NCBI GenBank assembly: GCA_949373085.1
Contig: CASICJ010000024.1
Span: forward strand, 1-64,000
Source: an uncultured Verrucomicrobiales bacterium
Lineage (GTDB): Bacteria > Verrucomicrobiota > Verrucomicrobiia > Verrucomicrobiales > Akkermansiaceae
DNA length: 64,000 bases
Reading direction: 5' to 3'
Shown: positions 1 to 64,000 of the stretch, piece after piece
Layout: every line of letters begins with the position of its first letter
Position numbering within the stretch: position 1 is the first letter of the stretch
The notes under the pieces: generated by a model
The model's input: the letters and a program-made list of their open reading frames with translations, nothing else
What the model was told of the DNA's origin: nothing
The model's database searches: none
Made by a program: the position numbers and the translations under genes

Positions 1-2
1 AA

Positions 3-256
3 GGCGTTTCTCGCCGACTTGAGCAGATGGATCAGATGAGCGGCGGGCAAAGCCGCGTTCGTGAGTGGGTTTGGGAACGTCATCCAATCAGACATGGAGC
101 TTGAGGTCGAGGATGCAGGGACTTCCGATCGTGGATTTAGACGGGAGAATTATCGGGATGGTGATCGCGCGTGCCGGGCGGATCAGCACCCTGATTTTGC
201 CGGGTGACGATATCATAGATGCTCTCAAGAATCCTCCCGCGCCGTTCGCACGCTGA
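3..256 (+). pseudogene. Frameshifted C-terminal fragment of a trypsin-like/PDZ serine protease
   Basis: Three short reading-frame pieces join into one sensible protein if single T insertions at about 66 and 124 are removed. Frame 3 gives SRRLEQMDQMSG...SRVRE, the next frame gives GFGNVIQSDMELEVEDAG, and the last gives PIVDLDGRIIGMVIARAGR ending at the TGA at 254-256. The pattern GxPIVDLDGRIIGMVIARAGR resembles the end of a chymotrypsin-fold domain in S1C (HtrA/Do-like) proteases, where a Gly-x-Pro-hydrophobic-Asp stretch follows the active-site region. The 5' part, with the catalytic residues, lies outside the window. The two single-base shifts may be real decay or sequence errors near a contig end. 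Family assignment is by eye and moderate. Confidence 0.5.
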
Positions 257-267
257 GGAAGGCTAAT

Positions 268-381
268 ATGCTCCTTGATCAACAGGGCCAGCAAGGTATT
301 CGCCGTGATCGGATGCGCCGTGAATTAGGGTTGATGCGTCGAATGATGGAGAATCTTCAGCGCGAGTTGGAGCGTGACTAG
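268..381 (+). CDS. Short Arg/Met-rich helical ORF, possibly the displaced tail of the broken protease
   Basis: This 37-codon ORF begins MLLDQQGQQGIRRDRMRREL and ends NLQRELERD before a TAG. It starts 11 bases after the protease fragment stops. The same frame is open upstream across that stop, so it could be a C-terminal coiled-coil tail separated by a third frameshift. It ends 3 bases from the convergent rarA stop. I recognise no family. It may equally be chance. Confidence 0.3.
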   Translation: MLLDQQGQQGIRRDRMRRELGLMRRMMENLQRELERD

Positions 382-384
382 TGG

Positions 385-1731
385 CTATTTTTCTTCGAAT
401 TGGCTTCGCCAGAAATCCAAACGGTCTTTGATCCGCTTCTCCATCCCGTTGATCGTTGGCTCGTAATAGGTGCGACCTTCCGGAAGGTAGGCTTGGGGGG
501 TGAAGTTGCCTTCGTAGTCGTGTGAGTAGAGATACTGCATGGCTGCTTTATCGGCTCCAGATTCTTCAGCGAGTTGCTTTCGAAAGCGAGTGCGGAGGTG
601 CTCTGGAACTTTGAGTGTCATTCCTTTTTCAATATCGGCTTGGGCGGCTCCAAGTGCTTTGTAAGCGGAGTTCGACTTTGGTGCGGTGGCGAGGTGGACG
701 GTAGCGTGGGCTAGAGGAATACGTCCTTCGGGCATTCCCACGAACTCTAAGGCCTGTTGGGCGGATATTGCGAGCTGTAGGGCAGAGGAGTCTGCAAGGC
801 CGATGTCTTCGGAGGCCGAGATCACGAGTCGGCGAGCGATGAACCGAGGATCTTCGCCGGCATGGAGCATTTTGGAGAGCCAGTAAAGGGCGGCGTCGGG
901 ATCAGAACCGCGGATTGATTTGATGAAGGCTGAGATTGTATCGTAATGTTGGTCTCCGTCGGAATCGTAAAGAACGGCTTTTTTCTGAATAGATTCCTCG
1001 GCGATTGCGAGGTCGATAATGATGGTCCCATTCTCAGGAGGGGTGGTGAGAACCGCGAGCTCAAGAGCGGTGAGTGCTTTGCGGGCATCACCGTCAGCTT
1101 TTTCGGCAAGGTGACGGAGGGCATGAGAGTGAGCCTCGATTTTCATCTTACCAAAGCCTCTTTCTTGGTCGTTGAGTGCGCGTTCGAGGAGTGGAACGAG
1201 GTCGTTAGTGGCGACGGGTTCGAGTTGAAAAATCTGGGATCGGGAGACTAAAGGTGAGTTGACGTAAAAGTAGGGATTGTGGGTTGTTGCGCCGATGAAA
1301 CGCACGGTGCCGCGTTCGAGGTGGGGAAGAAGAGAGTCTTGCTGTGCTTTGTTGAATCGGTGGATTTCGTCGATAAATAATACTGTGGTTTGATCTCGGA
1401 GCGTCTGGTAGGTGCGTGCGGCTTCGATCTTGGCACGAATCTCAGCGACATTGGATTCGACACCATTGAGCGATTCGAATCGTGATCCGGTGGAGCGGGC
1501 GATGACACTGGCGAGGGTAGTTTTACCGGTTCCGGGAGGTCCGTAAAAGATGAGGGAAGTGAAGCGGTCGGCTTCGATGGCCCGGCGAAGGAGCTTGCCT
1601 TCGGCTAAAATGTGTTTTTGACCGGCAATCTCAGAAAGCGAGTGAGGCCGCATGCGAGCGGCGAGGGGTTCGCCGGAATGGGACTTCATCTCGTTCGATG
1701 CAGAGTCGTCGGGTGTAAAGAGAGAGTCCAT
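385..1731 (-). CDS. rarA: Replication-associated recombination protein A (RarA/MgsA), AAA+ ATPase
   Basis: The 448-residue product is a full-length member of the RarA/Mgs1/WRNIP1 clamp-loader-like AAA+ family, which acts at stalled replication forks. An N-terminal segment leads into the conserved [18 protein letters not shown] region. Walker A is GPPGTGKTT at about 64-72 and Walker B is LFIDEIHRF with DE at 121-122. A sensor-1 type GATTHNPYF and an SRSQIF segment follow. The C-terminal half holds the helical tetramerisation region, including [23 protein letters not shown] and the conserved [12 protein letters not shown]. The ATG at 1729-1731 is the first good start, and the length matches the usual ~430-450 residues. 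It is transcribed alone, convergent with the broken protease and divergent from the FKBP gene. Confidence 0.96.
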
Positions 1732-1804
1732 ATCGAAGTTTTAGGACGGAGAGAGAGGAGAGGCCACGGAAAATTTAAGGTTAACGATCTTCGTTGTCTT
1801 GAAA

Positions 1805-2380
1805 ATGGATATCGCTAGGCTTTTTCGAATGGAGTTACGACATCTTGTCCCAATTCTAGTGCTGGTTGGAGCGGTGCTTTTCTTGGTCTTTAGATCTGAT
1901 GAGAAAGCGGAGGATGATCAGTCGAAGTCAGAGAAAGCTAGATCCGCACAGGCTGTTCCGAGTTCATCTTCCAGTGGCGGCGATGATGGTAAGGTCGATA
2001 GACGTTTGGTCTCGAAGCGGGTCTTGAAGGATAAACCGAAAGTGATTACGACAGAATCAGGGCTGCGATATGAAATTTTGACTGAGGGTGAAGGGGATAG
2101 TCCGGGGCCTAGCTCTAGGGTGAAAGTAGATTATTCAGGCACCTTAGCTGATGGAACGGTCTTTGACAGCTCCCGAGAGCGTGGCCAACCCGCGGTTTTT
2201 ACTCTAAATCAGGTGATTAAGGGGTGGACGGAAGGACTTCAGCTTATGAAGCCTGGTGCGTTGTATCGTTTTGTCATTCCGTCTGATCTTGCCTATGGAG
2301 ATTCTGGGGCTGGAAATGTCATTCCTGCTGGGGCGACCCTGACTTTCGAGGTCGAATTGATTTCAATCGAGAAACCATGA
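1805..2380 (+). CDS. Membrane-anchored FKBP-type peptidyl-prolyl cis-trans isomerase
   Basis: The product is about 191 residues. After a short basic start, a hydrophobic segment (VPILVLVGAVLFLVF, about 15-29) anchors the protein. A Ser/Lys/Asp-rich linker follows. The C-terminal ~110 residues form an FKBP domain: ESGLRYEILTEGEG, VDYSGTLADGTVFDSS, QVIKGWTEGLQLMKPG, LAYGD and IPAGATLTFEVELI. These carry the usual active-site Tyr, Asp, Val-Ile and Trp residues. It probably folds exported proteins on the outer face of the inner membrane. I chose the ATG at 1805 over the TTG at 1799, and an internal ATG at 1832 would still keep the anchor. purE starts 3 bases after the stop, so these genes are probably cotranscribed. 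Confidence 0.93.
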   Translation: MDIARLFRMELRHLVPILVLVGAVLFLVFRSDEKAEDDQSKSEKARSAQAVPSSSSSGGDDGKVDRRLVSKRVLKDKPKVITTESGLRYEILTEGEGDSPGPSSRVKVDYSGTLADGTVFDSSRERGQPAVFTLNQVIKGWTEGLQLMKPGALYRFVIPSDLAYGDSGAGNVIPAGATLTFEVELISIEKP

Positions 2381-2383
2381 GCC

Positions 2384-2923
2384 TTGCCAAGGCCAGCTAG
2401 TCCGTTAGATACTCTTTTTGTGAGCGAGACAGAGCAGCCTTTGGTGGGTGTGGTGATGGGAAGTGATTCCGATTGGCCAACCATGGAAAAAGCCGTCGAG
2501 GTTTTGAAGCAATTTGGGGTCCCCTACGAGGCCCGGGTGGTGAGTGCGCACCGCACTCCTGAGTTGTTAGTGGAATATTCTAAGTCGGCTCACGAACGTG
2601 GTTTGAAAGTCATTATTGCAGGAGCTGGTGGAGCAGCGCACCTTCCTGGGATGGTGGCTTCAATGACGATTCTTCCGGTGCTTGGCGTTCCGGTGAAGTC
2701 GCGGGCATTAAGTGGAATGGATTCGCTGCTTTCCATCGTACAGATGCCGAAGGGAATTCCGGTGGCGACTTTTGCGATTGGCGATGCCGGAGCGGGTAAT
2801 GCTGGTCTGTCGGCAATTTCGATTTTGGCGACGACCGATCAGGCTTTGGCGTGCAAGTTGCAGAAATTTAGGGACGATCAACGGGATATGGTGCTTGAAA
2901 AAGTTTTGCCACCTCAATCCTAA
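2384..2923 (+). CDS. purE: N5-carboxyaminoimidazole ribonucleotide mutase, PurE
   Basis: This class I PurE enzyme converts N5-CAIR to CAIR in purine synthesis. The active-site motifs are [20 protein letters not shown] and [16 protein letters not shown], followed by [20 protein letters not shown]. As drawn, the gene starts at a TTG 3 bases after the FKBP stop and gives 179 residues. A GTG at 2420 would give a more typical ~167-residue protein starting [10 protein letters not shown], so the true start is uncertain. The stop overlaps the purK start (TAATG), as expected for a coupled purE-purK pair. Confidence 0.96.
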
Positions 2924-4032
2924 TGATGACGCTAGGAATTTTGGGGGGAGGGCAGCTTGCCCGAATGTTGTGCCTTGATGCGAGGCGAATGGGGCTGAGA
3001 ACAGTGGTTTGGAGTGGGACACCGACTGCAGAGCCAACGGAGGGCGTGGCTGACCTAGTTTTGAAGCGTAATTTTGACGATGTTGAAGCGCTCGAGGAAT
3101 TTTGCAGCCAAGTTGATGTGGCAACGGTTGAGTTTGAAAATATTCCGCTGGAAACTTTAAGGGCTGTCGAGCAGGCGGTTGGACTTTATCCTTCCGCTGA
3201 AAGTATTGGAGTTAGCCAGCACCGTTCACGTGAGAAGACCTTTTTCCGGGAGCGCGGGATTCCTTGTGCACCCTTCATGTTAGTGAATTCTCTCGCTGAA
3301 CTTAAAGCAGCACATGAGGAGATTGGGCCGAACACCGTTTTGAAGACGGCGGCCTTTGGCTATGATGGCAAGGGACAGGTTAAAATTACCTCAGTTGACG
3401 AATTAGAGGCAGCTTGGGACTCGGTGGAAGGTGGACCTTCGGTTCTGGAGGGGTTTGTCGATTTCCAGTGCGAGGTCTCCGTCTTAGTAGCACGCGATCA
3501 AGGTGGTTCTTGTTTGGCGTTTCCGGTAGCGGAGAATGAGCACCGAAACCATATTCTTGATCTGACGATTGTCCCAGCACGGGTTTCTGTAGAAACCTTG
3601 GCGGAGGCTGAGTCGATCGCGATCCGTTTGGCGGAGGAGTTGGACTATCGGGGGCTTCTTGCGGTTGAGTTTTTTGTTGAGAAATCGGGTCATGTGGTGG
3701 TGAATGAGATGGCGCCCCGTCCGCACAATTCAGGGCACTTTACCATGAATGGTTGCGTGACTTCACAGTTTGAGCAGCAATTAAGATCTGTTTGTGGGCT
3801 TCCGCTTGGCTCAACCGAATTGTTGAGCGACACCGTCATGGTGAATTTGCTCAGCGACATGTGGAATCCAGATTTAAAGACCAGCGAGATTTGTGCGACC
3901 GAAGGTGCGAAGTTGCACCTCTATGGGAAAAGTAGTCTCGGTGAACGGCGTAAGCTTGGCCACGTCAATGTGGTGGGTGGCCATGATGTGGAAGCGCGAG
4001 CTCGCCAGCTGAAGAAAAAGCTTTTAAGTTGA
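2923..4032 (+). CDS. purK: N5-carboxyaminoimidazole ribonucleotide synthase, PurK
   Basis: PurK is an ATP-grasp enzyme that carboxylates AIR with ATP and bicarbonate to make N5-CAIR, the substrate of the PurE encoded just upstream. The 369-residue product opens with the preATP-grasp motif LGILGGGQLARMLCLDARRMG. It carries the ATP-grasp region (KTAAFGYDGKGQ, VLEGFVDFQCEVSVLVAR) and VVNEMAPRPHNSGHFT with the magnesium/ATP-binding Glu and Asn. The C-terminal part is HLYGKSSLGERRKLGHVNV. The ATG shares one base with the purE stop. Length is normal. Confidence 0.97.
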   Translation: MMTLGILGGGQLARMLCLDARRMGLRTVVWSGTPTAEPTEGVADLVLKRNFDDVEALEEFCSQVDVATVEFENIPLETLRAVEQAVGLYPSAESIGVSQHRSREKTFFRERGIPCAPFMLVNSLAELKAAHEEIGPNTVLKTAAFGYDGKGQVKITSVDELEAAWDSVEGGPSVLEGFVDFQCEVSVLVARDQGGSCLAFPVAENEHRNHILDLTIVPARVSVETLAEAESIAIRLAEELDYRGLLAVEFFVEKSGHVVVNEMAPRPHNSGHFTMNGCVTSQFEQQLRSVCGLPLGSTELLSDTVMVNLLSDMWNPDLKTSEICATEGAKLHLYGKSSLGERRKLGHVNVVGGHDVEARARQLKKKLLS

Positions 4033-4038
4033 GTGAGG

Positions 4039-4851
4039 ATGAAATTCTTATTCTCGTTCTTATTCATGTTTCTTCCGGTAACGGGTGAAGTCAAAGTGGT
4101 GACTTATAATGTTCGTCAGGATACGAGTGGCGATCGGGGTGAGCGAGATTGGAAGAGTCGCTCGCCGCACGTTGTGGAGTTTCTGAAAAAAGGAAACTTC
4201 TCAATTATCGGACTTCAAGAAGCGAAGCATAATCAGGTTGAAGATGTCAAAAGGGGGCTCTCTAAATTTGTCCAGATCGGAGTTGGCCGGGATGATGGAA
4301 GGAAGCGTGGGGAGTATTCTCCAATCTTTTTTGACCCTGAAATATGGAAGGCCGATATGGCGGAGCAGGGGACGTTTTGGCTTTCAGACACGCCAAAAAA
4401 ACCCGGGAGTATGACTTGGGGGAATCGTGTCACGCGGATTTGCTCTTGGGTACGGTTGATCGGAAAAGAGGGTGAATCACTTTACGTCTATAACACACAC
4501 TGGGACCACCAAAGCCAACCGTCACGCGAGAAGGCAGCAGAGTTAATCCTGAAGCGAGTTTCAGAACGAAAGCATTCTGGTGCCCCTGTGATATTAATGG
4601 GGGATTTCAATGCCACCACCGCGAACCCAGCGATCAAGACTCTCATTAAGTCGGGCGCTTTGGTTGATCATGGCGGGGAAAGGCAGAAGCAGACTTTTAA
4701 TTTTTGGAAGCCTGGTTTGAATGAAGGCCTGCGAATCGATCACATCTTCACGAGCCCTTTGATTAAAAAAGCAAAGATTGAAGTTCCGGCCGCTAGCGAT
4801 CCGGTAGACTCGGATCACAATCCGGTGATTTTGACTTTCGACGGGATCTAG
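4039..4851 (+). CDS. Secreted endonuclease/exonuclease/phosphatase family protein
   Basis: The 270-residue product begins with a signal peptide (MKFLFSFLFMFLPVTGEV) and continues as one EEP fold. Family motifs are VVTYNVRQ near the mature start, IIGLQEA (metal-binding Glu), YVYNTHWDH, ILMGDFNATTANP, LRIDHIFTS and SDHNPVIL with the catalytic Asp-His pair. Such exported proteins can be phosphodiesterases or nucleases, and the substrate cannot be told. I prefer the ATG at 4039 to the GTG at 4033. It follows purK by 6 bases and may be read with it. Its TAG lies in a CTAG that also supplies the stop of the convergent neighbour. Confidence 0.88.
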   Translation: MKFLFSFLFMFLPVTGEVKVVTYNVRQDTSGDRGERDWKSRSPHVVEFLKKGNFSIIGLQEAKHNQVEDVKRGLSKFVQIGVGRDDGRKRGEYSPIFFDPEIWKADMAEQGTFWLSDTPKKPGSMTWGNRVTRICSWVRLIGKEGESLYVYNTHWDHQSQPSREKAAELILKRVSERKHSGAPVILMGDFNATTANPAIKTLIKSGALVDHGGERQKQTFNFWKPGLNEGLRIDHIFTSPLIKKAKIEVPAASDPVDSDHNPVILTFDGI

Positions 4852-6296
4852 ATATCGATCACGTAGCCGCCCTTATTGTTGACCGCTTCAGCTTCATCAA
4901 CATGGATCCAACGGATGGAGTAGTTTTTCCCCCACGAGTCACTAACGGCGATTTCATTGGTCTCTTCGTTGTAACCAATGATCATACAGAGGTGGAAGTT
5001 AGCTTTGGTCTGTAATACTTCAGAGTTCTTTTCGGCTGCGATTGCAATCTTTGAAGCGTAGTCCGTCCAGTTAGTGACATTACGCCTGGCCCGAGTTCGG
5101 GCATTTGCGACTTGATTGTAACCGGGCAGGCTGCACATCTGCCATAAGATTGGAACTCCCTTATCGATGTATCTTTTGAGCTTATTGGGAGCAAGTGACT
5201 TGAGTGGGATCTCACGCGCAGTGCGACCTCCTTTGCTCCGTGTCGTGAAGGCAACTTCTTCGTAGAGTTTTTGGGTGTTTGTTCCTCCACCTCCTTCGGT
5301 TGCGAGCGTTGCGAGAAGATACATGTCGGAAGGAACTCCGGCGTGTCGCATCGCACGCTCGAAGGTGGCAGGTGCACAATATCCTTTTGGGCCTTGGTCT
5401 ACCATGGGGATGTTCTTTATCTGAACATCGCCATTATCTTCATGGGACACGTTCTTTTTGAGGCGTGCTTTGATTTCGCCATCGCTCACACGGGAAAAAC
5501 GACCTCCACCGTCGGCGAACGAGGCTCGGACAATACTGAGTCTCACATATTCTTCTTTTACGTGCGCTAAAAGAAAGGAATGGCCGTTCCAATCCCAGCG
5601 CTTGACTTTGTGCTTATCATTACCCTGGCCGAGCATCCGCTGTTCGGTTGGCTCGCCGAGCACCGATGTGATGGTTCTTGCGATAGATGCTTCATCATAC
5701 ATCATTGCACCTTCGAGGGTGTTACGATCAATCTCTTTTCCGTTATTTTTGAAGTGGTCTTCGCCCGCTCCCGCAGTGCTAAGGGAATCACCTTTATTAG
5801 AATAAATAATAGAGAGTGAAAGCGTCCGGCCTTCATGATCGCCATAGGTTACGACGGTTTTGGGTTTCGCTCCAGCGAGGGAATAAGATCCCCGCGTATA
5901 GAGCCGATAGCTACTGGTGAAGGGTGTTTCTGACTCAGTTGGAAGGCGGAGTCGCCGGGCGACATTGCGAGCAGGTTCATTCCAGATATTACCATTGCTG
6001 GCAAAGAGTTGGTGGCTGAGAGCTTCGTTCAGCAGTTTGAGGTGTTTCTCAACCTTCTCTCGATGGGCCGTCCAAGTGTTTCGTATATCGTTGCGGGACA
6101 CTTCAGACAGATAAGCCAAGGGGGTTTTGAATTCCTGTCCATCGGAGCGCCTTAGGAGCGCAACTTCCTTTTCTAAGTTGAGGAGCTCAACACGAAGCTT
6201 GTCGGTGCCGTTGGCCTCCTGAAGAGTGATCAAAGGCTCAGAATTGGCTGCGAGAGTGACTAGGCAGAGGGTAGATGTGATCTTGCGAAAGGGCAT
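4848..6296 (-). CDS. Exported C39-like papain-fold peptidase with N-terminal SHD1-like domain
   Basis: The 482-residue product has a short N-terminal hydrophobic stretch (ITSTLCLVTLAANS), suggesting export. Residues about 34-75 (LRVELLNLEKEVALLRRSDG...TPLAYLS) resemble the SHD1 module common in exported Planctomycetes/Verrucomicrobia proteins. The middle is unassigned. The C-terminal 190 residues look like a C39/papain-like cysteine peptidase: IPMVDQGPKGYCAPAT gives oxyanion Gln301 and nucleophile Cys307, FHLCMIIGY gives His435, and VSDSW gives Asp453. The triad therefore seems intact. The substrate is unknown. It is convergent with the EEP gene, sharing its stop tetranucleotide, and is followed on the other side by the tmRNA gene. 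Confidence 0.75.
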   Translation of the reverse strand: MPFRKITSTLCLVTLAANSEPLITLQEANGTDKLRVELLNLEKEVALLRRSDGQEFKTPLAYLSEVSRNDIRNTWTAHREKVEKHLKLLNEALSHQLFASNGNIWNEPARNVARRLRLPTESETPFTSSYRLYTRGSYSLAGAKPKTVVTYGDHEGRTLSLSIIYSNKGDSLSTAGAGEDHFKNNGKEIDRNTLEGAMMYDEASIARTITSVLGEPTEQRMLGQGNDKHKVKRWDWNGHSFLLAHVKEEYVRLSIVRASFADGGGRFSRVSDGEIKARLKKNVSHEDNGDVQIKNIPMVDQGPKGYCAPATFERAMRHAGVPSDMYLLATLATEGGGGTNTQKLYEEVAFTTRSKGGRTAREIPLKSLAPNKLKRYIDKGVPILWQMCSLPGYNQVANARTRARRNVTNWTDYASKIAIAAEKNSEVLQTKANFHLCMIIGYNEETNEIAVSDSWGKNYSIRWIHVDEAEAVNNKGGYVIDI

Positions 6297-6340
6297 GAGA
6301 ATCGGGGATTGAGGAAGCTATGGCAGAAACGCGATTCCGC

Positions 6341-6367
6341 TTGAATAAATTAGTTTCATCATACATC
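6341..6367 (+). promoter_or_regulatory. Possible sigma-70 type promoter for tmRNA
   Basis: TTGAAT at 6341-6346 and TACATC at 6362-6367 are separated by 15 bases and lie 17 bases before the tmRNA 5' end. The spacing is short, so this is only a candidate. Confidence 0.25.
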
Positions 6368-6383
6368 AATAACGACAGCTTGT

Positions 6384-6741
6384 GGGGGCGTTCTGGTTTC
6401 GACTGGATGCTTGAAACGCTGGCTGCATGTAGAGGTTGATCGGTTGGCCTCTTTAAAAAGCCGTTCAAAACAAATAATTGCAGACTCTAACGAGCTCGCA
6501 CTTGCTGCTTAATTGACAGCAACGTCCCAATCCTTACGCCTATTACGGGGCGGGGCGACTACTTAATAGGCTGGCTTCTAAGCCGGGGATCCGGGCGAGG
6601 GAGCGAGATTCAACAGGATTATCGGATCAGTGAACGGGCCGGGTGAGGCTCATCGATCTTAAAGCAGCAAACGCCCGGCTAAACTTGTAGATGCCTTCGT
6701 GAAAGGTCTTCAGGACAGGGGTTCGACTCCCCTCGCCTCCA
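6384..6741 (+). ncRNA. ssrA: Transfer-messenger RNA (tmRNA)
   Basis: The 5' end GGGGGCGTTCTGGTTTCGAC and the 3' end with GGGGTTCGACTCCCC are the conserved tRNA-like parts of a one-piece tmRNA. The 5' GGGGGCG pairs with CGCCTCC at 6734-6740 to form the acceptor stem, leaving A6741 as discriminator. CCA is not encoded (CTT follows). The tag reading frame begins at GCA 6480 and ends at TAA 6510-6512, giving ADSNELALAA with the -ALAA end recognised by tail-specific proteases. The region between tag and 3' part would form the pseudoknots. Length about 358 nt is normal. It rescues stalled ribosomes together with SmpB, which is not in the window. Confidence 0.96.
6480..6512 (+). other. tmRNA proteolysis-tag reading frame
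   Basis: Codons GCA GAC TCT AAC GAG CTC GCA CTT GCT GCT TAA encode the tag ADSNELALAA. The resume codon is taken to be the GCA, by analogy with the Ala resume codon of other tmRNAs. Confidence 0.85.
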
Positions 6742-6744
6742 CTT

Positions 6745-7197
6745 TTTAATAATAAAAGAGTAGTGACTCATTTCGACCGTTACTCTGCGCCCTCATGGAT
6801 CGGGCTTCTTTGAGTTTTAGGGTGAGTCGAGACTAGGGGAAGGTTGCCCGTGTCCGACCTCCGATTCTTTAAGCTGTGGGGATGGCATGGGTGCCCCGGG
6901 CACTAATCTTCTGCGGATGAATGTGGGGCAATAATGTCTTGAGATGGAGTGAAATCTGTAACGGGAGCAAAAAATAATGGTTTTTGGCACTGGTGGTATT
7001 AAACGACGCATCTTTTTATTGCATGTAATTTGCAATATGGACATTTTCTCCCTGAAAGTTAGCGTGAGTTAGCTTTTTGTTTTTCATACCGTTTGGCCCG
7101 GCCTCAATAAGACCTTTAATGGGTCTGAGCAGGAGGCCTGCAGGGTGAGATGAAATGAAACTGGCGACGCATTCCCCATCAGATAAAATCACGAGCT
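6745..7197. other. Gene-free interval between tmRNA and the ThuA gene
   Basis: No convincing coding frame, RNA gene or terminator hairpin was seen. The only structure noted is a 6-bp inverted repeat, ATTGCA at 7018-7023 and TGCAAT at 7031-7036, separated by 7 bases. It lies about 160 bases before the next start codon and could be an operator or chance. Confidence 0.5.
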
Positions 7198-8082
7198 ATG
7201 AAAAAGAAAATCCTCGCAGCAGCCGCGGCAATTCTAGCATCCCTAGTCCCGGGAAGCCTCTTCTCGGCAGAGAAAATTAGGGTGCTCATTGCCGATGGCC
7301 CCCAAGGAGCCCATCAGTATCAAGAAACGACTCCTGTCCTAAAACAGCTTTTTACTAAAGTTCCCCAGTTTAAAGTCGATGACACCCGTTCTTCGAAGGA
7401 GTCTTGCGCAGACGGTTCCTATAAGCCCGACTTCAGCAAATATGATGTGGTTGTGATGAATGAAGGATACGGGGCTCCCGATTGGCCAAAAGGCACCCAG
7501 AGGGCTTTTGAAAAGTATATTGCGAATGGTGGAGGAATGGTCTCGATTCATGCTGCGAACAACTGCTGGCCAAATTGGAAAGAGTATAACAAAATGACGG
7601 CGATCGGCGGGTGGGGTGGCCGCAACGAGAAAAGCGGGCCTTACCTTTATATTAATGACAAAGGTGAGGTTGTCCGGGATACATCAAAAGGAAAGGGAGG
7701 AGCTCACGGGCCTCAGCATGAATTTGAGTTGGTGGTAAGAGAAAAAGAACACCCTATTATGAAAGGGCTCCCCCCGGTTTTTAAACATGGGCCCGATGAG
7801 CTTTATGACAAGTTGCGTGGTCCGGCTGAAAAAGTAACGATCTTAGCGACTGCTTTCTCGTCAAAAGAGAAAAAGGGGACTGGGCGACATGAGCCGGCCT
7901 TGATGACTATCTCATATGGCAAGGGTAGGGTCTTTCATTCTATTTTAGGTCATCATGTCAAACAAATCAAAGAGGGTAGCTTCGTGACCACATTTTTACG
8001 TGGGACCGAGTGGGCTGCCACCGGGGAAGTGACAATCCCTGTTCCGAAAGATTTCCCAAACCAGAAATTTGAGGTTGATTAA
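7198..8082 (+). CDS. Exported ThuA-like domain protein
   Basis: The 294-residue product starts with a clear signal peptide (MKKKILAAAAAILASLVPGSLFSA). The rest is a single ThuA-like (class I glutamine amidotransferase-like) domain: IRVLIADGPQGAHQY, YDVVVMNEGYGAPDWP, FEKYIANGGGMVSIHAANN, HPIMKGLPPVFKHGPDELY, and near the end YGKGRVFHSILGHH. ThuA-like proteins are abundant in Planctomycetes and Verrucomicrobia and are linked to sugar metabolism, but the reaction is mostly unknown. It is a single gene, 3' of tmRNA, and not obviously part of the GC-rich block that follows. Confidence 0.88.
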   Translation: MKKKILAAAAAILASLVPGSLFSAEKIRVLIADGPQGAHQYQETTPVLKQLFTKVPQFKVDDTRSSKESCADGSYKPDFSKYDVVVMNEGYGAPDWPKGTQRAFEKYIANGGGMVSIHAANNCWPNWKEYNKMTAIGGWGGRNEKSGPYLYINDKGEVVRDTSKGKGGAHGPQHEFELVVREKEHPIMKGLPPVFKHGPDELYDKLRGPAEKVTILATAFSSKEKKGTGRHEPALMTISYGKGRVFHSILGHHVKQIKEGSFVTTFLRGTEWAATGEVTIPVPKDFPNQKFEVD

Positions 8083-8431
8083 CTCTAAGTTAGGAATCTC
8101 TCATCTTAAGACAGCACACGCGCGTGCGTTGAGAGCGCTCTACAAGAGCTTTGAGACTGATGTTCGCACGCTCTCTTAGTCTCTAAGCTACCGCGATGGA
8201 TGAGAAGAAATGATCCCAATCCAACACGCAAAATCTGAGAAGCAGATCAAGCGAATCTTTGGCCATGGGGACGAAGTTCGAAAATTAAAGTTTACTGCTG
8301 ACGGAAAGCTCCTCGCACCACGCTGTATTAACAGCGGTCCTCGTCTTTCTTCATATCCGGGCCCAGCATCCGAGTGAGCCGCTCGGTAAAGGGCAAGGAA
8401 TGGTTTCGCGATGGTCATGAGCGGAACATCG
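8083..8431. other. Interval at the edge of the GC-rich block
   Basis: This stretch holds no complete gene. A WD40-like remnant lies at 8210-8377. A 7-bp inverted repeat (GCGTGCG at 8122-8128, CGCACGC at 8165-8171) with a 36-base loop and no T-run follows the ThuA gene, too weak to call a terminator. It may mark a junction between native and acquired sequence. Confidence 0.4.
8210..8377 (+). pseudogene. Fragment of a WD40-repeat protein
   Basis: A 55-codon ORF contains FGHGDEVRKLKFTADGKLLA, which matches one WD40 blade (GHxDxVxxLxFTxDGKxLA). After this the similarity stops abruptly and the frame ends. No flanking blades were found in any frame. I read it as a leftover of a larger beta-propeller gene, probably truncated when the adjacent accessory block was inserted or rearranged. 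Confidence 0.4.
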
Positions 8432-9589
8432 CTAGAATTCGGTCGCTACGCTCTTGGCAATTTTCTGATTGGCTGCAGTCATTTTACCGACGTGCTCCTT
8501 GTCGGGATTTTCCATTTCATCGAGGAGGCCCCGACGCCGTGACTTGTTTCGCTGATAGGCACCGCAGAGGTGAAAGCCGATGCAGCCGGGATTTTCAAAT
8601 AGGGCATTTAGCGTGTTGGCATACCAAACACCGTTGTTAGCCTTAAAAAGGCCTTCGCTCTTGGAACGAACTCCTGCCGCGTCAGCGAGTAACACGGGTT
8701 TTCCGGTTTTCTTGTGCCACTCGTCGAGATGCATTAATGGATTCCGAAAATCCTGGAAGGATAGCACATCGACATAAGGCAGAGCTTCTTCGTAGACCTC
8801 GGGAGGCAAGGGCGCGTTCGCTTCGTAGCGATCGCCAAGGATGAGGTGATGAGGGTCGTATCGGCGAATCGCATCGTGGGTCGTCTTGTAGTAGAGCTTC
8901 GCCAATTCGCGGAGTTCTTTGCGGCCGGTTTCGGTCTTCAGGCGCTCGGGGTCGAACATGGGGCCACGCCATGCGTTATGTTCCCGCTCATGGACCCATG
9001 TGGGACAGTCACTGTAAAAATAGCCGATCAGGTTCCTCTCCTCGCTCAGCTCGGCACACTGGGAACGCGCTACGTAGTCGCACCATTCCTTCCAGTCCTC
9101 GCTGCGGAAGTCAAAGTGCACGGTGTGTTTTTCCCACTGGTGCGATTCGATGAAGGGCAGCAAATGGCAATAGGGCATGTCCAGTGTGCGATACTCGTCG
9201 ATGGTGAACGCGCGTGAGTGCCGCCACTGTTTAACGGTGACCTCCTGCACCCAACCCACCGTGTTGAATCCCCAGGAGCGAAGGTTAGGCGCGACAGATT
9301 CCTTAATCCACTTGATTGTGCTACCGTCGTACTTGTCCTTCCAGATTTTCAGATTCTCCGGGTAGCGAAGGCTGGCAGGATCGATGTGATTCAAGCCTAT
9401 CGTGAAGAAAGGCCGCCCATCAGATGTGAGGAGGAACCAGTGTCCTTTACGCTTTCCTAAGGTGAAGTAGCCGTTTCGTTTCGCTTGGGTGGTTGGACTA
9501 GCGCCCTGCGAAAAGAGCTGCGGAATCCCTAGTCCCAGCCCAGCCGAGATGGAAAGTCCAGTGGTGAGGAATTGTCTTCGATTAGGCAT
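8432..9589 (-). CDS. Tat-exported TIM-barrel glycoside-hydrolase-like protein (agarase-like)
   Basis: The 385-residue product opens with a twin-arginine signal (MPNRRQFLTTGLSISAGLGL). The mature part starts GYFTLGKRKGHWFLLTSDGRPFFTIGLNHIDPAS and continues with WGFNTVGW, LIGYFYSDCPTW, HHLILGDRYEANAPLP, VDVLSFQDFRN and GKPVLLADAAG. This pattern of strand-end acidic residues is that of a (beta/alpha)8 glycosidase, close in style to GH50/GH86 agarase-like proteins. Family and catalytic residues cannot be fixed by eye. Next to a sulfatase it probably acts on a sulfated polysaccharide. A palindrome at 9657-9672 lies upstream of its start. Base composition is GC-richer than in the flanking housekeeping genes. 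Confidence 0.65.
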   Translation of the reverse strand: MPNRRQFLTTGLSISAGLGLGIPQLFSQGASPTTQAKRNGYFTLGKRKGHWFLLTSDGRPFFTIGLNHIDPASLRYPENLKIWKDKYDGSTIKWIKESVAPNLRSWGFNTVGWVQEVTVKQWRHSRAFTIDEYRTLDMPYCHLLPFIESHQWEKHTVHFDFRSEDWKEWCDYVARSQCAELSEERNLIGYFYSDCPTWVHEREHNAWRGPMFDPERLKTETGRKELRELAKLYYKTTHDAIRRYDPHHLILGDRYEANAPLPPEVYEEALPYVDVLSFQDFRNPLMHLDEWHKKTGKPVLLADAAGVRSKSEGLFKANNGVWYANTLNALFENPGCIGFHLCGAYQRNKSRRRGLLDEMENPDKEHVGKMTAANQKIAKSVATEF

Positions 9590-9651
9590 TGACGAGGCAA
9601 GGATGAAGTAAGTGGAACTCTACAGCCAGCATTGCGAAACACGTATTGGAA

Positions 9652-9672
9652 GGCAATGACAAGATCTTGTCA
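9652..9672 (-). promoter_or_regulatory. Operator-like palindrome upstream of the glycoside-hydrolase-like gene
   Basis: TGACAAGATCTTGTCA at 9657-9672 is a perfect 16-bp palindrome. On the minus strand it is followed by ATTG-C, as in the copy at 13734-13754; 19 of 21 positions agree. The near edge is 62 bases before the start codon at 9587-9589. It is probably the binding site of a dimeric regulator. Confidence 0.6.
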
Positions 9673-9679
9673 GCGCGGG

Positions 9680-12127
9680 CTATTCTTTCCCGTCCATCAG
9701 GTAAGCTATTAAATTGCGAATCTCGCTTGCGGACAGAGAATCGAGTAGACCCGGGGGCATTAGGGAAATGGGTAACTCCTCACGCTTGAGAACGTCCTCC
9801 TTCAAGATAGAAAATTTTTTTCCATCGGGCCCGACATAGGCCTGGGCTCTTCCCTCTTGCCCAAGGATGAATCCCACTTGCGTCTTTCCGTCCCTGTTCG
9901 TGATCGATTGAGGGCGGAAGTAGGGAGCCACTTCGGCATTCGGATTGAGAATATGTTCAAGCAGCCAGGCTTGTCCGGTGTCACCTTGCTGGCTGATCGT
10001 GGTCAAGTCCGGCCCGACCTTGGTCCCGCGTCCGTTCATGGCGTGACAGCTCGAACAATTTGCGAGACGGCGGTGAAAGAAGAGACGGCGTCCCACCTCG
10101 GGATCGCTCTGGCCAGTAACTTTTCCGAGCATCGCTTCCCAGGCAGCGATATCATCGGGGTCCGGTTTCTCCGGAAGTTCGCGAGTCGCTAGGCCAGCGG
10201 AAACGAGCGTGCGGGTTGCTTCGACGGAGACTATCTTGATCTTTTCCTTCGCTAACTCTTTCAAAAGCGCCTGATGGTCGCCGGCATATGACGCGAGACC
10301 AGCAATGGCGTCGGCTCGGACTTTCGGAGGCAGTGAGGCATCCGTCGCAGCTTGTGAAAGCGGGCCTCCCGCCACAAAATCCGAGTGAATCGCAAGACAC
10401 CGAATGGCCTCCTTCTGGAGTGGTAGGATTCCGGATTTTGCAAGTGAAGAGAGCTTCGCGATGGTGAAACCTGGATGATTAATCGGAACGCTCTGCAGGG
10501 CAAGCGTCCGAACCCGCGCTGACTTGTCAGAGTTGAGCGCAAGAGCCAAGAGCGTGTCTCCCGGCGAGAACTCTTTCTTCAAGTTTCCGCTCACTTCAGC
10601 AAGAGCGGTAACGACCGCAAGCAAATCGCGGCGCTTGAGATCATCGTTTTTAAGCTGTGCCGCGAGGGCCTCGCGATGCTGGCTGAGCCCTTCATCAGCA
10701 ATCCACTTAATAGCGACGTAGCGAACATCGGAATGCGCGTCTTTGAGTAGCTCGGGAACAAGCTTGGCGTTTGCTTTGGCATCAGCACGCTTGAGAGCGA
10801 CAGCATAATGAGCGCGAGCTGTCGGATTGGCCTCAGCCTTCCAATCGAAGCTGTCGAGAAGATCCTGCTGTTGACGCAGAATCTCCATTGCTTCCGTGCG
10901 AACGTAGGGATCAGAATCACCCAGGCGAGTGAGGGCCAGGGTAGGAGCCAGCGCCTCCTTGAGAGGTCGAATGCGAAGCGAAAGGTCGACGGGTTTCTTC
11001 AGGGAAACTTTCCAAATGCGGCCCTGTCCGTGAACTGGATAGGAAAGGTTGACCCAATCGGTAAAGTAGAGGGCTTTCCTGTCCGATGAGTAGGAGAAGT
11101 GAACGGGACGAAAATTGTCCGGACCGCTGATGAATGGCTTACGACCGGCCACAAAGGAAGCTCCCGATTTTTTGAGTGGATGCAAGTCAATCCGGTTGTC
11201 TGTCCAGGAAGCGGAAAGAAGATTCTCGGCGCCGTAAGGGACCAAGCCACACGCCGCTTCACCTAGTGAGCCGATCATGCCGAGCGTCCCTGGATTCCTC
11301 CCATACCATTCAACGAGCGGGTGCCGGCCGGATCGCCCGTAGCGATATTCATAACCGAAATCCGCTCCCGGAATGATGTGGAGAAGACGATTGGGCGGTG
11401 TGCTGTTGGGATCGTTGTCTGTCGAAAAGAGATTCCCGTCGAGATCATAGGCCATACCGAAGGCATTCCAGTGCCCCGTCGAAATACGCTCGAGCTGGCT
11501 GCCATCAGTCCGGCACCGGTATGTCGAACCACCCTCCCCACCCCCAGAAATCCGGAGATCGTCGGACCCAACAAAGGTGTAGTCTACACCAAGATTCTCC
11601 CCGAACCCGAAGGAAAGCACCTTGGGATTTGCCGGATCGATCGCGAGACCGCCCACACCGTTGTGCGGGTAGTCGCCTTCAGTTTCACAAGTCACCAGAA
11701 TCTCAGGATCACCTTCCGCTTTTTCAAGCGTGGCCGCATTGGGAAATCGGCCGATGAACCATCGTGTCGAGACATAGAGATGTCCATCCTCTCCAAAGAG
11801 AAGGTCCGTGCTGTAGACATGTCCCTCATAGAAGACGGATCGCTTGTCGGAAACTCCGTCCCCGTCCGTATCTTCAAAAATGAGAATACGATCCGTTTCC
11901 GGCCCGACGTATTTCTTCGTTCGCTTGTGAGTGTGGTTCTCTTGAACGAAAACTCGGCCATCCGGCGCGACCGCGATGCCAATGGGCGTGACGATGTCAG
12001 GGGTGGAGGCGAAAAGAGAGATTGACTCGATATCCGGGTGATGGGCTTTCGGAACAATTTCTTCCGCCTGGACAGGTATGACGAATGGACAGAAGAGACC
12101 TAGCAGAATGGGTGAGCTGATTTTCAT
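9680..12127 (-). CDS. PVC-type membrane dehydrogenase-like protein with HEAT repeats and C-terminal cytochrome c domain
   Basis: The 815-residue product has a signal peptide (ISSPILLGLFCPFVIPVQA). An N-terminal six-bladed beta-propeller of the PQQ-glucose-dehydrogenase-like type follows: VTPIGIAVAPDGRVFVQEN, DTDGDGVSDKRSVFYEG, HNGVGGLAIDP, GHWNAFGMAYDLDGNLFSTDNDPNS. The middle (about 395-660) consists of helical HEAT-like repeats. The C-terminal ~125 residues form a PVC-type cytochrome c domain with heme site CSSCH at 691-695 and an SLMPPGLLDSLS segment. It probably oxidises a carbohydrate or alcohol in the periplasm. Its ATG overlaps the sulfatase stop (ATGA at 12124-12127), so the two are translationally coupled. 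Confidence 0.85.
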   Translation of the reverse strand: MKISSPILLGLFCPFVIPVQAEEIVPKAHHPDIESISLFASTPDIVTPIGIAVAPDGRVFVQENHTHKRTKKYVGPETDRILIFEDTDGDGVSDKRSVFYEGHVYSTDLLFGEDGHLYVSTRWFIGRFPNAATLEKAEGDPEILVTCETEGDYPHNGVGGLAIDPANPKVLSFGFGENLGVDYTFVGSDDLRISGGGEGGSTYRCRTDGSQLERISTGHWNAFGMAYDLDGNLFSTDNDPNSTPPNRLLHIIPGADFGYEYRYGRSGRHPLVEWYGRNPGTLGMIGSLGEAACGLVPYGAENLLSASWTDNRIDLHPLKKSGASFVAGRKPFISGPDNFRPVHFSYSSDRKALYFTDWVNLSYPVHGQGRIWKVSLKKPVDLSLRIRPLKEALAPTLALTRLGDSDPYVRTEAMEILRQQQDLLDSFDWKAEANPTARAHYAVALKRADAKANAKLVPELLKDAHSDVRYVAIKWIADEGLSQHREALAAQLKNDDLKRRDLLAVVTALAEVSGNLKKEFSPGDTLLALALNSDKSARVRTLALQSVPINHPGFTIAKLSSLAKSGILPLQKEAIRCLAIHSDFVAGGPLSQAATDASLPPKVRADAIAGLASYAGDHQALLKELAKEKIKIVSVEATRTLVSAGLATRELPEKPDPDDIAAWEAMLGKVTGQSDPEVGRRLFFHRRLANCSSCHAMNGRGTKVGPDLTTISQQGDTGQAWLLEHILNPNAEVAPYFRPQSITNRDGKTQVGFILGQEGRAQAYVGPDGKKFSILKEDVLKREELPISLMPPGLLDSLSASEIRNLIAYLMDGKE

Positions 12128-13704
12128 TTCAATTCCTTTCTCAAAGGTTCGTCCACCACCATGGCCTCGGGGAAATCGGCGGCCTCAACTCCCCCACGAT
12201 CACGAAGGCGCTTGTTCTGCTGACGTCCGCGTGGCGGATTCATCGGAATGGCCATGCCACCGAGTTCGTCCATCATTTCATAGAGCCGGTCTTGCATCTG
12301 ATCACGGACCTTCGCGAATTTGGGCTCGTGGATCAGGTTGTTCTGTTCCTTGGGATCGGCCTGAATATCGAACAGCTCGTCCGTGTCCCAGACCCCGTAG
12401 TAAGTCGTGTATTTATACTGATCCCCCCGCAGCGAAAAGTGGGTCGGTGTCATCGGATAGTTTTGCTCCCAGTAGTAGGCATAAAGAAAATAATCCCGCC
12501 AGGGAATCTGCTTGCCGAGGGCCAGGGGCAGGAAACTCTGACCGTCCATGTGAGGAGACTTCTCTAATCCCATGACTTTCATGACGGTAGGAGCGATATC
12601 GATATTGGCGACGACTTCCTCCACGACCGATCCGCCTGGAAAGAGTTCGGGGCACTGCATGAGCATGGGCACGCGGCTGGAGGTCTCGTAGGCGACTCGC
12701 TTGTCGATGAGGCCGTGCTCGCCAAACATATAGCCATTGTCGCCCATGTAGATGACTAGGGTTTCCTCGTGGATCCCCATCTTTTTCAGCTGCTCCATCA
12801 CCGCGCCAATACTGTCGTCGACAGACCTAAGGGCTTCGCAGTAACTCCGAAGGAAGGACTCCGCAGAGCTGCCGGTATGTAGCGGGAAATCCATACCATG
12901 CCAGCTGTTGCGTTGATCGAGAAGCCAGCGCGGACGGTTTTTAAGATTATTCGAGAGGAGTTCACTCGACTTCGGGTAAGTGAAAGGTTCCTTTGCAAGT
13001 GAGCCATCATATTTCGGCTCCGGGGTGAAGGGTCCGTGAACAGCTTTGTGGGAGAGGTAGAGAAAAAAGGGTTCATCCTTGTCGCGTTGCTGCTCTAGGA
13101 AATTGATGGCGTAGCGTGTCAGCAATGGAGTGATGTAGCCGTCCTGGGGAACCCGTTCACCATTCACGTTGATGGTGTAGGCATCGTTCGGCGGGTAGTA
13201 TTTCCCCTGACCCTTGAAGCTGACCCAGTAGTCGAAACCGGGTCGAGGATTATCGTTTGCCTGTCCCATGTGCCATTTTCCGACAAAGCCGGTGGAGTAG
13301 CCTGCTTTCTGCAAATACTGCGGAAAAAAAAGAGTGCCCTCCGGAACCATCCGCTGGTTGTCGATCACGCGGTGACGAAAGGTGTAGAGCCCGGTTAAGA
13401 TGGAAGCCCGGCTCGGCGAGCACAACGAGGTGGTGACAAAGGCATTCTTCAGGTGAACACCGTCCCGCGCCATGGCATCCATGTTCGGCGTCTTTGCAAG
13501 CGGATGCCCCATGAAGCCCATCGCGTCGTAGCGATGATCATCGGACAGAATAAAGACGACATTGCGAGGCTTCGCATCCAGGATGATCGCCGGAACGACT
13601 TCCTTGGGGACAGGAATTACTTCGGCGATAGTTGCACCTGGGAGGATTGCGATGGCTGCAACAGCGGAGAGGAGGGCCAGACGGTTAAGGATGGATGCCA
13701 GCAT
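12124..13704 (-). CDS. Exported type I (formylglycine-dependent) sulfatase
   Basis: The 526-residue S1-family sulfatase carries a signal peptide (LLSAVAAIAILPGATIA). Metal-binding DD lies at 55-56 in FILSDDHRYDAMGF. The activation motif CSPSRASILTG starts at Cys95, the residue to be converted to formylglycine. GKWHMG, GDNGYMFGEHG and a C-terminal LFDIQADPKEQNNL also match S1 sulfatases. The style is close to mucin-desulfating/N-acetylglucosamine-6-sulfatase types, but substrate cannot be read. No formylglycine-generating enzyme gene lies in the window. It is the first gene of a two-gene operon with the PVC cytochrome protein. An operator-like palindrome lies about 30 bases before its start. 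Confidence 0.93.
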   Translation of the reverse strand: MLASILNRLALLSAVAAIAILPGATIAEVIPVPKEVVPAIILDAKPRNVVFILSDDHRYDAMGFMGHPLAKTPNMDAMARDGVHLKNAFVTTSLCSPSRASILTGLYTFRHRVIDNQRMVPEGTLFFPQYLQKAGYSTGFVGKWHMGQANDNPRPGFDYWVSFKGQGKYYPPNDAYTINVNGERVPQDGYITPLLTRYAINFLEQQRDKDEPFFLYLSHKAVHGPFTPEPKYDGSLAKEPFTYPKSSELLSNNLKNRPRWLLDQRNSWHGMDFPLHTGSSAESFLRSYCEALRSVDDSIGAVMEQLKKMGIHEETLVIYMGDNGYMFGEHGLIDKRVAYETSSRVPMLMQCPELFPGGSVVEEVVANIDIAPTVMKVMGLEKSPHMDGQSFLPLALGKQIPWRDYFLYAYYWEQNYPMTPTHFSLRGDQYKYTTYYGVWDTDELFDIQADPKEQNNLIHEPKFAKVRDQMQDRLYEMMDELGGMAIPMNPPRGRQQNKRLRDRGGVEAADFPEAMVVDEPLRKELK

Positions 13705-13733
13705 TCAGAAGCTTGTCCGATAGTGCAGAGGCT

Positions 13734-13754
13734 GACAATAACAAGATCTTGTCA
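13734..13754 (-). promoter_or_regulatory. Operator-like palindrome upstream of the sulfatase operon
   Basis: On the minus strand this reads TGACAAGATCTTGTTA followed by TTGTC. It matches the site at 9652-9672 in 19 of 21 positions and has one mismatch in the 16-bp palindrome. Its near edge is 29 bases upstream of the sulfatase start codon. Confidence 0.6.
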
Positions 13755-14133
13755 GGTTCTTCTTCACTCCGCTTCGCCATCCCAAGTCGCTGCGCCAGCC
13801 GGAACGCCCGATGCCAAAGCAATTGATTTCTTCTCTGTTTCATTATCGTCTAGGGTTCTTTGTAAGAATGGTGGGCACTTTAACTGCCTGCTGACCTCTT
13901 AATATCCTTCTTTTGAAGGATGGCGGTGACTTCGGTGCCACAAACCCCGCGAAGCAGCGTCACTATCCTGCTGGATCGCAAGGATGCCGATCGCACTGCT
14001 ACTCGAAGTGCCAGACTTCACAGTGGCGAAAAATGCGGCCTTGGAAGAGGTTGTTTGGGAGGGTCCCACCAAAAATCCTAGTCACTCAAGTTTCATCCCC
14101 TCAAGGGCCTGGACGTCATGGGTCCGTTGTCCA

Positions 14134-14145
14134 AAGTCATGACTT
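14134..14145. promoter_or_regulatory. 12-bp palindrome upstream of the DUF1549/DUF1501 operon
   Basis: AAGTCATGACTT is a perfect palindrome, 132 bases before the GTG start at 14278. It may be an operator. Its half-site differs from that of the sulfatase-block motif. Confidence 0.3.
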
Positions 14146-14277
14146 GATAATTGGGGGATTGAATTTCGGAAGCGAATCGTCGATTCCTCTTAGCTGTTGG
14201 ATCATTTGGATTGAAATAATAGTTGTGATCAATTTTGCCGCCTTGTTTAACAGTCCTTGATAAGCTAGCGCTTCTTT

Positions 14278-17200
14278 GTGCGAATTCGTGGCGTTTTTTC
14301 TGCCTCACTGTTCTTTATGGGTCAGTTCCTCGCCGCGGCGGAAGATACTCCGGACTTCAACCGTGAGATTAGGCCTATCTTGGCGGAAAATTGTTTTCAT
14401 TGTCATGGACCAGATAAGAAATCGCGTAAAAGTGGGTTGCGATTGGATACGTTCGAAGGAGCAAAAAATGGAGGAGAGTTTGCTGAAGCTGTGGTGCCAG
14501 GGAAGCCAGAGAGGAGTGAATTAATTGCTAGGATTCATTCCGGTGATCCAGATGAGTTGATGCCACCTCCTGATTCCAAGCGAACACTCACCAGCAAGGA
14601 AAAGGAACTTTTGCGAAAGTGGATTGCATCCGGCGCAAAGTATGAAGAGCACTGGGCTTGGGTGGCGCCGGTTCGGGGGGGGATCCCGAAGGTTCAAAAT
14701 TTAGGAAGTATCAATAATTCGGTAGATGCCTATTTACTTCGTCGACTTGAGCAAGAAGGATTAAAGTTTTCAGAGCGTGCCTCGGCGGGAAATCTTTTAC
14801 GTCGTCTATCGTTAGATTTAATCGGGCTGCCTCCCACTCCGGAAGAATTAGAAGGATTTTTGAAATCCGAAAATTACGAACTTGAGGTGGATCGATTACT
14901 TAAGTCGCCTCGGTTTGGGGAACGATGGGCGCGGCATTGGCTCGACTTGGCGCGCTATGCAGATTCAAATGGTTTTCAGGCAGATCAACTTCGACCGTCT
15001 TGGGCTTATCGCGACTGGGTGATTAATGCTCTCAACGAAAATATGCCATATGATCAATTTACGATCGAGCAGCTGGCCGGAGATTTGCTCCCTAATTCCA
15101 ACCTAAGACAAAAGATAGCGACGGGCTTTCATCGTGCCGTCACTTGCAATGTTGAAGCGGGTGTGAGTCCAGAGGGGAATCGAGTGAATCAGGTTTTTGA
15201 CCGTGTCAATACCACGGCTACGGTCTGGTTGGGAATCACCTTGGAGTGTGCGCAATGCCACGATCATAAGTTTGATCCATTTTCGATGAAGGATTATTAT
15301 TCGTTATTTTCTTTTTTTAATAATACGCCGCTTGAAGTTCAGCTTCCTTCAAACAAGAAAGATGTCTCGCATGATTTCATTGGACCGTATTTGGATTTGC
15401 CACTTTCACCAGAGCAGGCAGAAGAGGCCGAAAAGATTGATGAGGAAATTGCTGCTTTGGAAAGAGAACGTGATGAGTTGAGCAAGGTTTCAGGTCCAAA
15501 GTTTCAGGCGTGGCAGGAATCAGTGGTAGCGGCGCTGGAAAATCAACCGGAGTGGAGGCCTATGACGGTGAAGTCGTTTGTTTCCTCGGGTGGCGGAGAG
15601 TATCGAATTTTAGAGAATGGCTCCGTGTTATTGACCGGGGAAGTTCCAGATAAGACAACTTACACCGGGGAATTTGAGACCGATCTTCAATCGATTACTG
15701 GTTTTAGATTAGAGACTCTAACCCACCCGGATTTACCGGGGAAAGGACCGGGTCGGGGAGATGTTATACGTCCGAATTTTGTTCTCCATGAATTAAGAGT
15801 AGCGATAAAAAAAGACGGGAATGAAAGCCAACTGAAATTTCAGAGTGCGGAGGCTGACTTTTCACAAAAGAACTGGGATGTCGCAGGAGCTGTTGATGGC
15901 AAGGCAAAAACCGGTTGGGCGATAAGCCCTCAGTTTGGAAAGCCCCATTTTGCGACCTTTCGATTAGATTGTCCAATTGAGAGTCTGCGTGAATCAAGTT
16001 TAGTTTTCTGGCTGGATCAAAACTTTGGTAAGGGAAGGGTGATTGGGAATTTGAGACTTTCGGCAATTTCGGACCCTGTCGGAACAGCAGCTTTGCCGCA
16101 GGGCGTTGTAAGTGTTTTGAAGAAGCCGGAAGGGAAGAGGAATGCGAAGGAGACCGGAAAGCTGAAGGCTTACTTTTTGAAATCTAATGTTAGGTTTTCG
16201 ACGCTCGAAAAAAGGCTGGCTCTCCTTACAAAGGAAAGATCCACCCTCAAGCCTGATCGGACTTTGGTGATGGTTGAATTAGCGAAGCCGCGCAAAACCC
16301 GGATTTTAAAGCGCGGTAATTTTCTTGCTCCTGATCAATTGGTTATGTCGGCAACTCCGGAGCGGCTTCCGAAGTTAGAAAAACCTTCTAATCGGTTGGA
16401 TATGGCGAAATGGCTCGTGCGCCGGGATAATCCACTTACGGCGAGGGTCGCGGTAAATCGTTGGTGGTCCGAGTTCTTTGGGGGTGGGATTGTGGCGACC
16501 CTTGAAGATTTTGGAACCCAATCTGAGCCACCCACTCATCCCGAATTATTGGACTGGCTTGCGGTCGAGCTGATGGAATCAGGCTGGAATATGAAGCATG
16601 TTTTGAAGGCTATTGTAATGTCTCAGGCGTATCAGCAATCTTCGCGGGTGGCTCCTGAATTATTAGCGAAAGATCCGCGTAATCTTTTTCATGCAAGGGC
16701 CCCTAGGTTCCGGATGGATGCGGAACGGCTTCGTGACAATGCTTTGGAGATTTCGGGTTTACTTTCGAGTAAGATGTATGGGAAGCCGATCATGCCGTAT
16801 CAACCGAATGGTTTGTGGAGGCAGACCGGTCGAAACGAGCCGAAGTGGGAGGAGCAAAAAGATGAAAATCGCTGGCGACGAGGGGTGTATATTGTCTATC
16901 GTCGCGCTGCTCCGTATCCTAGTATGGTGAATTTTGATGCGCCGGACCGCAGCTCGTGTACGGTTCGGCGACCCCTCACTAATACGCCAAGCCAAGCTCT
17001 TACGATGCTGAATGATCCAGCTTATGTCGAGATGGCCTTAGCGTTTGCGGATCGAATTCTGACTGGGAGTGGAGATGTATCGAAGCGCGTCGATTATGCC
17101 TTTCGGTTGGCTTTGTCTCGATCAGCGTCGCCAAGCGAGGTGACAATTCTTGAAGAATTGATTCGAGATCGTAGTGAGTATTATCGCGACCATCCGGTGA

Positions 17201-17331
17201 AAGTTTCCGCGATCTTGAAGAATCCTAAGTTTTTCTACAAACCAAACCATAAGAACCTAATTGAATTGGCGACATGGTTTCACGTCGCCAATGTTCTTCT
17301 TAACCTTGATGAGACACTGACTCGGAAATAA
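14278..17331 (+). CDS. Exported PSCyt1-DUF1549-DUF1553 protein (planctomycete/verrucomicrobial cytochrome)
   Basis: The 1017-residue product starts at a GTG and has a signal peptide (VFSASLFFMGQFLAAAED). A PSCyt1 cytochrome-like domain follows, with heme site CFHCH at 39-43, and VVPGKPERSELIARI and LMPPPDSKRTLT. A DUF1549 domain spans roughly 120-360 (RRLSLDLIGLPPTPEEL, ARHWLDLARYADSNGF, AQCHDHKFDPF). A variable middle part includes a lectin/carbohydrate-binding-like segment. DUF1553 is the C-terminal ~300 residues (WLVRRDNPLTARVAVNRWW, RPLTNTPSQALTMLNDP). Reactions of this family are not established; roles in carbohydrate oxidation or degradation are proposed. It is followed 3 bases later by its usual partner, a DUF1501 gene. 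Confidence 0.93.
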   Translation: MRIRGVFSASLFFMGQFLAAAEDTPDFNREIRPILAENCFHCHGPDKKSRKSGLRLDTFEGAKNGGEFAEAVVPGKPERSELIARIHSGDPDELMPPPDSKRTLTSKEKELLRKWIASGAKYEEHWAWVAPVRGGIPKVQNLGSINNSVDAYLLRRLEQEGLKFSERASAGNLLRRLSLDLIGLPPTPEELEGFLKSENYELEVDRLLKSPRFGERWARHWLDLARYADSNGFQADQLRPSWAYRDWVINALNENMPYDQFTIEQLAGDLLPNSNLRQKIATGFHRAVTCNVEAGVSPEGNRVNQVFDRVNTTATVWLGITLECAQCHDHKFDPFSMKDYYSLFSFFNNTPLEVQLPSNKKDVSHDFIGPYLDLPLSPEQAEEAEKIDEEIAALERERDELSKVSGPKFQAWQESVVAALENQPEWRPMTVKSFVSSGGGEYRILENGSVLLTGEVPDKTTYTGEFETDLQSITGFRLETLTHPDLPGKGPGRGDVIRPNFVLHELRVAIKKDGNESQLKFQSAEADFSQKNWDVAGAVDGKAKTGWAISPQFGKPHFATFRLDCPIESLRESSLVFWLDQNFGKGRVIGNLRLSAISDPVGTAALPQGVVSVLKKPEGKRNAKETGKLKAYFLKSNVRFSTLEKRLALLTKERSTLKPDRTLVMVELAKPRKTRILKRGNFLAPDQLVMSATPERLPKLEKPSNRLDMAKWLVRRDNPLTARVAVNRWWSEFFGGGIVATLEDFGTQSEPPTHPELLDWLAVELMESGWNMKHVLKAIVMSQAYQQSSRVAPELLAKDPRNLFHARAPRFRMDAERLRDNALEISGLLSSKMYGKPIMPYQPNGLWRQTGRNEPKWEEQKDENRWRRGVYIVYRRAAPYPSMVNFDAPDRSSCTVRRPLTNTPSQALTMLNDPAYVEMALAFADRILTGSGDVSKRVDYAFRLALSRSASPSEVTILEELIRDRSEYYRDHPVKVSAILKNPKFFYKPNHKNLIELATWFHVANVLLNLDETLTRK

Positions 17332-17334
17332 GAG

Positions 17335-18774
17335 ATGAATCAAAACCCATTTCTCACCCAGAACCGCCGGTCTTTTCTTCAAAAGAGCGGATTTGGTTTT
17401 GGAAGTGCCGCACTAGCTTCATTGATCAATCAGGATGCTGCGGCTGCTGATGATGATCCTTTGGTAAGGCTCGGACTGCATCATTCTCCGAAGGCGAAGC
17501 GGGTGATTTACATTCATATGGTCGGAGCTCCGTCGCATCTCGATCTGTTTGACTTCAAGCCGGAGTTGCAGAAAAGAACGGGCGAGCTTTGCCCTGATGA
17601 GTTTTTTGATCTGAACCAACTGGCTTTCATTCGCGAGCAACCCAATCTTTTGGGTACGCCAAAGGACGAACGTTTTTCGTTTAAAAAATGTGGTCAGTCG
17701 GGGACGGAGATTTCGAATCTTTTGCCAAACCTACAGGGTATGGCGGATGAAATGTGCTTCATCAAAACCCTCCACACTGAACAGTTTAATCATGCTCCAG
17801 CTCAAATGTTTGCGCTGACCGGGTTTGAGCGTTTCGGGCGGCCCAGTATCGGGTCCTGGACTAGCTATGGATTGGGGAGCGAGAACCAAAACCTGCCGGG
17901 CTTCGTCGTTTTAATTACCGGCCAGGTTCTTGGAGCTGGAAATAGTGCTTTTGGGAGTGGATTTCTTCCAACAATTCATCAAGGAGTGGAGTTTCGTTCG
18001 AAGGGAGATCCAGTGCTCTACTTGTCTAATCCGGATGGGGTGTCCCATCTTGATCGAAAGCTGGTAGTGGATGCGGTAAAGGATCTTAATCGGGTCGCGT
18101 TTGATGATGTTGGGGATCCTGAGATTTCGACCCGAATCAGCCAGTATGAGATGGCTTATCGGATGCAGACCAGTGTGCCAGAATTAATGGATATTAAGAG
18201 TGAGCCTACGTATATTCATGAGATGTATGGGACGAAGCCTGGCGAGAGCAGTTTCGCAAACAATTGTTTGCTGGCGCGTCGTTTGGTGGAGCGCGGTGTG
18301 CGATTCGTGCAGCTCTTTGATCAAGGTTGGGACCATCATGGCGGAGTCTTTGAAAATCTTCCGAAAAAAGCTAAACAAGTTGACCAGCCGATTGCTGCTT
18401 TACTCAAGGATTTGAAAGAGCGAGGTCTTCTGGAGGATACGCTTGTCGTGTGGAACTCCGAATTTGGACGAACCCCGATGGCTCAGGGTGCCTCTGGTGA
18501 TGGTTCAAAAATAAGTGAAGCGGGCCGGGATCATCACAAGGAGGCTTACACGGTATGGATGGCGGGCGGGGGAACTAAACGGGGACACGTTTACGGAGAG
18601 ACCGATGAGCTTGGATATGGAATCGCTAAAGATCCGGTCCACGTTCATGATTTTAACGCCACGGTTCTTCACTTATTGGGAGTTGATCACGAGCGGTTGA
18701 CCTTCCGCTATCAAGGAAGACAGTTTCGCCTGACTGATGTTCATGGGGAGGTGAAAAAAGGGGTGCTTGCATAA
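17335..18774 (+). CDS. Tat-exported DUF1501 family protein
   Basis: The 479-residue product starts with a twin-arginine type signal ([21 protein letters not shown]). The DUF1501 body is related to the alkaline phosphatase/sulfatase fold: [106 protein letters not shown] and [20 protein letters not shown]. The AG spacing to the upstream gene is only 3 bases, so they form an operon. Pairing with DUF1549/DUF1553 proteins is the rule in this phylum. Substrate and metal content are unknown. Confidence 0.93.
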
Positions 18775-19271
18775 TCGTGGCGGCTGGAATGAGAGGCGGA
18801 TTACGTGGGTCAGCGAGGTCCTGTGTTGGGATCTCGAAACAGGTGGTGAGAATGCTACCAAGATCCAAACAAAGTTTGTTGTTTGAGATGGAGTTTTGTG
18901 AGGAGTGTTTTGGTAGGACGCCGGGCTATTGGAATTGTCTGGTCGATTTTTGGGGCTCAACTTTGCTCTCTGGCCATTTTTTAGCGTTTTTCAGGATTTA
19001 CTCTGCCTAGCTTAGAGATGGAGATTACAGTGGCGGGGGAATTTGGGGAATTTCGGCGTGGTATTTTATTGGGTCTTACAGGGGTTAATGAGGAGGCGTA
19101 GATAAATTTCAGGCGTCATATTCGAAAAGTGATTAGGAAAACTAAAGTAAATCATTCTAATCCAAGAAAATTGCTGAATTCCTCTTGCCAGCGAGGCGAT
19201 CTTTGATACAGAACTCGTCCCCGCAATGATGCAGTCGGCATCATTTCGAATTTTTCTGAATATTTACGATC
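18775..19271. other. Gene-free interval upstream of the ribosomal protein operon
   Basis: No convincing gene is visible; a 77-codon frame at 18777-19010 has no family features. The interval probably contains the rpsM promoter (see 19185-19212). No clear terminator follows the DUF1501 gene. Confidence 0.5.
19185..19212 (+). promoter_or_regulatory. rpsMp: Candidate promoter of the rpsM-rpsK-rpsD operon
   Basis: TTGCCA at 19185-19190 and TACAGA at 19207-19212 are 16 bases apart, about 60 bases before the rpsM start. This resembles a sigma-70 promoter but is not proven. Confidence 0.35.
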
Positions 19272-19640
19272 ATGGCACGACTCTTCGGCACAGACATTCC
19301 CAATGAGAAGCGTATTGAAGCCTCTCTACCTTACATTTTCGGCATCGGACCCTCGACTGCTTCGAAGATTCTCGATCACGCAGGCGTTAGCCCTGACATT
19401 CGTACTGGCGAACTTAGCGAAGAACAGTTGGTGAAAATTGCGACCGTGATCCAAAATGAGGGGATTCTCATCGAAGGTGACCTTCGTCGTGAGAAGCAGG
19501 GTCAGATGAAGCGCCTGTCCTCCATCAACTGCTACCGTGGAATCCGTCACAAGCGTGGCCTCCCGGTCCGTGGACAGCGCACTCGCACTAACTCTCGCAC
19601 ACGCAAGGGTAGGCGCCGCACGGTTGGTGTAATGAAGTAA
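19272..19640 (+). CDS. rpsM: 30S ribosomal protein S13
   Basis: The 122-residue product is a complete S13, located in the head of the small subunit where it contacts the P-site tRNA and the bridge to the 50S. Diagnostic segments are MARLFGTDIPNEKRIEASL, YIFGIGPSTASKIL, the central LRREKQGQMKRLSSINCYRGIRHKRGLPVRGQRTRTNSRTRKG, and a basic tail ending RRRTVGVMK. No strong Shine-Dalgarno sequence is visible before the ATG. It is the first gene of a three-gene operon with rpsK and rpsD. Confidence 0.98.
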   Translation: MARLFGTDIPNEKRIEASLPYIFGIGPSTASKILDHAGVSPDIRTGELSEEQLVKIATVIQNEGILIEGDLRREKQGQMKRLSSINCYRGIRHKRGLPVRGQRTRTNSRTRKGRRRTVGVMK

Positions 19641-19679
19641 GGTCACTGCTGACCTGAAACGACTTTCCATTCCATTAAT

Positions 19680-20306
19680 ATGGCTGAAGAAGAAAACAAA
19701 AATGAGGAGACCGAGGTCGATGCTGCTGATGCAGTGACACCTGCGGAAACTCCAGCCCCTGAGGCGGCTGCTGAAGAAGCAGCCCCAGAAGCCACCGACG
19801 CTCCAGCTGAAGGTGATGCTCCTGTTGAGGGTGAAAGCACAGCCGAGGGCAAAGACGCCCCGGCACCGAAGGAAGAGAAGAAGCGCGATATTTTCGCGGA
19901 GCTTCTCGGAGAAGATGATCCTGACAAGGTCAAGGTCCATAAGTCAAAAAAGAGCAAGAACGTGATCAATGGGATCGTTCATGTGACCGCGACATTCAAC
20001 AACACTACCGTCACAGTTACCGACGAGCGTGGAAACACCATCGGGTGGTCTTCATCTGGTAAGATGGGCTTTAAAGGGTCTCGTAAAAGCACTGCTTATG
20101 CTGCACAGGTTGTTTCCCAAGACGCTTGCCGGCAGGCAATGTCCCACGGCCTTAAGCAAGTTTTGGTTCGCGTGAAGGGACCGGGCGCTGGACGTGAGTC
20201 CGCTGTTCGTGCCGTGCAAGGTCTCGGTGTGGAAATAAGCGGAATCCTCGATGTTACTCCAATTCCTCACAATGGATGCCGGCCTAAAAAGGCGCGTCGT
20301 GTCTAA
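19680..20306 (+). CDS. rpsK: 30S ribosomal protein S11 with a long acidic N-terminal extension
   Basis: From about residue 88 the protein is a normal S11: [60 protein letters not shown] and the C-terminal [16 protein letters not shown]. The 208-residue length is far above the usual ~130. The extra N-terminal ~80 residues are rich in Ala, Glu, Pro and Asp ([18 protein letters not shown] and similar) and look disordered and strongly acidic. The ATG at 19680 is 39 bases after the rpsM stop, and the frame is open and biased throughout, so the extension appears genuinely coded. Internal starts nearer the core are lacking. It sits in the usual rpsM-rpsK-rpsD order. Confidence 0.96.
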
Positions 20307-20341
20307 TTTTTCTCAACCCTAAATTTTAGAAAGACAGATCA

Positions 20342-20953
20342 ATGGCACGTTATACCGGCCCAAAAGATAAGGTTAATCGTCGCTTTGGAGTGCCCCTCTT
20401 TGGGCCATCTAAAGCTCTCGAACGCCGTAATTACCCTCCAGGTCCTCATGGACTCCGCTCCGGACGTCGCAAAAAGTCCGACTACGCAATCGCTCTTGGC
20501 GAGAAACAGAAACTTAAGTTCATCTACGGTGTCCTTGAGAAGCAATTCCGTGGATACTTTGCGGAAGCCAGTCGCCGTCGTGGAATCACCGGGGACATTA
20601 TTTTGCTCCTCCTTGAGACTCGTCTCGACAATGTTTGCTACCGTCTCGGATTTGGAAATTCCCGAAATGCGGCCCGTCAGCTCGTCAACCACGGTCACGT
20701 GACTGTGAATGGCAAGAAACTCGACATCCCGTCCTACCAGGTTCGCGCAGGAGACGTCATCAAGATTGGTGACCGCGCCTCGTCGCAGCAGCTTGGACTT
20801 AGGATGCTTGACTTGACACAGTCGGTTCCTCTTCAGGACTGGCTCACTTTAGATCGCGAGAAGATGGAAGGAACCGTCTCACGTCTCCCTGAGAAGGAAG
20901 ATGTTGACCCACCGGTCAATCTCCAGCTTATCGTCGAACTCTACTCTCGTTAA
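20342..20953 (+). CDS. rpsD: 30S ribosomal protein S4
   Basis: The 203-residue product is full-length S4, a primary 16S rRNA-binding protein that nucleates assembly of the small-subunit body. Characteristic parts are the N-terminal MARYTGPKDKVNRRFGVPLFG, GLRSGRRKKSDYAIALGEKQKLKFIYGVLEKQFRGYF, the S4 RNA-binding domain RLDNVCYRLGFGNSRNAARQLVNHGHVTVNGKKLDIPSYQVRAGDVIKI, and the C-terminal LPEKEDVDPPVNLQLIVELYSR. It lacks the zinc-binding Cys set of some S4 proteins. It is last in the operon and is followed by a strong terminator rather than by rpoA. Confidence 0.98.
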   Translation: MARYTGPKDKVNRRFGVPLFGPSKALERRNYPPGPHGLRSGRRKKSDYAIALGEKQKLKFIYGVLEKQFRGYFAEASRRRGITGDIILLLLETRLDNVCYRLGFGNSRNAARQLVNHGHVTVNGKKLDIPSYQVRAGDVIKIGDRASSQQLGLRMLDLTQSVPLQDWLTLDREKMEGTVSRLPEKEDVDPPVNLQLIVELYSR

Positions 20954-20972
20954 AGTTCCTCAACCTTTCCAA

Positions 20973-21010
20973 GCTCCATCCCATTTCGGTGGGATGGGGC
21001 TTTTTTCTTT
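20973..21010 (+). terminator. Rho-independent terminator after rpsD
   Basis: A 10-bp stem (20973-20982 with 20991-21000, one G-U pair) around the loop region ATTTCGGT is followed by a T-rich run starting at 21001. It begins 20 bases after the rpsD stop. Confidence 0.95.
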
Positions 21011-21130
21011 TCGGATGTCAGAGTAGTATTTTTTGTCGAGGAGTGATGGTTATTTGACGAGTCCTTCCTTTTGAGCGATCACTCCAAAATTCTGTTCTTG
21101 TTCTGTCGCAGAATACACTAGCCTTCTTTG

Positions 21131-21937
21131 ATGAACGGTTTCCTATGGTTGGTTTGGCTTGCGGTGATCATCGGTATCGCGATTTGGGCATTTGGGAGCC
21201 AAAAGCGGTTGAGGCACAAGGCACTTTTGCAGGCTGGACCTTTAAGTGATGAAGATCTCAGGTTTCTTGAAGATCATTTTGATCTGTATAAGAAAATACC
21301 ACCTGAAATTCGAACCCATCTGGAGCCTATAGTACAGGTTCTGATTGCTGAGAAAAATTTCGAAGCTTGTGGAGATCTTGAAGAAGTAAGCCGCGAAATG
21401 AAAGTGGTTGTAATGGCGCAAGCGGCCCTACTTTTGGTCGGACGCGATCACCGGCTCTTTTCAAAGCTGCGGACGGTTTTGATTTACCCAGAAGCCTTTT
21501 CAGGTGGTCGTAACGATGGTGACGAAACAGTCCGTTTGGGAGAGAGTTGGGAATCGGGCACAGTGATTCTTTCGTGGCGCAGTGTTCAGCGTGGTGGCGA
21601 AGATGAACGTGACGGGCGGAATGTTGTCATTCACGAATTTGCGCACCAATTAGATCAGGAAAATCGTCACGCTGATGGATTTCCAGTATTAAAAAATCGA
21701 AATATGGTTGGAAATTGGTCACACGTTTTTTCCGCTACTTACGAAGATTTTTGTCAGGATTTAGATAAAGGTCGTAAGACGGTCATGGACCCTTATGGCG
21801 GTACGAATCCTGCCGAGTTTTTCGCGGTGGCGACCGAAACGTTTTTTGAAAAATCAAAACAACTGAAACGCGATTATCCCCAGCTGTATGTTCAGTTAAA
21901 AAACTATTACGGGCTAGACCCTATCGCTTGGAAGTAA
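21131..21937 (+). CDS. MtfA-like zinc metallopeptidase (M90 family), membrane-anchored
   Basis: The 268-residue product has an N-terminal transmembrane helix (FLWLVWLAVIIGIAIWAF). The body matches the M90/MtfA family: the zinc motif HEFAHQLDQENRHADGFP starts at His168 with Glu169 and His172, and DPYGGTNPAEFFAVATETFFEKS supplies the third ligand (Glu of AEFFAVATE). E. coli MtfA cleaves short peptides and binds the glucose regulator Mlc. No Mlc homologue is seen here, so that role cannot be assumed. I use the ATG at 21131; a TTG lies just before it. It is convergent with rlmH. Confidence 0.9.
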   Translation: MNGFLWLVWLAVIIGIAIWAFGSQKRLRHKALLQAGPLSDEDLRFLEDHFDLYKKIPPEIRTHLEPIVQVLIAEKNFEACGDLEEVSREMKVVVMAQAALLLVGRDHRLFSKLRTVLIYPEAFSGGRNDGDETVRLGESWESGTVILSWRSVQRGGEDERDGRNVVIHEFAHQLDQENRHADGFPVLKNRNMVGNWSHVFSATYEDFCQDLDKGRKTVMDPYGGTNPAEFFAVATETFFEKSKQLKRDYPQLYVQLKNYYGLDPIAWK

Positions 21938-21944
21938 GCCTGAG

Positions 21945-22385
21945 CTATCGATGATATGGTTCGCCTCTTTTAATGGTGTAAGCGCGATAAATTTGCTCTA
22001 GTAAAACAACGAGAGCAAGTTCGTGTTGCAGAGTCAGTGGGGAGAGGGCCCAAACCTCATTAGCTTGGCTCCTGAGGTCTTCGGTGTGGCCGTCGGAAGC
22101 TCCGATAAGGACAGAGATAGTTTTGATGCCTGGATCCATTTCCCAGGTGGTGATCTTTCCCACATAATCTTCGGTGCTCCAGGCTTGGCCACGTTCATCA
22201 AGGGCAATACGGAAAGTGCCTTTTGAACGCTCAAAAAGATTGGATGAAACTGATTCAGAATCTCCTGCCTTAAGGTAGATGATCTCAACTTTGCTCCCTC
22301 GTTTTAATCGTTTAAGATATTCCTCGATTCCACTTTTGGCATAAGCCAGAGCGGGTTTGCCAGCAGCGAAGATTTTCCAATTCAT
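21945..22385 (-). CDS. rlmH: 23S rRNA (pseudouridine-1915-N3)-methyltransferase RlmH
   Basis: The 146-residue product is a small SPOUT methyltransferase that methylates pseudouridine 1915 in helix 69 of 23S rRNA. Matching segments are EEYLKRLKRGSKVEIIYLK, FRIALDERGQAWSTEDYVGKI, the SAM-binding knot region ISVLIGASDGH, and the C-terminal LSPLTLQHELALVVLLEQIYRAYTIKRGEPYHR, which is highly diagnostic. Length is typical. It lies 7 bases from the convergent MtfA-like gene. Confidence 0.97.
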   Translation of the reverse strand: MNWKIFAAGKPALAYAKSGIEEYLKRLKRGSKVEIIYLKAGDSESVSSNLFERSKGTFRIALDERGQAWSTEDYVGKITTWEMDPGIKTISVLIGASDGHTEDLRSQANEVWALSPLTLQHELALVVLLEQIYRAYTIKRGEPYHR

Positions 22386-22511
22386 GAGCTAAAAATATCA
22401 AGAACTTCCAGTGATGGCGGACTTCCGCTGACCCATCTTCTTAAACGTTAGTCTTATCTAAAATGTCAATCTTTGAAGAGATCATAGCGAAAAGGTTAGA
22501 GAGGTAGATTG

Positions 22512-23249
22512 TTAGTTTTCAGGAGGAAGGTTCGATTTGATGGGTTTGATTCTGAGTAAAATCTGGGTTCCAACTTTGGGTAGGTGGGTGGGATTTACTT
22601 CCCATTGAAGTGCGTGGTTTTCGTGTCGGTAGATTTGAGGTAGGCAGAGAAGTTCGTCGCCGAAGGTAGAAAGACTGATGACGCTTCCGCTCTGATCAGC
22701 GAGATAAGTTTTTGGCGTATCTTCCTGACCAATGAGATGTGAACCTGCGAAGAGAAAAACTTTGAGGCGCTTCCTTGTTTCATCTTTGTCAGGCTCCCCT
22801 GCATCATCAAGGCGACGAACGAAGTCGGAAAGTGGGAGTTCGGTGGGCTTATTATCTTTGTTGAGGATGACCAATGATACCGTGACGCTGCTACCCTTAG
22901 GTGGAAGGTCAATCCAATGTTGATCGTCGCCCTCTCCGACGATTTTCCTGATTGCGGGATGACCAGCCTTTGCTCCAAGGAGAAGAAGAGCAGTGTGAAT
23001 ATGACTGGGCTTGGCCTCTACAGCAACGATGGCCTCGTGTTCCTTGGTGCCTTTGGTGCAAGCAATAAACTCAAGAGAGCCTTCGACGAGAGCAACTGTG
23101 GAGGTCACGTCAACCGTTCTAGCCTCAAGATTAATACGGATTCCAGGTAATTTTAATTTGTTCAGGGCGTCTTGATCGATCTCTGTTCTGTCACCCAAGA
23201 GAGGGCCGGCTAGGAGGAAACTAGTAAAAATACGAAAGAGGGACTTCAT
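22512..23249 (-). CDS. Exported YdjY-domain protein
   Basis: The 245-residue product has a signal peptide (MKSLFRIFTSFLLAGPLLG). Its first half matches the YdjY pattern: GIRINLEARTVDVTSTVALVEGSLEFIACTKGTKEHEAIV followed by EAKPSHIHTALLLLGAKAGHPA. The rest includes VTVSLVILNKDN, VFLFAGSHLI and a QIYRHENHALQWEVN segment. YdjY proteins are common in Planctomycetes and Verrucomicrobia, often with redox or iron-sulfur neighbours, and the function is unknown. Its ATG directly abuts the stop of the upstream DUF6288 gene, so the two are read together. Confidence 0.82.
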   Translation of the reverse strand: MKSLFRIFTSFLLAGPLLGDRTEIDQDALNKLKLPGIRINLEARTVDVTSTVALVEGSLEFIACTKGTKEHEAIVAVEAKPSHIHTALLLLGAKAGHPAIRKIVGEGDDQHWIDLPPKGSSVTVSLVILNKDNKPTELPLSDFVRRLDDAGEPDKDETRKRLKVFLFAGSHLIGQEDTPKTYLADQSGSVISLSTFGDELLCLPQIYRHENHALQWEVNPTHLPKVGTQILLRIKPIKSNLPPEN

Positions 23250-25628
23250 CTAATTGAGACTACGTAGCTTGGGAGAATCCTTCGAGGTTTCAATTTGTTT
23301 AATAAGCTGACCAATAGTATTGATAGTCCCTTGAAGGTTTCGTTTTTCACGGTGGACGAGAAGATCCTTTTCGAGCTTCTTTAGCTTTGGGAGTATTGGT
23401 TTGGCAGCACCGCCATAGCTTGCGAGAGCTTTAAGACATCTTGGAATCCGCGCAGCTTTGCCCCATTTTTGGATCTCCATCACTTCAAAGCAAAGAGGCA
23501 TTCCCTCCTCAATACGATGTCTCGCGAGAATATCGAGTCCGGAAAGACGAATCCCGCTCGCGAACATAACCCCGCTGGGAGAGGGGGTCTTAATAGCTCT
23601 TTCGATAGCAGGGAGTAAGGGTTTAATTTCTTCATAAGTTAGCTTGCTGTAAAGGCGGCCAACTTCACTTCGCGCCCGGCCATCCTCATTTTGTAAAGTG
23701 ACTGCTATAGCTTTGCGAAGGAGGTTTTTGTCGACACCATTGAGTGAGTTACGAAGCATTTTACCGAAGACCGCAAAGCTGAGGTATCGTTGTTCCATAC
23801 CGCGAGGATCATCTTCGGAGGGGGGCTGCGCTAACATGGTGAGAAGCTTTGGAAGAGCCGACATCGCAGGCTTGCCTATTTTTGCGAGTGCTTCAGCCGA
23901 TTCAATTCGTAACCAAAGATCTCTATGATCGAGGTTTTTGCGAAGAGCGTCTACTGCTTCGAGGCTAGGTTTTTTGGTGTGCGCAAGAGCTTGGGATGCG
24001 CCGTAGCGGGTCTCGAGGTCCTTCGAGGTAAGCATTCGAATGAATTCCTTATTAGGATTTACTCCTTTGCGGCCCAAGGCCATAGCTGCTCTTTCGCGGA
24101 CAATTGGAGACCAGCTACCGAGAAGCTTGAGTAGATCCTTTTCCTCCAGTTTATCGTAGGTTTCGTTTCGATATTTATTGGACCACCCTCGACCATCGGC
24201 AACCGTGGTGGCAGCTTGATGACGATCGAGTTGGGGGATTAAAGGTTTAGATTTACCCGTAATATATAATTTCTTGAGAGGGTGTGCGTAGGCAAGAAGG
24301 TAAGCCCCGGTGCAGTCCCAATTCGCATATTTGTCGTGGCGGGTACTGGGTGGTCCTTGATGAACAAAGGCCCCCTCGTGAGTTCGGGCTAGATCAAAAT
24401 ACCAGGAGCCAAATTCTTGCATCCATGTTCCGGTAGCATGTGGCCCAGAGAGTGCAACGCTCGGAAGTGACCAGAGGATGTTAAAAAAGTTTCCAGTATG
24501 GCCGGTGTCTCTTTCCGATCCGTGGGAGGCGAGGCTCATACGCGAGAAGAATCTTGCCCCCTCCGGTTCGTTGTTGAGATGAAAGAGGACCGCGGCCATG
24601 CCACATTTACCATTGTCTTCGTGGGTTTGATACCAAGGTTGGTGATCCCCATAGGGAACTGCACCTTTGCCAATGTAAAATCTTAGAAGCTTGGTGCTTC
24701 TTTCGATCGCGATTCTGACCTTGGGTTCGGTAACCCCGGCCTTTTGAGCTAGAATCAAGGAGTTGGTCAATGTAAGGCCAGGTGCATTCATCATGCCGTA
24801 GCCCATGAGGCGGCCATCCTCACCTGCAAATTTATGTCCCCAAGAGCCCACGATACTTTGGCCTTGGGAAGCCTCAAGGGCTAGCCGTTTGAGGCCGGGT
24901 AGGAAGGACCTGTCTCCGGTTGCCGCAGTATACTCGGCAAGCAGCGTGATTACATAACCGTAATACCATGTGGCCATAGAATCGGCTTTATAGTTTGAAG
25001 CCCATTCAGCTTCTTCTCTGATAATACGAAGGTAGGTTTCATTGCCGCTTGCGAGAAGGGCTAGAGCATTGAGAGAACGAATGATTGGATTTTCTCGGCG
25101 GTTAACGGAATTTGAAATTTTTTCAGCCAGCTGTTCGCATCCAATTTCCAAAATCCGTTTGGATTTAGCACAGTTATAGGGAGCGGTTGAACTGTAGCTT
25201 CCAAGAACGGTGAGATTGAGCGAGACTGTTACGCTCTGGCCATCGCGCCATCGTAAAACCTTTAGAATTCCAGATTTTGCTTCTGCATGAGTAAGTGCTT
25301 TGCCGAACTCAGTTCGTGGATCGTAGGAGAAATCCTTGTCCTCGACTCCCAGAATAACATCGCCAACCTTAAGGAGCCCATCGGCAGGAGAATTAGGGGT
25401 AATCTTTGTGATGGCAATTTGTCTAGCGGTGGATGTTTCCATTTTATCGCTGAACATCCATCCACGGGCTCCGGTGGATCCAAGGTTCCAGTCGTGGGTT
25501 GCTCCTGCAGGTATCGAATCTCCTTTTGTGAAGTCGGGTAGAGTTATTTTTACCTTTGGGACAGCTACCGAAAGAAGCGGGGAAGATGCAATTAGCAGGG
25601 TAGGCAACAGAGTGAATTTTGTCATCAT
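23250..25628 (-). CDS. Exported DUF6288 protein with PDZ domain, helical barrel and HEAT repeats
   Basis: The 792-residue product has a signal peptide (FTLLPTLLIASSPLLSVAVP). Next come a DUF6288-type lead (HDWNLGSTGARGWMF) and a PDZ-like domain at about 65-130 (ITKITPNSPADGLLKVGDVILGV). A helical region that may form an alpha/alpha barrel follows (ATWYYGYVITLLAEYTAATGD, YGDHQPWYQTHEDNGKCGMAAVLF). The C-terminal ~300 residues are HEAT repeats (IVRERAAMALGRKGVNP, RIESAEALAKIGKPA). Enzymatic activity is unproven; the barrel suggests polysaccharide or terpenoid-like chemistry. It heads an operon with the YdjY gene and is divergent from a GntR/LacI regulator that may control it. Confidence 0.8.
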   Translation of the reverse strand: MMTKFTLLPTLLIASSPLLSVAVPKVKITLPDFTKGDSIPAGATHDWNLGSTGARGWMFSDKMETSTARQIAITKITPNSPADGLLKVGDVILGVEDKDFSYDPRTEFGKALTHAEAKSGILKVLRWRDGQSVTVSLNLTVLGSYSSTAPYNCAKSKRILEIGCEQLAEKISNSVNRRENPIIRSLNALALLASGNETYLRIIREEAEWASNYKADSMATWYYGYVITLLAEYTAATGDRSFLPGLKRLALEASQGQSIVGSWGHKFAGEDGRLMGYGMMNAPGLTLTNSLILAQKAGVTEPKVRIAIERSTKLLRFYIGKGAVPYGDHQPWYQTHEDNGKCGMAAVLFHLNNEPEGARFFSRMSLASHGSERDTGHTGNFFNILWSLPSVALSGPHATGTWMQEFGSWYFDLARTHEGAFVHQGPPSTRHDKYANWDCTGAYLLAYAHPLKKLYITGKSKPLIPQLDRHQAATTVADGRGWSNKYRNETYDKLEEKDLLKLLGSWSPIVRERAAMALGRKGVNPNKEFIRMLTSKDLETRYGASQALAHTKKPSLEAVDALRKNLDHRDLWLRIESAEALAKIGKPAMSALPKLLTMLAQPPSEDDPRGMEQRYLSFAVFGKMLRNSLNGVDKNLLRKAIAVTLQNEDGRARSEVGRLYSKLTYEEIKPLLPAIERAIKTPSPSGVMFASGIRLSGLDILARHRIEEGMPLCFEVMEIQKWGKAARIPRCLKALASYGGAAKPILPKLKKLEKDLLVHREKRNLQGTINTIGQLIKQIETSKDSPKLRSLN

Positions 25629-25721
25629 GACAGGTGTGTTTACGAAAGAGGAAGGTTCAACTTTTCTCTTATTAAAAGATTCTCATGCGGCTTAGATAGC
25701 TGAATTAAATAGAAACTGGAC

Positions 25722-25743
25722 ACCTGCCCTGTGATGGGTAGGT
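25722..25743 (+). promoter_or_regulatory. Inverted repeat just before the GntR/LacI regulator
   Basis: ACCTGCCC (25722-25729) and GGGTAGGT (25736-25743) form an 8-bp inverted repeat with one G-T position and a 6-base spacer, ending 6 bases before the ATG. It may be an autoregulatory operator or a 5' hairpin covering the ribosome binding site. ACACCTG (25720-25726) is also the complement of CAGGTGT at 25631-25637 beside the divergent gene. Confidence 0.4.
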
Positions 25744-25749
25744 TTGATC

Positions 25750-26817
25750 ATGCCTCCTCTCAGAATTCTTTCACCATCTGAACAAGTTGCAGATCATCTT
25801 AAAAGCGAGCTTTTGCGTGGGCGGTGGATGAATTCGATTCCGGGCGTGCCAAGCCTCGCTGCGGAAATGGGGGTTAATCGAAAGACTGTGGATGCGGCAT
25901 TGAGGCAATTGGACTCAGAGGGGATTTTAATTCCGCAGGGGGCAGGCCGAAAGCGCCTGATAGGTTTTTTACCGGAAGATCGGAGTCCAGCGCCGCTGAC
26001 GCTTGGGATCCTTCTTTATGAAATGTCCGATAAGCGGATCGATTACATTCTTGAGATCCAGCATATGTTGATGGAGGCCGGGCATGCCCCTTTTTTTGCT
26101 TCAAAGTCTTTGGTTGATCTTTCTTTAGATGTGAATCGTGTCAGTCGGTTGGTGAAGACTACTGAAGCAGATGCTTGGATTGTGGTTGCGGCTTCTAGAT
26201 CGGTTCTCGACTGGTTCGCCTGTCAGGGTTTTCCAACTTTTACTCTTTTTGGAGGTTCGCGTGATCGGCGTTTTGCAGGTGCAGGTCCGAATAAAAATCC
26301 AGCGTATCGCGAGTGTGTTAGTGCTCTTATTGAGCTCGGTCATCGCCGAATAGTTTTGCTAGCGAAAATCCAGAGGCGGAAGCCAATTCCTGACGAGTCG
26401 GAGCAGATTTTTTTAGATGCTCTAGAAGAAGGGGGAGTTGAAATTGGGGAGTATCACTTGCCAGATTGGAGTTATCGAAAGGAGAGTCTCTTGTCTTGTC
26501 TAGATTCGCTTTTCAAGGTGACACCCCCGACAGCTCTCATCATTCAGGAGGCTCCGGTGTTTGCAGCGGTCCAACAATTTTTGGCCAATCGGGGGCTAAG
26601 AGTTCCCGATGATGTTTCGCTTATCTGCTCTGATCCAGATCCAACCTTTGCGTGGTGCGAACCCACTATTGCTCATATAGCTTGGCGTTCACGACCGATA
26701 GTTCGGAGGATCATTCGTTGGGCGGATAAGATCAGTCGCGGAAAAAAAGATTTTGTGAAAAGTTTTGCCAACGCGGAGTTTGTCGAGGGTGGTTCAGTAG
26801 GGGTTGCGAAAGATTAA
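25750..26817 (+). CDS. Hybrid transcriptional regulator: GntR-type HTH plus LacI-type ligand-binding domain
   Basis: The ~355-residue product starts with a GntR-like winged helix (SPSEQVADHLKSELLRGRWMNSIPGVPSLAAEMGVNRKTVDAALRQLDSEGILIPQGAGRKRLI). From about residue 85 it continues as a periplasmic-binding-protein-like domain of the LacI/GalR kind (LTLGILLYEMSDKRIDYILEIQHMLMEAGH, ALIELGHRRIVLL, VPDDVSLICSDPDP). This architecture is known in sugar regulators such as AraR. Its position, divergent from the DUF6288-YdjY operon with a 121-base shared spacer, suggests it controls that operon in response to a sugar or glycoside; this is inference. The ATG at 25750 is preferred over a TTG at 25744. 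Confidence 0.88.
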   Translation: MPPLRILSPSEQVADHLKSELLRGRWMNSIPGVPSLAAEMGVNRKTVDAALRQLDSEGILIPQGAGRKRLIGFLPEDRSPAPLTLGILLYEMSDKRIDYILEIQHMLMEAGHAPFFASKSLVDLSLDVNRVSRLVKTTEADAWIVVAASRSVLDWFACQGFPTFTLFGGSRDRRFAGAGPNKNPAYRECVSALIELGHRRIVLLAKIQRRKPIPDESEQIFLDALEEGGVEIGEYHLPDWSYRKESLLSCLDSLFKVTPPTALIIQEAPVFAAVQQFLANRGLRVPDDVSLICSDPDPTFAWCEPTIAHIAWRSRPIVRRIIRWADKISRGKKDFVKSFANAEFVEGGSVGVAKD

Positions 26818-27506
26818 AAGGAATCATTACATTTCAGAAAAGTCTGCACTGACGCACTAAATTCCGTGGGTCGTTGCCAGGGGACGCGATGACCTGATCC
26901 TGGTATAATGAGATGCTCGCTGCTTGGTAGTAGTGAGGTTGCCTCCTCTGCGAGTGCGGTGAATTTTGGATCATGGCTTCCTGTGATCCAGAGAACGGGG
27001 CAGGTGATTTGAGGTAATTCTGACCGAAGGTCCCTCTGGTTTCCAAGCGACCAATGAAGAAAGCTTTTAGAGATGATCTTTTGGTCTTTGATATCAGCTT
27101 GGTGTAAGTCTTCGGGGGATGACAAGAAGAGGTCTTGCCTATTCCATTGATCGAGGAAAGAGGTCCAATTCCCCCTTGAAAGACTCGCCCATTCGCGGTC
27201 TTTCTTTTTCCGTTCTTCTTGCCCTGACATCAAACCTGGGTGAGCGCTCACGATAATGGCGGCTCTCCATTTTTCAGGCGCTGCAATCAGTGCGTGGAGA
27301 GCGAGTCTTCCGCCCATCGAATAGCCGAGAATGACATCTCCGAATTCTGAGCCTTCGGAAATCACTCGACCGGATTCAACGAGAGTGGGTGTGGAATGAT
27401 CAAAGAAGTGCCAAAGATCAAGAGCGTTGACCGATTCATTTAAATCTTGGCTTAAAGTTTCCCAAGCACGGAAACTTCCAACTGCTCCATGGAGACAATG
27501 GATCAT
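26814..27506 (-). CDS. Alpha/beta hydrolase, MenH-like
   Basis: The 230-residue product is an alpha/beta hydrolase: LHGAVGSFRAWETL near the start (oxyanion region), nucleophile GYSMGGRLALHA with Ser63, acid region VLWITGSHDPKF and GSGHRVPWQRP with the catalytic His. The compact size and motif set resemble MenH (menaquinone pathway), but no other men gene is nearby, so this is only a possibility. Start chosen at the ATG 27504-27506, which overlaps the stop of the upstream HAD gene as ATGA; longer upstream frames lie inside that gene. It is convergent with the regulator gene, with a 4-base overlap. Confidence 0.75.
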   Translation of the reverse strand: MIHCLHGAVGSFRAWETLSQDLNESVNALDLWHFFDHSTPTLVESGRVISEGSEFGDVILGYSMGGRLALHALIAAPEKWRAAIIVSAHPGLMSGQEERKKKDREWASLSRGNWTSFLDQWNRQDLFLSSPEDLHQADIKDQKIISKSFLHWSLGNQRDLRSELPQITCPVLWITGSHDPKFTALAEEATSLLPSSEHLIIPGSGHRVPWQRPTEFSASVQTFLKCNDSF

Positions 27507-28216
27507 GGATTCCAAAAGCCAAAGAGTTGGCGGACGCACCCGATTCCAAAAGATAATCGGTTTTTCCACGGCTTGTCCGGTTCAAGGATACGCCAATTAT
27601 TTTGCTCTCCAATTTTCCGCATTTTTGGAAGTGGATTGACGAGGGTCTTTTCCTTGCAGAGATGAAGGAGGGGAAGATCTGCTTTTGAATCAGTAAAACC
27701 TTCGAGTCCGTTTGTTATACCGACTTCTTTCAGTCTCAGAACTTTTTCTCTGCCTTTATGATTCTCTCCGATTATTTCTGGGAAGAGGCTCGTTTTTTCG
27801 TTCCAACTAAACAAGGTTCCATAACTTTGATCAAACCCTAGCTTAAGCCCAATTCCTTTGACCCAAAGTTCGGGACTGGCAGAGGACAGGATCAATGGGT
27901 TTCCTTGTTTCTTGTAGTAAGCGATCTCTTTCAGAATTTCTGGGTAGGGGAGCTTTGGAAGCCACTCATTGATAAATCCTTCAACATATTCTTGTAGCTT
28001 AGAGTGGGGCATCTTCCATAGATAGGAATGAAAGATGCGTTTCATTATACCTGCTCCGAGGACTTTGTTGAGAGGTAAAAAGCAGAGGAAGATGAGAGTG
28101 AGAAAGCGGCGTTTTGGTTCCTGTTTAAGAACGTAAGAACGAAAGACCAGTTGGGTGTCCCACGGAATGATGGTTTGATCTAAGTCGAAGAGGATGGGTT
28201 CAGCACTGCGCTTCAC
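27503..28216 (-). CDS. HAD-superfamily (subfamily IB) phosphatase
   Basis: The 237-residue product has HAD motif I FDLDQT at 9-14, motif II SSASPE in LILSSASPELWVKGIG, a motif III Lys (HKGREKVLRL), and motif IV FTDSKADLPLL. The helical cap (residues ~30-95) contains a hydrophobic stretch (FLTLIFLCFLPLNKVLGAGI) as in HAD-IB enzymes related to phosphoserine phosphatase or to phospholipid-linked phosphatases. Substrate cannot be named. The start codon is GTG. It is translationally coupled to the MenH-like hydrolase gene. Confidence 0.85.
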   Translation of the reverse strand: MKRSAEPILFDLDQTIIPWDTQLVFRSYVLKQEPKRRFLTLIFLCFLPLNKVLGAGIMKRIFHSYLWKMPHSKLQEYVEGFINEWLPKLPYPEILKEIAYYKKQGNPLILSSASPELWVKGIGLKLGFDQSYGTLFSWNEKTSLFPEIIGENHKGREKVLRLKEVGITNGLEGFTDSKADLPLLHLCKEKTLVNPLPKMRKIGEQNNWRILEPDKPWKNRLSFGIGCVRQLFGFWNP

Positions 28217-28286
28217 TGATGAGATGCTAGAGCAATTCTTCGAAAAGGAAATTTCAATTTAAGTTTGTTGAGCATAGCTTAGGAGC

Positions 28287-29570
28287 GTGCGAGTGCTATT
28301 TTTAACTTTGATCTTAGCGATTTCGGTGGCTCGAGGGGAGATCTTTGCCGATATTGCGGTGATGCAGGGGGATGTGCCTCTTGGAACGATCAGAATAAGG
28401 CTTGAGCATAAGAAAGTGCCCCGGGTGGTTGCAGCCTTTATTGGCTTGGCCACGGGCGAACGCGATTGGATTGATCCGCTAACGAAAGAAGTGAAAAGCG
28501 GAGTGCCCTATTATGATGGGATAATTTTCCATCGCCTGATTCACAACTTTGTCATTCAAGGGGGAGACCCTACCGGAACTGGTCAGAATGGGCCTGGATA
28601 TGTGATGCAAGATCAATTTCATCCAGATCTCAGGCATTCGGGGCGCTACATGGTTTCGACTGCCAAAGGCTCGAATCCAAATACATTTGGCTCACAGTTT
28701 TTTATAACTCTTGAAGCTGCTGGTCACCTTGATGACAAGCACTCGGTTTTTGGGGAGGTTATCAGTGATGACTTCTACCCAGAAAGTCGGGCACTTATCG
28801 ATAGTTTCACTTCAGTCGAAGAGTTTCCAGTGACCAACCAAAGACCGGATACACCACTAACAATGACGTCGGTGACAATTAGTGGTTCCTCGCTGGCTAA
28901 TTTTAATATTAATGATCCTTCTCTCAGGTTGCCTTATATTGTTAAGGAGCCGGTTCAATCATTTCCCATCCGGACAGGCGCTGATGACGTTTTCACGCTA
29001 AGATTTAAGCGAGAGGCTTTGCATGATTATCTTCTCTTTGCTGGTAATGAACTGAATTCTCTTCCTTTGCTTTCGACAATGCTAAGTGCTAATCAGGAGG
29101 AAGGCTATCTTCTGGATATCCAAGGAGTTAATAAACCAAGTTTTTTTTACCGACATACCGTGGTCGATTACAGTCAGCTGTTTCATCCTCTGCCGACTCT
29201 TGATCAAGAGGGGGCCAAAATCGAGTTTGTCAATTCTGATGGGAGTTCGATCACTATTATATCAAATGGGGAGGGTGCGGGAACTTGGGCTGATAGTGAC
29301 GGAAATTCCGGGGACCTAACCTCTTTTGCATTTGAGGTCTCTCTTCCAGAGACAGGAGTCTTTTTTAGGGGGCGCTCATATGGTGAGTTCATTCCTCTTT
29401 TGAACTTTAATTGTGAGTTTTTAGCCCCTGCGGGAACGGGCTCATTTCAATCTCTCAGTGGAGTCTTATCCTTCCATTCCGAGGGGAATGGAGGTTTTGA
29501 GGGCAAAAAGAATATTTCTGAAGATTTTAATCGTCCATTTAAGTTCACACCAGCGTTTGAAAGCCCATGA
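28287..29570 (+). CDS. Exported cyclophilin-type peptidyl-prolyl isomerase with C-terminal extension
   Basis: The 427-residue product starts at a GTG and has a signal peptide (LFLTLILAISVARG). Residues ~20-190 form a cyclophilin domain with intact active-site segments: IIFHRLIHNFVIQGGDPTGTGQNGPGY, DQFHPDL, MVSTAKGSNPNTFGSQFFITL and HLDDKHSVFGEVI. The remaining ~230 residues lack a recognised domain and look beta-rich. It probably assists folding of exported proteins. The gene overlaps the next cyclophilin-like gene by ATGA. No SD motif was noted. Confidence 0.92.
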   Translation: MRVLFLTLILAISVARGEIFADIAVMQGDVPLGTIRIRLEHKKVPRVVAAFIGLATGERDWIDPLTKEVKSGVPYYDGIIFHRLIHNFVIQGGDPTGTGQNGPGYVMQDQFHPDLRHSGRYMVSTAKGSNPNTFGSQFFITLEAAGHLDDKHSVFGEVISDDFYPESRALIDSFTSVEEFPVTNQRPDTPLTMTSVTISGSSLANFNINDPSLRLPYIVKEPVQSFPIRTGADDVFTLRFKREALHDYLLFAGNELNSLPLLSTMLSANQEEGYLLDIQGVNKPSFFYRHTVVDYSQLFHPLPTLDQEGAKIEFVNSDGSSITIISNGEGAGTWADSDGNSGDLTSFAFEVSLPETGVFFRGRSYGEFIPLLNFNCEFLAPAGTGSFQSLSGVLSFHSEGNGGFEGKKNISEDFNRPFKFTPAFESP

Positions 29571-31186
29571 GTTTTTATCGGGGGATCGTTTTTATTTTGC
29601 TAATTTTGGTGTCTGCTAAGGCTGATTTTATTGCTGCTGATTTTCGAACCACTAAGGGAAATTTTACGGTTTCTCTTGATTATGTGAATTCTCCGTTGGC
29701 GGTGGCTAATTTTATCCAGTTGGCGGGTAAGCCCGATGATATTTTGGAGACTCCGGCGGGGGTGCCTTTCTTGGAGAACGCTGCGCATTATACACAATCG
29801 TATTATCGCCCGACTATCGAATCTGATGTTGCGAGGCTCCCACTGCGAGTTGAGAGAATCGAATCGACTCCGACAATGAGGGGGTTCTATGCGGTCTTTC
29901 AGAGTAACACCTACATCGGTGGGGTCGAGGGCTTCGCCTTGCCAAATTATCACTCGGACATCACGGGGGAAGACCGCATCCGATTACAGCAAATCAGCTC
30001 TAACCCGTCGAAGTATCGGATCACCTTAAAATACCCGAGACCATGGTTGGATTCCCGCGAACTCAGGGTGAAGAAAGCGCCGATGTATCAAGCGATACGG
30101 GTCAATCGAGTTGAGACAGGTGTCCGTTTTTTTGCAGGGAGCATGACAAATGACCCTTTGGAGCATCCGGGATATCACTTTCAAGATGAACTGGTTCGCG
30201 ATTCAAACAACTTGGGTAATCCTTTTGGCTTTCCGTTTAACGTAGCGGGGGTTCTAGCGATGGATGCCGTAGCCCCGAATCGGAATGGGAGTAGGTTTTT
30301 TATAACTTCGGTCGCCGTTCCTTCCTTTAATGGGAAATACACCGCCTTTGGCCAAGTTCCGACTATCCCTGGATTGAATGTGGTGCGAAGTATTGTGAAT
30401 ACCCTTGGCGACATTAATGGGACTCCTGATGAAGAGATGGTGATCCTTGATATTAAGTTTCGTCGTGGCGGGATTACGGCAAATGCTTTCATGGAGGGTT
30501 ATCATCAGGGATTTTTGCCCGGTGAAATCGAGACTCTACCATTATCGGTTGAGCAAAATAAAAATGCTTTGGAATTGGTGATTCCACTTCGGCCTAAGAG
30601 CCAGAATGCTCTCTACTCGACATCTGATCTTAGATCGTATTTGGGTGGAACTATCGAAGCTCAACCTCCAGAACAAACCTCAGCGAAAAGAATCAATCTT
30701 ACGGAGATCCTTGGGCCCGCTCCTAAGACTTTCTTTAGGGGGTTCTCAACTGCTATGCCCACTTGGCCTTCCGGAGAGATCACATTAAAGAAAGCCCGCC
30801 TGTTGCTGAATACGATCTCGGATACAGACCGAGGCAAATTGAACATGATCTTTAACGAAGGGGGGACCGGAGGTAGTTATTCGATTGATATGATTATTGA
30901 GCAAAACGTCTCCGGGGAAAATCCTCGAGTGGTCCGTTCTGTCGGGGCGGGTAACTTTGCTGCGACTTACGATTTTTCACGTAGTCCATATTTAGGTGTA
31001 TTAGAGATCACAAGTTTTACAGGACCCTTAAATGCTGAGGAATTCTTCCTGCATTTCGATTCAAGTCGATTCACTAATAATCCACAGGTTAATCCTGCGA
31101 CCTTGATTCGCCGCTTCGATGCCCGCACCACTAACCCGCAAATTCCTTTTTTAAGCTACAGCGGAGTGTTTCAAAAAATTCAGTAA
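29567..31186 (+). CDS. Second exported cyclophilin-like protein, degenerate active site
   Basis: The 539-residue product has a signal peptide (GIVFILLILVSAKADF). A cyclophilin framework is visible (FRTTKGNFTVSLDYVNSPLAVANFIQLAG; YHFQDELVRDSN; GVLAMDAVAPNRNGSRFFITSV; NGKYTAFGQV). The catalytic HR...IQGGDPTG region of the neighbour is replaced by QAIRVNRVETGVRFFAGSMTND, and ~90 extra residues are inserted before it. Isomerase activity is therefore doubtful. The C-terminal ~230 residues resemble those of the upstream protein in layout, suggesting an ancient duplication. It is translationally coupled to the first cyclophilin and followed by trmB. Confidence 0.82.
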   Translation: MSFYRGIVFILLILVSAKADFIAADFRTTKGNFTVSLDYVNSPLAVANFIQLAGKPDDILETPAGVPFLENAAHYTQSYYRPTIESDVARLPLRVERIESTPTMRGFYAVFQSNTYIGGVEGFALPNYHSDITGEDRIRLQQISSNPSKYRITLKYPRPWLDSRELRVKKAPMYQAIRVNRVETGVRFFAGSMTNDPLEHPGYHFQDELVRDSNNLGNPFGFPFNVAGVLAMDAVAPNRNGSRFFITSVAVPSFNGKYTAFGQVPTIPGLNVVRSIVNTLGDINGTPDEEMVILDIKFRRGGITANAFMEGYHQGFLPGEIETLPLSVEQNKNALELVIPLRPKSQNALYSTSDLRSYLGGTIEAQPPEQTSAKRINLTEILGPAPKTFFRGFSTAMPTWPSGEITLKKARLLLNTISDTDRGKLNMIFNEGGTGGSYSIDMIIEQNVSGENPRVVRSVGAGNFAATYDFSRSPYLGVLEITSFTGPLNAEEFFLHFDSSRFTNNPQVNPATLIRRFDARTTNPQIPFLSYSGVFQKIQ

Positions 31187-31187
31187 A

Positions 31188-31811
31188 ATGGGCACTCGAG
31201 GAAAATTTATCAGGCCAACGGAGCCCAATGAACTGGTCCCCACGGACTATTTTTCGGAAATTACAGTCAGCGATTATTTTATAAGTGAATCTCCGCTGGA
31301 GATCGATCTCGGATGCGGCGATGGAAAGTTTACGCTAGAGATGGCGGAGCATTATCCCGATCGAAATTTTTTAGCTGTTGAGAGGCTTTTGGGACGTGTT
31401 AGAAGAATCTGCCGTGGCGCCGAGAAACGGGGTCTTAAAAACGTCAGGGTCCTTCGTTTAGAAAGCTTGTATACTCTGGAGTGGCTTTTGCCTGAGTCCT
31501 GTGTCGACCGTCTTCATTTACTTTGTCCGGATCCTTGGCCAAAGGCTAAGCACCATCGTCGTCGGCTTTTCCAAGTTCCTTTCCTTGATTCGGTTGTCCG
31601 CGTGCTGAAGCCGGGCGGGGAACTTTTTTTCAAAACGGACCATGACGAATATTTTGAGTGGAGTCAGGAACATCTTGCAGGTTACTCAGGGTTAGAAAAT
31701 CTGGCTTGGCCTAACGATGCCTTCTTTTATCCCAAGACCGATTTTCAAATTCAGTGGGAAGCGGAGGGAAAGCGCCTTCAGGGGCTCAGGGCTCAAAAGG
31801 CGATTTCCTAA
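31188..31811 (+). CDS. trmB: tRNA (guanine-N7)-methyltransferase TrmB
   Basis: This 207-residue Rossmann-fold enzyme methylates G46 of the variable loop of tRNAs. Evidence: SAM site LEIDLGCGDGKFTLEMAEHYPDRNFLAVE, the family signature LHLLCPDPWPKAKHHRRRLFQ, DSVVRVLKPGGELFFKTDH and the C-terminal TDFQIQWEAEGKRL. The ATG lies 1 base after the stop of the second cyclophilin gene, so it is probably in the same operon. It overlaps the convergent DUF502 gene by 26 bases. Confidence 0.96.
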   Translation: MGTRGKFIRPTEPNELVPTDYFSEITVSDYFISESPLEIDLGCGDGKFTLEMAEHYPDRNFLAVERLLGRVRRICRGAEKRGLKNVRVLRLESLYTLEWLLPESCVDRLHLLCPDPWPKAKHHRRRLFQVPFLDSVVRVLKPGGELFFKTDHDEYFEWSQEHLAGYSGLENLAWPNDAFFYPKTDFQIQWEAEGKRLQGLRAQKAIS

Positions 31812-32550
31812 GCTTGTCCTCATTAACCTCTAAATCGCTGCTGCTACCGGTGTAAGATGCCGGTGCTACGAGCCCGGCAGAGAGAATCATTTTTCCCGCT
31901 TCTTCGAGTGTCATGTCACTTGCAAAGACTTTCTCGTCATCCATAAGGACTACGAATCCAGTCATAGGATTGGGCGAGGTAGGGATGAAGATAGAAGTTG
32001 TTCCCCTGCCAGTCTGCGGATCAACGAAGTTACCGGTAATGAAACCGATAAGCCGGCAGCCAGGGCTCGGGTATTCGACATAGGCAACACCCTTGAATTT
32101 TTGAGGTCCGCCAAGATTTCGAACCGCATCAACGAATTGCTTGATGGTAGCGTAGATAAATCCGAGGAGAGGGATACGAATAATGAAATCATCGATCCAG
32201 CTGCTCGCCTTCTTACCGGGTCGATTTGTGACAGTAATTCCCACTAAGAAAAGCAGGGCGAGGGGAATAAGGAGCCAGAGAAAGTCGTCACCTGGAAATC
32301 CTTCAATTGACCAAGCGCCCTTTTCGGATTCGGGCACTCCACGCAGAAGGTTGATTCCTTTCAGGATTCCTATTATGATGGTGAGACCAATTTTATGAAG
32401 GAGGCGGAAAACGAGAACTACAATCCAACCGGTTGCCAAAATAGGAACGACGGTGGCCATTCCCGCCAAAAAAGGTTTGAGGACTTTCTTTATTTTGGGG
32501 TGGCGGGGCTCTCGTGGACGCCCAATCGGGTCGATGTTTTCTTCGCTCAT
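31786..32550 (-). CDS. DUF502 family inner-membrane protein
   Basis: The ~254-residue product has a basic start (RPREPRHPKIKKVLKPFLAG) followed by two membrane segments (MATVVPILATGWIVVLVFRLL, and FLWLLIPLALLFLVGITV). The DUF502 signature region is IPLLGFIYATIKQFVDAV with FKGVAYVEYPSPGCRLIGFITG, TSIFIPTSPNPMTGFVVLMDDEKV and MTLEEAGKMILSAGLVAP. Function is unknown. The chosen start is the ATG of MSEENIDPIG; the frame is open for 37 more codons upstream, but these overlap no family sequence and approach the divergent metalloprotease gene. Confidence 0.9.
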   Translation of the reverse strand: MSEENIDPIGRPREPRHPKIKKVLKPFLAGMATVVPILATGWIVVLVFRLLHKIGLTIIIGILKGINLLRGVPESEKGAWSIEGFPGDDFLWLLIPLALLFLVGITVTNRPGKKASSWIDDFIIRIPLLGFIYATIKQFVDAVRNLGGPQKFKGVAYVEYPSPGCRLIGFITGNFVDPQTGRGTTSIFIPTSPNPMTGFVVLMDDEKVFASDMTLEEAGKMILSAGLVAPASYTGSSSDLEVNEDKLRKSPFEP

Positions 32551-32642
32551 TACTTTGGTAGACCTGACCATGGAGTTTAGTATCTGACAATCATGAGATT
32601 TGTTGGATGACAGATCTTCGGTTAAGGTGCTAATCTTTCTAG

Positions 32643-35600
32643 GTGAGCCAACGGATTTCAACTACCGTTTTACAGCGAGTGATCGTGTTGGTGTTTCCTT
32701 TATTAGTCATTTGTTTTTTTGGACTGGATATCGCTCGAAACAAACGCGGACCAACACCTAAGGATGCTGGGTTGAACCTTAAAAAGGTTGGGAGTTCGGA
32801 ATCCCCTGTAGCTTGGCAGAGAGGGGGGGAGGTGAGTTATAACGTATCACCAATGACAAGCTCAATGAATTGGCCTAAGCGTTCTAGCTTGTCTTACCAG
32901 AATTTCGGACATCTGGCAGTGCCAGATGCCTCTTTTTATTCGCTGGATCCCGACTTAAGATCACAACTATGCGAACAAGAGAGAAAACAATTAAAAAGTT
33001 ATTTGAGGCACTTAGAGTCAGCTGAGAGCATGGATCAGCCTTGGTTATGTTGGGGTGAAGGTGTTCAGAGATCCAAGTTAGTAATTTATAATGAGGTTGA
33101 AAAACTCACTGGTTTGACTGGGGGGGGGGATAAGCTCTTTGCAAACCAATTCCAGACTAAAGGACGATGGACCAAAACTGCGACAGATGGCTTTGCTTTT
33201 TCTGCCCAGGGTGATTCCTCAATTATCACGTGGAGTATTGTTCCTGACAATACTTCAATACCTGGTTTGATGAATCAGTCTGCAATTGGATCAAATTTTC
33301 GATCATGGATGGCCTCTGTTTATGGAGGTTCGATGAGTGGACCGGCTGCAGATCAACCGTGGTTCGAAATTTTTAAAAGTGCTTTTGAAGAAATGGCAGG
33401 GACTTGTGGGTTGACTCTAATCTACGAACCAACGGATGATGGTGTTCGTGTTGAATCATCAAATCCAGGTGAATTGGGAATTCGTGGTGATATCAGAATT
33501 TCGGCGAGGGAATTGGATGGAAATAGCGGTAATTTAGCAATCGCTTTCCCCCCTAATCATGGGGACATGATATTCGATTCAAGTGATGGAATATTTCAGA
33601 TTACCTCTGGTGGCTCGATTCGCCTTTTTAATACGGTTACTCATGAACTGGGTCACAGTCTCGGGTTAGCACACGTGTGCCCTATTAATCGTACGAAGTT
33701 ACTGGAACCAAGTCTGACTACCAGCTTCCGGGGTCCGCAGTTCGATGAGTTCCAGTCCTTGCAGCGCCTTTATGGTGATCGCTTTGAATTACATGGAGAC
33801 TTCCGCGACAATGACACGGTGCAGTCGGCTAAATCAATTGAACTAGTTGAAGGTTCGCGAGTCGAGTTTTTGAGGTTGAGTATTGATGATGATAGAGATC
33901 AAGACTTTTACCGCTTTGAAGCGTTGGTTGGACAAAGGCTGAACGTTAAAGTTGTTCCGGGTGAAGGTACTTATTTAGAGGGAGGAGAGACTGAGGGTGG
34001 CTGCTCGCAAGGAATCAGTTTTGACTCCGCAAAAGTTCATGATTTATCGGTCCAAATTCTTGCTGAAGACGGAGAAACCATCATTTTTGAATCTGCATCA
34101 GAAGGCCTTGGAGAGTCCGAAATAATTGAACAGTTTCGGTTGCCTGCGACTGGTTTTTTTTATCTGAGGGTTTCTGGTGACCAAACGAATGCAGCTCAGA
34201 TCTATGAGTTGGGGGTAGAGTTGATGGCTAGTGTGCCAGCGCCTCGACTACATTTGTTCGATCATAGAATTCTTGAAGAATCAGGCTCGATCAAAAATAA
34301 TCGTCTAGATCCTGGTGAGACGATCCGCTTGGCAATTGAGGTTGGAAATATAGGGGAACTACAGTCTGGGATACTGACAACTAATATTTTGGTTTCGGAT
34401 AATGCGGTGCTCTTTTCTAAATCATCACCCTTACGATTGGAGCCTGGTGAAATGGGTGTCATTGAGGTTGTGGTAGGTACAAACGGAAGCTGTGGAGAGT
34501 TCTTGGGGATTGACCTTAAGATTAATGGTGAGTCAGGGGAGCTGCTAAAGGAAAATCTGGAATTTGAAGCTGGGGTTTTGACTCGACCAGTCGCCTTCGA
34601 TATTAATTTTGAAAATCTGAACGGTTTGCCTGGCGACTGGAAATCTGAGACCTCTGGATCAGGTGAAGAGTGGAAGGTGGGTTCTTCCCGTTGGGATTCT
34701 CCGATCCAGTCCGTTTTTGTTCCGGGGCGTGATTCATCTGGTGAGTCATTTCTTCTATCTCCTGTCTTTGAGTTGGCATCCAGTGGAGGTGACTTATCCT
34801 TCAGTCATCTTTATCGTCTTGAAGCAGGTTTCGATGGGGCCGTGCTTGAAGTTTCAAGAGATGGGGGAGAGTGGGTGGATCTATTGATTGATCCAAGTGT
34901 CATCACAGGAGGAGGATATAACCGCAGCATTCGTGAGGGGTTTGGTTCTGCCATTGGAGGGCAGCAAGCTTGGTCAGGAATCCTTGAAAATTTCACTCCA
35001 GTGTCTGTCAAGCTACCTGCCGCTTGGGCCGGCGAGATGCTTCAATTTCGATGGCGGGTGGTTCATGATGCTTCTTCGGCGCTTGACGGATGGTGGATCG
35101 ACAATGTGAAAATGGAGATGTTGTCTGAAGATTGCGAACCACACCGTCCGGAAGTCACGCTGGCTCTCAAAAGTGGAGAGCTTGATGAGAATCATCCAGA
35201 TTCTCTTGCGATTGTCATACTTGAAACAAAATTGCCACTCGTCTCATCGCTAAGTATTCCGCTTAAGCTTTCAGGGAGCGCAACTTTTTCTGAAGATTAT
35301 GAGATCAATAAACAAGCTGTTCTACCTGCGGCAGAGGTTTCCCTCGAAATTCCGGTTAGAGTGATTCCTGATTTTATAAACGAAGGTAATGAAACAGCTT
35401 TAATTCAAATACCATCGGGAGATCCCACTTTCGTTGGAGGGCGTAATTTCTCGGTGCCATTAATGATCTCTGACCTGTTGAAGATCGATGCTTGGAGTGT
35501 GTTTTTTTTAGGAGGCGAGGTTAATCTTTTAGGCGATTCGGATGGTGATGGTTTTGACGAACTTTCAGAATATGTGCTCGGAACAAATCCAAGTTTGGCT

Positions 35601-35816
35601 AGTGATAGCCCAACTTTCAAGTTGGTCGTAAGGGGCGAAAAGTTTATCTGGCCGCTTGGGATGCTCCCGAATCGGCCAGATGCGACTATGCAGATGGAGC
35701 GCTCAAGCGATCTGAAAACTTGGGAGGTTGTTGAAGTGATCAGAGTTCCTGAAGGGCTCGAGATTATACCAAGGGCCGAAAAGTCTTATTTTCGTCTTAC
35801 ATTCTCGCTCAATTGA
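32643..35816 (+). CDS. Large matrixin-like zinc metalloprotease with Calx-beta-type C-terminal region
   Basis: The 1057-residue product begins with a membrane/signal segment (RVIVLVFPLLVICFFGLDIA). A catalytic domain around residues 200-380 has zinc motif THELGHSLGLAH with His334, Glu335, His338 and His344, followed by FQSLQRLYGD. The usual Met-turn methionine seems replaced: NRTKLLEPSL. Downstream are a pre-peptidase C-terminal-like domain (~400-520), a MAM/jelly-roll-like segment (~640-830), a Calx-beta-like repeat (~840-960) and a calcium-binding DSDGDGFDELSEYVLGTNP motif near 970. It is probably surface-exposed or secreted, and the substrate is unknown. Codon use matches its neighbours. 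The start codon is GTG; it is divergent from DUF502. Confidence 0.82.
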   Translation: MSQRISTTVLQRVIVLVFPLLVICFFGLDIARNKRGPTPKDAGLNLKKVGSSESPVAWQRGGEVSYNVSPMTSSMNWPKRSSLSYQNFGHLAVPDASFYSLDPDLRSQLCEQERKQLKSYLRHLESAESMDQPWLCWGEGVQRSKLVIYNEVEKLTGLTGGGDKLFANQFQTKGRWTKTATDGFAFSAQGDSSIITWSIVPDNTSIPGLMNQSAIGSNFRSWMASVYGGSMSGPAADQPWFEIFKSAFEEMAGTCGLTLIYEPTDDGVRVESSNPGELGIRGDIRISARELDGNSGNLAIAFPPNHGDMIFDSSDGIFQITSGGSIRLFNTVTHELGHSLGLAHVCPINRTKLLEPSLTTSFRGPQFDEFQSLQRLYGDRFELHGDFRDNDTVQSAKSIELVEGSRVEFLRLSIDDDRDQDFYRFEALVGQRLNVKVVPGEGTYLEGGETEGGCSQGISFDSAKVHDLSVQILAEDGETIIFESASEGLGESEIIEQFRLPATGFFYLRVSGDQTNAAQIYELGVELMASVPAPRLHLFDHRILEESGSIKNNRLDPGETIRLAIEVGNIGELQSGILTTNILVSDNAVLFSKSSPLRLEPGEMGVIEVVVGTNGSCGEFLGIDLKINGESGELLKENLEFEAGVLTRPVAFDINFENLNGLPGDWKSETSGSGEEWKVGSSRWDSPIQSVFVPGRDSSGESFLLSPVFELASSGGDLSFSHLYRLEAGFDGAVLEVSRDGGEWVDLLIDPSVITGGGYNRSIREGFGSAIGGQQAWSGILENFTPVSVKLPAAWAGEMLQFRWRVVHDASSALDGWWIDNVKMEMLSEDCEPHRPEVTLALKSGELDENHPDSLAIVILETKLPLVSSLSIPLKLSGSATFSEDYEINKQAVLPAAEVSLEIPVRVIPDFINEGNETALIQIPSGDPTFVGGRNFSVPLMISDLLKIDAWSVFFLGGEVNLLGDSDGDGFDELSEYVLGTNPSLASDSPTFKLVVRGEKFIWPLGMLPNRPDATMQMERSSDLKTWEVVEVIRVPEGLEIIPRAEKSYFRLTFSLN

Positions 35817-35865
35817 TCGAGTTCCGACTTCCTTTCTCTGCCGGATTTGGCAAGACAGTAGCGAC

Positions 35866-36159
35866 ATGAATGCCGTTGATCTCGCAAGCTCTGCGCAATC
35901 CGATCCAGAACCACCTTCAGGAATCTCTCTTGGCCAACAAGCTCTTTGGTTAGTCAAGGCGGGGCGCTGGGATGATTCACATGATGTTTGTCAGGATGTT
36001 CCCGATCCCGATGGAGCTTGGATTCATGCTTACCTGCATCGCGAGGAAGGGGATGATGGCAACGCGTCCTACTGGTATCATCGTGCTGGCAAGGAGATTC
36101 CGTTACCAGGAGTGACTCTTGATGACGAATGGTGTCAAATCGCCACAGTAATTTCCTAG
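35866..36159 (+). CDS. Small conserved protein of unknown function
   Basis: The 97-residue soluble protein contains the compact motif ALWLVKAGRWDDSHDVCQD followed by DGAWIHAYLHREEGD and GNASYWYHRAGK. I believe this helical His/Trp/Tyr-rich pattern recurs in unnamed proteins of many bacteria, but I cannot name the family. It has no signal peptide or metal motif beyond the conserved His. It starts 50 bases after the metalloprotease stop and ends 12 bases before rsmB, so it may be part of the rsmB transcription unit. Confidence 0.8.
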   Translation: MNAVDLASSAQSDPEPPSGISLGQQALWLVKAGRWDDSHDVCQDVPDPDGAWIHAYLHREEGDDGNASYWYHRAGKEIPLPGVTLDDEWCQIATVIS

Positions 36160-36171
36160 TTTAAATTCTTT

Positions 36172-37377
36172 ATGCCAAAATCTGATAAGAATGTTCGCCG
36201 CGCTGCGGTTTCGGCTCTGAGAGCGTGGGCTAAGGGTCATGCCTATGCGGACTCCCTTGTGGAACGCCACTCTGATCGTAACCATTTGACGTCATCAGAT
36301 CGCGCTTTTCTTAAAACAATTTTACTGGGCGTTTTACGAAATCGAAGTTTGCTTGACCACTGGATAGGGATGTTTCGAAAAGGGAAATTGGATCCTGAAA
36401 CTCGGGATGTTTTGCGGGTTGGGTTTTTTCAATTGTTGATTTTGCGGACCCCGGACCATGCCGCGATTTATGAAACCGTGGCCTGTGCTCGCAAGCCCGT
36501 GCAGGGATTAATCAATGCCGTTTTGCGGAAGGCTGCACACTGTCGAATGAGGCTGTTGCGCGAGCTTCCTGACGTTGAACTTCCGATTCAGTTTTCGCAC
36601 CCCCATTGGCTTTGGAAACGTTGGAAGAAGCTCTTTGGTCAAAAGGATGCGGTCGCGTTGATGGATTGGAATAATCTTCCCGCTGAGCCTTATTACCGGC
36701 CCAATCTTTTAAATCCTCCCCCTTCTGGAAGTCCTGAGCCGGAGAGCGCCAAGGAAGCTGTAGAAAATGGTCACTATTATGTGACTGATCCCTCAACCAT
36801 ACATGCACCGGATTTTTTGGCGCCTAAGCCAGGCGAGATAGTGCTAGATGCCTGTGCCGCCCCAGGAGGCAAGGCGATTCACTTGGCGGGATTGATGAAT
36901 AATGAAGGGCGTTTGATCTGTATGGATTCTAACGAGAAGCGACTCCCGCGCCTTAACGAAAACCTTGAACGGTGCGGTGTGAAGATTGCTGAGGTGTCCT
37001 GCCATGATTGGACGAAGGATCCACCGGAAGAATTGCTCGAAGCTTGCGATGCTATCTTACTTGATGTTCCGTGCTCAAATACTGGTGTACTACGCCGTCG
37101 CGTGGATGCGCGATGGCGGATTCAAAAAATTGATTTGGAGAATTTACTCGTGATACAGAATCAGATTTTAGAACAGGCGATTAAGTGCCTAAAACCAGGA
37201 GGGCGGCTTGTCTACTCTACTTGTTCAATAGATCCGGAAGAGAATACTGATTTAGTAAATCGCTTTTTGAAGAGACATCCTGACTTTTTGCTTGAGAAGA
37301 GTGACCAGCTTCTGCCTTTTAAAGATGGATCTGATGGTGCTTTTGCTGCTCTTCTTCGGCAGAAATCCTCCTCTTGA
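36172..37377 (+). CDS. rsmB: 16S rRNA (cytosine-967-C5)-methyltransferase-type protein, RsmB/NOP family
   Basis: The 401-residue product has an N-terminal NusB-like helical domain (RRAAVSALRAWAKGHAYADSLVERH, DRAFLKTILLGVLRNRSLLDHWI). The C-terminal Rossmann methyltransferase carries SAM motif VLDACAAPGGKAIHLAGLM, motif IV LLDVPCSNTGVLRRRVDARWR and motif VI VYSTCSIDPEENTDLVN. The two cysteines in PCSNTG and TCSI are the catalytic and release cysteines of m5C enzymes. It methylates rRNA in the cytoplasm; the exact position (C967 by analogy) is inferred. Confidence 0.92.
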   Translation: MPKSDKNVRRAAVSALRAWAKGHAYADSLVERHSDRNHLTSSDRAFLKTILLGVLRNRSLLDHWIGMFRKGKLDPETRDVLRVGFFQLLILRTPDHAAIYETVACARKPVQGLINAVLRKAAHCRMRLLRELPDVELPIQFSHPHWLWKRWKKLFGQKDAVALMDWNNLPAEPYYRPNLLNPPPSGSPEPESAKEAVENGHYYVTDPSTIHAPDFLAPKPGEIVLDACAAPGGKAIHLAGLMNNEGRLICMDSNEKRLPRLNENLERCGVKIAEVSCHDWTKDPPEELLEACDAILLDVPCSNTGVLRRRVDARWRIQKIDLENLLVIQNQILEQAIKCLKPGGRLVYSTCSIDPEENTDLVNRFLKRHPDFLLEKSDQLLPFKDGSDGAFAALLRQKSSS

Positions 37378-37421
37378 CCCCTGCGACTGTTCGGGATTAG
37401 TTTGACTCACCAAAATACTTT

Positions 37422-38027
37422 ATGAAGGCTTTATTTTTGTTACTTCCTATTGGGATTGCCTCTCAATCCTGCGTTCTTCCAACATTTCCAGTTTCAGAAG
37501 AGGCTGGCAGTGGCTATCTTAATGGTTTCCGTTCAGCGACTCCGACTAGCGAACTTCAACCAATGGCCCATGAACGGGGTTACTGGGATGGTGACGCTGT
37601 TGAGGACCCTCCCTTAATCCGTATCAACCGTGATGAGCAAAAAGCCTATTTTTACAAGGGTAGTCAGGTGGTGGGAATGTCCCCCATTTCGACGGGCACT
37701 TCAACCCGTGCCACTTCAGCTGGAACCTTCAAAGTGACTGAGAAGGACATTGATCATGAATCTTCTCTTTATGGGGTCATTCGGGATCTAGCCACCGGAG
37801 AGATCGTAAATGATGATGCAGATACGAGGAAGCATCGGGCCGGTCCTGGGCAGGTTTTTGAGCCTGCTCCCATGCCTTATTTCATGCGCTTTAATGGCGG
37901 AGTTGGAATGCACGTCGGACACCTTCCTGGCTATGCAGCCTCTCATGGTTGTGTGAGAATGCCCAAAGAAATGGCAGTTCGCTTCTATGAAGCTGCAAGC
38001 GTCGGAACCCCAGTGATCGTTGAATAA
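37422..38027 (+). CDS. L,D-transpeptidase (YkuD) lipoprotein-like
   Basis: The 201-residue product starts with a short hydrophobic signal ending at a Cys (LFLLLPIGIASQSC), probably a lipoprotein. A YkuD catalytic domain occupies residues ~65-200: IRINRDEQKAYFYKGSQVVGMSPISTG near the start, GVGMHVGHLPGYAASHGCVRMPKEMAVRFYEA with the catalytic His and Cys (SHGCVRM). These enzymes cross-link peptidoglycan through 3-3 bridges or attach proteins to it. It lies 44 bases after rsmB and is followed by a 42-codon ORF and trmD. Confidence 0.9.
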   Translation: MKALFLLLPIGIASQSCVLPTFPVSEEAGSGYLNGFRSATPTSELQPMAHERGYWDGDAVEDPPLIRINRDEQKAYFYKGSQVVGMSPISTGTSTRATSAGTFKVTEKDIDHESSLYGVIRDLATGEIVNDDADTRKHRAGPGQVFEPAPMPYFMRFNGGVGMHVGHLPGYAASHGCVRMPKEMAVRFYEAASVGTPVIVE

Positions 38028-38032
38028 GATAG

Positions 38033-38161
38033 ATGAAGATTTTGATCGAATCTATTCCGATGTTAACTCTTCCTCTGGTTTTTACCCGTGGAAAAATCAA
38101 GCTACTTGAAAGGCCTCATCCGGCCAAGCTGGGCGAAGCTCTTGGAAAAGTAGATGCTTGA
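38033..38161 (+). CDS. Possible 42-residue protein between the YkuD gene and trmD
   Basis: An open frame starts 5 bases after the YkuD stop and reads MKILIESIPMLTLPLVFTRG through to KLGEALGKVDA. It fills the otherwise empty gap before trmD and its codon choice resembles the neighbours. No family or strong ribosome binding site is recognised. In other bacteria rimM and rpsP precede trmD; this ORF resembles neither. Confidence 0.4.
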   Translation: MKILIESIPMLTLPLVFTRGKIKLLERPHPAKLGEALGKVDA

Positions 38162-38184
38162 GTCAATCTAACCTCTCAGTAATT

Positions 38185-38859
38185 GTGCGCATCGATATTC
38201 TCACGCTTTTCCCCAAGATCGCAATGGCTCCTCTCGGAGAGAGTATCATGAAACGTGCTCAGGAAGCTGGTTTAGTTGAGGTTTGTGCCCACGATCTTCG
38301 TAAGTGGGCGACAGGAAAACATCGAAAAACTGATGATTATCTTTGTGGGGGTGGGCAGGGAATGTTGCTTAAACCGGAACCGATTTTCGCTGCTATTGAG
38401 GAGCTGAGGCGGGAATCATCCAAGATTATCCTTCTCACACCGCAAGGGAGCGTTTTCAAACAAGCCAAGGCACGAGAACTCTCGAGCGAAGAGCATTTGA
38501 TCTTCATATCCGGCCACTACGAGGGTGTTGATCATCGAGTGATCGAGCAGCTGGTAGATTTGGAGCTTTCGATTGGTGACTACGTCTTGACCAATGGTGC
38601 GATCGCCGCAGCAGTTGTGACAGATGCCATCGTAAGGCTCCTTCCCGGTGCACTTGGCGATGCTCGATCGGCCGTTGATGAATCTTTTTTTGATCCGAAT
38701 CTTTTGGAAGCGCCGGCTTATACCAAGCCCATCGAGTTTCGAGGTTTAAAGGTTCCAGAAATCTTGCTCTCTGGGCATCACGCTAAAATCGAGGAATGGA
38801 AAGCAGAGGTGTCTATTGAGCGAACTCAAGCGAATCGGCCAGATCTTCTCGATCAGTAG
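38185..38859 (+). CDS. trmD: tRNA (guanine-N1)-methyltransferase TrmD
   Basis: The ~224-residue SPOUT enzyme makes m1G37 beside the anticodon. The family start VRIDILTLFPKIAMAPL is preceded by a GTG at 38185, which I choose; a TTG at 38158 would add nine residues. Key segments are HDLRKWATGKHRKTDDYLCGGGQGMLLKPEPIF, IILLTPQGSVFKQAKARELS, LIFISGHYEGVDHRV and LSIGDYVLTNGAIAAAVVTDAIVRLLPG, followed by VPEILLSGHHAKIEEWK. Only the rimM and rpsP partners are absent. Convergent with ligA. Confidence 0.97.
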   Translation: MRIDILTLFPKIAMAPLGESIMKRAQEAGLVEVCAHDLRKWATGKHRKTDDYLCGGGQGMLLKPEPIFAAIEELRRESSKIILLTPQGSVFKQAKARELSSEEHLIFISGHYEGVDHRVIEQLVDLELSIGDYVLTNGAIAAAVVTDAIVRLLPGALGDARSAVDESFFDPNLLEAPAYTKPIEFRGLKVPEILLSGHHAKIEEWKAEVSIERTQANRPDLLDQ

Positions 38860-39039
38860 CTTGGCTGGTTGCCGAACTTTTTGTTCTGAATTAGCGGGGA
38901 ACTGTTTGAGTTTTTTGTGATCCCGTCAAATCGCTGATTTTAGATCAATTCTTGACCCTCAAAATAAATATTATCGTAGTCAATTTCCTCATCACAAGTA
39001 AGGCAGAAACGAGTGTTCAAAATTCAAAAATGATAAGCC

Positions 39040-41184
39040 TTAGGACTTGAGCATTTCGTTGAGTGTAATTTCGTCGATCACCGGAACGCCAAGAGATTCG
39101 GCTTTAGCCTGCTTGGATCCACCTCCTTCGCCGGAAAGAAGGAATTCGGTTTTTGAAGAGATCGAGCCACTGACCTTACCTCCATTGTCCTCAATAAGCT
39201 TTTTGAATTCTTGTCTCGGAGCCGAAAGTGTTCCTGTAATCACAAAGGTTTTTCCAGTGAACAGTCGTCCCTCTTTGACAGCAGTCGGAGTGGGTGCGAA
39301 ATTATCAGACTTTGGGTTGATACCAAGCTCGCGGAGTTTTTCTAGAACGGTTTTACCCGCTTCGGACCGGAAGAAGGTGCGCAGGTGCTGAGCGGCCACT
39401 GGCCCTAGATTATCATCAATCTGATATTGCTGAAGTCGAGGGTGGTTTTCTTTTTTTCGCTTTGATTTAGAAAGTTCTGCAAAATTTGGAAGGTCGGCAA
39501 GATCGGCGACGATTCGCGACTCGGGCAGGATACTCAGTTTTTCGTGGAGACGTGAAAGTTCCCGGGCGGCTGACTCACCGATTTGGGAAATGCCCATCGC
39601 AAAAAGCCAGCGACTTAGTGGTATTTCCTCACGGGCTTTGATGAGAGAGTTTATTAGGGTGTTTGCTCGTTTCTCCCCAAAGCGACGCTCCTTGGACTGC
39701 GTCAAGCCATCGGATGATTTTGCGGGGTCGAGATGCAAATTGGCGAGATCATTTAGGCTGAGTGAGAAAAGATCGAGGGGAGAAGATGCGAGTTTGGTTT
39801 CAACCAACTTGATTGCGACGGATTCGCCCAGCCCATCGAGATCGAGGGCCTTACGTCCGGAAAAGTGGGTGATACTGGTCACGGCCTGCGCAGGACATTC
39901 AAAGTTGACACACCGCCAAGCGACAAATCCATCTGGCTTTTCGATGGGGCCGTCACAGGAAGGGCATTTGTAATTTAGGGCTGTAGGCAGATGGAAGGGC
40001 GGGGTGTTCTCTGGGCGTTTCGTAGCAACTACGGAAACAACAGAAGGAATAATTTCGCCAGCTTTTTCGACAATTACGGTATCTCCAATGCGAACATCTT
40101 TGCGTTCTATTTCCTCTTGGTTATGAAGAGTGGCCCGGGAAACCGTTGTGCCCGATACGAAGACCGGTTCGAGTTCGGCGACCGGAGTGAGGACACCGGT
40201 TCTGCCAACTTGAATCGTAATGTCTTTGAGAAGTGTTTCCTTTTGCTCGGGGGGATACTTAAAAGCGGCAGCCCAGCGCGGCGCACGCGAGGTAAAACCG
40301 ACGGTTTCGCGCTCTTTAAAATTTAGTAACTTGATGACTGCTCCGTCAGTTCCATGGCCGAGGTCATGGCGCTTATTGTCAAGTTCACGAATCGCTGTCA
40401 AAATTTCGTCTAAAGTATGAACATACCAAACCGGTGAGTTGCGAGGGATTTGGAAATTGTCGAGGAGTTTACGAAAATCGTCTTCGTTCGCCATATCTGA
40501 TCCCTCGTTGGCACCGAGGCCGTGGGCTAAAAAAGCAAGGGGACGGGAGGCTACGACTTTTGGGTCGAGTGATTTTAAAGTTCCGGCTGTTGCGTTCCGC
40601 GGATTGGCAAAAGTATCGAGTCCTGCTTCGTCGCGTTGGGTGTTGAGCTTAGCAAAGCCCTCTGAAGGCATAAAGATTTCACCTCGTACTTCGAGGAGCG
40701 GTGGAGCATTCTTAAGATTGAGAGGAATGTTGCGAATTGTACGAACATTTTGTGAGATATCGTCACCACGGTTTCCGTCACCGCGGGTTAGGGCGTAATC
40801 GAGTGACCCGCCCCGATAAATTAGGGAACAGGCAACCCCGTCGATTTTTGGCTCTACGGTGAGTGATATTTTCTCAAGGTTCAGGGCCTTCTGGAGCCGC
40901 TTAAAAAATTCGTTTACTTCTTCTTCAGAAAAAAGGTCATCGATTGAAAGCATGGGGAGGAGATGCGCTCGCTGCTCAAAGGCCTCTAGTGGAGCTCCGC
41001 CTACCCGGTGGGTCGGTGAGTTCGGGTCATAAAGTTCGGGGTTTGCTTTTTCAAGGCCCTCTAGTTCTCGGAAAAGTCTGTCGTATTCAGCATCCGAAAC
41101 TTCCGGTTGGGCGTCTTGATAATAGAGCTGGTTGTGTCGATTGAGCTCGATTCGAAGTTCAGCAATACGGTTGTCAAAAAGCAC
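39040..41184 (-). CDS. ligA: NAD-dependent DNA ligase LigA
   Basis: The 714-residue product is a full LigA. The N-terminal Ia domain contains YYQDAQPEVSDAEYDRL; the adenylation domain has VEPKIDGVACSLIYRGG with the active-site Lys, then GVLTPVAELEPV in the OB fold. Four zinc Cys lie in YKCPSCDGPI and WRCVNFECPAQ. A helix-hairpin-helix region follows, and the C-terminal BRCT domain is GRLFTGKTFVITGTL to ESLGVPVIDEITLNEML. The start is a GTG at 41182-41184. It seals nicks in replication and repair. Single gene, convergent with trmD. Confidence 0.98.
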   Translation of the reverse strand: MLFDNRIAELRIELNRHNQLYYQDAQPEVSDAEYDRLFRELEGLEKANPELYDPNSPTHRVGGAPLEAFEQRAHLLPMLSIDDLFSEEEVNEFFKRLQKALNLEKISLTVEPKIDGVACSLIYRGGSLDYALTRGDGNRGDDISQNVRTIRNIPLNLKNAPPLLEVRGEIFMPSEGFAKLNTQRDEAGLDTFANPRNATAGTLKSLDPKVVASRPLAFLAHGLGANEGSDMANEDDFRKLLDNFQIPRNSPVWYVHTLDEILTAIRELDNKRHDLGHGTDGAVIKLLNFKERETVGFTSRAPRWAAAFKYPPEQKETLLKDITIQVGRTGVLTPVAELEPVFVSGTTVSRATLHNQEEIERKDVRIGDTVIVEKAGEIIPSVVSVVATKRPENTPPFHLPTALNYKCPSCDGPIEKPDGFVAWRCVNFECPAQAVTSITHFSGRKALDLDGLGESVAIKLVETKLASSPLDLFSLSLNDLANLHLDPAKSSDGLTQSKERRFGEKRANTLINSLIKAREEIPLSRWLFAMGISQIGESAARELSRLHEKLSILPESRIVADLADLPNFAELSKSKRKKENHPRLQQYQIDDNLGPVAAQHLRTFFRSEAGKTVLEKLRELGINPKSDNFAPTPTAVKEGRLFTGKTFVITGTLSAPRQEFKKLIEDNGGKVSGSISSKTEFLLSGEGGGSKQAKAESLGVPVIDEITLNEMLKS

Positions 41185-41399
41185 ACATAATTAGTAGCGC
41201 GTCGCCTGGAAGTCTGGGAGCAAAAAAGACACTTCCGATTGCATAGGGCCGCAGGAAGTCTGATGATTGACTTTATCGGCTGATATAATCAAGCTAGTCT
41301 GATTTCGTCCTAATTACCCCGGAATTCGATGGTGTTAGGAACGAAATGAGGACCTTTTAAAACCATCAGCGATCGCGACTTCCTCGTCGGAAGCGGCAG

Positions 41400-42137
41400 T
41401 TAATTCTTTCTCGTCGAAAATGCTGCTGCTTTTATGAGGTGAGCTTCGGCCGTGAGTAGGCCGCCGTTGAATTTTAGCATGCGGGGGTCTTCATCAAACA
41501 GGGTGGTGTAAAAGACGCAAGCAGCGAGATAAGCACCTTTTTGAGAGGGATGACTTCCGTCGCTACGATAGAGCTCGTCCCCAAGTTTTGGGTTGTTCTT
41601 TATGACCACTTTCCAAGTTGAACCCACTGGGGCGACATCTGCTGCACACTTTTTAGCGGTAGAGTGATAGCTTTTGCTGAGTGCTCTCTGCATCGATTCA
41701 TAGGTTGGAAATAGTTTTTGGTTCTTTCTGTCACCATCTCTTCTGCCCCAAGTCTCATAAAAGACGAGTTTGGATCCGGATTCATTGATAATTTCAGCTA
41801 AAGCGATCGCAGCTTTTTGAAATCTCTCTGGAAAGAGTGCGGGAAACTGACTTTGGTCCTGAAGAATAATAAGGTCGAATTGTCCTTGTTTGATTTTTGC
41901 GATCGTTCCCTTGGTGTTCAAGTGATACTCGAGAGTTTTTCCGCCGGGGTTGACAAACAAGATCTGTGTTTTGGAGTGAGGCGATTGCTTTATTAAATCG
42001 GTCACCATTTTTCGGATGCCTCCTGTGTAGCTATTTCCAATAAAAAGAATTTTTTCTGGTGGTTTAGCTGAACAAGCAGAAATAAAAACAAGGGCAATGA
42101 AGGCTAGGAAAACATAACGTCGTAGGGGCATCCTCAA
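41400..42137 (-). CDS. SGNH-hydrolase-like lipoprotein
   Basis: The ~245-residue product carries a lipoprotein signal (FLAFIALVFISAC with Cys22). The SGNH core is recognisable: LFIGNSYTGG with Ser36 as block I, DLIILQDQSQFP as block III region, and SDGSHPSQKGAYLAACVFY with the catalytic Asp-x-x-His. The family includes esterases and acyl hydrolases on carbohydrates. The substrate is unknown. It is divergent from the cytochrome c/PQQ dehydrogenase operon, sharing a 140-base regulatory space with an inverted repeat. Confidence 0.75.
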   Translation of the reverse strand: MRMPLRRYVFLAFIALVFISACSAKPPEKILFIGNSYTGGIRKMVTDLIKQSPHSKTQILFVNPGGKTLEYHLNTKGTIAKIKQGQFDLIILQDQSQFPALFPERFQKAAIALAEIINESGSKLVFYETWGRRDGDRKNQKLFPTYESMQRALSKSYHSTAKKCAADVAPVGSTWKVVIKNNPKLGDELYRSDGSHPSQKGAYLAACVFYTTLFDEDPRMLKFNGGLLTAEAHLIKAAAFSTRKN

Positions 42138-42162
42138 TTTTTAGCGGGCTTGCAGGGTAACT

Positions 42163-42181
42163 CAATCAAGATGGTTGATTG
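42163..42181. promoter_or_regulatory. Inverted repeat in the divergent SGNH/cytochrome c promoter region
   Basis: CAATCA at 42163-42168 and TGATTG at 42176-42181 form a perfect 6-bp inverted repeat with a 7-base spacer, midway between two divergent start codons. Size and position fit a regulator half-site pair. Confidence 0.35.
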
Positions 42182-42277
42182 GAGCGTTAAATTTATCGTT
42201 TTTAGGGCGGCGAGCGATCTGAAGATTGTTCTTTTTACTTGGTAGATTAACAATCGCCATTAAGTAAGTTTATAAGG

Positions 42278-43447
42278 ATGAAAATCATAATTTACTTTTT
42301 CTCAGCTTTAATCGTAGGAATGGCTTATTCTGCTCCGGACGTTACGGCCCTTGCTAAAGGCAAGGATCTCTACAATGGGGCAGGGTCTTGTATCGCATGT
42401 CATATGGCTAATGGAGAAGGGCAACCTGGGTCGGTTCCTCCACTGGCGGGGAGCGATTGGTTGGAGAATTCCGAACGAACGATTGCAATCGTTCTGCGCG
42501 GAATGGCTGGGCCGGTTAAAGTGAATGGGGACCGATATTACTCCGCGATGCCGCCTCAGCTTCTTTTCGATGATGAGAAGATCGCTGATATGATCACTTA
42601 CGTGAACCATGCTTGGGGAAATAAGGGTGCTGCTGTGACCGCTGACCAAGTTGGCAAGGCGAGAAAGGCACTTCCTCAGGCCGTTTACACGCCGGAAACT
42701 TTGCTGAAAGCTTTTCCTTTCGATAAAAAGTTGGGAAGAAAGAATGGGACTTATACTCCGGATTTCGACGACACCTTGATGGTGACAACTGAACCGGTTG
42801 TTTACCGCACTTTTATGCCGGGAGCATCGCCAGCGGCCTTTGCAGTGGCTCTTCCTGGAAACCACTATTATTGTTGGGATGCCGGAGAATGTCGTTTGCG
42901 CTATGCTTGGACTAAGGGTGGCTTTATCCGCGGAAATCAAGTCCATTGGTCAAGTAATGGTAAACCGGTAGCAAAGTTCAACGGGCTTCCTTACTACCGA
43001 GCTCGATCTAGCAAACTTAGCCCGGAGGATTATGGGCACTTGGCAGAAACGGCAAGACAAAAACCTTTCTATGATACGACGGAAGCGGTCGATTTTCCGA
43101 TCAAAATCGAAGGTGTTGATGCTCCTCCGAAATATAAAGGCTATCGGCTGATTCAAGGATACCCTGAATTTATTTATAAGATTGGCGATTACGAGATCCG
43201 AGAATTGATTCGAACCTCGAAGGATAATTTGGGGATCACTCGAAAGTTTTTGGTTTCTCCAAAAGTCCCTATCACCTTCAAGCTCACTCCGGATGAATCC
43301 TCGGGCTATTCAAGTTCTGCCGGGAAAATTTCCAATGATGGGACTCTAAAACTCACTGCGAAGCAGGCCATGGAGTTTGATCTCACCATCATTGAAAAAA
43401 ATCCCGATATCTCTGCTGCTACCCAAATTCAAGGATCAAAGAAATGA
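42278..43447 (+). CDS. Exported cytochrome c protein with C-terminal dehydrogenase-associated domain
   Basis: The 389-residue product has a signal peptide (IIIYFFSALIVGMAYSAP). The first ~115 residues form a class I cytochrome c: heme site CIACH at 38-42 and axial Met in RYYSAMPPQ, with DEKIADMITYVNHAWGN. The C-terminal ~270 residues (TLMVTTEPVVYRTFMPGASPAAFAVALPGNHYYCWDAGECRLRYAWTKGGF) form an unnamed domain usually found beside PQQ-type dehydrogenases in PVC bacteria. The stop overlaps the next start by ATGA, so it probably accepts electrons from that dehydrogenase. Confidence 0.85.
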   Translation: MKIIIYFFSALIVGMAYSAPDVTALAKGKDLYNGAGSCIACHMANGEGQPGSVPPLAGSDWLENSERTIAIVLRGMAGPVKVNGDRYYSAMPPQLLFDDEKIADMITYVNHAWGNKGAAVTADQVGKARKALPQAVYTPETLLKAFPFDKKLGRKNGTYTPDFDDTLMVTTEPVVYRTFMPGASPAAFAVALPGNHYYCWDAGECRLRYAWTKGGFIRGNQVHWSSNGKPVAKFNGLPYYRARSSKLSPEDYGHLAETARQKPFYDTTEAVDFPIKIEGVDAPPKYKGYRLIQGYPEFIYKIGDYEIRELIRTSKDNLGITRKFLVSPKVPITFKLTPDESSGYSSSAGKISNDGTLKLTAKQAMEFDLTIIEKNPDISAATQIQGSKK

Positions 43448-45378
43448 AAAATCTCATCTACTCACTCGTGTTGTCATTAGTTGCAAAGTTCGCATTTGGT
43501 GGGACACCCCCCAATTATAAGGTGACTCAAATTCCTAATCCGCCGTCGAAGTTTGGAACCAAGCAGATCGATGGTCTTGATTTTCTTCCTGATGGACGGA
43601 TGGTGGTTTGTTTGCCAAGTGGTGAAATTTTCTTTTACGATCCTAAAACCTCCGGTTGGCAGCTTTTTGCAGAAGGATTACATAATCCTCTGGGTGTTAT
43701 TGCTGAGTCTAATTCATCGTTAGTGATTTCCCAGCGCCCCGAAGTGACCCGTGTGAGTGATACTGATGGTGACGGGAAAGCTGATTTCCATCAGGTGATG
43801 ACAGATGAATTCGGCATGTCCGGGAATTATCACGAGTTCCACTTCACTCCGGTAAAAGACAAGGAGGGAAACTACTTTTTCTCTCTTGGCACCGGCTCTT
43901 CGGGAGATGGGATTCGGCCGATCGTTAGAGGGAAGTTTGATTCGCGTGGAAGGCCAGGTCGCATGCACTCATCTACTCCTTTTCGTGGTTGCGTGATGAA
44001 GTTGACCAAAGATGGTGAGACAATTCCGTGGTCATATGGTCATCGAACTCCAAACGGACTTGGTTTTGACTTGGAAGGGAATCTTTTCGTCACTGACAAC
44101 CAAGGTGATTGGGTTGGCTCGAGTAAATTGTTCCATGTTAAGGAGGGGCGCTTTTATGGCCATGCTGCCAGCCTGACTTGGAAGCCTGGATTTGAAGGTG
44201 CTCCACTGGAGGCTGATCCTAAGGAACTTGCCAAGATGCGTACTCGCGCCGCGGTCGTGTTCCCTCATGGATCAATGGCGAACTCTCCAACCCAAGTTCT
44301 CGCGATTTCTCCAGATGCGAGATTTGGACCTTTTACCGGGCAACTCTTGGTTGGTGAAATGAATACAAATCGAATTGTTCGAGTTATGCTAGAGCAAGTT
44401 GGCGGTGAGCTTCAAGGGGCTTGTGTTCCCTTTATCGATGGGGGTGCGCTTGCGCGCGGTTGTAATCGCATGGCATGGGCTCCGGATGGTAGTCTTTATG
44501 TCGGCCACACTAAACATACTTGGGCCGGTGGGGAGGGGATTTCTCGTGTTGAGTGGGATGGAGAAGACCCATTTGAAGCGATTTCGATGAAGCTTACAAA
44601 AACTGGGTTCCGATTTTCATTCACTAAACCAGTAGACTCTAAGCTTGCAGGAGAGGTCGCAAACTGGCCCTTTAAACGATACTATTATAAATATCATAAA
44701 ACTTATGGTTCTCCTCAGATTGATGTGACCCCAGTAAAAGTTCGGTCGGTTGAGGTTTCGAAGGATGGAAAAGTGGTCGATCTCCATCTAGAGGAGCTGA
44801 GAGCTTGGCACATTCACGAAGTGAATATTAAGGGATTAAAATCTACAGATGGAACGGCGTTGGCCAATTCCTACTTTGCTTACACTCTGAATCGGCTGCT
44901 TGAAAATACTCCTCCTGATCCGCTTCATGCCAGCGGAACTTTCCAAAAGAAAAGGTCTTCTTTTGGAAAGCCGGCTAAGATTATCGATCGGCGTGGGAAA
45001 GTTTACCAGGTTACTGATGCTAAGCTTAACGGGGTTAGAACCTCAAATTCGCACGATGGGTATACTGGGACTGGTTATGCTGATTTTGATAAAGGGAACG
45101 AGTCTATTGAGTGGGATATTAAAAGTGTGAGGGACGGTCAGGGCGAAATTCTGATTCGCTACGCCCTTGGCGCGGATGCTCGGCCTCTTAATTTGATCGT
45201 AAATGGTGAGAAACACTCTGTTCTTCCATTTCCTGGCACAGGAGGGTGGAGCACTTGGAAGGAAATGGCTGCTAGGATTGAACTTCAAGAGGGAGGAAAT
45301 TCAATTGTCCTGGTAACCAATGGAGCAAGCGGTGGAAATATCGATCATTTGCAGTTCATCGAGCCGAAGAGCGATTAG
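43444..45378 (+). CDS. Exported PQQ-dependent sugar dehydrogenase-like beta-propeller protein
   Basis: The 644-residue product has a signal peptide (LIYSLVLSLVAKFAFGGTPP). The beta-propeller fills residues ~35-330: IDGLDFLPDGRMVVCLPSGEIF, VSDTDGDGKADFHQVM, HEFHFTPVKDKEGNYFFSLGTG, SYGHRTPNGLGFDLEGNLFVTDNQGDWVG and GCNRMAWAPDGSLYVGH. This matches soluble glucose/sorbosone dehydrogenase-type folds. The last ~150 residues look like a carbohydrate-binding CBM6-like jelly roll (VRTSNSHDGYTGTGYADFDKGNESIEWDI...IRYALGADARPLNLIVNG). It may oxidise sugar units in the periplasm and pass electrons to the coupled cytochrome c. Cofactor use is inferred. Confidence 0.82.
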   Translation: MKNLIYSLVLSLVAKFAFGGTPPNYKVTQIPNPPSKFGTKQIDGLDFLPDGRMVVCLPSGEIFFYDPKTSGWQLFAEGLHNPLGVIAESNSSLVISQRPEVTRVSDTDGDGKADFHQVMTDEFGMSGNYHEFHFTPVKDKEGNYFFSLGTGSSGDGIRPIVRGKFDSRGRPGRMHSSTPFRGCVMKLTKDGETIPWSYGHRTPNGLGFDLEGNLFVTDNQGDWVGSSKLFHVKEGRFYGHAASLTWKPGFEGAPLEADPKELAKMRTRAAVVFPHGSMANSPTQVLAISPDARFGPFTGQLLVGEMNTNRIVRVMLEQVGGELQGACVPFIDGGALARGCNRMAWAPDGSLYVGHTKHTWAGGEGISRVEWDGEDPFEAISMKLTKTGFRFSFTKPVDSKLAGEVANWPFKRYYYKYHKTYGSPQIDVTPVKVRSVEVSKDGKVVDLHLEELRAWHIHEVNIKGLKSTDGTALANSYFAYTLNRLLENTPPDPLHASGTFQKKRSSFGKPAKIIDRRGKVYQVTDAKLNGVRTSNSHDGYTGTGYADFDKGNESIEWDIKSVRDGQGEILIRYALGADARPLNLIVNGEKHSVLPFPGTGGWSTWKEMAARIELQEGGNSIVLVTNGASGGNIDHLQFIEPKSD

Positions 45379-45466
45379 AGTAGAAGTAGGAGATCGTCTT
45401 ATCTTGGCAGAGATTGGGTTCGAAGAGGGGAGATGGTATAGCGGTCCTGAATCAGACAGAAGAGGG

Positions 45467-46129
45467 TTAGGTCTGGGTTAACTCGCTTGGTAATTCTGAG
45501 ATTGTGCCGTTTATTTCGGTAAAGAATTGGTCTTTGTCGCCTATCTTGAGAGGACTTATTCCAGTGAATTCTGAAAAAGCAGGTAAGATCAGATGCTTTG
45601 AGCGCCGGACCAAAAAGCCGGCAATCTTGATTGATTGGCGCGGTGCCTCCTTGATTCGAATACCGGGGTGGAGGTGGCCTGCCATACCGTATTCTCCGCC
45701 CCTAAGATCGTCGGGATCGTGAGTGATAGTCAGCCCATCTAATTTTAGAAGCGGACTGACATCGATTGGAAACCGATAATGGGCAAACAAGGAGCGACGA
45801 TCGTGGTTTCCTTCGGTGAGAATCACCGGTAATTTCAACTTTTGAAGCCACTCTTGAAATAATTCGACTGTTGATGAACTCAGTCCATCAGCGGAGTGAA
45901 AGAGGTCTCCGGCAATCACAAGTTGTTTTGGCTTCTTGAGATCTGCGATACTTCTTAGCCGACAGAGGTCGGAGGCGTTGGAGCCTTCCGGCACAGCGAG
46001 CCCACGTTGCCGAAAAGTGGCGGCTTTCCCTAAGTGCAGGTCTGCGACAATCAGGGATTTAGAAGCGGGTAAAAAAGCGGCCCGACCTGTAAGTAGTTCC
46101 ACTTTGGTCGGGCCGAGAGAAATTTCCAT
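45467..46129 (-). CDS. pdeM: PdeM-like metallophosphoesterase
   Basis: The 220-residue product has all the calcineurin-like motifs in order: LIVADLHLGKA, VIAGDLFHSADG, ILTEGNHDRR, LTITHDP and MAGHLHPGIR. Organisation and the YGMAGHLHPGIRIK-type ending are those of PdeM, described as part of a ligase-associated DNA-damage module with Lhr helicase, exonuclease and ATP-dependent ligase. Those partners are not in the window. Instead it ends the sufS-sufE unit, starting 7 bases after sufE. Real biological role unproven. Confidence 0.85.
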   Translation of the reverse strand: MEISLGPTKVELLTGRAAFLPASKSLIVADLHLGKAATFRQRGLAVPEGSNASDLCRLRSIADLKKPKQLVIAGDLFHSADGLSSSTVELFQEWLQKLKLPVILTEGNHDRRSLFAHYRFPIDVSPLLKLDGLTITHDPDDLRGGEYGMAGHLHPGIRIKEAPRQSIKIAGFLVRRSKHLILPAFSEFTGISPLKIGDKDQFFTEINGTISELPSELTQT

Positions 46130-46136
46130 GGAAGAT

Positions 46137-46553
46137 CTAGCCTTGGGTAGCGATTAGGGCGCCTTTTTTCATTTCAGCAGCCATTAAGGTGAGGGCATTT
46201 GCTCGAGTCGGAGCAAGATGCTCCTTAAGCCCAGTTTGATCGATGAAGGAGAGATCTGCCGTAATGACATCTTCGGGATATTCATCATTGAGAACACGAA
46301 CGAAGAGGGCGATCATCCCCTTAGTTATTACAGAGTCTGAGTCTGCGAGATAGCACATCTTGCCGTCTTGTGATGAGGAATCGAGCCAAACTTGGGATTG
46401 GCAGCCCTTGATGAGACGATCTGAGGTTTGCAGTTTCTCGTTCATTGGAGCTAATTTTTTGCCGAGGCTGATCACATACTCGTAGCGCTCCGTCCAATCT
46501 TGAAAAAGATCGAGTTCTTCGAGGAGTTCTTGTTGTTTCTCGGTGATAGTCAC
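46137..46553 (-). CDS. sufE: SufE-like sulfur-acceptor protein
   Basis: The 138-residue product accepts sulfur from the SufS Cys persulfide and passes it on for Fe-S cluster assembly. Conserved features are WTERYEYVISLGKKLAPM, IKGCQSQVWLDSS with the acceptor Cys, and DSDSVITKGMIALFVRVLNDEYPEDV. The start is a GTG. It lies 40 bases downstream of sufS. The rest of the suf genes (B, C, D) are outside the window. Confidence 0.94.
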   Translation of the reverse strand: MTITEKQQELLEELDLFQDWTERYEYVISLGKKLAPMNEKLQTSDRLIKGCQSQVWLDSSSQDGKMCYLADSDSVITKGMIALFVRVLNDEYPEDVITADLSFIDQTGLKEHLAPTRANALTLMAAEMKKGALIATQG

Positions 46554-46593
46554 GTAAGACCCATAATCGTGGAGAACAAGAAACGCAATGGAA

Positions 46594-47817
46594 TCAACGC
46601 AACATCATGAGGGCTTTTTTGAGCGCTTCCCCAAACGATTCCACTTCTTCGAGTGTGTTATAGGCGGCAAAGGAAGCACGGAGAGTTCCGGTCACACCAA
46701 ATCGAGCCATAAGCGGTTGGCAGCAGTGGTGCCCAGTACGAAGGGCAAAGCCCATTTGATCAAGTAGAGTGCCGAGATCGTAGTGATGAATCCCTTCGAA
46801 GTTAAAAGAAATGGCTCCAGTGCGGTCGTCAGGTCCGTATAAGGTAATATTATCGAAATCGGCGAGTACTCTAGCGGCGCGACGGATGAGCTTATCCTCG
46901 TGATTAGCGATTTTGGTTATCCCCAAGTTATTCACATAGTTAAATGCCGCTGCTAGGGCAATTCCACCTTCGATATTTGGTGTGCCTGCTTCAAATTTGA
47001 AGGGTGGCTCGTTGTAGGTAGTTTTCTCGAAAGTAACTTCTTTGATCATTTCGCCACCTCCACGCCAAGGAGGTAATTCGCAGAGTAAATCGTATTTGCC
47101 AAAAAGGACTCCAACCCCAGTTGGTCCATAGACTTTATGTCCAGAGAAAGCGTAAAAATCGCAGTCAAGCGATTGAAGATCAATAGAAAAATGAGGAATA
47201 GATTGAGCTCCATCGACAAAGGTAAGGGCTCCGACTTTCCTTGCTTGTGAACAAATGTGAGCAATGTTATTCACAGTGCCAAAAGCGTTCGAGACATGGT
47301 TGATGGCGACCAGTTTTGTTTTTTCGGAGAGAAGCTGGTCGAAAATTTGAAGGTCGAGAGTACCGTCATCAAGAACAGGGATAATTTTCAAAGTTATTCC
47401 CAGTCGTTCACAAAGCATTTGCCAGGGCACCGTGTTGGAATGGTGTTCCAATCCCGAGATGATGATTTCGTCGCCCGCTTCCAAGAGGTCAGACCTCCCG
47501 AGAGCGGAAGCGACTAAATTGATTGAATCCGTAGTGCCGGAAGTGAAAATGATTTCTTCGGGCCGGGTCGCATTGAGGTGTTTTGCGATCGTATCGCGGG
47601 CGGTTTCATGTGCCGCGGTTGCGGCCTGAGATAGCTTGTGGACCCCTCGGTGGATGTTGGAATTGATTTTCTCGTAGTAATCCCGGGAGGAATCAAGGAC
47701 GCAGAGGGGCTTTTGCGAAGTAGCCGCATTATCGAGATAAACGAGAGGCTTCCCGTTAATCTCCTGACTTAGAATGGGGAAGTCAGACCGAATCTGATAA
47801 GGATCAAATGCACTCAC
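46594..47817 (-). CDS. sufS: Cysteine desulfurase, SufS type
   Basis: The 407-residue PLP enzyme releases sulfur from cysteine. Evidence: FPILSQEINGKPLVYLDNAATSQKP, HRGVHKLSQAATAAHE, IIISGLEHHSNTVPWQ, the PLP-binding Lys in FYAFSGHKVYGPTGVGVLFG, and the catalytic Cys region LRTGHHCCQPLM. This is group II (SufS/CsdA) by the short loop around the active Cys. Length typical. It is first in a three-gene unit with sufE and pdeM. Confidence 0.96.
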   Translation of the reverse strand: MSAFDPYQIRSDFPILSQEINGKPLVYLDNAATSQKPLCVLDSSRDYYEKINSNIHRGVHKLSQAATAAHETARDTIAKHLNATRPEEIIFTSGTTDSINLVASALGRSDLLEAGDEIIISGLEHHSNTVPWQMLCERLGITLKIIPVLDDGTLDLQIFDQLLSEKTKLVAINHVSNAFGTVNNIAHICSQARKVGALTFVDGAQSIPHFSIDLQSLDCDFYAFSGHKVYGPTGVGVLFGKYDLLCELPPWRGGGEMIKEVTFEKTTYNEPPFKFEAGTPNIEGGIALAAAFNYVNNLGITKIANHEDKLIRRAARVLADFDNITLYGPDDRTGAISFNFEGIHHYDLGTLLDQMGFALRTGHHCCQPLMARFGVTGTLRASFAAYNTLEEVESFGEALKKALMMLR

Positions 47818-47943
47818 ACTCTGTCTGTAATCCCGCGAAAGCTATCCCGCAAGCGTTCGTGTCTCTAGTGTTGTTTTAAGGTTCTAGATTGAGACCGAGT
47901 AAAACGAGAATATTCGGGTATTTAGTAATTGAGATTTGAGATC

Positions 47944-49341
47944 TTATGGTTTGCTTTGGAAAGAGGGAGTGAGGTTTGCGGCGGCTTTATGCGCCTTTTT
48001 GGTGTCGAGAGAGAGGCCGGGGTCACCTTGGTCTTTCAGGTGTTGGTCAAGGATAGTGGCAAGCGTCGCTTTGATTTTGGCGTGGGTTGGATCGCTAGCT
48101 AGGTTGCGCATTTCGTAATGGTCCTCATTGGTGTGATACAACTCTTCGGCGGGACGCTTCATGAACCGATTAACAAGCATTTCGTGCTTGGGATTGGAGA
48201 AAGAAGAGAACACCCAACTTGACCAGTAGGGGTTGTGCTCGTGTTTGCCCATTAGATGTTTTTCAATGTAGAGGGAAGAATGAGAAAGGTTGCGAATGTA
48301 ACGCCACTTGCCATTGGTGATAGAACGAATGGGATAGCTTGGGCCTTCCGGATAATTGTTGTGCATACCAAAGGCGTAGTCGCGGTGGTGAGACTCTTCT
48401 CCCAAAAGGACACCGGCGAAACTACGGCCATCAAATTTTTTGGGGTTAGGCTTGGTTCCCGCGAGGTCAAGAATAGTAGGGAGAATGTCTGCGTATTGCA
48501 CAATAGCGTTGGTGCGGCCTGATGTTATTTTTTTAGGCCACCGGGCCACGAGTGAAGTATGAAGTCCATTGTCCCAGTTTGTCCATTTGCAGCCGGGAAA
48601 TTGAGCGCCTTGCTCGCTAGTAAAGAGAACGAGTGTCTTATTGGAGTTTTTGGTTTCCTCGAGGAGTGCGAGGAGCTCGCCAACCTGGGAATCCATGTAG
48701 GTGATCTCAGCAAGATAGTCAGCATATTGTTGCCGAGTCATCGGCGTGTCGGCAAGATAAGGGGGAAGTTTTATATTTCCGGGTGGGTAAGCTGAAGCAT
48801 CGCCCATGACCCAAGGTGCGTGTGGTTCAGTAAGGGCCACGACAAGGCAGAATGGTTGACCCGGATCTCGGGTGACAAATTCCTTACTTCCAGCGAGATT
48901 ATGGGGCTGAGTCGGGTTACGGACACAATTTTGATCGAAACCTGGAATTTTTTCGAAGGGAAAAGCTGACTTAGGTTTAATGTGAGTTTTTCCTGCTAGT
49001 CCGACACGATAACCTCGTGGCTTCAGGATGTGAGGCATACTTTGAGTGCCGGGTCGGCAGGTGCCGTGATTCCAAGCGCAGCCATTTCGGTGAGGGTATC
49101 GTCCGGTGTAGAGTTCGGAACGACACGGAGAGCACATTGCCATTCCTAGATAGGCTCGATTAAAGATAAGGGATTGGGTTGCGAGAGCATCAAGGTGAGG
49201 TGTTTTGGCATTTTGGCCACCATTTATTGGGAGGTCGCTGAAAGTGCAATCATCAGCGATAATGATGAGGATGTTGGGTTTTTGAACTGCGTTCAGAGAG
49301 GCTGATAGACCGAGGAATAGAGTGAGTAAAAATTTAGTCAT
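47944..49341 (-). CDS. Exported type I sulfatase (second)
   Basis: The 465-residue product has a signal peptide (FLLTLFLGLSASLNAV). Metal-binding ADD at 29-31 and activation motif CSPCRSELYTGRYPHRNG with Cys70 as the formylglycine precursor match S1 sulfatases; an extra Cys in the motif (CSPCR) is seen and is tolerated by the C-x-P-x-R consensus. VFTSEQGAQFPGCKWTNWDNGLH and ELYHTNEDHYEMRNL are also characteristic. Substrate unknown. It is the last gene of a likely operon after the C26 peptidase and a frameshifted small gene, not part of the 8-14 kb block. Confidence 0.93.
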   Translation of the reverse strand: MTKFLLTLFLGLSASLNAVQKPNILIIIADDCTFSDLPINGGQNAKTPHLDALATQSLIFNRAYLGMAMCSPCRSELYTGRYPHRNGCAWNHGTCRPGTQSMPHILKPRGYRVGLAGKTHIKPKSAFPFEKIPGFDQNCVRNPTQPHNLAGSKEFVTRDPGQPFCLVVALTEPHAPWVMGDASAYPPGNIKLPPYLADTPMTRQQYADYLAEITYMDSQVGELLALLEETKNSNKTLVLFTSEQGAQFPGCKWTNWDNGLHTSLVARWPKKITSGRTNAIVQYADILPTILDLAGTKPNPKKFDGRSFAGVLLGEESHHRDYAFGMHNNYPEGPSYPIRSITNGKWRYIRNLSHSSLYIEKHLMGKHEHNPYWSSWVFSSFSNPKHEMLVNRFMKRPAEELYHTNEDHYEMRNLASDPTHAKIKATLATILDQHLKDQGDPGLSLDTKKAHKAAANLTPSFQSKP

Positions 49342-49363
49342 TTGATTGTGTTGAGGAGTTTTT

Positions 49364-49700
49364 CTAGCCTCGAATGAGACGCATTACTTTGTTGTTTTCG
49401 ATGATGAAGTTGAGACGTGATTTCTCGATTTTACGCGGGACAGAAAAAGCTTTCCCATCTTGGGAAATGGCGGCGTAGAATATGCCTGATTAGCCCTGAG
49501 TAGTCACAGTTCCAGGCACCCAATTTTTCGCTGATCTCGGTTTTGTGCTGGTAACTCGAGTCTCTCATCTCGGGGAAGTGGGTCTCGAGAATTTTGGCGA
49601 ATCGGGAGGAGGCGTTAATCGAAGTTTCTTTTCGACCTGCCTGAAGAATCGCTGAAAAGAGAAATAAGAGGACAGGTGCGATAAGGTTTTGAGAAGTCAT
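49364..49700 (-). pseudogene. Small exported protein gene, frameshifted by a 10-base insertion
   Basis: The frame starting at ATG 49698-49700 encodes [20 protein letters not shown], a signal peptide, then residues up to NCDYSG. There the sequence carries TCAGG at 49499-49495 and again at 49489-49485 (minus strand). Removing one 10-base unit joins it to a second frame reading GIFYAAISQDGKAFSVPRK and ending NNKVMRLIRG before TAG at 49364-49366. The reconstructed product is about 108 residues, of no recognised family. The ATG overlaps the stop of the C26 gene (ATGA) and the end lies 22 bases before the sulfatase start, so it belongs to the same operon. Without repair it ends early at 49431. Confidence 0.65.
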
Positions 49701-50485
49701 TTGCTTGATGCCTGGACGAATGCTTTTAGCAGTTTTGCTTGCAGGGGATCTTCTGGGGCCATTTTTTCGGGGTGCCATTGCACTCCGATGAGGAACCGAT
49801 CTGGGTCAATTGTTTCAGTGGCTTCAACGATTCCGTTGGGGCTCTTAGCAACAGGTCTGAGCCCTTCGCCGAGTCGGCCGACCGCTTGATGGTGGTTTGA
49901 GTTTACCATAAACTCTGTTTCACCAAAGATTTTGCTTAGGCGTGAGCTGGATTCGAGTGTGACCTGATGTGTGACTCCTCGATGGTTCACTCCAAATTCA
50001 GATGGGATATCTTGAATCAAGGAGCCGCCGTGAACGACGTTGATCCATTGGCTCCCCAAGCAAATTCCAAGTAAGGGTTTATTAGTCCGTTTGATCCAAG
50101 CGGTTATGAGCGCTTTCTCGAAGAGGTAGCGATTCCTTTCGAGAACCTTTGTGGTCGGATGTGGTTCCTCCCCCCATTCAGATGGTGGGATGTCAGCACC
50201 TCCAGGCATGATCAGACCGTCAAGAATTTCGAGGTATATTGCTATCTTATCGGAAGAACCATCGCCGTTTGGAAGAACGATTGGAACTCCCCCTGCCTCC
50301 TTAATCGCTTGAACATACGTGTCGTTGGTGAGGCTGGCAATTCCGATAAGCGGGGCATCGAACTCCTCCTCTGTGGTGGGAGGAGAGACCAGAATTGGGC
50401 TGAGGTTGGCGTTTTGACCGACAAAGAAGCCGAGGCAAATCGCAGCAAGAATTGAGATAAAGGTGAGGAGGCTGCGATGTGTCAT
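49697..50485 (-). CDS. Peptidase C26 (gamma-glutamyl-GABA hydrolase-type class I amidotransferase), exported or anchored
   Basis: The 262-residue product has an N-terminal hydrophobic segment ([18 protein letters not shown]). The catalytic domain fits C26/PuuD-like enzymes: [40 protein letters not shown], nucleophile [27 protein letters not shown], and GVQWHPE with His and Glu of the triad. PuuD hydrolyses gamma-glutamyl-GABA; the anchor here argues for another extracytoplasmic gamma-glutamyl substrate. It heads the operon with the small frameshifted gene and the sulfatase. Confidence 0.88.
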
Positions 50486-50655
50486 CTTGAGTAAAGCTCG
50501 ATTAAACCTGTTTCTTTACAGGTCAATTAGATCAGTTCTGTCGTGCTCCCAGCTTCTGGGCATAATTTTAGATGTAACCCTCTTCTTAAATTGCTCTTTC
50601 TCTCTAAGATTTTCTAGTAATCTTACAAGTAACCGCGATTTGATTTAGGCAGGAT

Positions 50656-53600
50656 CTATTTGATTATGATGAGCAAGTCACCTGTATCGGCAGCTTGTCC
50701 CTTCTTGAGGAGGATCTCATCGATCACGCCATCTGCTGGGGCACTCACCGTCGTCAGCATTTTCATAGCTTCTAGAACGACTAATTTTTCGCCTTCCTTG
50801 ATTTCGTCGCCTGGTTTTATCGCGACTTCGCTGATCATTCCGGGGAGCGGTGCGATAATGTGCTGATCGTTACCAGGCTCTCCTTTAAGGTTTGCTACGG
50901 ACTCCTTGCCAAGAGCTTTGTCAATTACGACGCACTCGCGAGGCATACCATTGAGCTCATAGAAAAGAGTGCGCCGACCTTCGTCGTCAGGCTCGCCAAT
51001 AGAGATAAGCTTTATAAAGAGAGTTTTTCCTGGGCCGATGTCAACATGGACCTCCTCCCCAACTTGAAGACCGTAAAAGAAAGCCGGAGTGGGTAAGACC
51101 GTGAGGCGGTCGAAGCTCTTCAGCGAGTCCAAATAGTCTGAGAAGACTTGAGGATACATAAGATGGCTGTAAAGGTCGTCGTCGTTGGCGTCGCGATCTA
51201 GCTGCTGGCTGAGTTTAGCCTTAGTTTGATCGAGGTCACATGGAGGCGCAAGTTCACCGGGGCGGACTGTAACTGGAATCTTATCTCCCAGGACGAGTTT
51301 CTGAATTTCCTTTGGCCATCCACCGTCGGGTTGACCAAGGCCACCACCCAGCATATCGATGACACTTTCGGGGAAGTCGAGGTTGGGGGTGTTGCCGTTG
51401 AGAAGATCTTTGGCTTTCAGGTCCTGCGTGACGAGGAGCATAGTCATGTCTCCAACTACCTTGGATGAGGGAGTGACCTTGACGATATCGCCAAAGAGTT
51501 GGTTTACGTCAGCGTAGGTATGGGCGATTTCCTGCCAACGGTGGCCGAGTCCCATACCGTTGGCTTGTTCCTTGAGGTTGGTGTATTGACCGCCGGGCAT
51601 TTCGTGGAGGTAAACCTCAGCGGTGCCGCTTCGGGGAGCGGAGTAAAAAGGTTCGTAGTGAGTCAGGATTTCTTCCCAGTAATCGGAAAACTCGTTGAGG
51701 GTTTCTATGTCGAGGCCTGGGTCTCGCTCGTGGCCACTCATCGCGGCGCAGACAGAGTTAAGGTTTGGTTGGCTCGTTGATCCAGACATGGAGGCTAGCG
51801 CCATGTCTGCGATGTCGACGCCAGCATCAGCTGCAGCCATAATAGAGGCAGCGTTGAGGCCGGATGTGTCGTGAGTGTGGAAGTGGATTGGGATGCCAAT
51901 TTCTTGTTTGAGTGTGGAAACAAGTTTGGTAACGGCGGCAGGGTGACAGAGGCCAGCCATGTCTTTAATGCAAAGAATATGTGCGCCCATTTTTTCCAAC
52001 TCCTTGGCCTTATCGATATAGTATTTAAGTGAATATTTGGCTCGGTTGGGGTTGGTGATGTCACCGGTGTAGCAGACAGCAGCCTCGCAGACAGATTTGC
52101 CATGGTCGCGAACGGCTTCCATAGCGACCTGCATATTCGGCAAATAGTTGAGGGAGTCGAAGATACGAAATATATCCATGCCGGAGTCGGCTGCGTGTTT
52201 AACGAATCCGGCGACAACATTGTCAGGATAGTTAGAGTAGCCAACGGCGTTCGATCCACGGAATAGCATCTGGAAGCAAATATTTGGGATGCGCTCGCGG
52301 AGTTCGCGAAGACGGTCCCATGGGTCTTCCTTAAGAAAGCGCATCGAGGTGTCGAAGGTTGCTCCCCCCCACATTTCCATCGAGAAGAGATTGGGAGTTC
52401 TCTTCGCGTAAGCTTCCGCGATGTTGAGCATGTCGAATGTGCGCATGCGAGTGGCGATGAGCGACTGGTGGGCGTCGCGCATTGTAGTGTCAGTGCAGAG
52501 GAGGCGTTTCTGTTCACCAATCCATTTAGAGAAGAATTCGGGTCCCTGTTTAAGGAGGATTTCCCTGGAGGAGGGGGATGTAGATGATACACCCATGCTG
52601 GTTGGGATGCGCGGTTGGGCGAATGGTTTAGCGGGACGCCAGTTTTTCGCTCCTGGATTGCCATTGACGGTGAGGTCGGAGAGGTAGTTGAGGAGCTTGG
52701 TTGCTCGGTCGCGTTTGGGGATGAAGCTGAAGAGACTCGGCTGGGAGTCGATGAGTTTGGTGTGAGCGTCACCAGATCGGAAACTAGAATCAGCAATGAC
52801 GTTTTCGAGGAAGGGGATGTTAGTTTTGACCCCTCGGATACGAAATTCTCGGAGGGCTCGATCCATTCGTTGGCAGGCGGTTTCGAAGTCACGGCCGGTG
52901 GCGGTGAGTTTGACGAGCATCGAGTCGTAGTATGGGGTGATGACAGCCCCGGCGTCGCCGTTTCCGGAGTCGAGGCGGATGCCAAATCCGGCTGCTGAAC
53001 GATAGTTAGTGATGCGGCCGTAGTCGGGGGCGAATCCTTTTTCAGGATCTTCTGTGGTAATACGGCATTGGATGGCGAAGCCGTTGCAGGGGATTTCTCC
53101 CTGAGCAGGGATTCCAATTTCGGGTTCGTGAAGTTTCTTGCCTTGTGCCACGAGTATCTGCGACCGGACAAGGTCGATGCCGGTAACACATTCGGTAACT
53201 GTGTGCTCGACCTGAATACGCGGATTCATTTCAATGAAAAACCATTCTTTTGAATCCATGTCGTAAAGGAATTCGACAGTGCCGGCGTTGTTGTAGCCGA
53301 TAGATTGGGCAAGGTTGGCGGCTGATTGGCAAAGATCCTGGCGCAGGGTGCCCTCAAGGTCGATAGAGGGTGCGATCTCAACCACTTTTTGGTAACGGCG
53401 CTGCACAGAGCAATCGCGTTCGTGCAGGTGGACCACATTACCGTGTTGATCTCCAAGAATTTGAACCTCGATATGTTTAGCTCGTTTAATATAGCGTTCG
53501 AGAAAAACTGCGGGGTTTCCGAAGGCGTTTTGGGCTTCTTCTTGGGCTTCGGCTAGGCGGGCCTGAAGTTCGGATGGTTTTTCAACGATCCGCATTCCGC

Positions 53601-54105
53601 GACCGCCACCACCAAATGCGGCCTTGATGATGAGAGGGAAACCGACCTCATGGGCTACTGTGAGAGCTTGATCGGGATCGGAAATGGCATCGTCGGTGCC
53701 CGGAAGAACTGGAACTTTGGCTGCGATCGCCTGTGCGCGAGCAGCGGTTTTGTCCCCCATGGAGCCTAGGAGGTCGGCGGATGGGCCGATGAAGGTAATG
53801 CCCTCGCGTTTGCAGGCGCGGGCGAAATCGGCATTTTCAGAGAGGAATCCATATCCGGGATGAATGAGAGTGACGCCTTTTGATTTTGCTAGGGCGACAA
53901 TACCTTCGTGGTCGAGGTAGGCACCGACAGGACCTTTAGTGGCGTCTAGCTGGTAAGCCTCGTCAGCTTTAAAGCGGTGGCGGGAAAACCGATCTTCCTC
54001 GGCGTATATTGCGACGGTGCGAAGCCCGAGTTCAGTGGCAGCGCGGAAGACGCGGATGGCAATTTCGCCGCGGTTGGCGACAAGGAGTTTCTGTTGGATG
54101 GCCAT
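50656..54105 (-). CDS. pyc: Pyruvate carboxylase
   Basis: The 1149-residue protein has the full three-part architecture. Biotin carboxylase: KLLVANRGEIAIRVFRAATELG, LIHPGYGFLSENADFA, GGGGRGMRIV, and EMNPRIQVEHTVTE. Carboxyltransferase from about 530: LLCTDTTMRDAHQSLIATRMRT, with MEMWGGATFD and IHFHTHDTSGLNAAS. The biotin carrier domain has EAMKM, with biotin-Lys1115. It fixes bicarbonate onto pyruvate to form oxaloacetate (anaplerosis). It is divergent from valS with a strong hairpin between them. Confidence 0.97.
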   Translation of the reverse strand: MAIQQKLLVANRGEIAIRVFRAATELGLRTVAIYAEEDRFSRHRFKADEAYQLDATKGPVGAYLDHEGIVALAKSKGVTLIHPGYGFLSENADFARACKREGITFIGPSADLLGSMGDKTAARAQAIAAKVPVLPGTDDAISDPDQALTVAHEVGFPLIIKAAFGGGGRGMRIVEKPSELQARLAEAQEEAQNAFGNPAVFLERYIKRAKHIEVQILGDQHGNVVHLHERDCSVQRRYQKVVEIAPSIDLEGTLRQDLCQSAANLAQSIGYNNAGTVEFLYDMDSKEWFFIEMNPRIQVEHTVTECVTGIDLVRSQILVAQGKKLHEPEIGIPAQGEIPCNGFAIQCRITTEDPEKGFAPDYGRITNYRSAAGFGIRLDSGNGDAGAVITPYYDSMLVKLTATGRDFETACQRMDRALREFRIRGVKTNIPFLENVIADSSFRSGDAHTKLIDSQPSLFSFIPKRDRATKLLNYLSDLTVNGNPGAKNWRPAKPFAQPRIPTSMGVSSTSPSSREILLKQGPEFFSKWIGEQKRLLCTDTTMRDAHQSLIATRMRTFDMLNIAEAYAKRTPNLFSMEMWGGATFDTSMRFLKEDPWDRLRELRERIPNICFQMLFRGSNAVGYSNYPDNVVAGFVKHAADSGMDIFRIFDSLNYLPNMQVAMEAVRDHGKSVCEAAVCYTGDITNPNRAKYSLKYYIDKAKELEKMGAHILCIKDMAGLCHPAAVTKLVSTLKQEIGIPIHFHTHDTSGLNAASIMAAADAGVDIADMALASMSGSTSQPNLNSVCAAMSGHERDPGLDIETLNEFSDYWEEILTHYEPFYSAPRSGTAEVYLHEMPGGQYTNLKEQANGMGLGHRWQEIAHTYADVNQLFGDIVKVTPSSKVVGDMTMLLVTQDLKAKDLLNGNTPNLDFPESVIDMLGGGLGQPDGGWPKEIQKLVLGDKIPVTVRPGELAPPCDLDQTKAKLSQQLDRDANDDDLYSHLMYPQVFSDYLDSLKSFDRLTVLPTPAFFYGLQVGEEVHVDIGPGKTLFIKLISIGEPDDEGRRTLFYELNGMPRECVVIDKALGKESVANLKGEPGNDQHIIAPLPGMISEVAIKPGDEIKEGEKLVVLEAMKMLTTVSAPADGVIDEILLKKGQAADTGDLLIIIK

Positions 54106-54447
54106 GTTAAATTGTGTGGAAGAGCTTAGAATTTTGGAGGCGGGGGAGCCAACTACGGAATTTACGAATATTGATTTTTTGAGAGTATGTCCGTTCTGGC
54201 TGAAGGCTCTCAGCCAGAACGGCGTGGCATGAGATGGATGAGGCGCTTTTTGGGATCTGGAAATATCTCGTCTGAAGCAAGGAGTGAGCCTTAGATTCAG
54301 CGGTCAGAGCTTGTCTATTTTTGAGGAAATGAGAAGGGCGATTTACGGCTGTCTGATCGAAGAATTTAGAGTTGATGGGCAATGGGCTCCAGTCCAAAGC
54401 CCGTAGTGCTTGCTTGGAGGCAGGGAGTCAGCTACTTCTCCGGCACG
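54106..54447. other. Interval between divergent pyc and valS
   Basis: No gene is seen, but a near-perfect hairpin lies at 54191-54222 (listed separately). Promoters for both genes are expected here and could not be fixed by eye. Confidence 0.5.
54191..54222. repeat. Perfect 13-bp inverted repeat between pyc and valS
   Basis: CCGTTCTGGCTGA (54191-54203) and TCAGCCAGAACGG (54210-54222) pair perfectly around the loop AGGCTC. No T-run follows on either strand, so it is not a standard terminator. It lies 86 bases before the pyc start and 226 before the valS start. It could be a REP-like element, an operator or an RNA hairpin in a leader. Confidence 0.9.
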
Positions 54448-57144
54448 ATGTCTGAACTGCCCAAAGCTTATGAGCCCGCTGAAGTCGAGAAGTCCTGGTA
54501 TCAGGTCTGGCTTGATGCCAAGTGTTTTGAAGCGGATCCCTCTTCCGAGAAGCCACCGTATTCGATTGTGATCCCACCACCGAATGTGACAGGGATTTTA
54601 CACTTGGGGCATGTTCTAAATAACACGATTCAGGATATTTTAGCTCGTCGGGCCCGACAGAAAGGCTGCGAAGTCCTTTGGCTTCCAGGGACCGACCATG
54701 CAGGGATTGCGACTCAGACAAAGGTTGAGCGTCAGCTTCGGGAGGAGGAGGGGAAGACCCGCCGGGATATTGGACGCGAGGCTTTTTTAGGGAGAGTGTG
54801 GGATTGGAAGGATAAGCATGGTGGCATTATTATTAAGCAGCTGAAGCGATTGGGTTGCTCGTGCGACTGGAGTCGGGAGCGCTTCACAATGGACGCCGAC
54901 TACTCTAAGTGGGTCTCGAAAGTTTTTGCGGATCTGTTCAATGATGGGCTCATTTATCGAGGGAAACGGATGGTAAACTGGTGTCCGGTTTCACGGACTG
55001 CTTTGTCGGATGAGGAAGTCATTCCGAAGAAGCAGAATTCAAAGCTCTACTACATGAAGTATGAGTTGGTTGAAGAGCCGGGAATGTTTTTGGAAGTAGC
55101 GACGACACGGCCTGAGACTTTAATGGGTGACGTCGCAGTCGCGGTAAATCCAAAGGATGAGCGCTATGGCAGGTTTGTGGGGAAACTGGTCAGGCGGCCT
55201 TTCCCAGCGGCGGAAATTCCCGTGGTGGCGGATGATCATGTGGATCCGGAGTTTGGAACAGGTGCGCTGAAAATTACGCCGGCCCACGATAAGGCGGACT
55301 TTGAAATCGGCGTGCGAAACGATCTTGAGATTATCGATGTATTCCATGCTGATGCGACGGTAAATTGTCCGGGAGTTCCTGATCTGGATGGGCTAGATCG
55401 GTTTGTGGCGCGGAAGAAGGCAGCCGCGATGCTGGAGGAAATGGGCTTATTAATTAAAGTGGAGGAGCACGAGAATAACGTAGGCTTTTCCGAGCGGGCT
55501 GATGTTCCAATTGAGCCGCGGATATCGATGCAGTGGTTTTTAAGATATCCAGCTGCCGAAGAGACTGCGGCAGCGGTTGCAGATGGAGAGATGAATTACC
55601 GTCCGGCACGCTGGGCCAAGACACATGCGAATTGGATGGACGGTATCCAGGATTGGTGTGTTTCGAGGCAGCTTTGGTGGGGACACCGGATTCCTGTGTG
55701 GTATCGAAAAGAGAAGGTTGAAGTGTTGCAGGAATCGGAATCTTTAACGCTCGAAAATCTGGAGGCGGGAGATTTGCATGTCAGCGCTGAACCTCCAGTT
55801 GATCCAGAAAATTGGATACAGGATGATGATGTGTTGGATACTTGGTTTAGCTCATGGCTTTGGCCGTTTGCGACGATGCAGAATCTCGATGAGGAATCTA
55901 GCTTGGTGAAGAAGTTTTATCCGACGACTGATTTAGTGACTGGGCCAGACATTATTTTCTTTTGGGTCGCACGTATGATTATGGCGGGATACCGCTTTAA
56001 GGGTGAATTACCTTTCAAAAACGTTTTCTTCACCTCAATTATTCGGGATATCCAAGGTCGAAAGATGAGTAAGTCGCTTGGCAATTCGCCTGATCCGATT
56101 GACCTCATGGAAAAATACGGCGCGGATGGTTTGCGTTTCGGTCTGATGAGAACCGCGCCGATTGGTGCTGACCTTCGTTTCGATGAGGCTCAGGTTGAGG
56201 AGGGCCGAAACTTCGCCAATAAAATTTATAATGCCTGCAGATTTCGTCGCATGGCTGGGAGTGATTCTAAGGCAGATTTTAAGCCGTCGACGTGCGAGAC
56301 ACTTCGACCCTATCATTTAGCGATCTTAGCGAAGTGCGATCAATTGGCAAAAAATCAGGAGTCTGCCTATGCCGATTATCGCTTCAATGAGATTGGTCAG
56401 CAGCTCTATGATTTCCTGTGGAGTGAGTTTTGCGACAAATTCTTGGAGGCAGTGAAGGGAGATCTGCGTGATGATGCAAGCGAGTTTCAGCGCGAGACGA
56501 CGCTTGGTGTTTTTGACTCAGTGATGGTTCGTTATCTTCAATTGTTACACCCTTATATGCCTCACTTGACCGAAGAGTTGAGCTTGCGGATGGGTTATAT
56601 CGAAGAGGGGCAATTTGTGATGGAGAAGGAGATTCCCGTTTCTGGTTTGCTTGACGGAGTGGATGTCAAAATGATTTCGGAAGGTTGCGAGCAAGCGGCA
56701 GCTGTTTATAAAACAGCCGCTCAGTTACGTAATTTAAAGGCTGAATACCGGCTTGCGGCTCGTAAGGATGTAAGGTTTATCGCTAAGACCGGTCCTTTGT
56801 GGTTGGAGGCAGAGGCTGCTACATTAGCGCTCCTCGTGGGGTCAGAAGGACTTACGCGGGATGAGAATTACATTCCCGAGCAGGGAACGCCCGGTGCGGT
56901 CACGGCCTCTGGAGAGTTGTTTATGCCTCTGGACGGATTGATTGATTTGGAGGCAGAAAAAGCTCGTCTTGATAAGGAGATCGAGAAAATTCAGAAGGAG
57001 GTTGGAAAATCGAAGGGTAAACTGGGGAATGAAAAATTTGTTGCGAATGCCAATCCTGAGGTCGTAATGGTTGAGCGAGAACGTCTTACCGACTGGGAAG
57101 GTAAGCTGTCCCAGTTGCAAGAATTGCGCTCAAATTTAACATAA
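54448..57144 (+). CDS. valS: Valyl-tRNA synthetase
   Basis: The ~898-residue product is a complete class I ValRS. Start chosen at the ATG for MSELPKAYEPAEVEKSWYQVW, the family start. The HIGH-type motif is PPNVTGILHLGHVLN, then LPGTDHAGIATQTKVE. The editing (CP1) domain has TTRPETLMGDVAVAV and KITPAHDKADFEIG. KMSKS is in IQGRKMSKSLGNSPDPIDL. The C-terminus ends with the tRNA-binding coiled coil (LIDLEAEKARLDKEIEKIQKE). It charges tRNA-Val. Confidence 0.97.
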   Translation: MSELPKAYEPAEVEKSWYQVWLDAKCFEADPSSEKPPYSIVIPPPNVTGILHLGHVLNNTIQDILARRARQKGCEVLWLPGTDHAGIATQTKVERQLREEEGKTRRDIGREAFLGRVWDWKDKHGGIIIKQLKRLGCSCDWSRERFTMDADYSKWVSKVFADLFNDGLIYRGKRMVNWCPVSRTALSDEEVIPKKQNSKLYYMKYELVEEPGMFLEVATTRPETLMGDVAVAVNPKDERYGRFVGKLVRRPFPAAEIPVVADDHVDPEFGTGALKITPAHDKADFEIGVRNDLEIIDVFHADATVNCPGVPDLDGLDRFVARKKAAAMLEEMGLLIKVEEHENNVGFSERADVPIEPRISMQWFLRYPAAEETAAAVADGEMNYRPARWAKTHANWMDGIQDWCVSRQLWWGHRIPVWYRKEKVEVLQESESLTLENLEAGDLHVSAEPPVDPENWIQDDDVLDTWFSSWLWPFATMQNLDEESSLVKKFYPTTDLVTGPDIIFFWVARMIMAGYRFKGELPFKNVFFTSIIRDIQGRKMSKSLGNSPDPIDLMEKYGADGLRFGLMRTAPIGADLRFDEAQVEEGRNFANKIYNACRFRRMAGSDSKADFKPSTCETLRPYHLAILAKCDQLAKNQESAYADYRFNEIGQQLYDFLWSEFCDKFLEAVKGDLRDDASEFQRETTLGVFDSVMVRYLQLLHPYMPHLTEELSLRMGYIEEGQFVMEKEIPVSGLLDGVDVKMISEGCEQAAAVYKTAAQLRNLKAEYRLAARKDVRFIAKTGPLWLEAEAATLALLVGSEGLTRDENYIPEQGTPGAVTASGELFMPLDGLIDLEAEKARLDKEIEKIQKEVGKSKGKLGNEKFVANANPEVVMVERERLTDWEGKLSQLQELRSNLT

Positions 57145-57198
57145 ACAAAACTTAGGTTGGAGCCATCGCTCGAATCGTGTTTATTTTAGCCAACAGAG

Positions 57199-58200
57199 AT
57201 GGAGGTGGCCGATTTACTAGACAGTCAAGTTATCAGCGGGGATAATGCGCAACTCCTTGGTGCGGTCGGCGTTGAAACATTAGCGGCTCTTTCGCAAAGT
57301 GATCCTAGAGCTTTGCTTGAGGAGATAGAGAATGCGAATTCCCATCTTGGATTAGTAGAGCAACTACCGAATCTTGATCAATTGGTGACGTGGATTGAGG
57401 AAGCCCGTAATCGGTTGGACGAAACTGAGTCCGCACCGGTGACTCGCCTTGATGATGTTGTTGAATTAATTCCCATCTCAGTGGTAAAAGCTTATCCAGT
57501 CAGTAAAGAAAGTATTCTAAAGAATAAAATCGAGGTTGGGGATGTGCCGGTGATGGACGAATTCCTTGAGGGGAGAGATCTTTACACGGAAGAAGTGAGG
57601 AAGATTGATTCAGAACCTTCTGAGATCAAAGCAACGGTTCGTGAAATCTCTTCTAAGACACCTACCAAGAAGCTTAGCTTAAAGGAAGATATCAGGGAGT
57701 CTATTTCTGGATCGGAAAGACCAGAGATTGAGCCTTTGGAGCGTAACAGGGGGTTTGATCTTCGCAAAATGGCAACCCCGGAAATTAATGCTGGTCGAAC
57801 ATTGCACTCCCGAGCCTATATCCGTGGTGTTCTGCATCCACAACCCTTTAGAGTAAAGTTGGGAGCTTTTTTAAGCGTGTTAACGATAGTCTTGCTCCCG
57901 CTTTCATTCATGGCGGGAGGAGCGCTTTTATTTTTTCAGGATGACCATGAACTTGTGATTTGGTCTGCAGCTGTTCCCGTCGCCTCGGTGGTTTTAGGGT
58001 TAATGTATTTGATGTTTGCTCGTCCGATGAAATGCCGTGTTTGCGGACAACCTTTGTTCGAAGCGAAATCTTGTCGTAGGAACCCCCAGAGTCACCATAT
58101 TCCCTTTTTGGGATACATTCTACCGACCAGCTTGCAGTTGCTGATTTTTCACTGGTTTCGCTGTATGTATTGTGGAACTTCGATTCGCTTAAAAGAGTGA
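57199..58200 (+). CDS. Membrane protein with HhH-like N-terminus and zinc-ribbon-like C-terminus
   Basis: The 333-residue product is not a named family to me. Residues 1-75 (VISGDNAQLLGAVGVETLAALSQSDPRALLEEI) have the pattern of DUF4332/helix-hairpin-helix domains. Residues 80-215 are a charged, likely disordered linker. Two membrane helices lie at about 222-247 and 253-274. The cytoplasmic tail has paired Cys at 279/282 and 322/325, with another at 292, like a zinc ribbon. It begins 54 bases after valS and may be cotranscribed. Convergent with dtd. Confidence 0.7.
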   Translation: MEVADLLDSQVISGDNAQLLGAVGVETLAALSQSDPRALLEEIENANSHLGLVEQLPNLDQLVTWIEEARNRLDETESAPVTRLDDVVELIPISVVKAYPVSKESILKNKIEVGDVPVMDEFLEGRDLYTEEVRKIDSEPSEIKATVREISSKTPTKKLSLKEDIRESISGSERPEIEPLERNRGFDLRKMATPEINAGRTLHSRAYIRGVLHPQPFRVKLGAFLSVLTIVLLPLSFMAGGALLFFQDDHELVIWSAAVPVASVVLGLMYLMFARPMKCRVCGQPLFEAKSCRRNPQSHHIPFLGYILPTSLQLLIFHWFRCMYCGTSIRLKE

Positions 58201-58201
58201 T

Positions 58202-58654
58202 TTATTCGCGATCTTGCGAGTCCATCATAATGGTGACCGGACCATCGTTGACTAGAGCGACTTCCATCATTGCCCCGAAGAGTCCTCGTTCAAGCGGGTG
58301 ACCGAGTTCCCGTGAAAATTTTTCGCAAAACGATTGGTAGAGAGGTTTTGATATTTCGGGAGGGGCCGCCTTGATGAAACTGGGTCGATTTCCTTTTTTA
58401 GTCGAGGCGTGAAGAGTAAATTGGCTAACGACTAAAGCTTCGCCATAATTATCCCGAAGCGAGAGGTTCATTTTTCCGTTTGCGTCGTCAAAAATCCTCA
58501 TATTGATAATTTTTCGTATTAACCAATCTATGTCGCTTTGATCGTCGGAAGATTCGATCCCAACTAAGATGAGTAAGCCTGGCCCAATTTCGGAGATCTT
58601 ATTTCCCTTAATCGAGACAGAGGCCTTCCTGACTCTCTGTAACACAATTCGCAC
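58202..58654 (-). CDS. dtd: D-aminoacyl-tRNA deacylase
   Basis: The 150-residue product has the Dtd hallmark motifs: VRIVLQRVRKASVSI at the start, SQFTLHASTKKGNRPSF, and the Gly-cisPro motif VNDGPVTIMMDS. It removes D-amino acids mischarged onto tRNAs. GTG at 58652-58654 is the start by homology. The same frame stays open upstream for about 137 codons, but that part has no Dtd sequence and is not included. A run of seven G (7 C on the coding strand) precedes the start. Confidence 0.95.
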   Translation of the reverse strand: MRIVLQRVRKASVSIKGNKISEIGPGLLILVGIESSDDQSDIDWLIRKIINMRIFDDANGKMNLSLRDNYGEALVVSQFTLHASTKKGNRPSFIKAAPPEISKPLYQSFCEKFSRELGHPLERGLFGAMMEVALVNDGPVTIMMDSQDRE

Positions 58655-59028
58655 GGGGGGGATCTTTTCCACTAGAGAATTTGTTTCAAGAGATCTTGCT
58701 AAGGAGTGTAAATAAATCTGAAGCCGAGGAAGTCTCAACCAAGAGTCATGAAGTTCAGGAATCTGGGCAAAGGGGCAAGCTTGGCGTTTTCTACCAGCAT
58801 AAGGTGCCCGATACTGAAAGCGAGATGGATCAAGCCAATGAATCGCAAGTATCGACTCTTGGGGAAGATTTCGGTGATGAGAAGAAGTTACGGAAGATGG
58901 GAAAGGCTCTTCGTCCATGGCCATTTGTGCTCGAAGCCTCAGGAAGGAATCGTGATCCATTTCGAATTGATGTATACTCAATAAACATTGATTGAAATGA
59001 TGAATTATCTTTGATAAAGTTCCTGAAG
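58655..59028. other. Divergent promoter region between dtd and the NhaR-like regulator
   Basis: Several overlapping frames occur on both strands (including one in frame with dtd), none with recognisable motifs. The region probably carries the two divergent promoters. No hairpin or RNA gene was recognised. Confidence 0.45.
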
Positions 59029-59925
59029 ATGAACATCCACCACCTTGAGTTGTTTTACTTTGTAGCAAAGTTTGAAGGGATCACCGCCGCAGTAAGAAAG
59101 ATGCCTTACGGGATCCAGCAGCCCGCGGTGAGTGGCCAAATTTTGCAGTTGGAAGAGAAGCTTGGAATTAAATTATTCAATCGGCGGCCTTTTGCACTCA
59201 CACCGGCGGGGGAGGAACTTTATGATTATATCTATCCTTTTTTTTCGGGGCTTGGAGATCTTGAAGAAAAGTTGCGGGGGGAGGAAGGTCGGCATCTACG
59301 ACTTGCAGCGACTGCATCCGCACTGAGGAATCATCTCCCAGATTGCTTAGAGACGTTGAAAAAAAAAGAACCGAAACTCAAATTGTCACTGCGTGAAGTG
59401 GCACCGTCAGATGTTCATGGGCTCGTTACTTCTCAGCAGGTAGATGTTGCGATCGGCGTGATTGGCGGGAAGATGTCGGATGGCTTGAAAAGCGAATCTT
59501 TACTAAAAATACCGACAGTTCTCTGGGTTCCTGCCAACTCGAAAGCTAAATCTTGGAAAGAATTCCTAGAGAAAGATCCTTATTCAAAAACGGGACTGAT
59601 CGGTAAAGAACCTTTGATTGGGTTACCTCCAAACGAAGTTTTACAGCAACTTTTTCAAAAGGAATTTGATCGGAACGAGGTGAATTGGCCAGTTTCTGTA
59701 GAGGTGAACTCTACCGATGTGGTGCGTGATTTTGTGGTGCGTGGGTTTGGAGTCGGGATTGGAATTTTCATCCCGGATCTGCCTAATCCTAAAGGTGTGA
59801 AGCCCCTTGTCCTGCCTAATTTTCCACCTTTGGTTATCGGGGCGATGTATCAAGGAAAGGCTAAGGGTGTAGTGGAGGATTTTCTCGCGATTGCAAAGGC
59901 GCATGTGACGAGGTTTTCTAGATAA
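59029..59925 (+). CDS. NhaR-like LysR-family transcriptional regulator
   Basis: The ~298-residue product has a LysR helix-turn-helix: MNIHHLELFYFVAKFEGITAAVRKM, QQPAVSGQILQLEEKLGIKLFNRRPFALTPAGEEL. The effector domain starts at about 95 (LRLAATASALRNHLPDCL) and includes DVAIGVIGGKMSDGL and FVVRGFGVGIGI. The HTH resembles NhaR-type rather than metabolite-biosynthetic LysR proteins. Start set at the ATG 59029; a TTG at 59011 lies before it. It reads in the same direction as purU and is divergent from dtd. Its regulon is not evident. Confidence 0.88.
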   Translation: MNIHHLELFYFVAKFEGITAAVRKMPYGIQQPAVSGQILQLEEKLGIKLFNRRPFALTPAGEELYDYIYPFFSGLGDLEEKLRGEEGRHLRLAATASALRNHLPDCLETLKKKEPKLKLSLREVAPSDVHGLVTSQQVDVAIGVIGGKMSDGLKSESLLKIPTVLWVPANSKAKSWKEFLEKDPYSKTGLIGKEPLIGLPPNEVLQQLFQKEFDRNEVNWPVSVEVNSTDVVRDFVVRGFGVGIGIFIPDLPNPKGVKPLVLPNFPPLVIGAMYQGKAKGVVEDFLAIAKAHVTRFSR

Positions 59926-60058
59926 GATAAGATCGAATTTGTGTCCCAGTTTGGCTCATCAAAAGATTTTCCGATGGCGGCGCTTTAATTTTTGGTATCG
60001 AAGTAGATTTATGAGCGTCGGGCTTGAGCTTTTTGACTTATTGGTCCAAAGAGCGCTT

Positions 60059-60913
60059 ATGCGTGAAGGTCTTATTTTGAAACTCACTTGTCCTGACAAG
60101 CATGGATTGGTTGCTCAAATTGCTAGCCATGCTTCGGAATTTAGCGCGAATTTGGTCGAATTTAATCAGTTCACTGAACAAAAGCGTGGGATCTTTTATG
60201 CGCGGCTCGAGATCGATACGGAGAGCCTCGAGGTTTCGATTGAGGATTTCATTGCAAGCTTTGAAGTCTTGGGGCGGGCTATTAAAGCCGTCTGGCATTT
60301 CCGTCGCTTACCCTATAAGATGAGAACGGCTGTTTTGGTCACGAAAACTGACCATTGCCTCAACGAGATTCTCTGGCGGACCAAGTTAGGCGAAATGCCG
60401 ATTGAGATTACCTCCGTAATCGGAAATCGCTCAGATTGTAAGGAGATCGCTGAGAACTCTGGGCTTCCATTTCATTTAGTTGAGATGGGAGAAGATAAGG
60501 AAGTCGGTTTTCTTGAGATAGAATCATTACTCGAGGAACAACAAGTTGAGCTGGTCGTCCTGGCTCGCTTCATGCAAATCATGCCACCTTGGATGTGTGA
60601 GAAATACAGTGGACGAATGATTAATATTCATCATAGCTTTCTGCCAGCATTTATTGGCGCTAATCCATACCGGCAGGCCTATGAGCGGGGTGTGAAATTT
60701 ATTGGTGCAACCTGTCACTATGTGACTGGGGAACTCGATGCTGGGCCCATTATTGAACAGGAAGTTGAGCGAGTTCAGCACCATCACAGCGTGCTTGATC
60801 TAGTTCGCTTAGGTCGCGATTGTGAGAGGGCTGCCTTGGCAAGAGGGATTCGTTATCATGTTCACGACCGCACAATTATCGACGGTAAGAGAGCTATAGT
60901 TTTTCCTGATTAA
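60059..60913 (+). CDS. purU: Formyltetrahydrofolate deformylase
   Basis: PurU hydrolyses 10-formyl-THF to formate and THF, balancing one-carbon pools. The ~284-residue product has an N-terminal ACT domain (LILKLTCPDKHGLVAQIASHASEF) and a C-terminal formyltransferase-like domain with LVVLARFMQIMPP, the INIHHSFLPAFIGANPYRQAYERGVKFIGATCHYVT signature and ELDAGPIIEQEVERV. I place the start at the ATG of MREGLIL (60059); a longer frame from 59939 adds 40 residues without homology. Length agrees with E. coli PurU (280). Confidence 0.94.
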   Translation: MREGLILKLTCPDKHGLVAQIASHASEFSANLVEFNQFTEQKRGIFYARLEIDTESLEVSIEDFIASFEVLGRAIKAVWHFRRLPYKMRTAVLVTKTDHCLNEILWRTKLGEMPIEITSVIGNRSDCKEIAENSGLPFHLVEMGEDKEVGFLEIESLLEEQQVELVVLARFMQIMPPWMCEKYSGRMINIHHSFLPAFIGANPYRQAYERGVKFIGATCHYVTGELDAGPIIEQEVERVQHHHSVLDLVRLGRDCERAALARGIRYHVHDRTIIDGKRAIVFPD

Positions 60914-60963
60914 ATGGGAGCTTTACCTCAGGTTGATGCCCGATAGCGTCTAGTGCTAGTTCG

Positions 60964-61675
60964 ATGTTAGATCCAAAGCGGCGTATTGATACTCTCCAGT
61001 TGGTGGAACTCGCCGAGGGGATGGAAATCCACCTCCGCACTGCTGGGCCATTTTTGCGCCTCATCGCGTGGATTCTCGATTTGATCATCGAAGGGGTTGC
61101 TCTCATCTTTTTGTATTTGATTCTAATTTTGATCTCTCCAGTGCTTGGGGAGACTGTTTCGGAGGGAGTTTACCTTCTGTCCTTCTTTCTGATTTGGTGG
61201 TTCTACCCTGTTTTTTTTGAAATTAGCCCTTGGGGTGCCACATTAGGGAAAAGAGCTCTTGGATTGCGAGTAGTGAATGAAGCCGGAGCAGGGATTACGA
61301 TGGGGGGCGTCAATGATTCGTAACTTTATTAGAACTGTTGAAGTGATGCTTCCGTTTTTGCCTCTTAGCGTCTTTTTTCATCCAAGGTTTCAACGTCTAG
61401 GTGACCTGGCTGCCGGGACTCTCGTGGTTTACTCGAAGCCCCGAATCGACCCGGTCATTCCCGGACCTCCACCGTTGGAAAAGGTTCCTGTTAATTTTTC
61501 ACTAAGCCGGGAGGAGGAAGCGGCGATTCTTGCGTTTCGTTATCGAAGTGGTGGGTGGTCTGAAGCTCGCCGCGTGGAATTATCCAATCATCTCGAAAAA
61601 ATGACAGGAGAAGTTGGACTTAAAGGGGTTTCGAAGTTGATGGGAATGGCACACTGGTTGGAGGAACAACGATGA
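60964..61675 (+). pseudogene. RDD-family membrane protein gene, frameshifted in a run of six G
   Basis: Frame 1 encodes LDPKRRIDTLQLVELAEGMEI, then RTAGPFLRLIAWILDLIIEG (RDD start), two membrane helices and WGATLGKRALGLRVVNEAGAGITMG. It then stops after GVNDS at 61321-61323. Removing one G from the run 61302-61307 continues as ASMIRNFIRTVEVMLPFLPL, HPRFQRLGDLAAGTLVVYSKP and a ~90-residue soluble tail, to 61675. The join restores a typical RDD protein, so this is one gene broken by a single base. It overlaps the next gene by ATGA, as intact operon members would. Cause could be mutation, phase variation or sequence error. Confidence 0.85.
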
Positions 61676-62649
61676 ATCGGCACGAATTTGAAAACAAAAA
61701 CGGCTCCGATTGGAAAGCCTTTGAATTACAGTTGGAAAGCTCAAAGGGTAAAAAATCAACTTTGGATAGTCATAAGCTGCCATCGCGATTTCGTAAGATT
61801 TGTTATGATCTGTCGTTGGCACAGTATCGAATGTTTGGCCAACAAATCTGCGATCGCTTGAACGGTTTGGCGATTGTGGGGTATCGTCAGATTCATCGCA
61901 AGAGAAGCGCGTTTGGGGAAGGGTTTCTCCGCTTTTTTCTACGCACATTTCCTGTTGCTTTTCGTCGAGAATGGAAGCTTTTTGCCGTGGTTTCTTTCGT
62001 GTTTTTGGGGCCCTTTTTTGCGATGTGGTGTTCAGCGGACAAAGAGATCCAATGGGTTCAGGCTCTGTTGGGTGCCGAGGCGATGTCAGATATCGAGGGC
62101 ATGTATGGAAAGGAAGCTGACAGCGTGGAGTATTTACGACAAGAACACGGGTCAAATTTCATGATGTTCGCCCACTATATTAATAATAATGTGGGCATCG
62201 ACTTTCGGATTTTTGCGGGAGGGATTTTCTTCGGAATTGGGACTTTGTTCTTTCTGATTTACAACGGCCTCTATCTTGGGGCAGTAGTGGGTTATGTGGA
62301 ATATTCCGGTGATCCAGAGTTGCTCTGGAAGTTTGTTGCAGGACATTCTTCTTTCGAACTTCTTGGTATGCTGGTGGTTGGAATGGCAGGTTTGAAAGTT
62401 GGGTTTGCCTTACTTGCTCCGGGACAATTCACGCGAGGTGAGGCGTTGACACGTGCCGGTCGTGGTGGGCTTCCTTTGCTAATAGGGGGTGCCTGTATGA
62501 CTACTCTGGCGGCAGTGGTCGAAGGATTTTGGTCGTCCCAACCGATTGATACCAATCTTAAATATATGGTGGGTATTGCTTTCTGGATTCTTCATCTTCT
62601 TTATTTTGGTTTTGTAGGAAGGGGGAGGGCGTGGAACTTGAAAAAGTGA
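61672..62649 (+). CDS. SpoIIM-like (stage II sporulation protein M family) membrane protein
   Basis: The 325-residue product has a soluble N-terminal part (FELQLESSKGKKSTLDSHKLPSRFRKICYDLSLAQ), then membrane segments (LFAVVSFVFLGPFFAMW, IFAGGIFFGIGTLFFLIYNGLYLGAVVGYV, LLGMLVVGMAGLKVGFALL, and others). The motif FMMFAHYINNNVGIDFRIFAGGIFFGIGTL is typical of the SpoIIM/DUF95 family. Outside spore formers these proteins sit with RDD and DUF4129/MoxR-type genes, as here, and probably shape or permeate membrane structures. Function unknown. Coupled on both sides by ATGA/GTGA overlaps. Confidence 0.9.
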   Translation: MNRHEFENKNGSDWKAFELQLESSKGKKSTLDSHKLPSRFRKICYDLSLAQYRMFGQQICDRLNGLAIVGYRQIHRKRSAFGEGFLRFFLRTFPVAFRREWKLFAVVSFVFLGPFFAMWCSADKEIQWVQALLGAEAMSDIEGMYGKEADSVEYLRQEHGSNFMMFAHYINNNVGIDFRIFAGGIFFGIGTLFFLIYNGLYLGAVVGYVEYSGDPELLWKFVAGHSSFELLGMLVVGMAGLKVGFALLAPGQFTRGEALTRAGRGGLPLLIGGACMTTLAAVVEGFWSSQPIDTNLKYMVGIAFWILHLLYFGFVGRGRAWNLKK

Positions 62650-64000
62650 CGGCGGAGATTCGACCCCGCACGCAGTGGGAGGCTATCGATTTGGGACTCC
62701 GCTTGACTGGCGAACATTCCATTGCTCTCTTCAAGGGATGGATGGCTTCGGTTTTTTTACTGGGACTTCTTATTTTGGGTATCTGCCATCAATCGGTAGG
62801 TTGGGGTATCTTTTTAATTTGGTGGTTAAAGCCGATTTGGGAATGTGTCGCGCTCCATCCCTTGAGTCGGAGTCTGTTTGGTGAGCATTCGACTTGGCGA
62901 GAGACAATGATGGTGCTCCCCGACGAGCTCCTAAAAAATAAGGGGCTGGTTCTCATGGGTGTGGTTTTGACGGCGCTTGGATGGTTTCTCCATTCGGATA
63001 GTGGTGACGCAGCAAATTCAAAAGCTGGTTTCGTTTTTCTCTACTGGTGTGTGGTGTTTGGACTTTTATTTTATCGTTCGTCATTGAGTCGTTCATTGGT
63101 GTTACCAATCCGGTATCTTGAGGACTTGGGAGGTGCTCGATATAAGGCACGCTATCAAACGCTTTTTTATCGCAGTGTAAGCTCAGCAATCGGGCTGACT
63201 TGTATCTGTCTCTTGATGGAGCTTCTACTTTGTGGGAGTCAGGTTTACTTCGCGCTTTTAATGTTACCGGACGGTGTGGAAATTAGCGAATCTCTGACTT
63301 GGGATGCTTTTTTGGAAGAAGAATCTAAATTCTTACCCAATTGGATTTGGGTAGTTTTAGGAGTGTGCTATCTCAACGCGGTTTCTGTCGTCGCTTGGTT
63401 TTACACGGGAGCAGGATTTGGGCTTTATGTGAATACGCGGACTTGGGTCGAAGGTTGGGATATTGAATTGAAGTTCAAAGGACTTGGGCAGAGACTGGGT
63501 CTTATTTTTTTAGGGTTATTAATGCTTGGTTCATCAGCGCGGTTGGAAGCCAATCAAGATGCGCAAAGGGTTCTAAATCAGGAGGATTTCAGGGTAGATA
63601 CTCGTCCGGTTTATGAGGATAAGGGAAGAGAAGAATCTAGTGATTCAAAACCCAAGGCGGGTGACGGAGTGTTCGCCGGGATCGGACAATTTCTTTTTTG
63701 GATGATCGTGATTACCGTAATCGTTGGCTTGATCTGGGTCGTTATGCGTAATCTCTATATGTTCCGAGGTAGTCCGGAAGGTTCCGCAGGGGAACTTAAG
63801 AAGGTGACTACTGTGGCAGGTCTGAATGTGGAGCCTGAAAATCTTCCGTCTGATCTTCTCTCGGAGGCACGTAAGATGTGGGAAAGTGGACAGTATCAAG
63901 AAGCCCTTGGTCTTCTCTATCGGGGAGCTATTTCATCGCTCGTAACTCGACAGTTGGTGGAGATCGAGGAGAGTGATACTGAAATGGATTGCCTTCGCAG
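62646..64000 (+). CDS. DUF4129-domain membrane protein, truncated by the window end
   Basis: An open frame of over 450 codons begins with GTG at 62646 (GTGA overlap with the SpoIIM stop) and runs off the end without a stop. It has several membrane segments (ALFKGWMASVFLLGLLILGI, KGLVLMGVVLTALGWFL, AGFVFLYWCVVFGLLFY, GLTCICLLMELLLC, FLPNWIWVVLGVCYLNAVSVVAWF). After a disordered acidic stretch and a last helix (FLFWMIVITVIVGLIWVV), the end reads MWESGQYQEALGLLYRGAISSLV with EIEESDTEMDCLR, typical of DUF4129. This fits the RDD-SpoIIM-DUF4129-MoxR-DUF58 type of locus; the remaining genes should follow. Confidence 0.85.
   Translation, partial: MTAEIRPRTQWEAIDLGLRLTGEHSIALFKGWMASVFLLGLLILGICHQSVGWGIFLIWWLKPIWECVALHPLSRSLFGEHSTWRETMMVLPDELLKNKGLVLMGVVLTALGWFLHSDSGDAANSKAGFVFLYWCVVFGLLFYRSSLSRSLVLPIRYLEDLGGARYKARYQTLFYRSVSSAIGLTCICLLMELLLCGSQVYFALLMLPDGVEISESLTWDAFLEEESKFLPNWIWVVLGVCYLNAVSVVAWFYTGAGFGLYVNTRTWVEGWDIELKFKGLGQRLGLIFLGLLMLGSSARLEANQDAQRVLNQEDFRVDTRPVYEDKGREESSDSKPKAGDGVFAGIGQFLFWMIVITVIVGLIWVVMRNLYMFRGSPEGSAGELKKVTTVAGLNVEPENLPSDLLSEARKMWESGQYQEALGLLYRGAISSLVTRQLVEIEESDTEMDCLR

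Follow-up and report, generated by a model that had tools for sequence, protein, structure and literature searches.

What do two nearly identical palindromes do in front of a block of sulfatase, heme-protein and glycoside-hydrolase-like genes? The question arose from a 64,000-nucleotide stretch of DNA from an uncultured Verrucomicrobiales bacterium, referred to here as the window. Sulfatase genes can number from dozens to hundreds in PVC bacteria, and an earlier note on this DNA had taken the palindromes as operators of one dimeric regulator controlling a small regulon for a sulfated-polysaccharide pathway. From comparisons across genomes we consider that the palindromes probably serve as class II activator sites for a dimeric, galactan-induced response regulator of the NarL/LuxR type, one that certain marine bacteria from two phyla have next to comparable genes.

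The two palindromes and their genes

Both sites were found at the coordinates claimed for them (Table 1). The first, TGACAAGATCTTGTCA, is a perfect palindrome and the second differs from it by one base. The sequences at 9652-9672 and 13734-13754 agree in 19 of 21 bases and end 62 bp (site 1) and 29 bp (site 2) before the start codons, also as claimed. The description of a 21-bp palindromic motif was correct as regards the repeat, but palindromy does not extend beyond the 16-bp core. Similarly, the sites do lie upstream of both minus-strand genes, while the split into two transcription units is something that we infer, because site 1 begins only 7 bp past the stop codon of the preceding same-strand gene (9680-12127).

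Table 1. Features of the sulfatase block and its predicted control elements, in window coordinates
Feature	Positions	Strand	Context or basis
Operator 1, perfect 16-bp palindrome	9657..9672	-	Between heme-protein gene and GH50-like gene; ends 67 bp before start codon
Operator 2, 16-bp palindrome, one mismatch to operator 1	13739..13754	-	Ends 34 bp before sulfatase start codon
Predicted -35 TTGCCT, directly after operator 1	9651..9656	-	Comparison of 18 core sites
Predicted -10 AATGCT; predicted transcript start ~9621	9628..9633	-	Comparison of core sites
Predicted -35 TTGTCA, directly after operator 2	13733..13738	-	Comparison of 18 core sites
Predicted -10 CAAGCT, 17 bp past -35; predicted transcript start ~13703	13710..13715	-	Comparison of core sites
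Sulfatase (PF00884, SGSH_C), first in operon	12124..13704	-	Domain and structure matches
PVC-type heme-binding CxxCH protein (DUF7133, TIGR02604, TIGR02603, HEAT)	9680..12127	-	Domain matches
GH50 beta-agarase-related protein, 385 aa, without Pfam or NCBIfam match	8432..9589	-	Related to 4bq4

The sulfatase and heme-protein genes overlap by 4 bp and therefore probably form one operon. The structure matched by the 385-aa protein, 4bq4, is a GH50 beta-agarase (E 9e-10), and among the best solved relatives of the sulfatase are a mucin-desulfating sulfatase, a GlcNAc-6-sulfatase and an exo-L-galactose-6-sulfatase. These relatives, together with the GH50-like neighbour, suggest porphyran/agar-type galactans as the substrate of the block. 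Sulfatase orthologues of about 80% identity are present in both Verrucomicrobia and Planctomycetes, which suggests exchange between the two phyla. On the plus strand, a divergent pair of genes (14278-18774) encoding a PSCyt1/PSCyt2/PSD1 cytochrome protein and a DUF1501 protein begins 573 bp from the sulfatase start and has no strong motif of its own.

Judged by the window alone, chance occurrence of the palindrome pair is only moderately unlikely. A pair of 16-mers, each palindromic at 7 or more of 8 positions and agreeing with each other in at least 15 of 16 bases, arose in 1 of 100 dinucleotide shuffles of the window; at least two matches within 3 mismatches of the 16-mer, a cruder test, arose in 7 of 100. 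It is the evidence from other genomes that makes the pair convincing. The earlier note had proposed a scan of the whole genome for upstream enrichment as against chance-level occurrence. In G000, the window's own genome (3.41 Mb, 81% complete), neither refuting outcome appeared: these two upstream sites were the only strong places. Under a model whose training set included both, they scored E 6.7e-5 and 3.9e-4, and the next place scored E 0.136.

Recurrence of the motif and the promoter layout

Six other genomes of Verrucomicrobiota and Planctomycetota carry the motif (G006, G144, G390, G391, G392 and G393), in the neighbourhood of GH50-like, sulfatase, TonB-receptor or PVC-cytochrome genes. 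The congener G006 has three copies, located before a DUF7133 gene, a gene for a 1065-aa GH50-like protein (E 9.6e-17) and a sulfatase. Its gene order is unlike that of the window, and still the copies precede genes of the same set; between the sulfatase and its copy lies what is apparently left of the beginning of the window's GH50-like gene. Apparently broken GH50-like genes between motif and sulfatase were seen at two loci, L066:10167-12053 (G006), where only the start remnant is left, and L194:1607-4173 (G391), where residues ~190-337 are unmatched. In G393 the motif lies beside a gene for a PSD3/PSCyt1 protein. Five of the six places found genome-wide in G392 with at most 2 mismatches fall within 19.3 kb. 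Sites in that genome precede TonB-receptor, GH5-like, FG-GAP, enolase-like and oxidoreductase genes, and for one site (L238:12477) no clear downstream gene was found.

A pattern built from five sites (the two of the window and the three of G006) was searched against 79 sulfatase-bearing loci (1.23 Mb), allowing 3 mismatches. Matches were obtained in L133 (G006 itself), L134 of G390 (Rubripirellula) and L194 of G391 (Verrucomicrobiales), with weaker matches in L196 and L199, while the reversed-pattern control gave none in the same loci. The matches at L196:5439 and L199:5441 have 3 mismatches each; the two loci are nearly the same and their sulfatase is more distant (48% identity). Across 386 genomes of the order, a scan yielded 15 distinct places in 11 genomes, against 2 for the control. 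Apart from those in G000 and G006 there are ten: GH50-like genes adjoin three of them (two in G144; one in G153, apparently identical with genome G391), five fall within long ORFs and two have no clear placement. In a model search of 24 genomes the only matches below E 0.002 were the 14 training sites, for which the search is circular, and the other 18 genomes held nothing comparable (best E 0.0115). A loose scan with half-sites only was too unspecific (20 matches versus 13 in the control). In the upstream regions of orthologous genes from 16 loci, 0 of 22 exceeded the 99% background, which itself contains some site copies. Since the motif is absent before most of the sulfatase orthologues examined, it would seem to track the regulator and not the enzyme.

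Alignment of 18 core sites showed the palindrome to be followed at the -35 position by TTG in 15 cases and by TAG in three. This conservation is partly by construction, because TTG belonged to several of the search patterns; the first five sites, from which the pattern came, were picked independently of it. Counting from the base after TTG/TAG, A is found at +22 in 14 of 18 core sites and T at +26 in 16 of 18, and 0 of 20,000 random shifts were as good. A and T at these positions are the best-kept places of the -10 hexamer. With one site for each orthologous group (14 sites) the two positions agreed in 22/28, again with 0/20,000 shifts as good, whereas the opposite side of the palindrome reached at best 11/28. 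The 14 model sites alone gave 24/28 (0/20,000). Within the one-per-group set, G392 alone gave 12/14 (7/20,000 shifts as good); a site adjoining the -35 with a -10 at constant spacing was found outside G392 as well, where the signal of 10/14 is weaker (198/20,000). T is also frequent at +16 in the same count (15 of 18 sites), five positions upstream of the -10 hexamer, and is perhaps an extra promoter feature of these phyla.

The choice of sites bears on these counts. The seven G392 sites came from a scan allowing 4 mismatches, two of them (L238:7772 and L239:12922) being chosen after gene positions had been viewed, and the matches of that scan in L244, L245 and L246 stayed outside the analysis. 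Two doubtful sites belong to a 20-site count and not to the core: one in G114 lies close to the end of its contig, and one in G080, 53 bp upstream of a PVC-cytochrome ORF, overlaps other ORFs. Four weaker places also lie outside the core, namely L239:8862 and L243:6049 (4 mismatches each), L242:3261 (2) and L196:5439 (3; L199 has the same sequence). None of the four has both the A and the T, and with all four added the counts are A 14/22 and T 17/22, with 0/20,000 shifts as good.

The resulting layout has TTGnnn as -35, 17 bp of spacer and the centre of the palindrome near -43.5, which fits the position of a class II activator. Operator 2 lies so near the start codon that the sulfatase mRNA would be leaderless, starting at the ATG. 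A generic consensus promoter scan listed neither predicted promoter of the window, as expected if both are weak and activator-dependent, although this is no proof.

A kinase and response regulator at the sites

In agreement with the earlier note, no regulator gene lies inside the sulfatase block. The binder that the note had put forward, a GntR/LacI hybrid (25744-26817), gained no support: tblastn (E 1e-5) found no homologue in 10 loci of motif-bearing genomes, 9 of which carry the motif, and motif matches near the hybrid in the window are at chance level only. A better candidate is a NarL/LuxR-type response regulator accompanied by a histidine kinase. Between copies 1 and 2 of the motif in G006 lie genes for a HisKA_3 histidine kinase with an F5/8 type C domain and for a response regulator of this type. 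Overlapping searches of 27, 241 and 19 genomes added orthologous kinases (47-51% identity) from G390, G392 and G393, and all four genomes with such a kinase carry the motif. In G006, G390 and G392, three genomes of two phyla, the pair is located at the motif itself. The palindrome of G390 begins 23 bp past the stop codon of the regulator, and the 19.3-kb cluster of G392 holds the pair as well.

The copies differ in their state. In G393 kinase and motif are on different contigs, and the contig ends within the regulator gene, so that the DNA-binding part is unseen. The kinase of G392 has two in-frame stops and its regulator is split over two frames; sequencing errors or decay of this pair may be the cause. 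The kinases of G006 and G390 contain F5/8 type C domains and that of G393 showed none, while the test of G392 covered the C-terminal part only. The recognition helix of the regulator reads HTV[IT]NH in G006, G390 and G392, versus [NSD][TSK]H in the seven nearest relatives, at positions that contact DNA in NarL. No orthologue of kinase or regulator was found in the window's own genome (81% complete), including the rest of the window's contig, and in G391, which has two sites, the best kinase is 33% identical.

Mode of control, alternatives and known systems

The comparisons show where the sites lie, that they recur next to related genes, that the kinase and regulator accompany them in three genomes, and that the -10 follows at a constant distance. 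Binding, activation, the inducer and the presence of such a regulator in the window's organism are inferred. A red-algal-type sulfated galactan or its fragments would be sensed by the histidine kinase, whose N-terminal part contains F5/8-type C (discoidin, carbohydrate-binding-like) domains and which would phosphorylate the response regulator. The dimeric regulator would then bind the 16-bp palindrome directly upstream of the weak -35 (TTGnnn) and help RNA polymerase to use the weak -10, 17 bp further on, which would turn on the sulfatase/heme-protein operon in concert with the GH50-like gene. Operator-like sites for a dimer, as the earlier note had predicted, are supported by an inverted repeat that recurs before putatively co-regulated genes. 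Its small regulon for sulfated-polysaccharide use is supported as well.

A palindrome by itself names no family of regulator, and both the window's own genome and G391 have sites with no close orthologue of the pair. The sites could then be operators of a different dimeric regulator, whether GntR/LacI, another family or a paralogous response regulator, with the pair just a frequent neighbour. Against this, three genomes from two phyla have the pair right at the motif and, for GntR/LacI, the 10 loci searched lack a homologue; we regard such a regulator as unlikely. It is less likely still that the same regulator represses, the palindrome beside the -35 blocking RNA polymerase until a signal arrives. 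Position alone cannot tell the sign of control, and operator 2 is very near the start codon. However, the -35 and -10 elements (CAAGCT and AATGCT for the latter) are weak and unlisted by the consensus scan, as would suit promoters dependent on an activator. Activators typically keep a single fixed spacing across many genes, and a single site-to-promoter spacing is what is found here in many genes. The arrangement therefore reads as an activator site beside the -35 rather than a repressor operator.

A transcription terminator, the end of a mobile element or a chance palindrome would be in keeping with the 7 bp between a stop codon and site 1 and with the modest statistics of the pair within the window. 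Only two strong copies exist in the genome, though, and in other genera and phyla the motif again precedes related genes, with the -10 at a fixed distance, which makes these origins very improbable. For an intrinsic terminator in particular, no T-run follows the palindrome and a terminator scan lists neither site.

Keeping to activation by a NarL/LuxR-type regulator, a wider reading is conceivable, which we put forward tentatively and consider rather doubtful. The operator and promoter may form a portable module that moved with the discoidin-sensor kinase and the NarL-type regulator between Verrucomicrobiota and Planctomycetota and came to stand in front of different galactan genes in each genome. 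Some hosts, the window's among them, may have lost the original pair while keeping the sites in use under another controller, and the sulfatase mRNA would be leaderless.

In the polysaccharide utilization loci of Bacteroides, hybrid two-component systems unite sensor, kinase and an AraC-type DNA-binding part in a single protein. The system proposed here resembles them in that a membrane sensor would switch on a local polysaccharide locus, and differs in that the kinase and the LuxR-type regulator are separate proteins. The response regulator P0001 consists of a receiver and a GerE domain, as in the NarL/VraR/DevR type, and matches VraR (5hev, E 6.8e-29) and NarL (1a04), although it reaches no cut-off of the NCBIfam models of that group; the site TGACAWGATCATGTCA is unlike the NarL heptamers. 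Pontiella agarivorans, also of the PVC group, similarly has two-component genes beside sulfatase and glycoside-hydrolase genes: a histidine kinase (PF07730, PF02518) and a response regulator (PF00072) lie near hydrolases, sulfatases and TonB transporters, and the authors suggest substrate sensing (PMC10880615). The likeness is one of description; its passages on these genes name no binding site, promoter or regulon (PMC10880615). Among literature titles and abstract openings, a sample with subscription papers mostly outside it so that absence is no proof, we found no operator or mapped promoter for PVC sulfatases. The kind of system is known and this member is apparently undescribed. Given a specific site with its -35/-10 arrangement, and a regulator as candidate binder, the way in which the mostly uncultured PVC bacteria control their use of sulfated galactans would become directly testable, and the operator-promoter pattern would offer a way to find genes acting together.

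Palindromes of other kinds occur near related genes. Another kinase-regulator locus, L259, has its own palindrome pair matching in 15/16 bases, and L200 of the Opitutaceae genome G392 contains a palindrome, ATGAAACATGTTTCAT, at 5785, 8201 and 14678, two copies being exact and one having two changes. Both were set aside because neither has the TTG/-10 layout. The ATGAAACATGTTTCAT copies are located near a paralogous kinase-regulator pair of G392 and may belong to another regulator.
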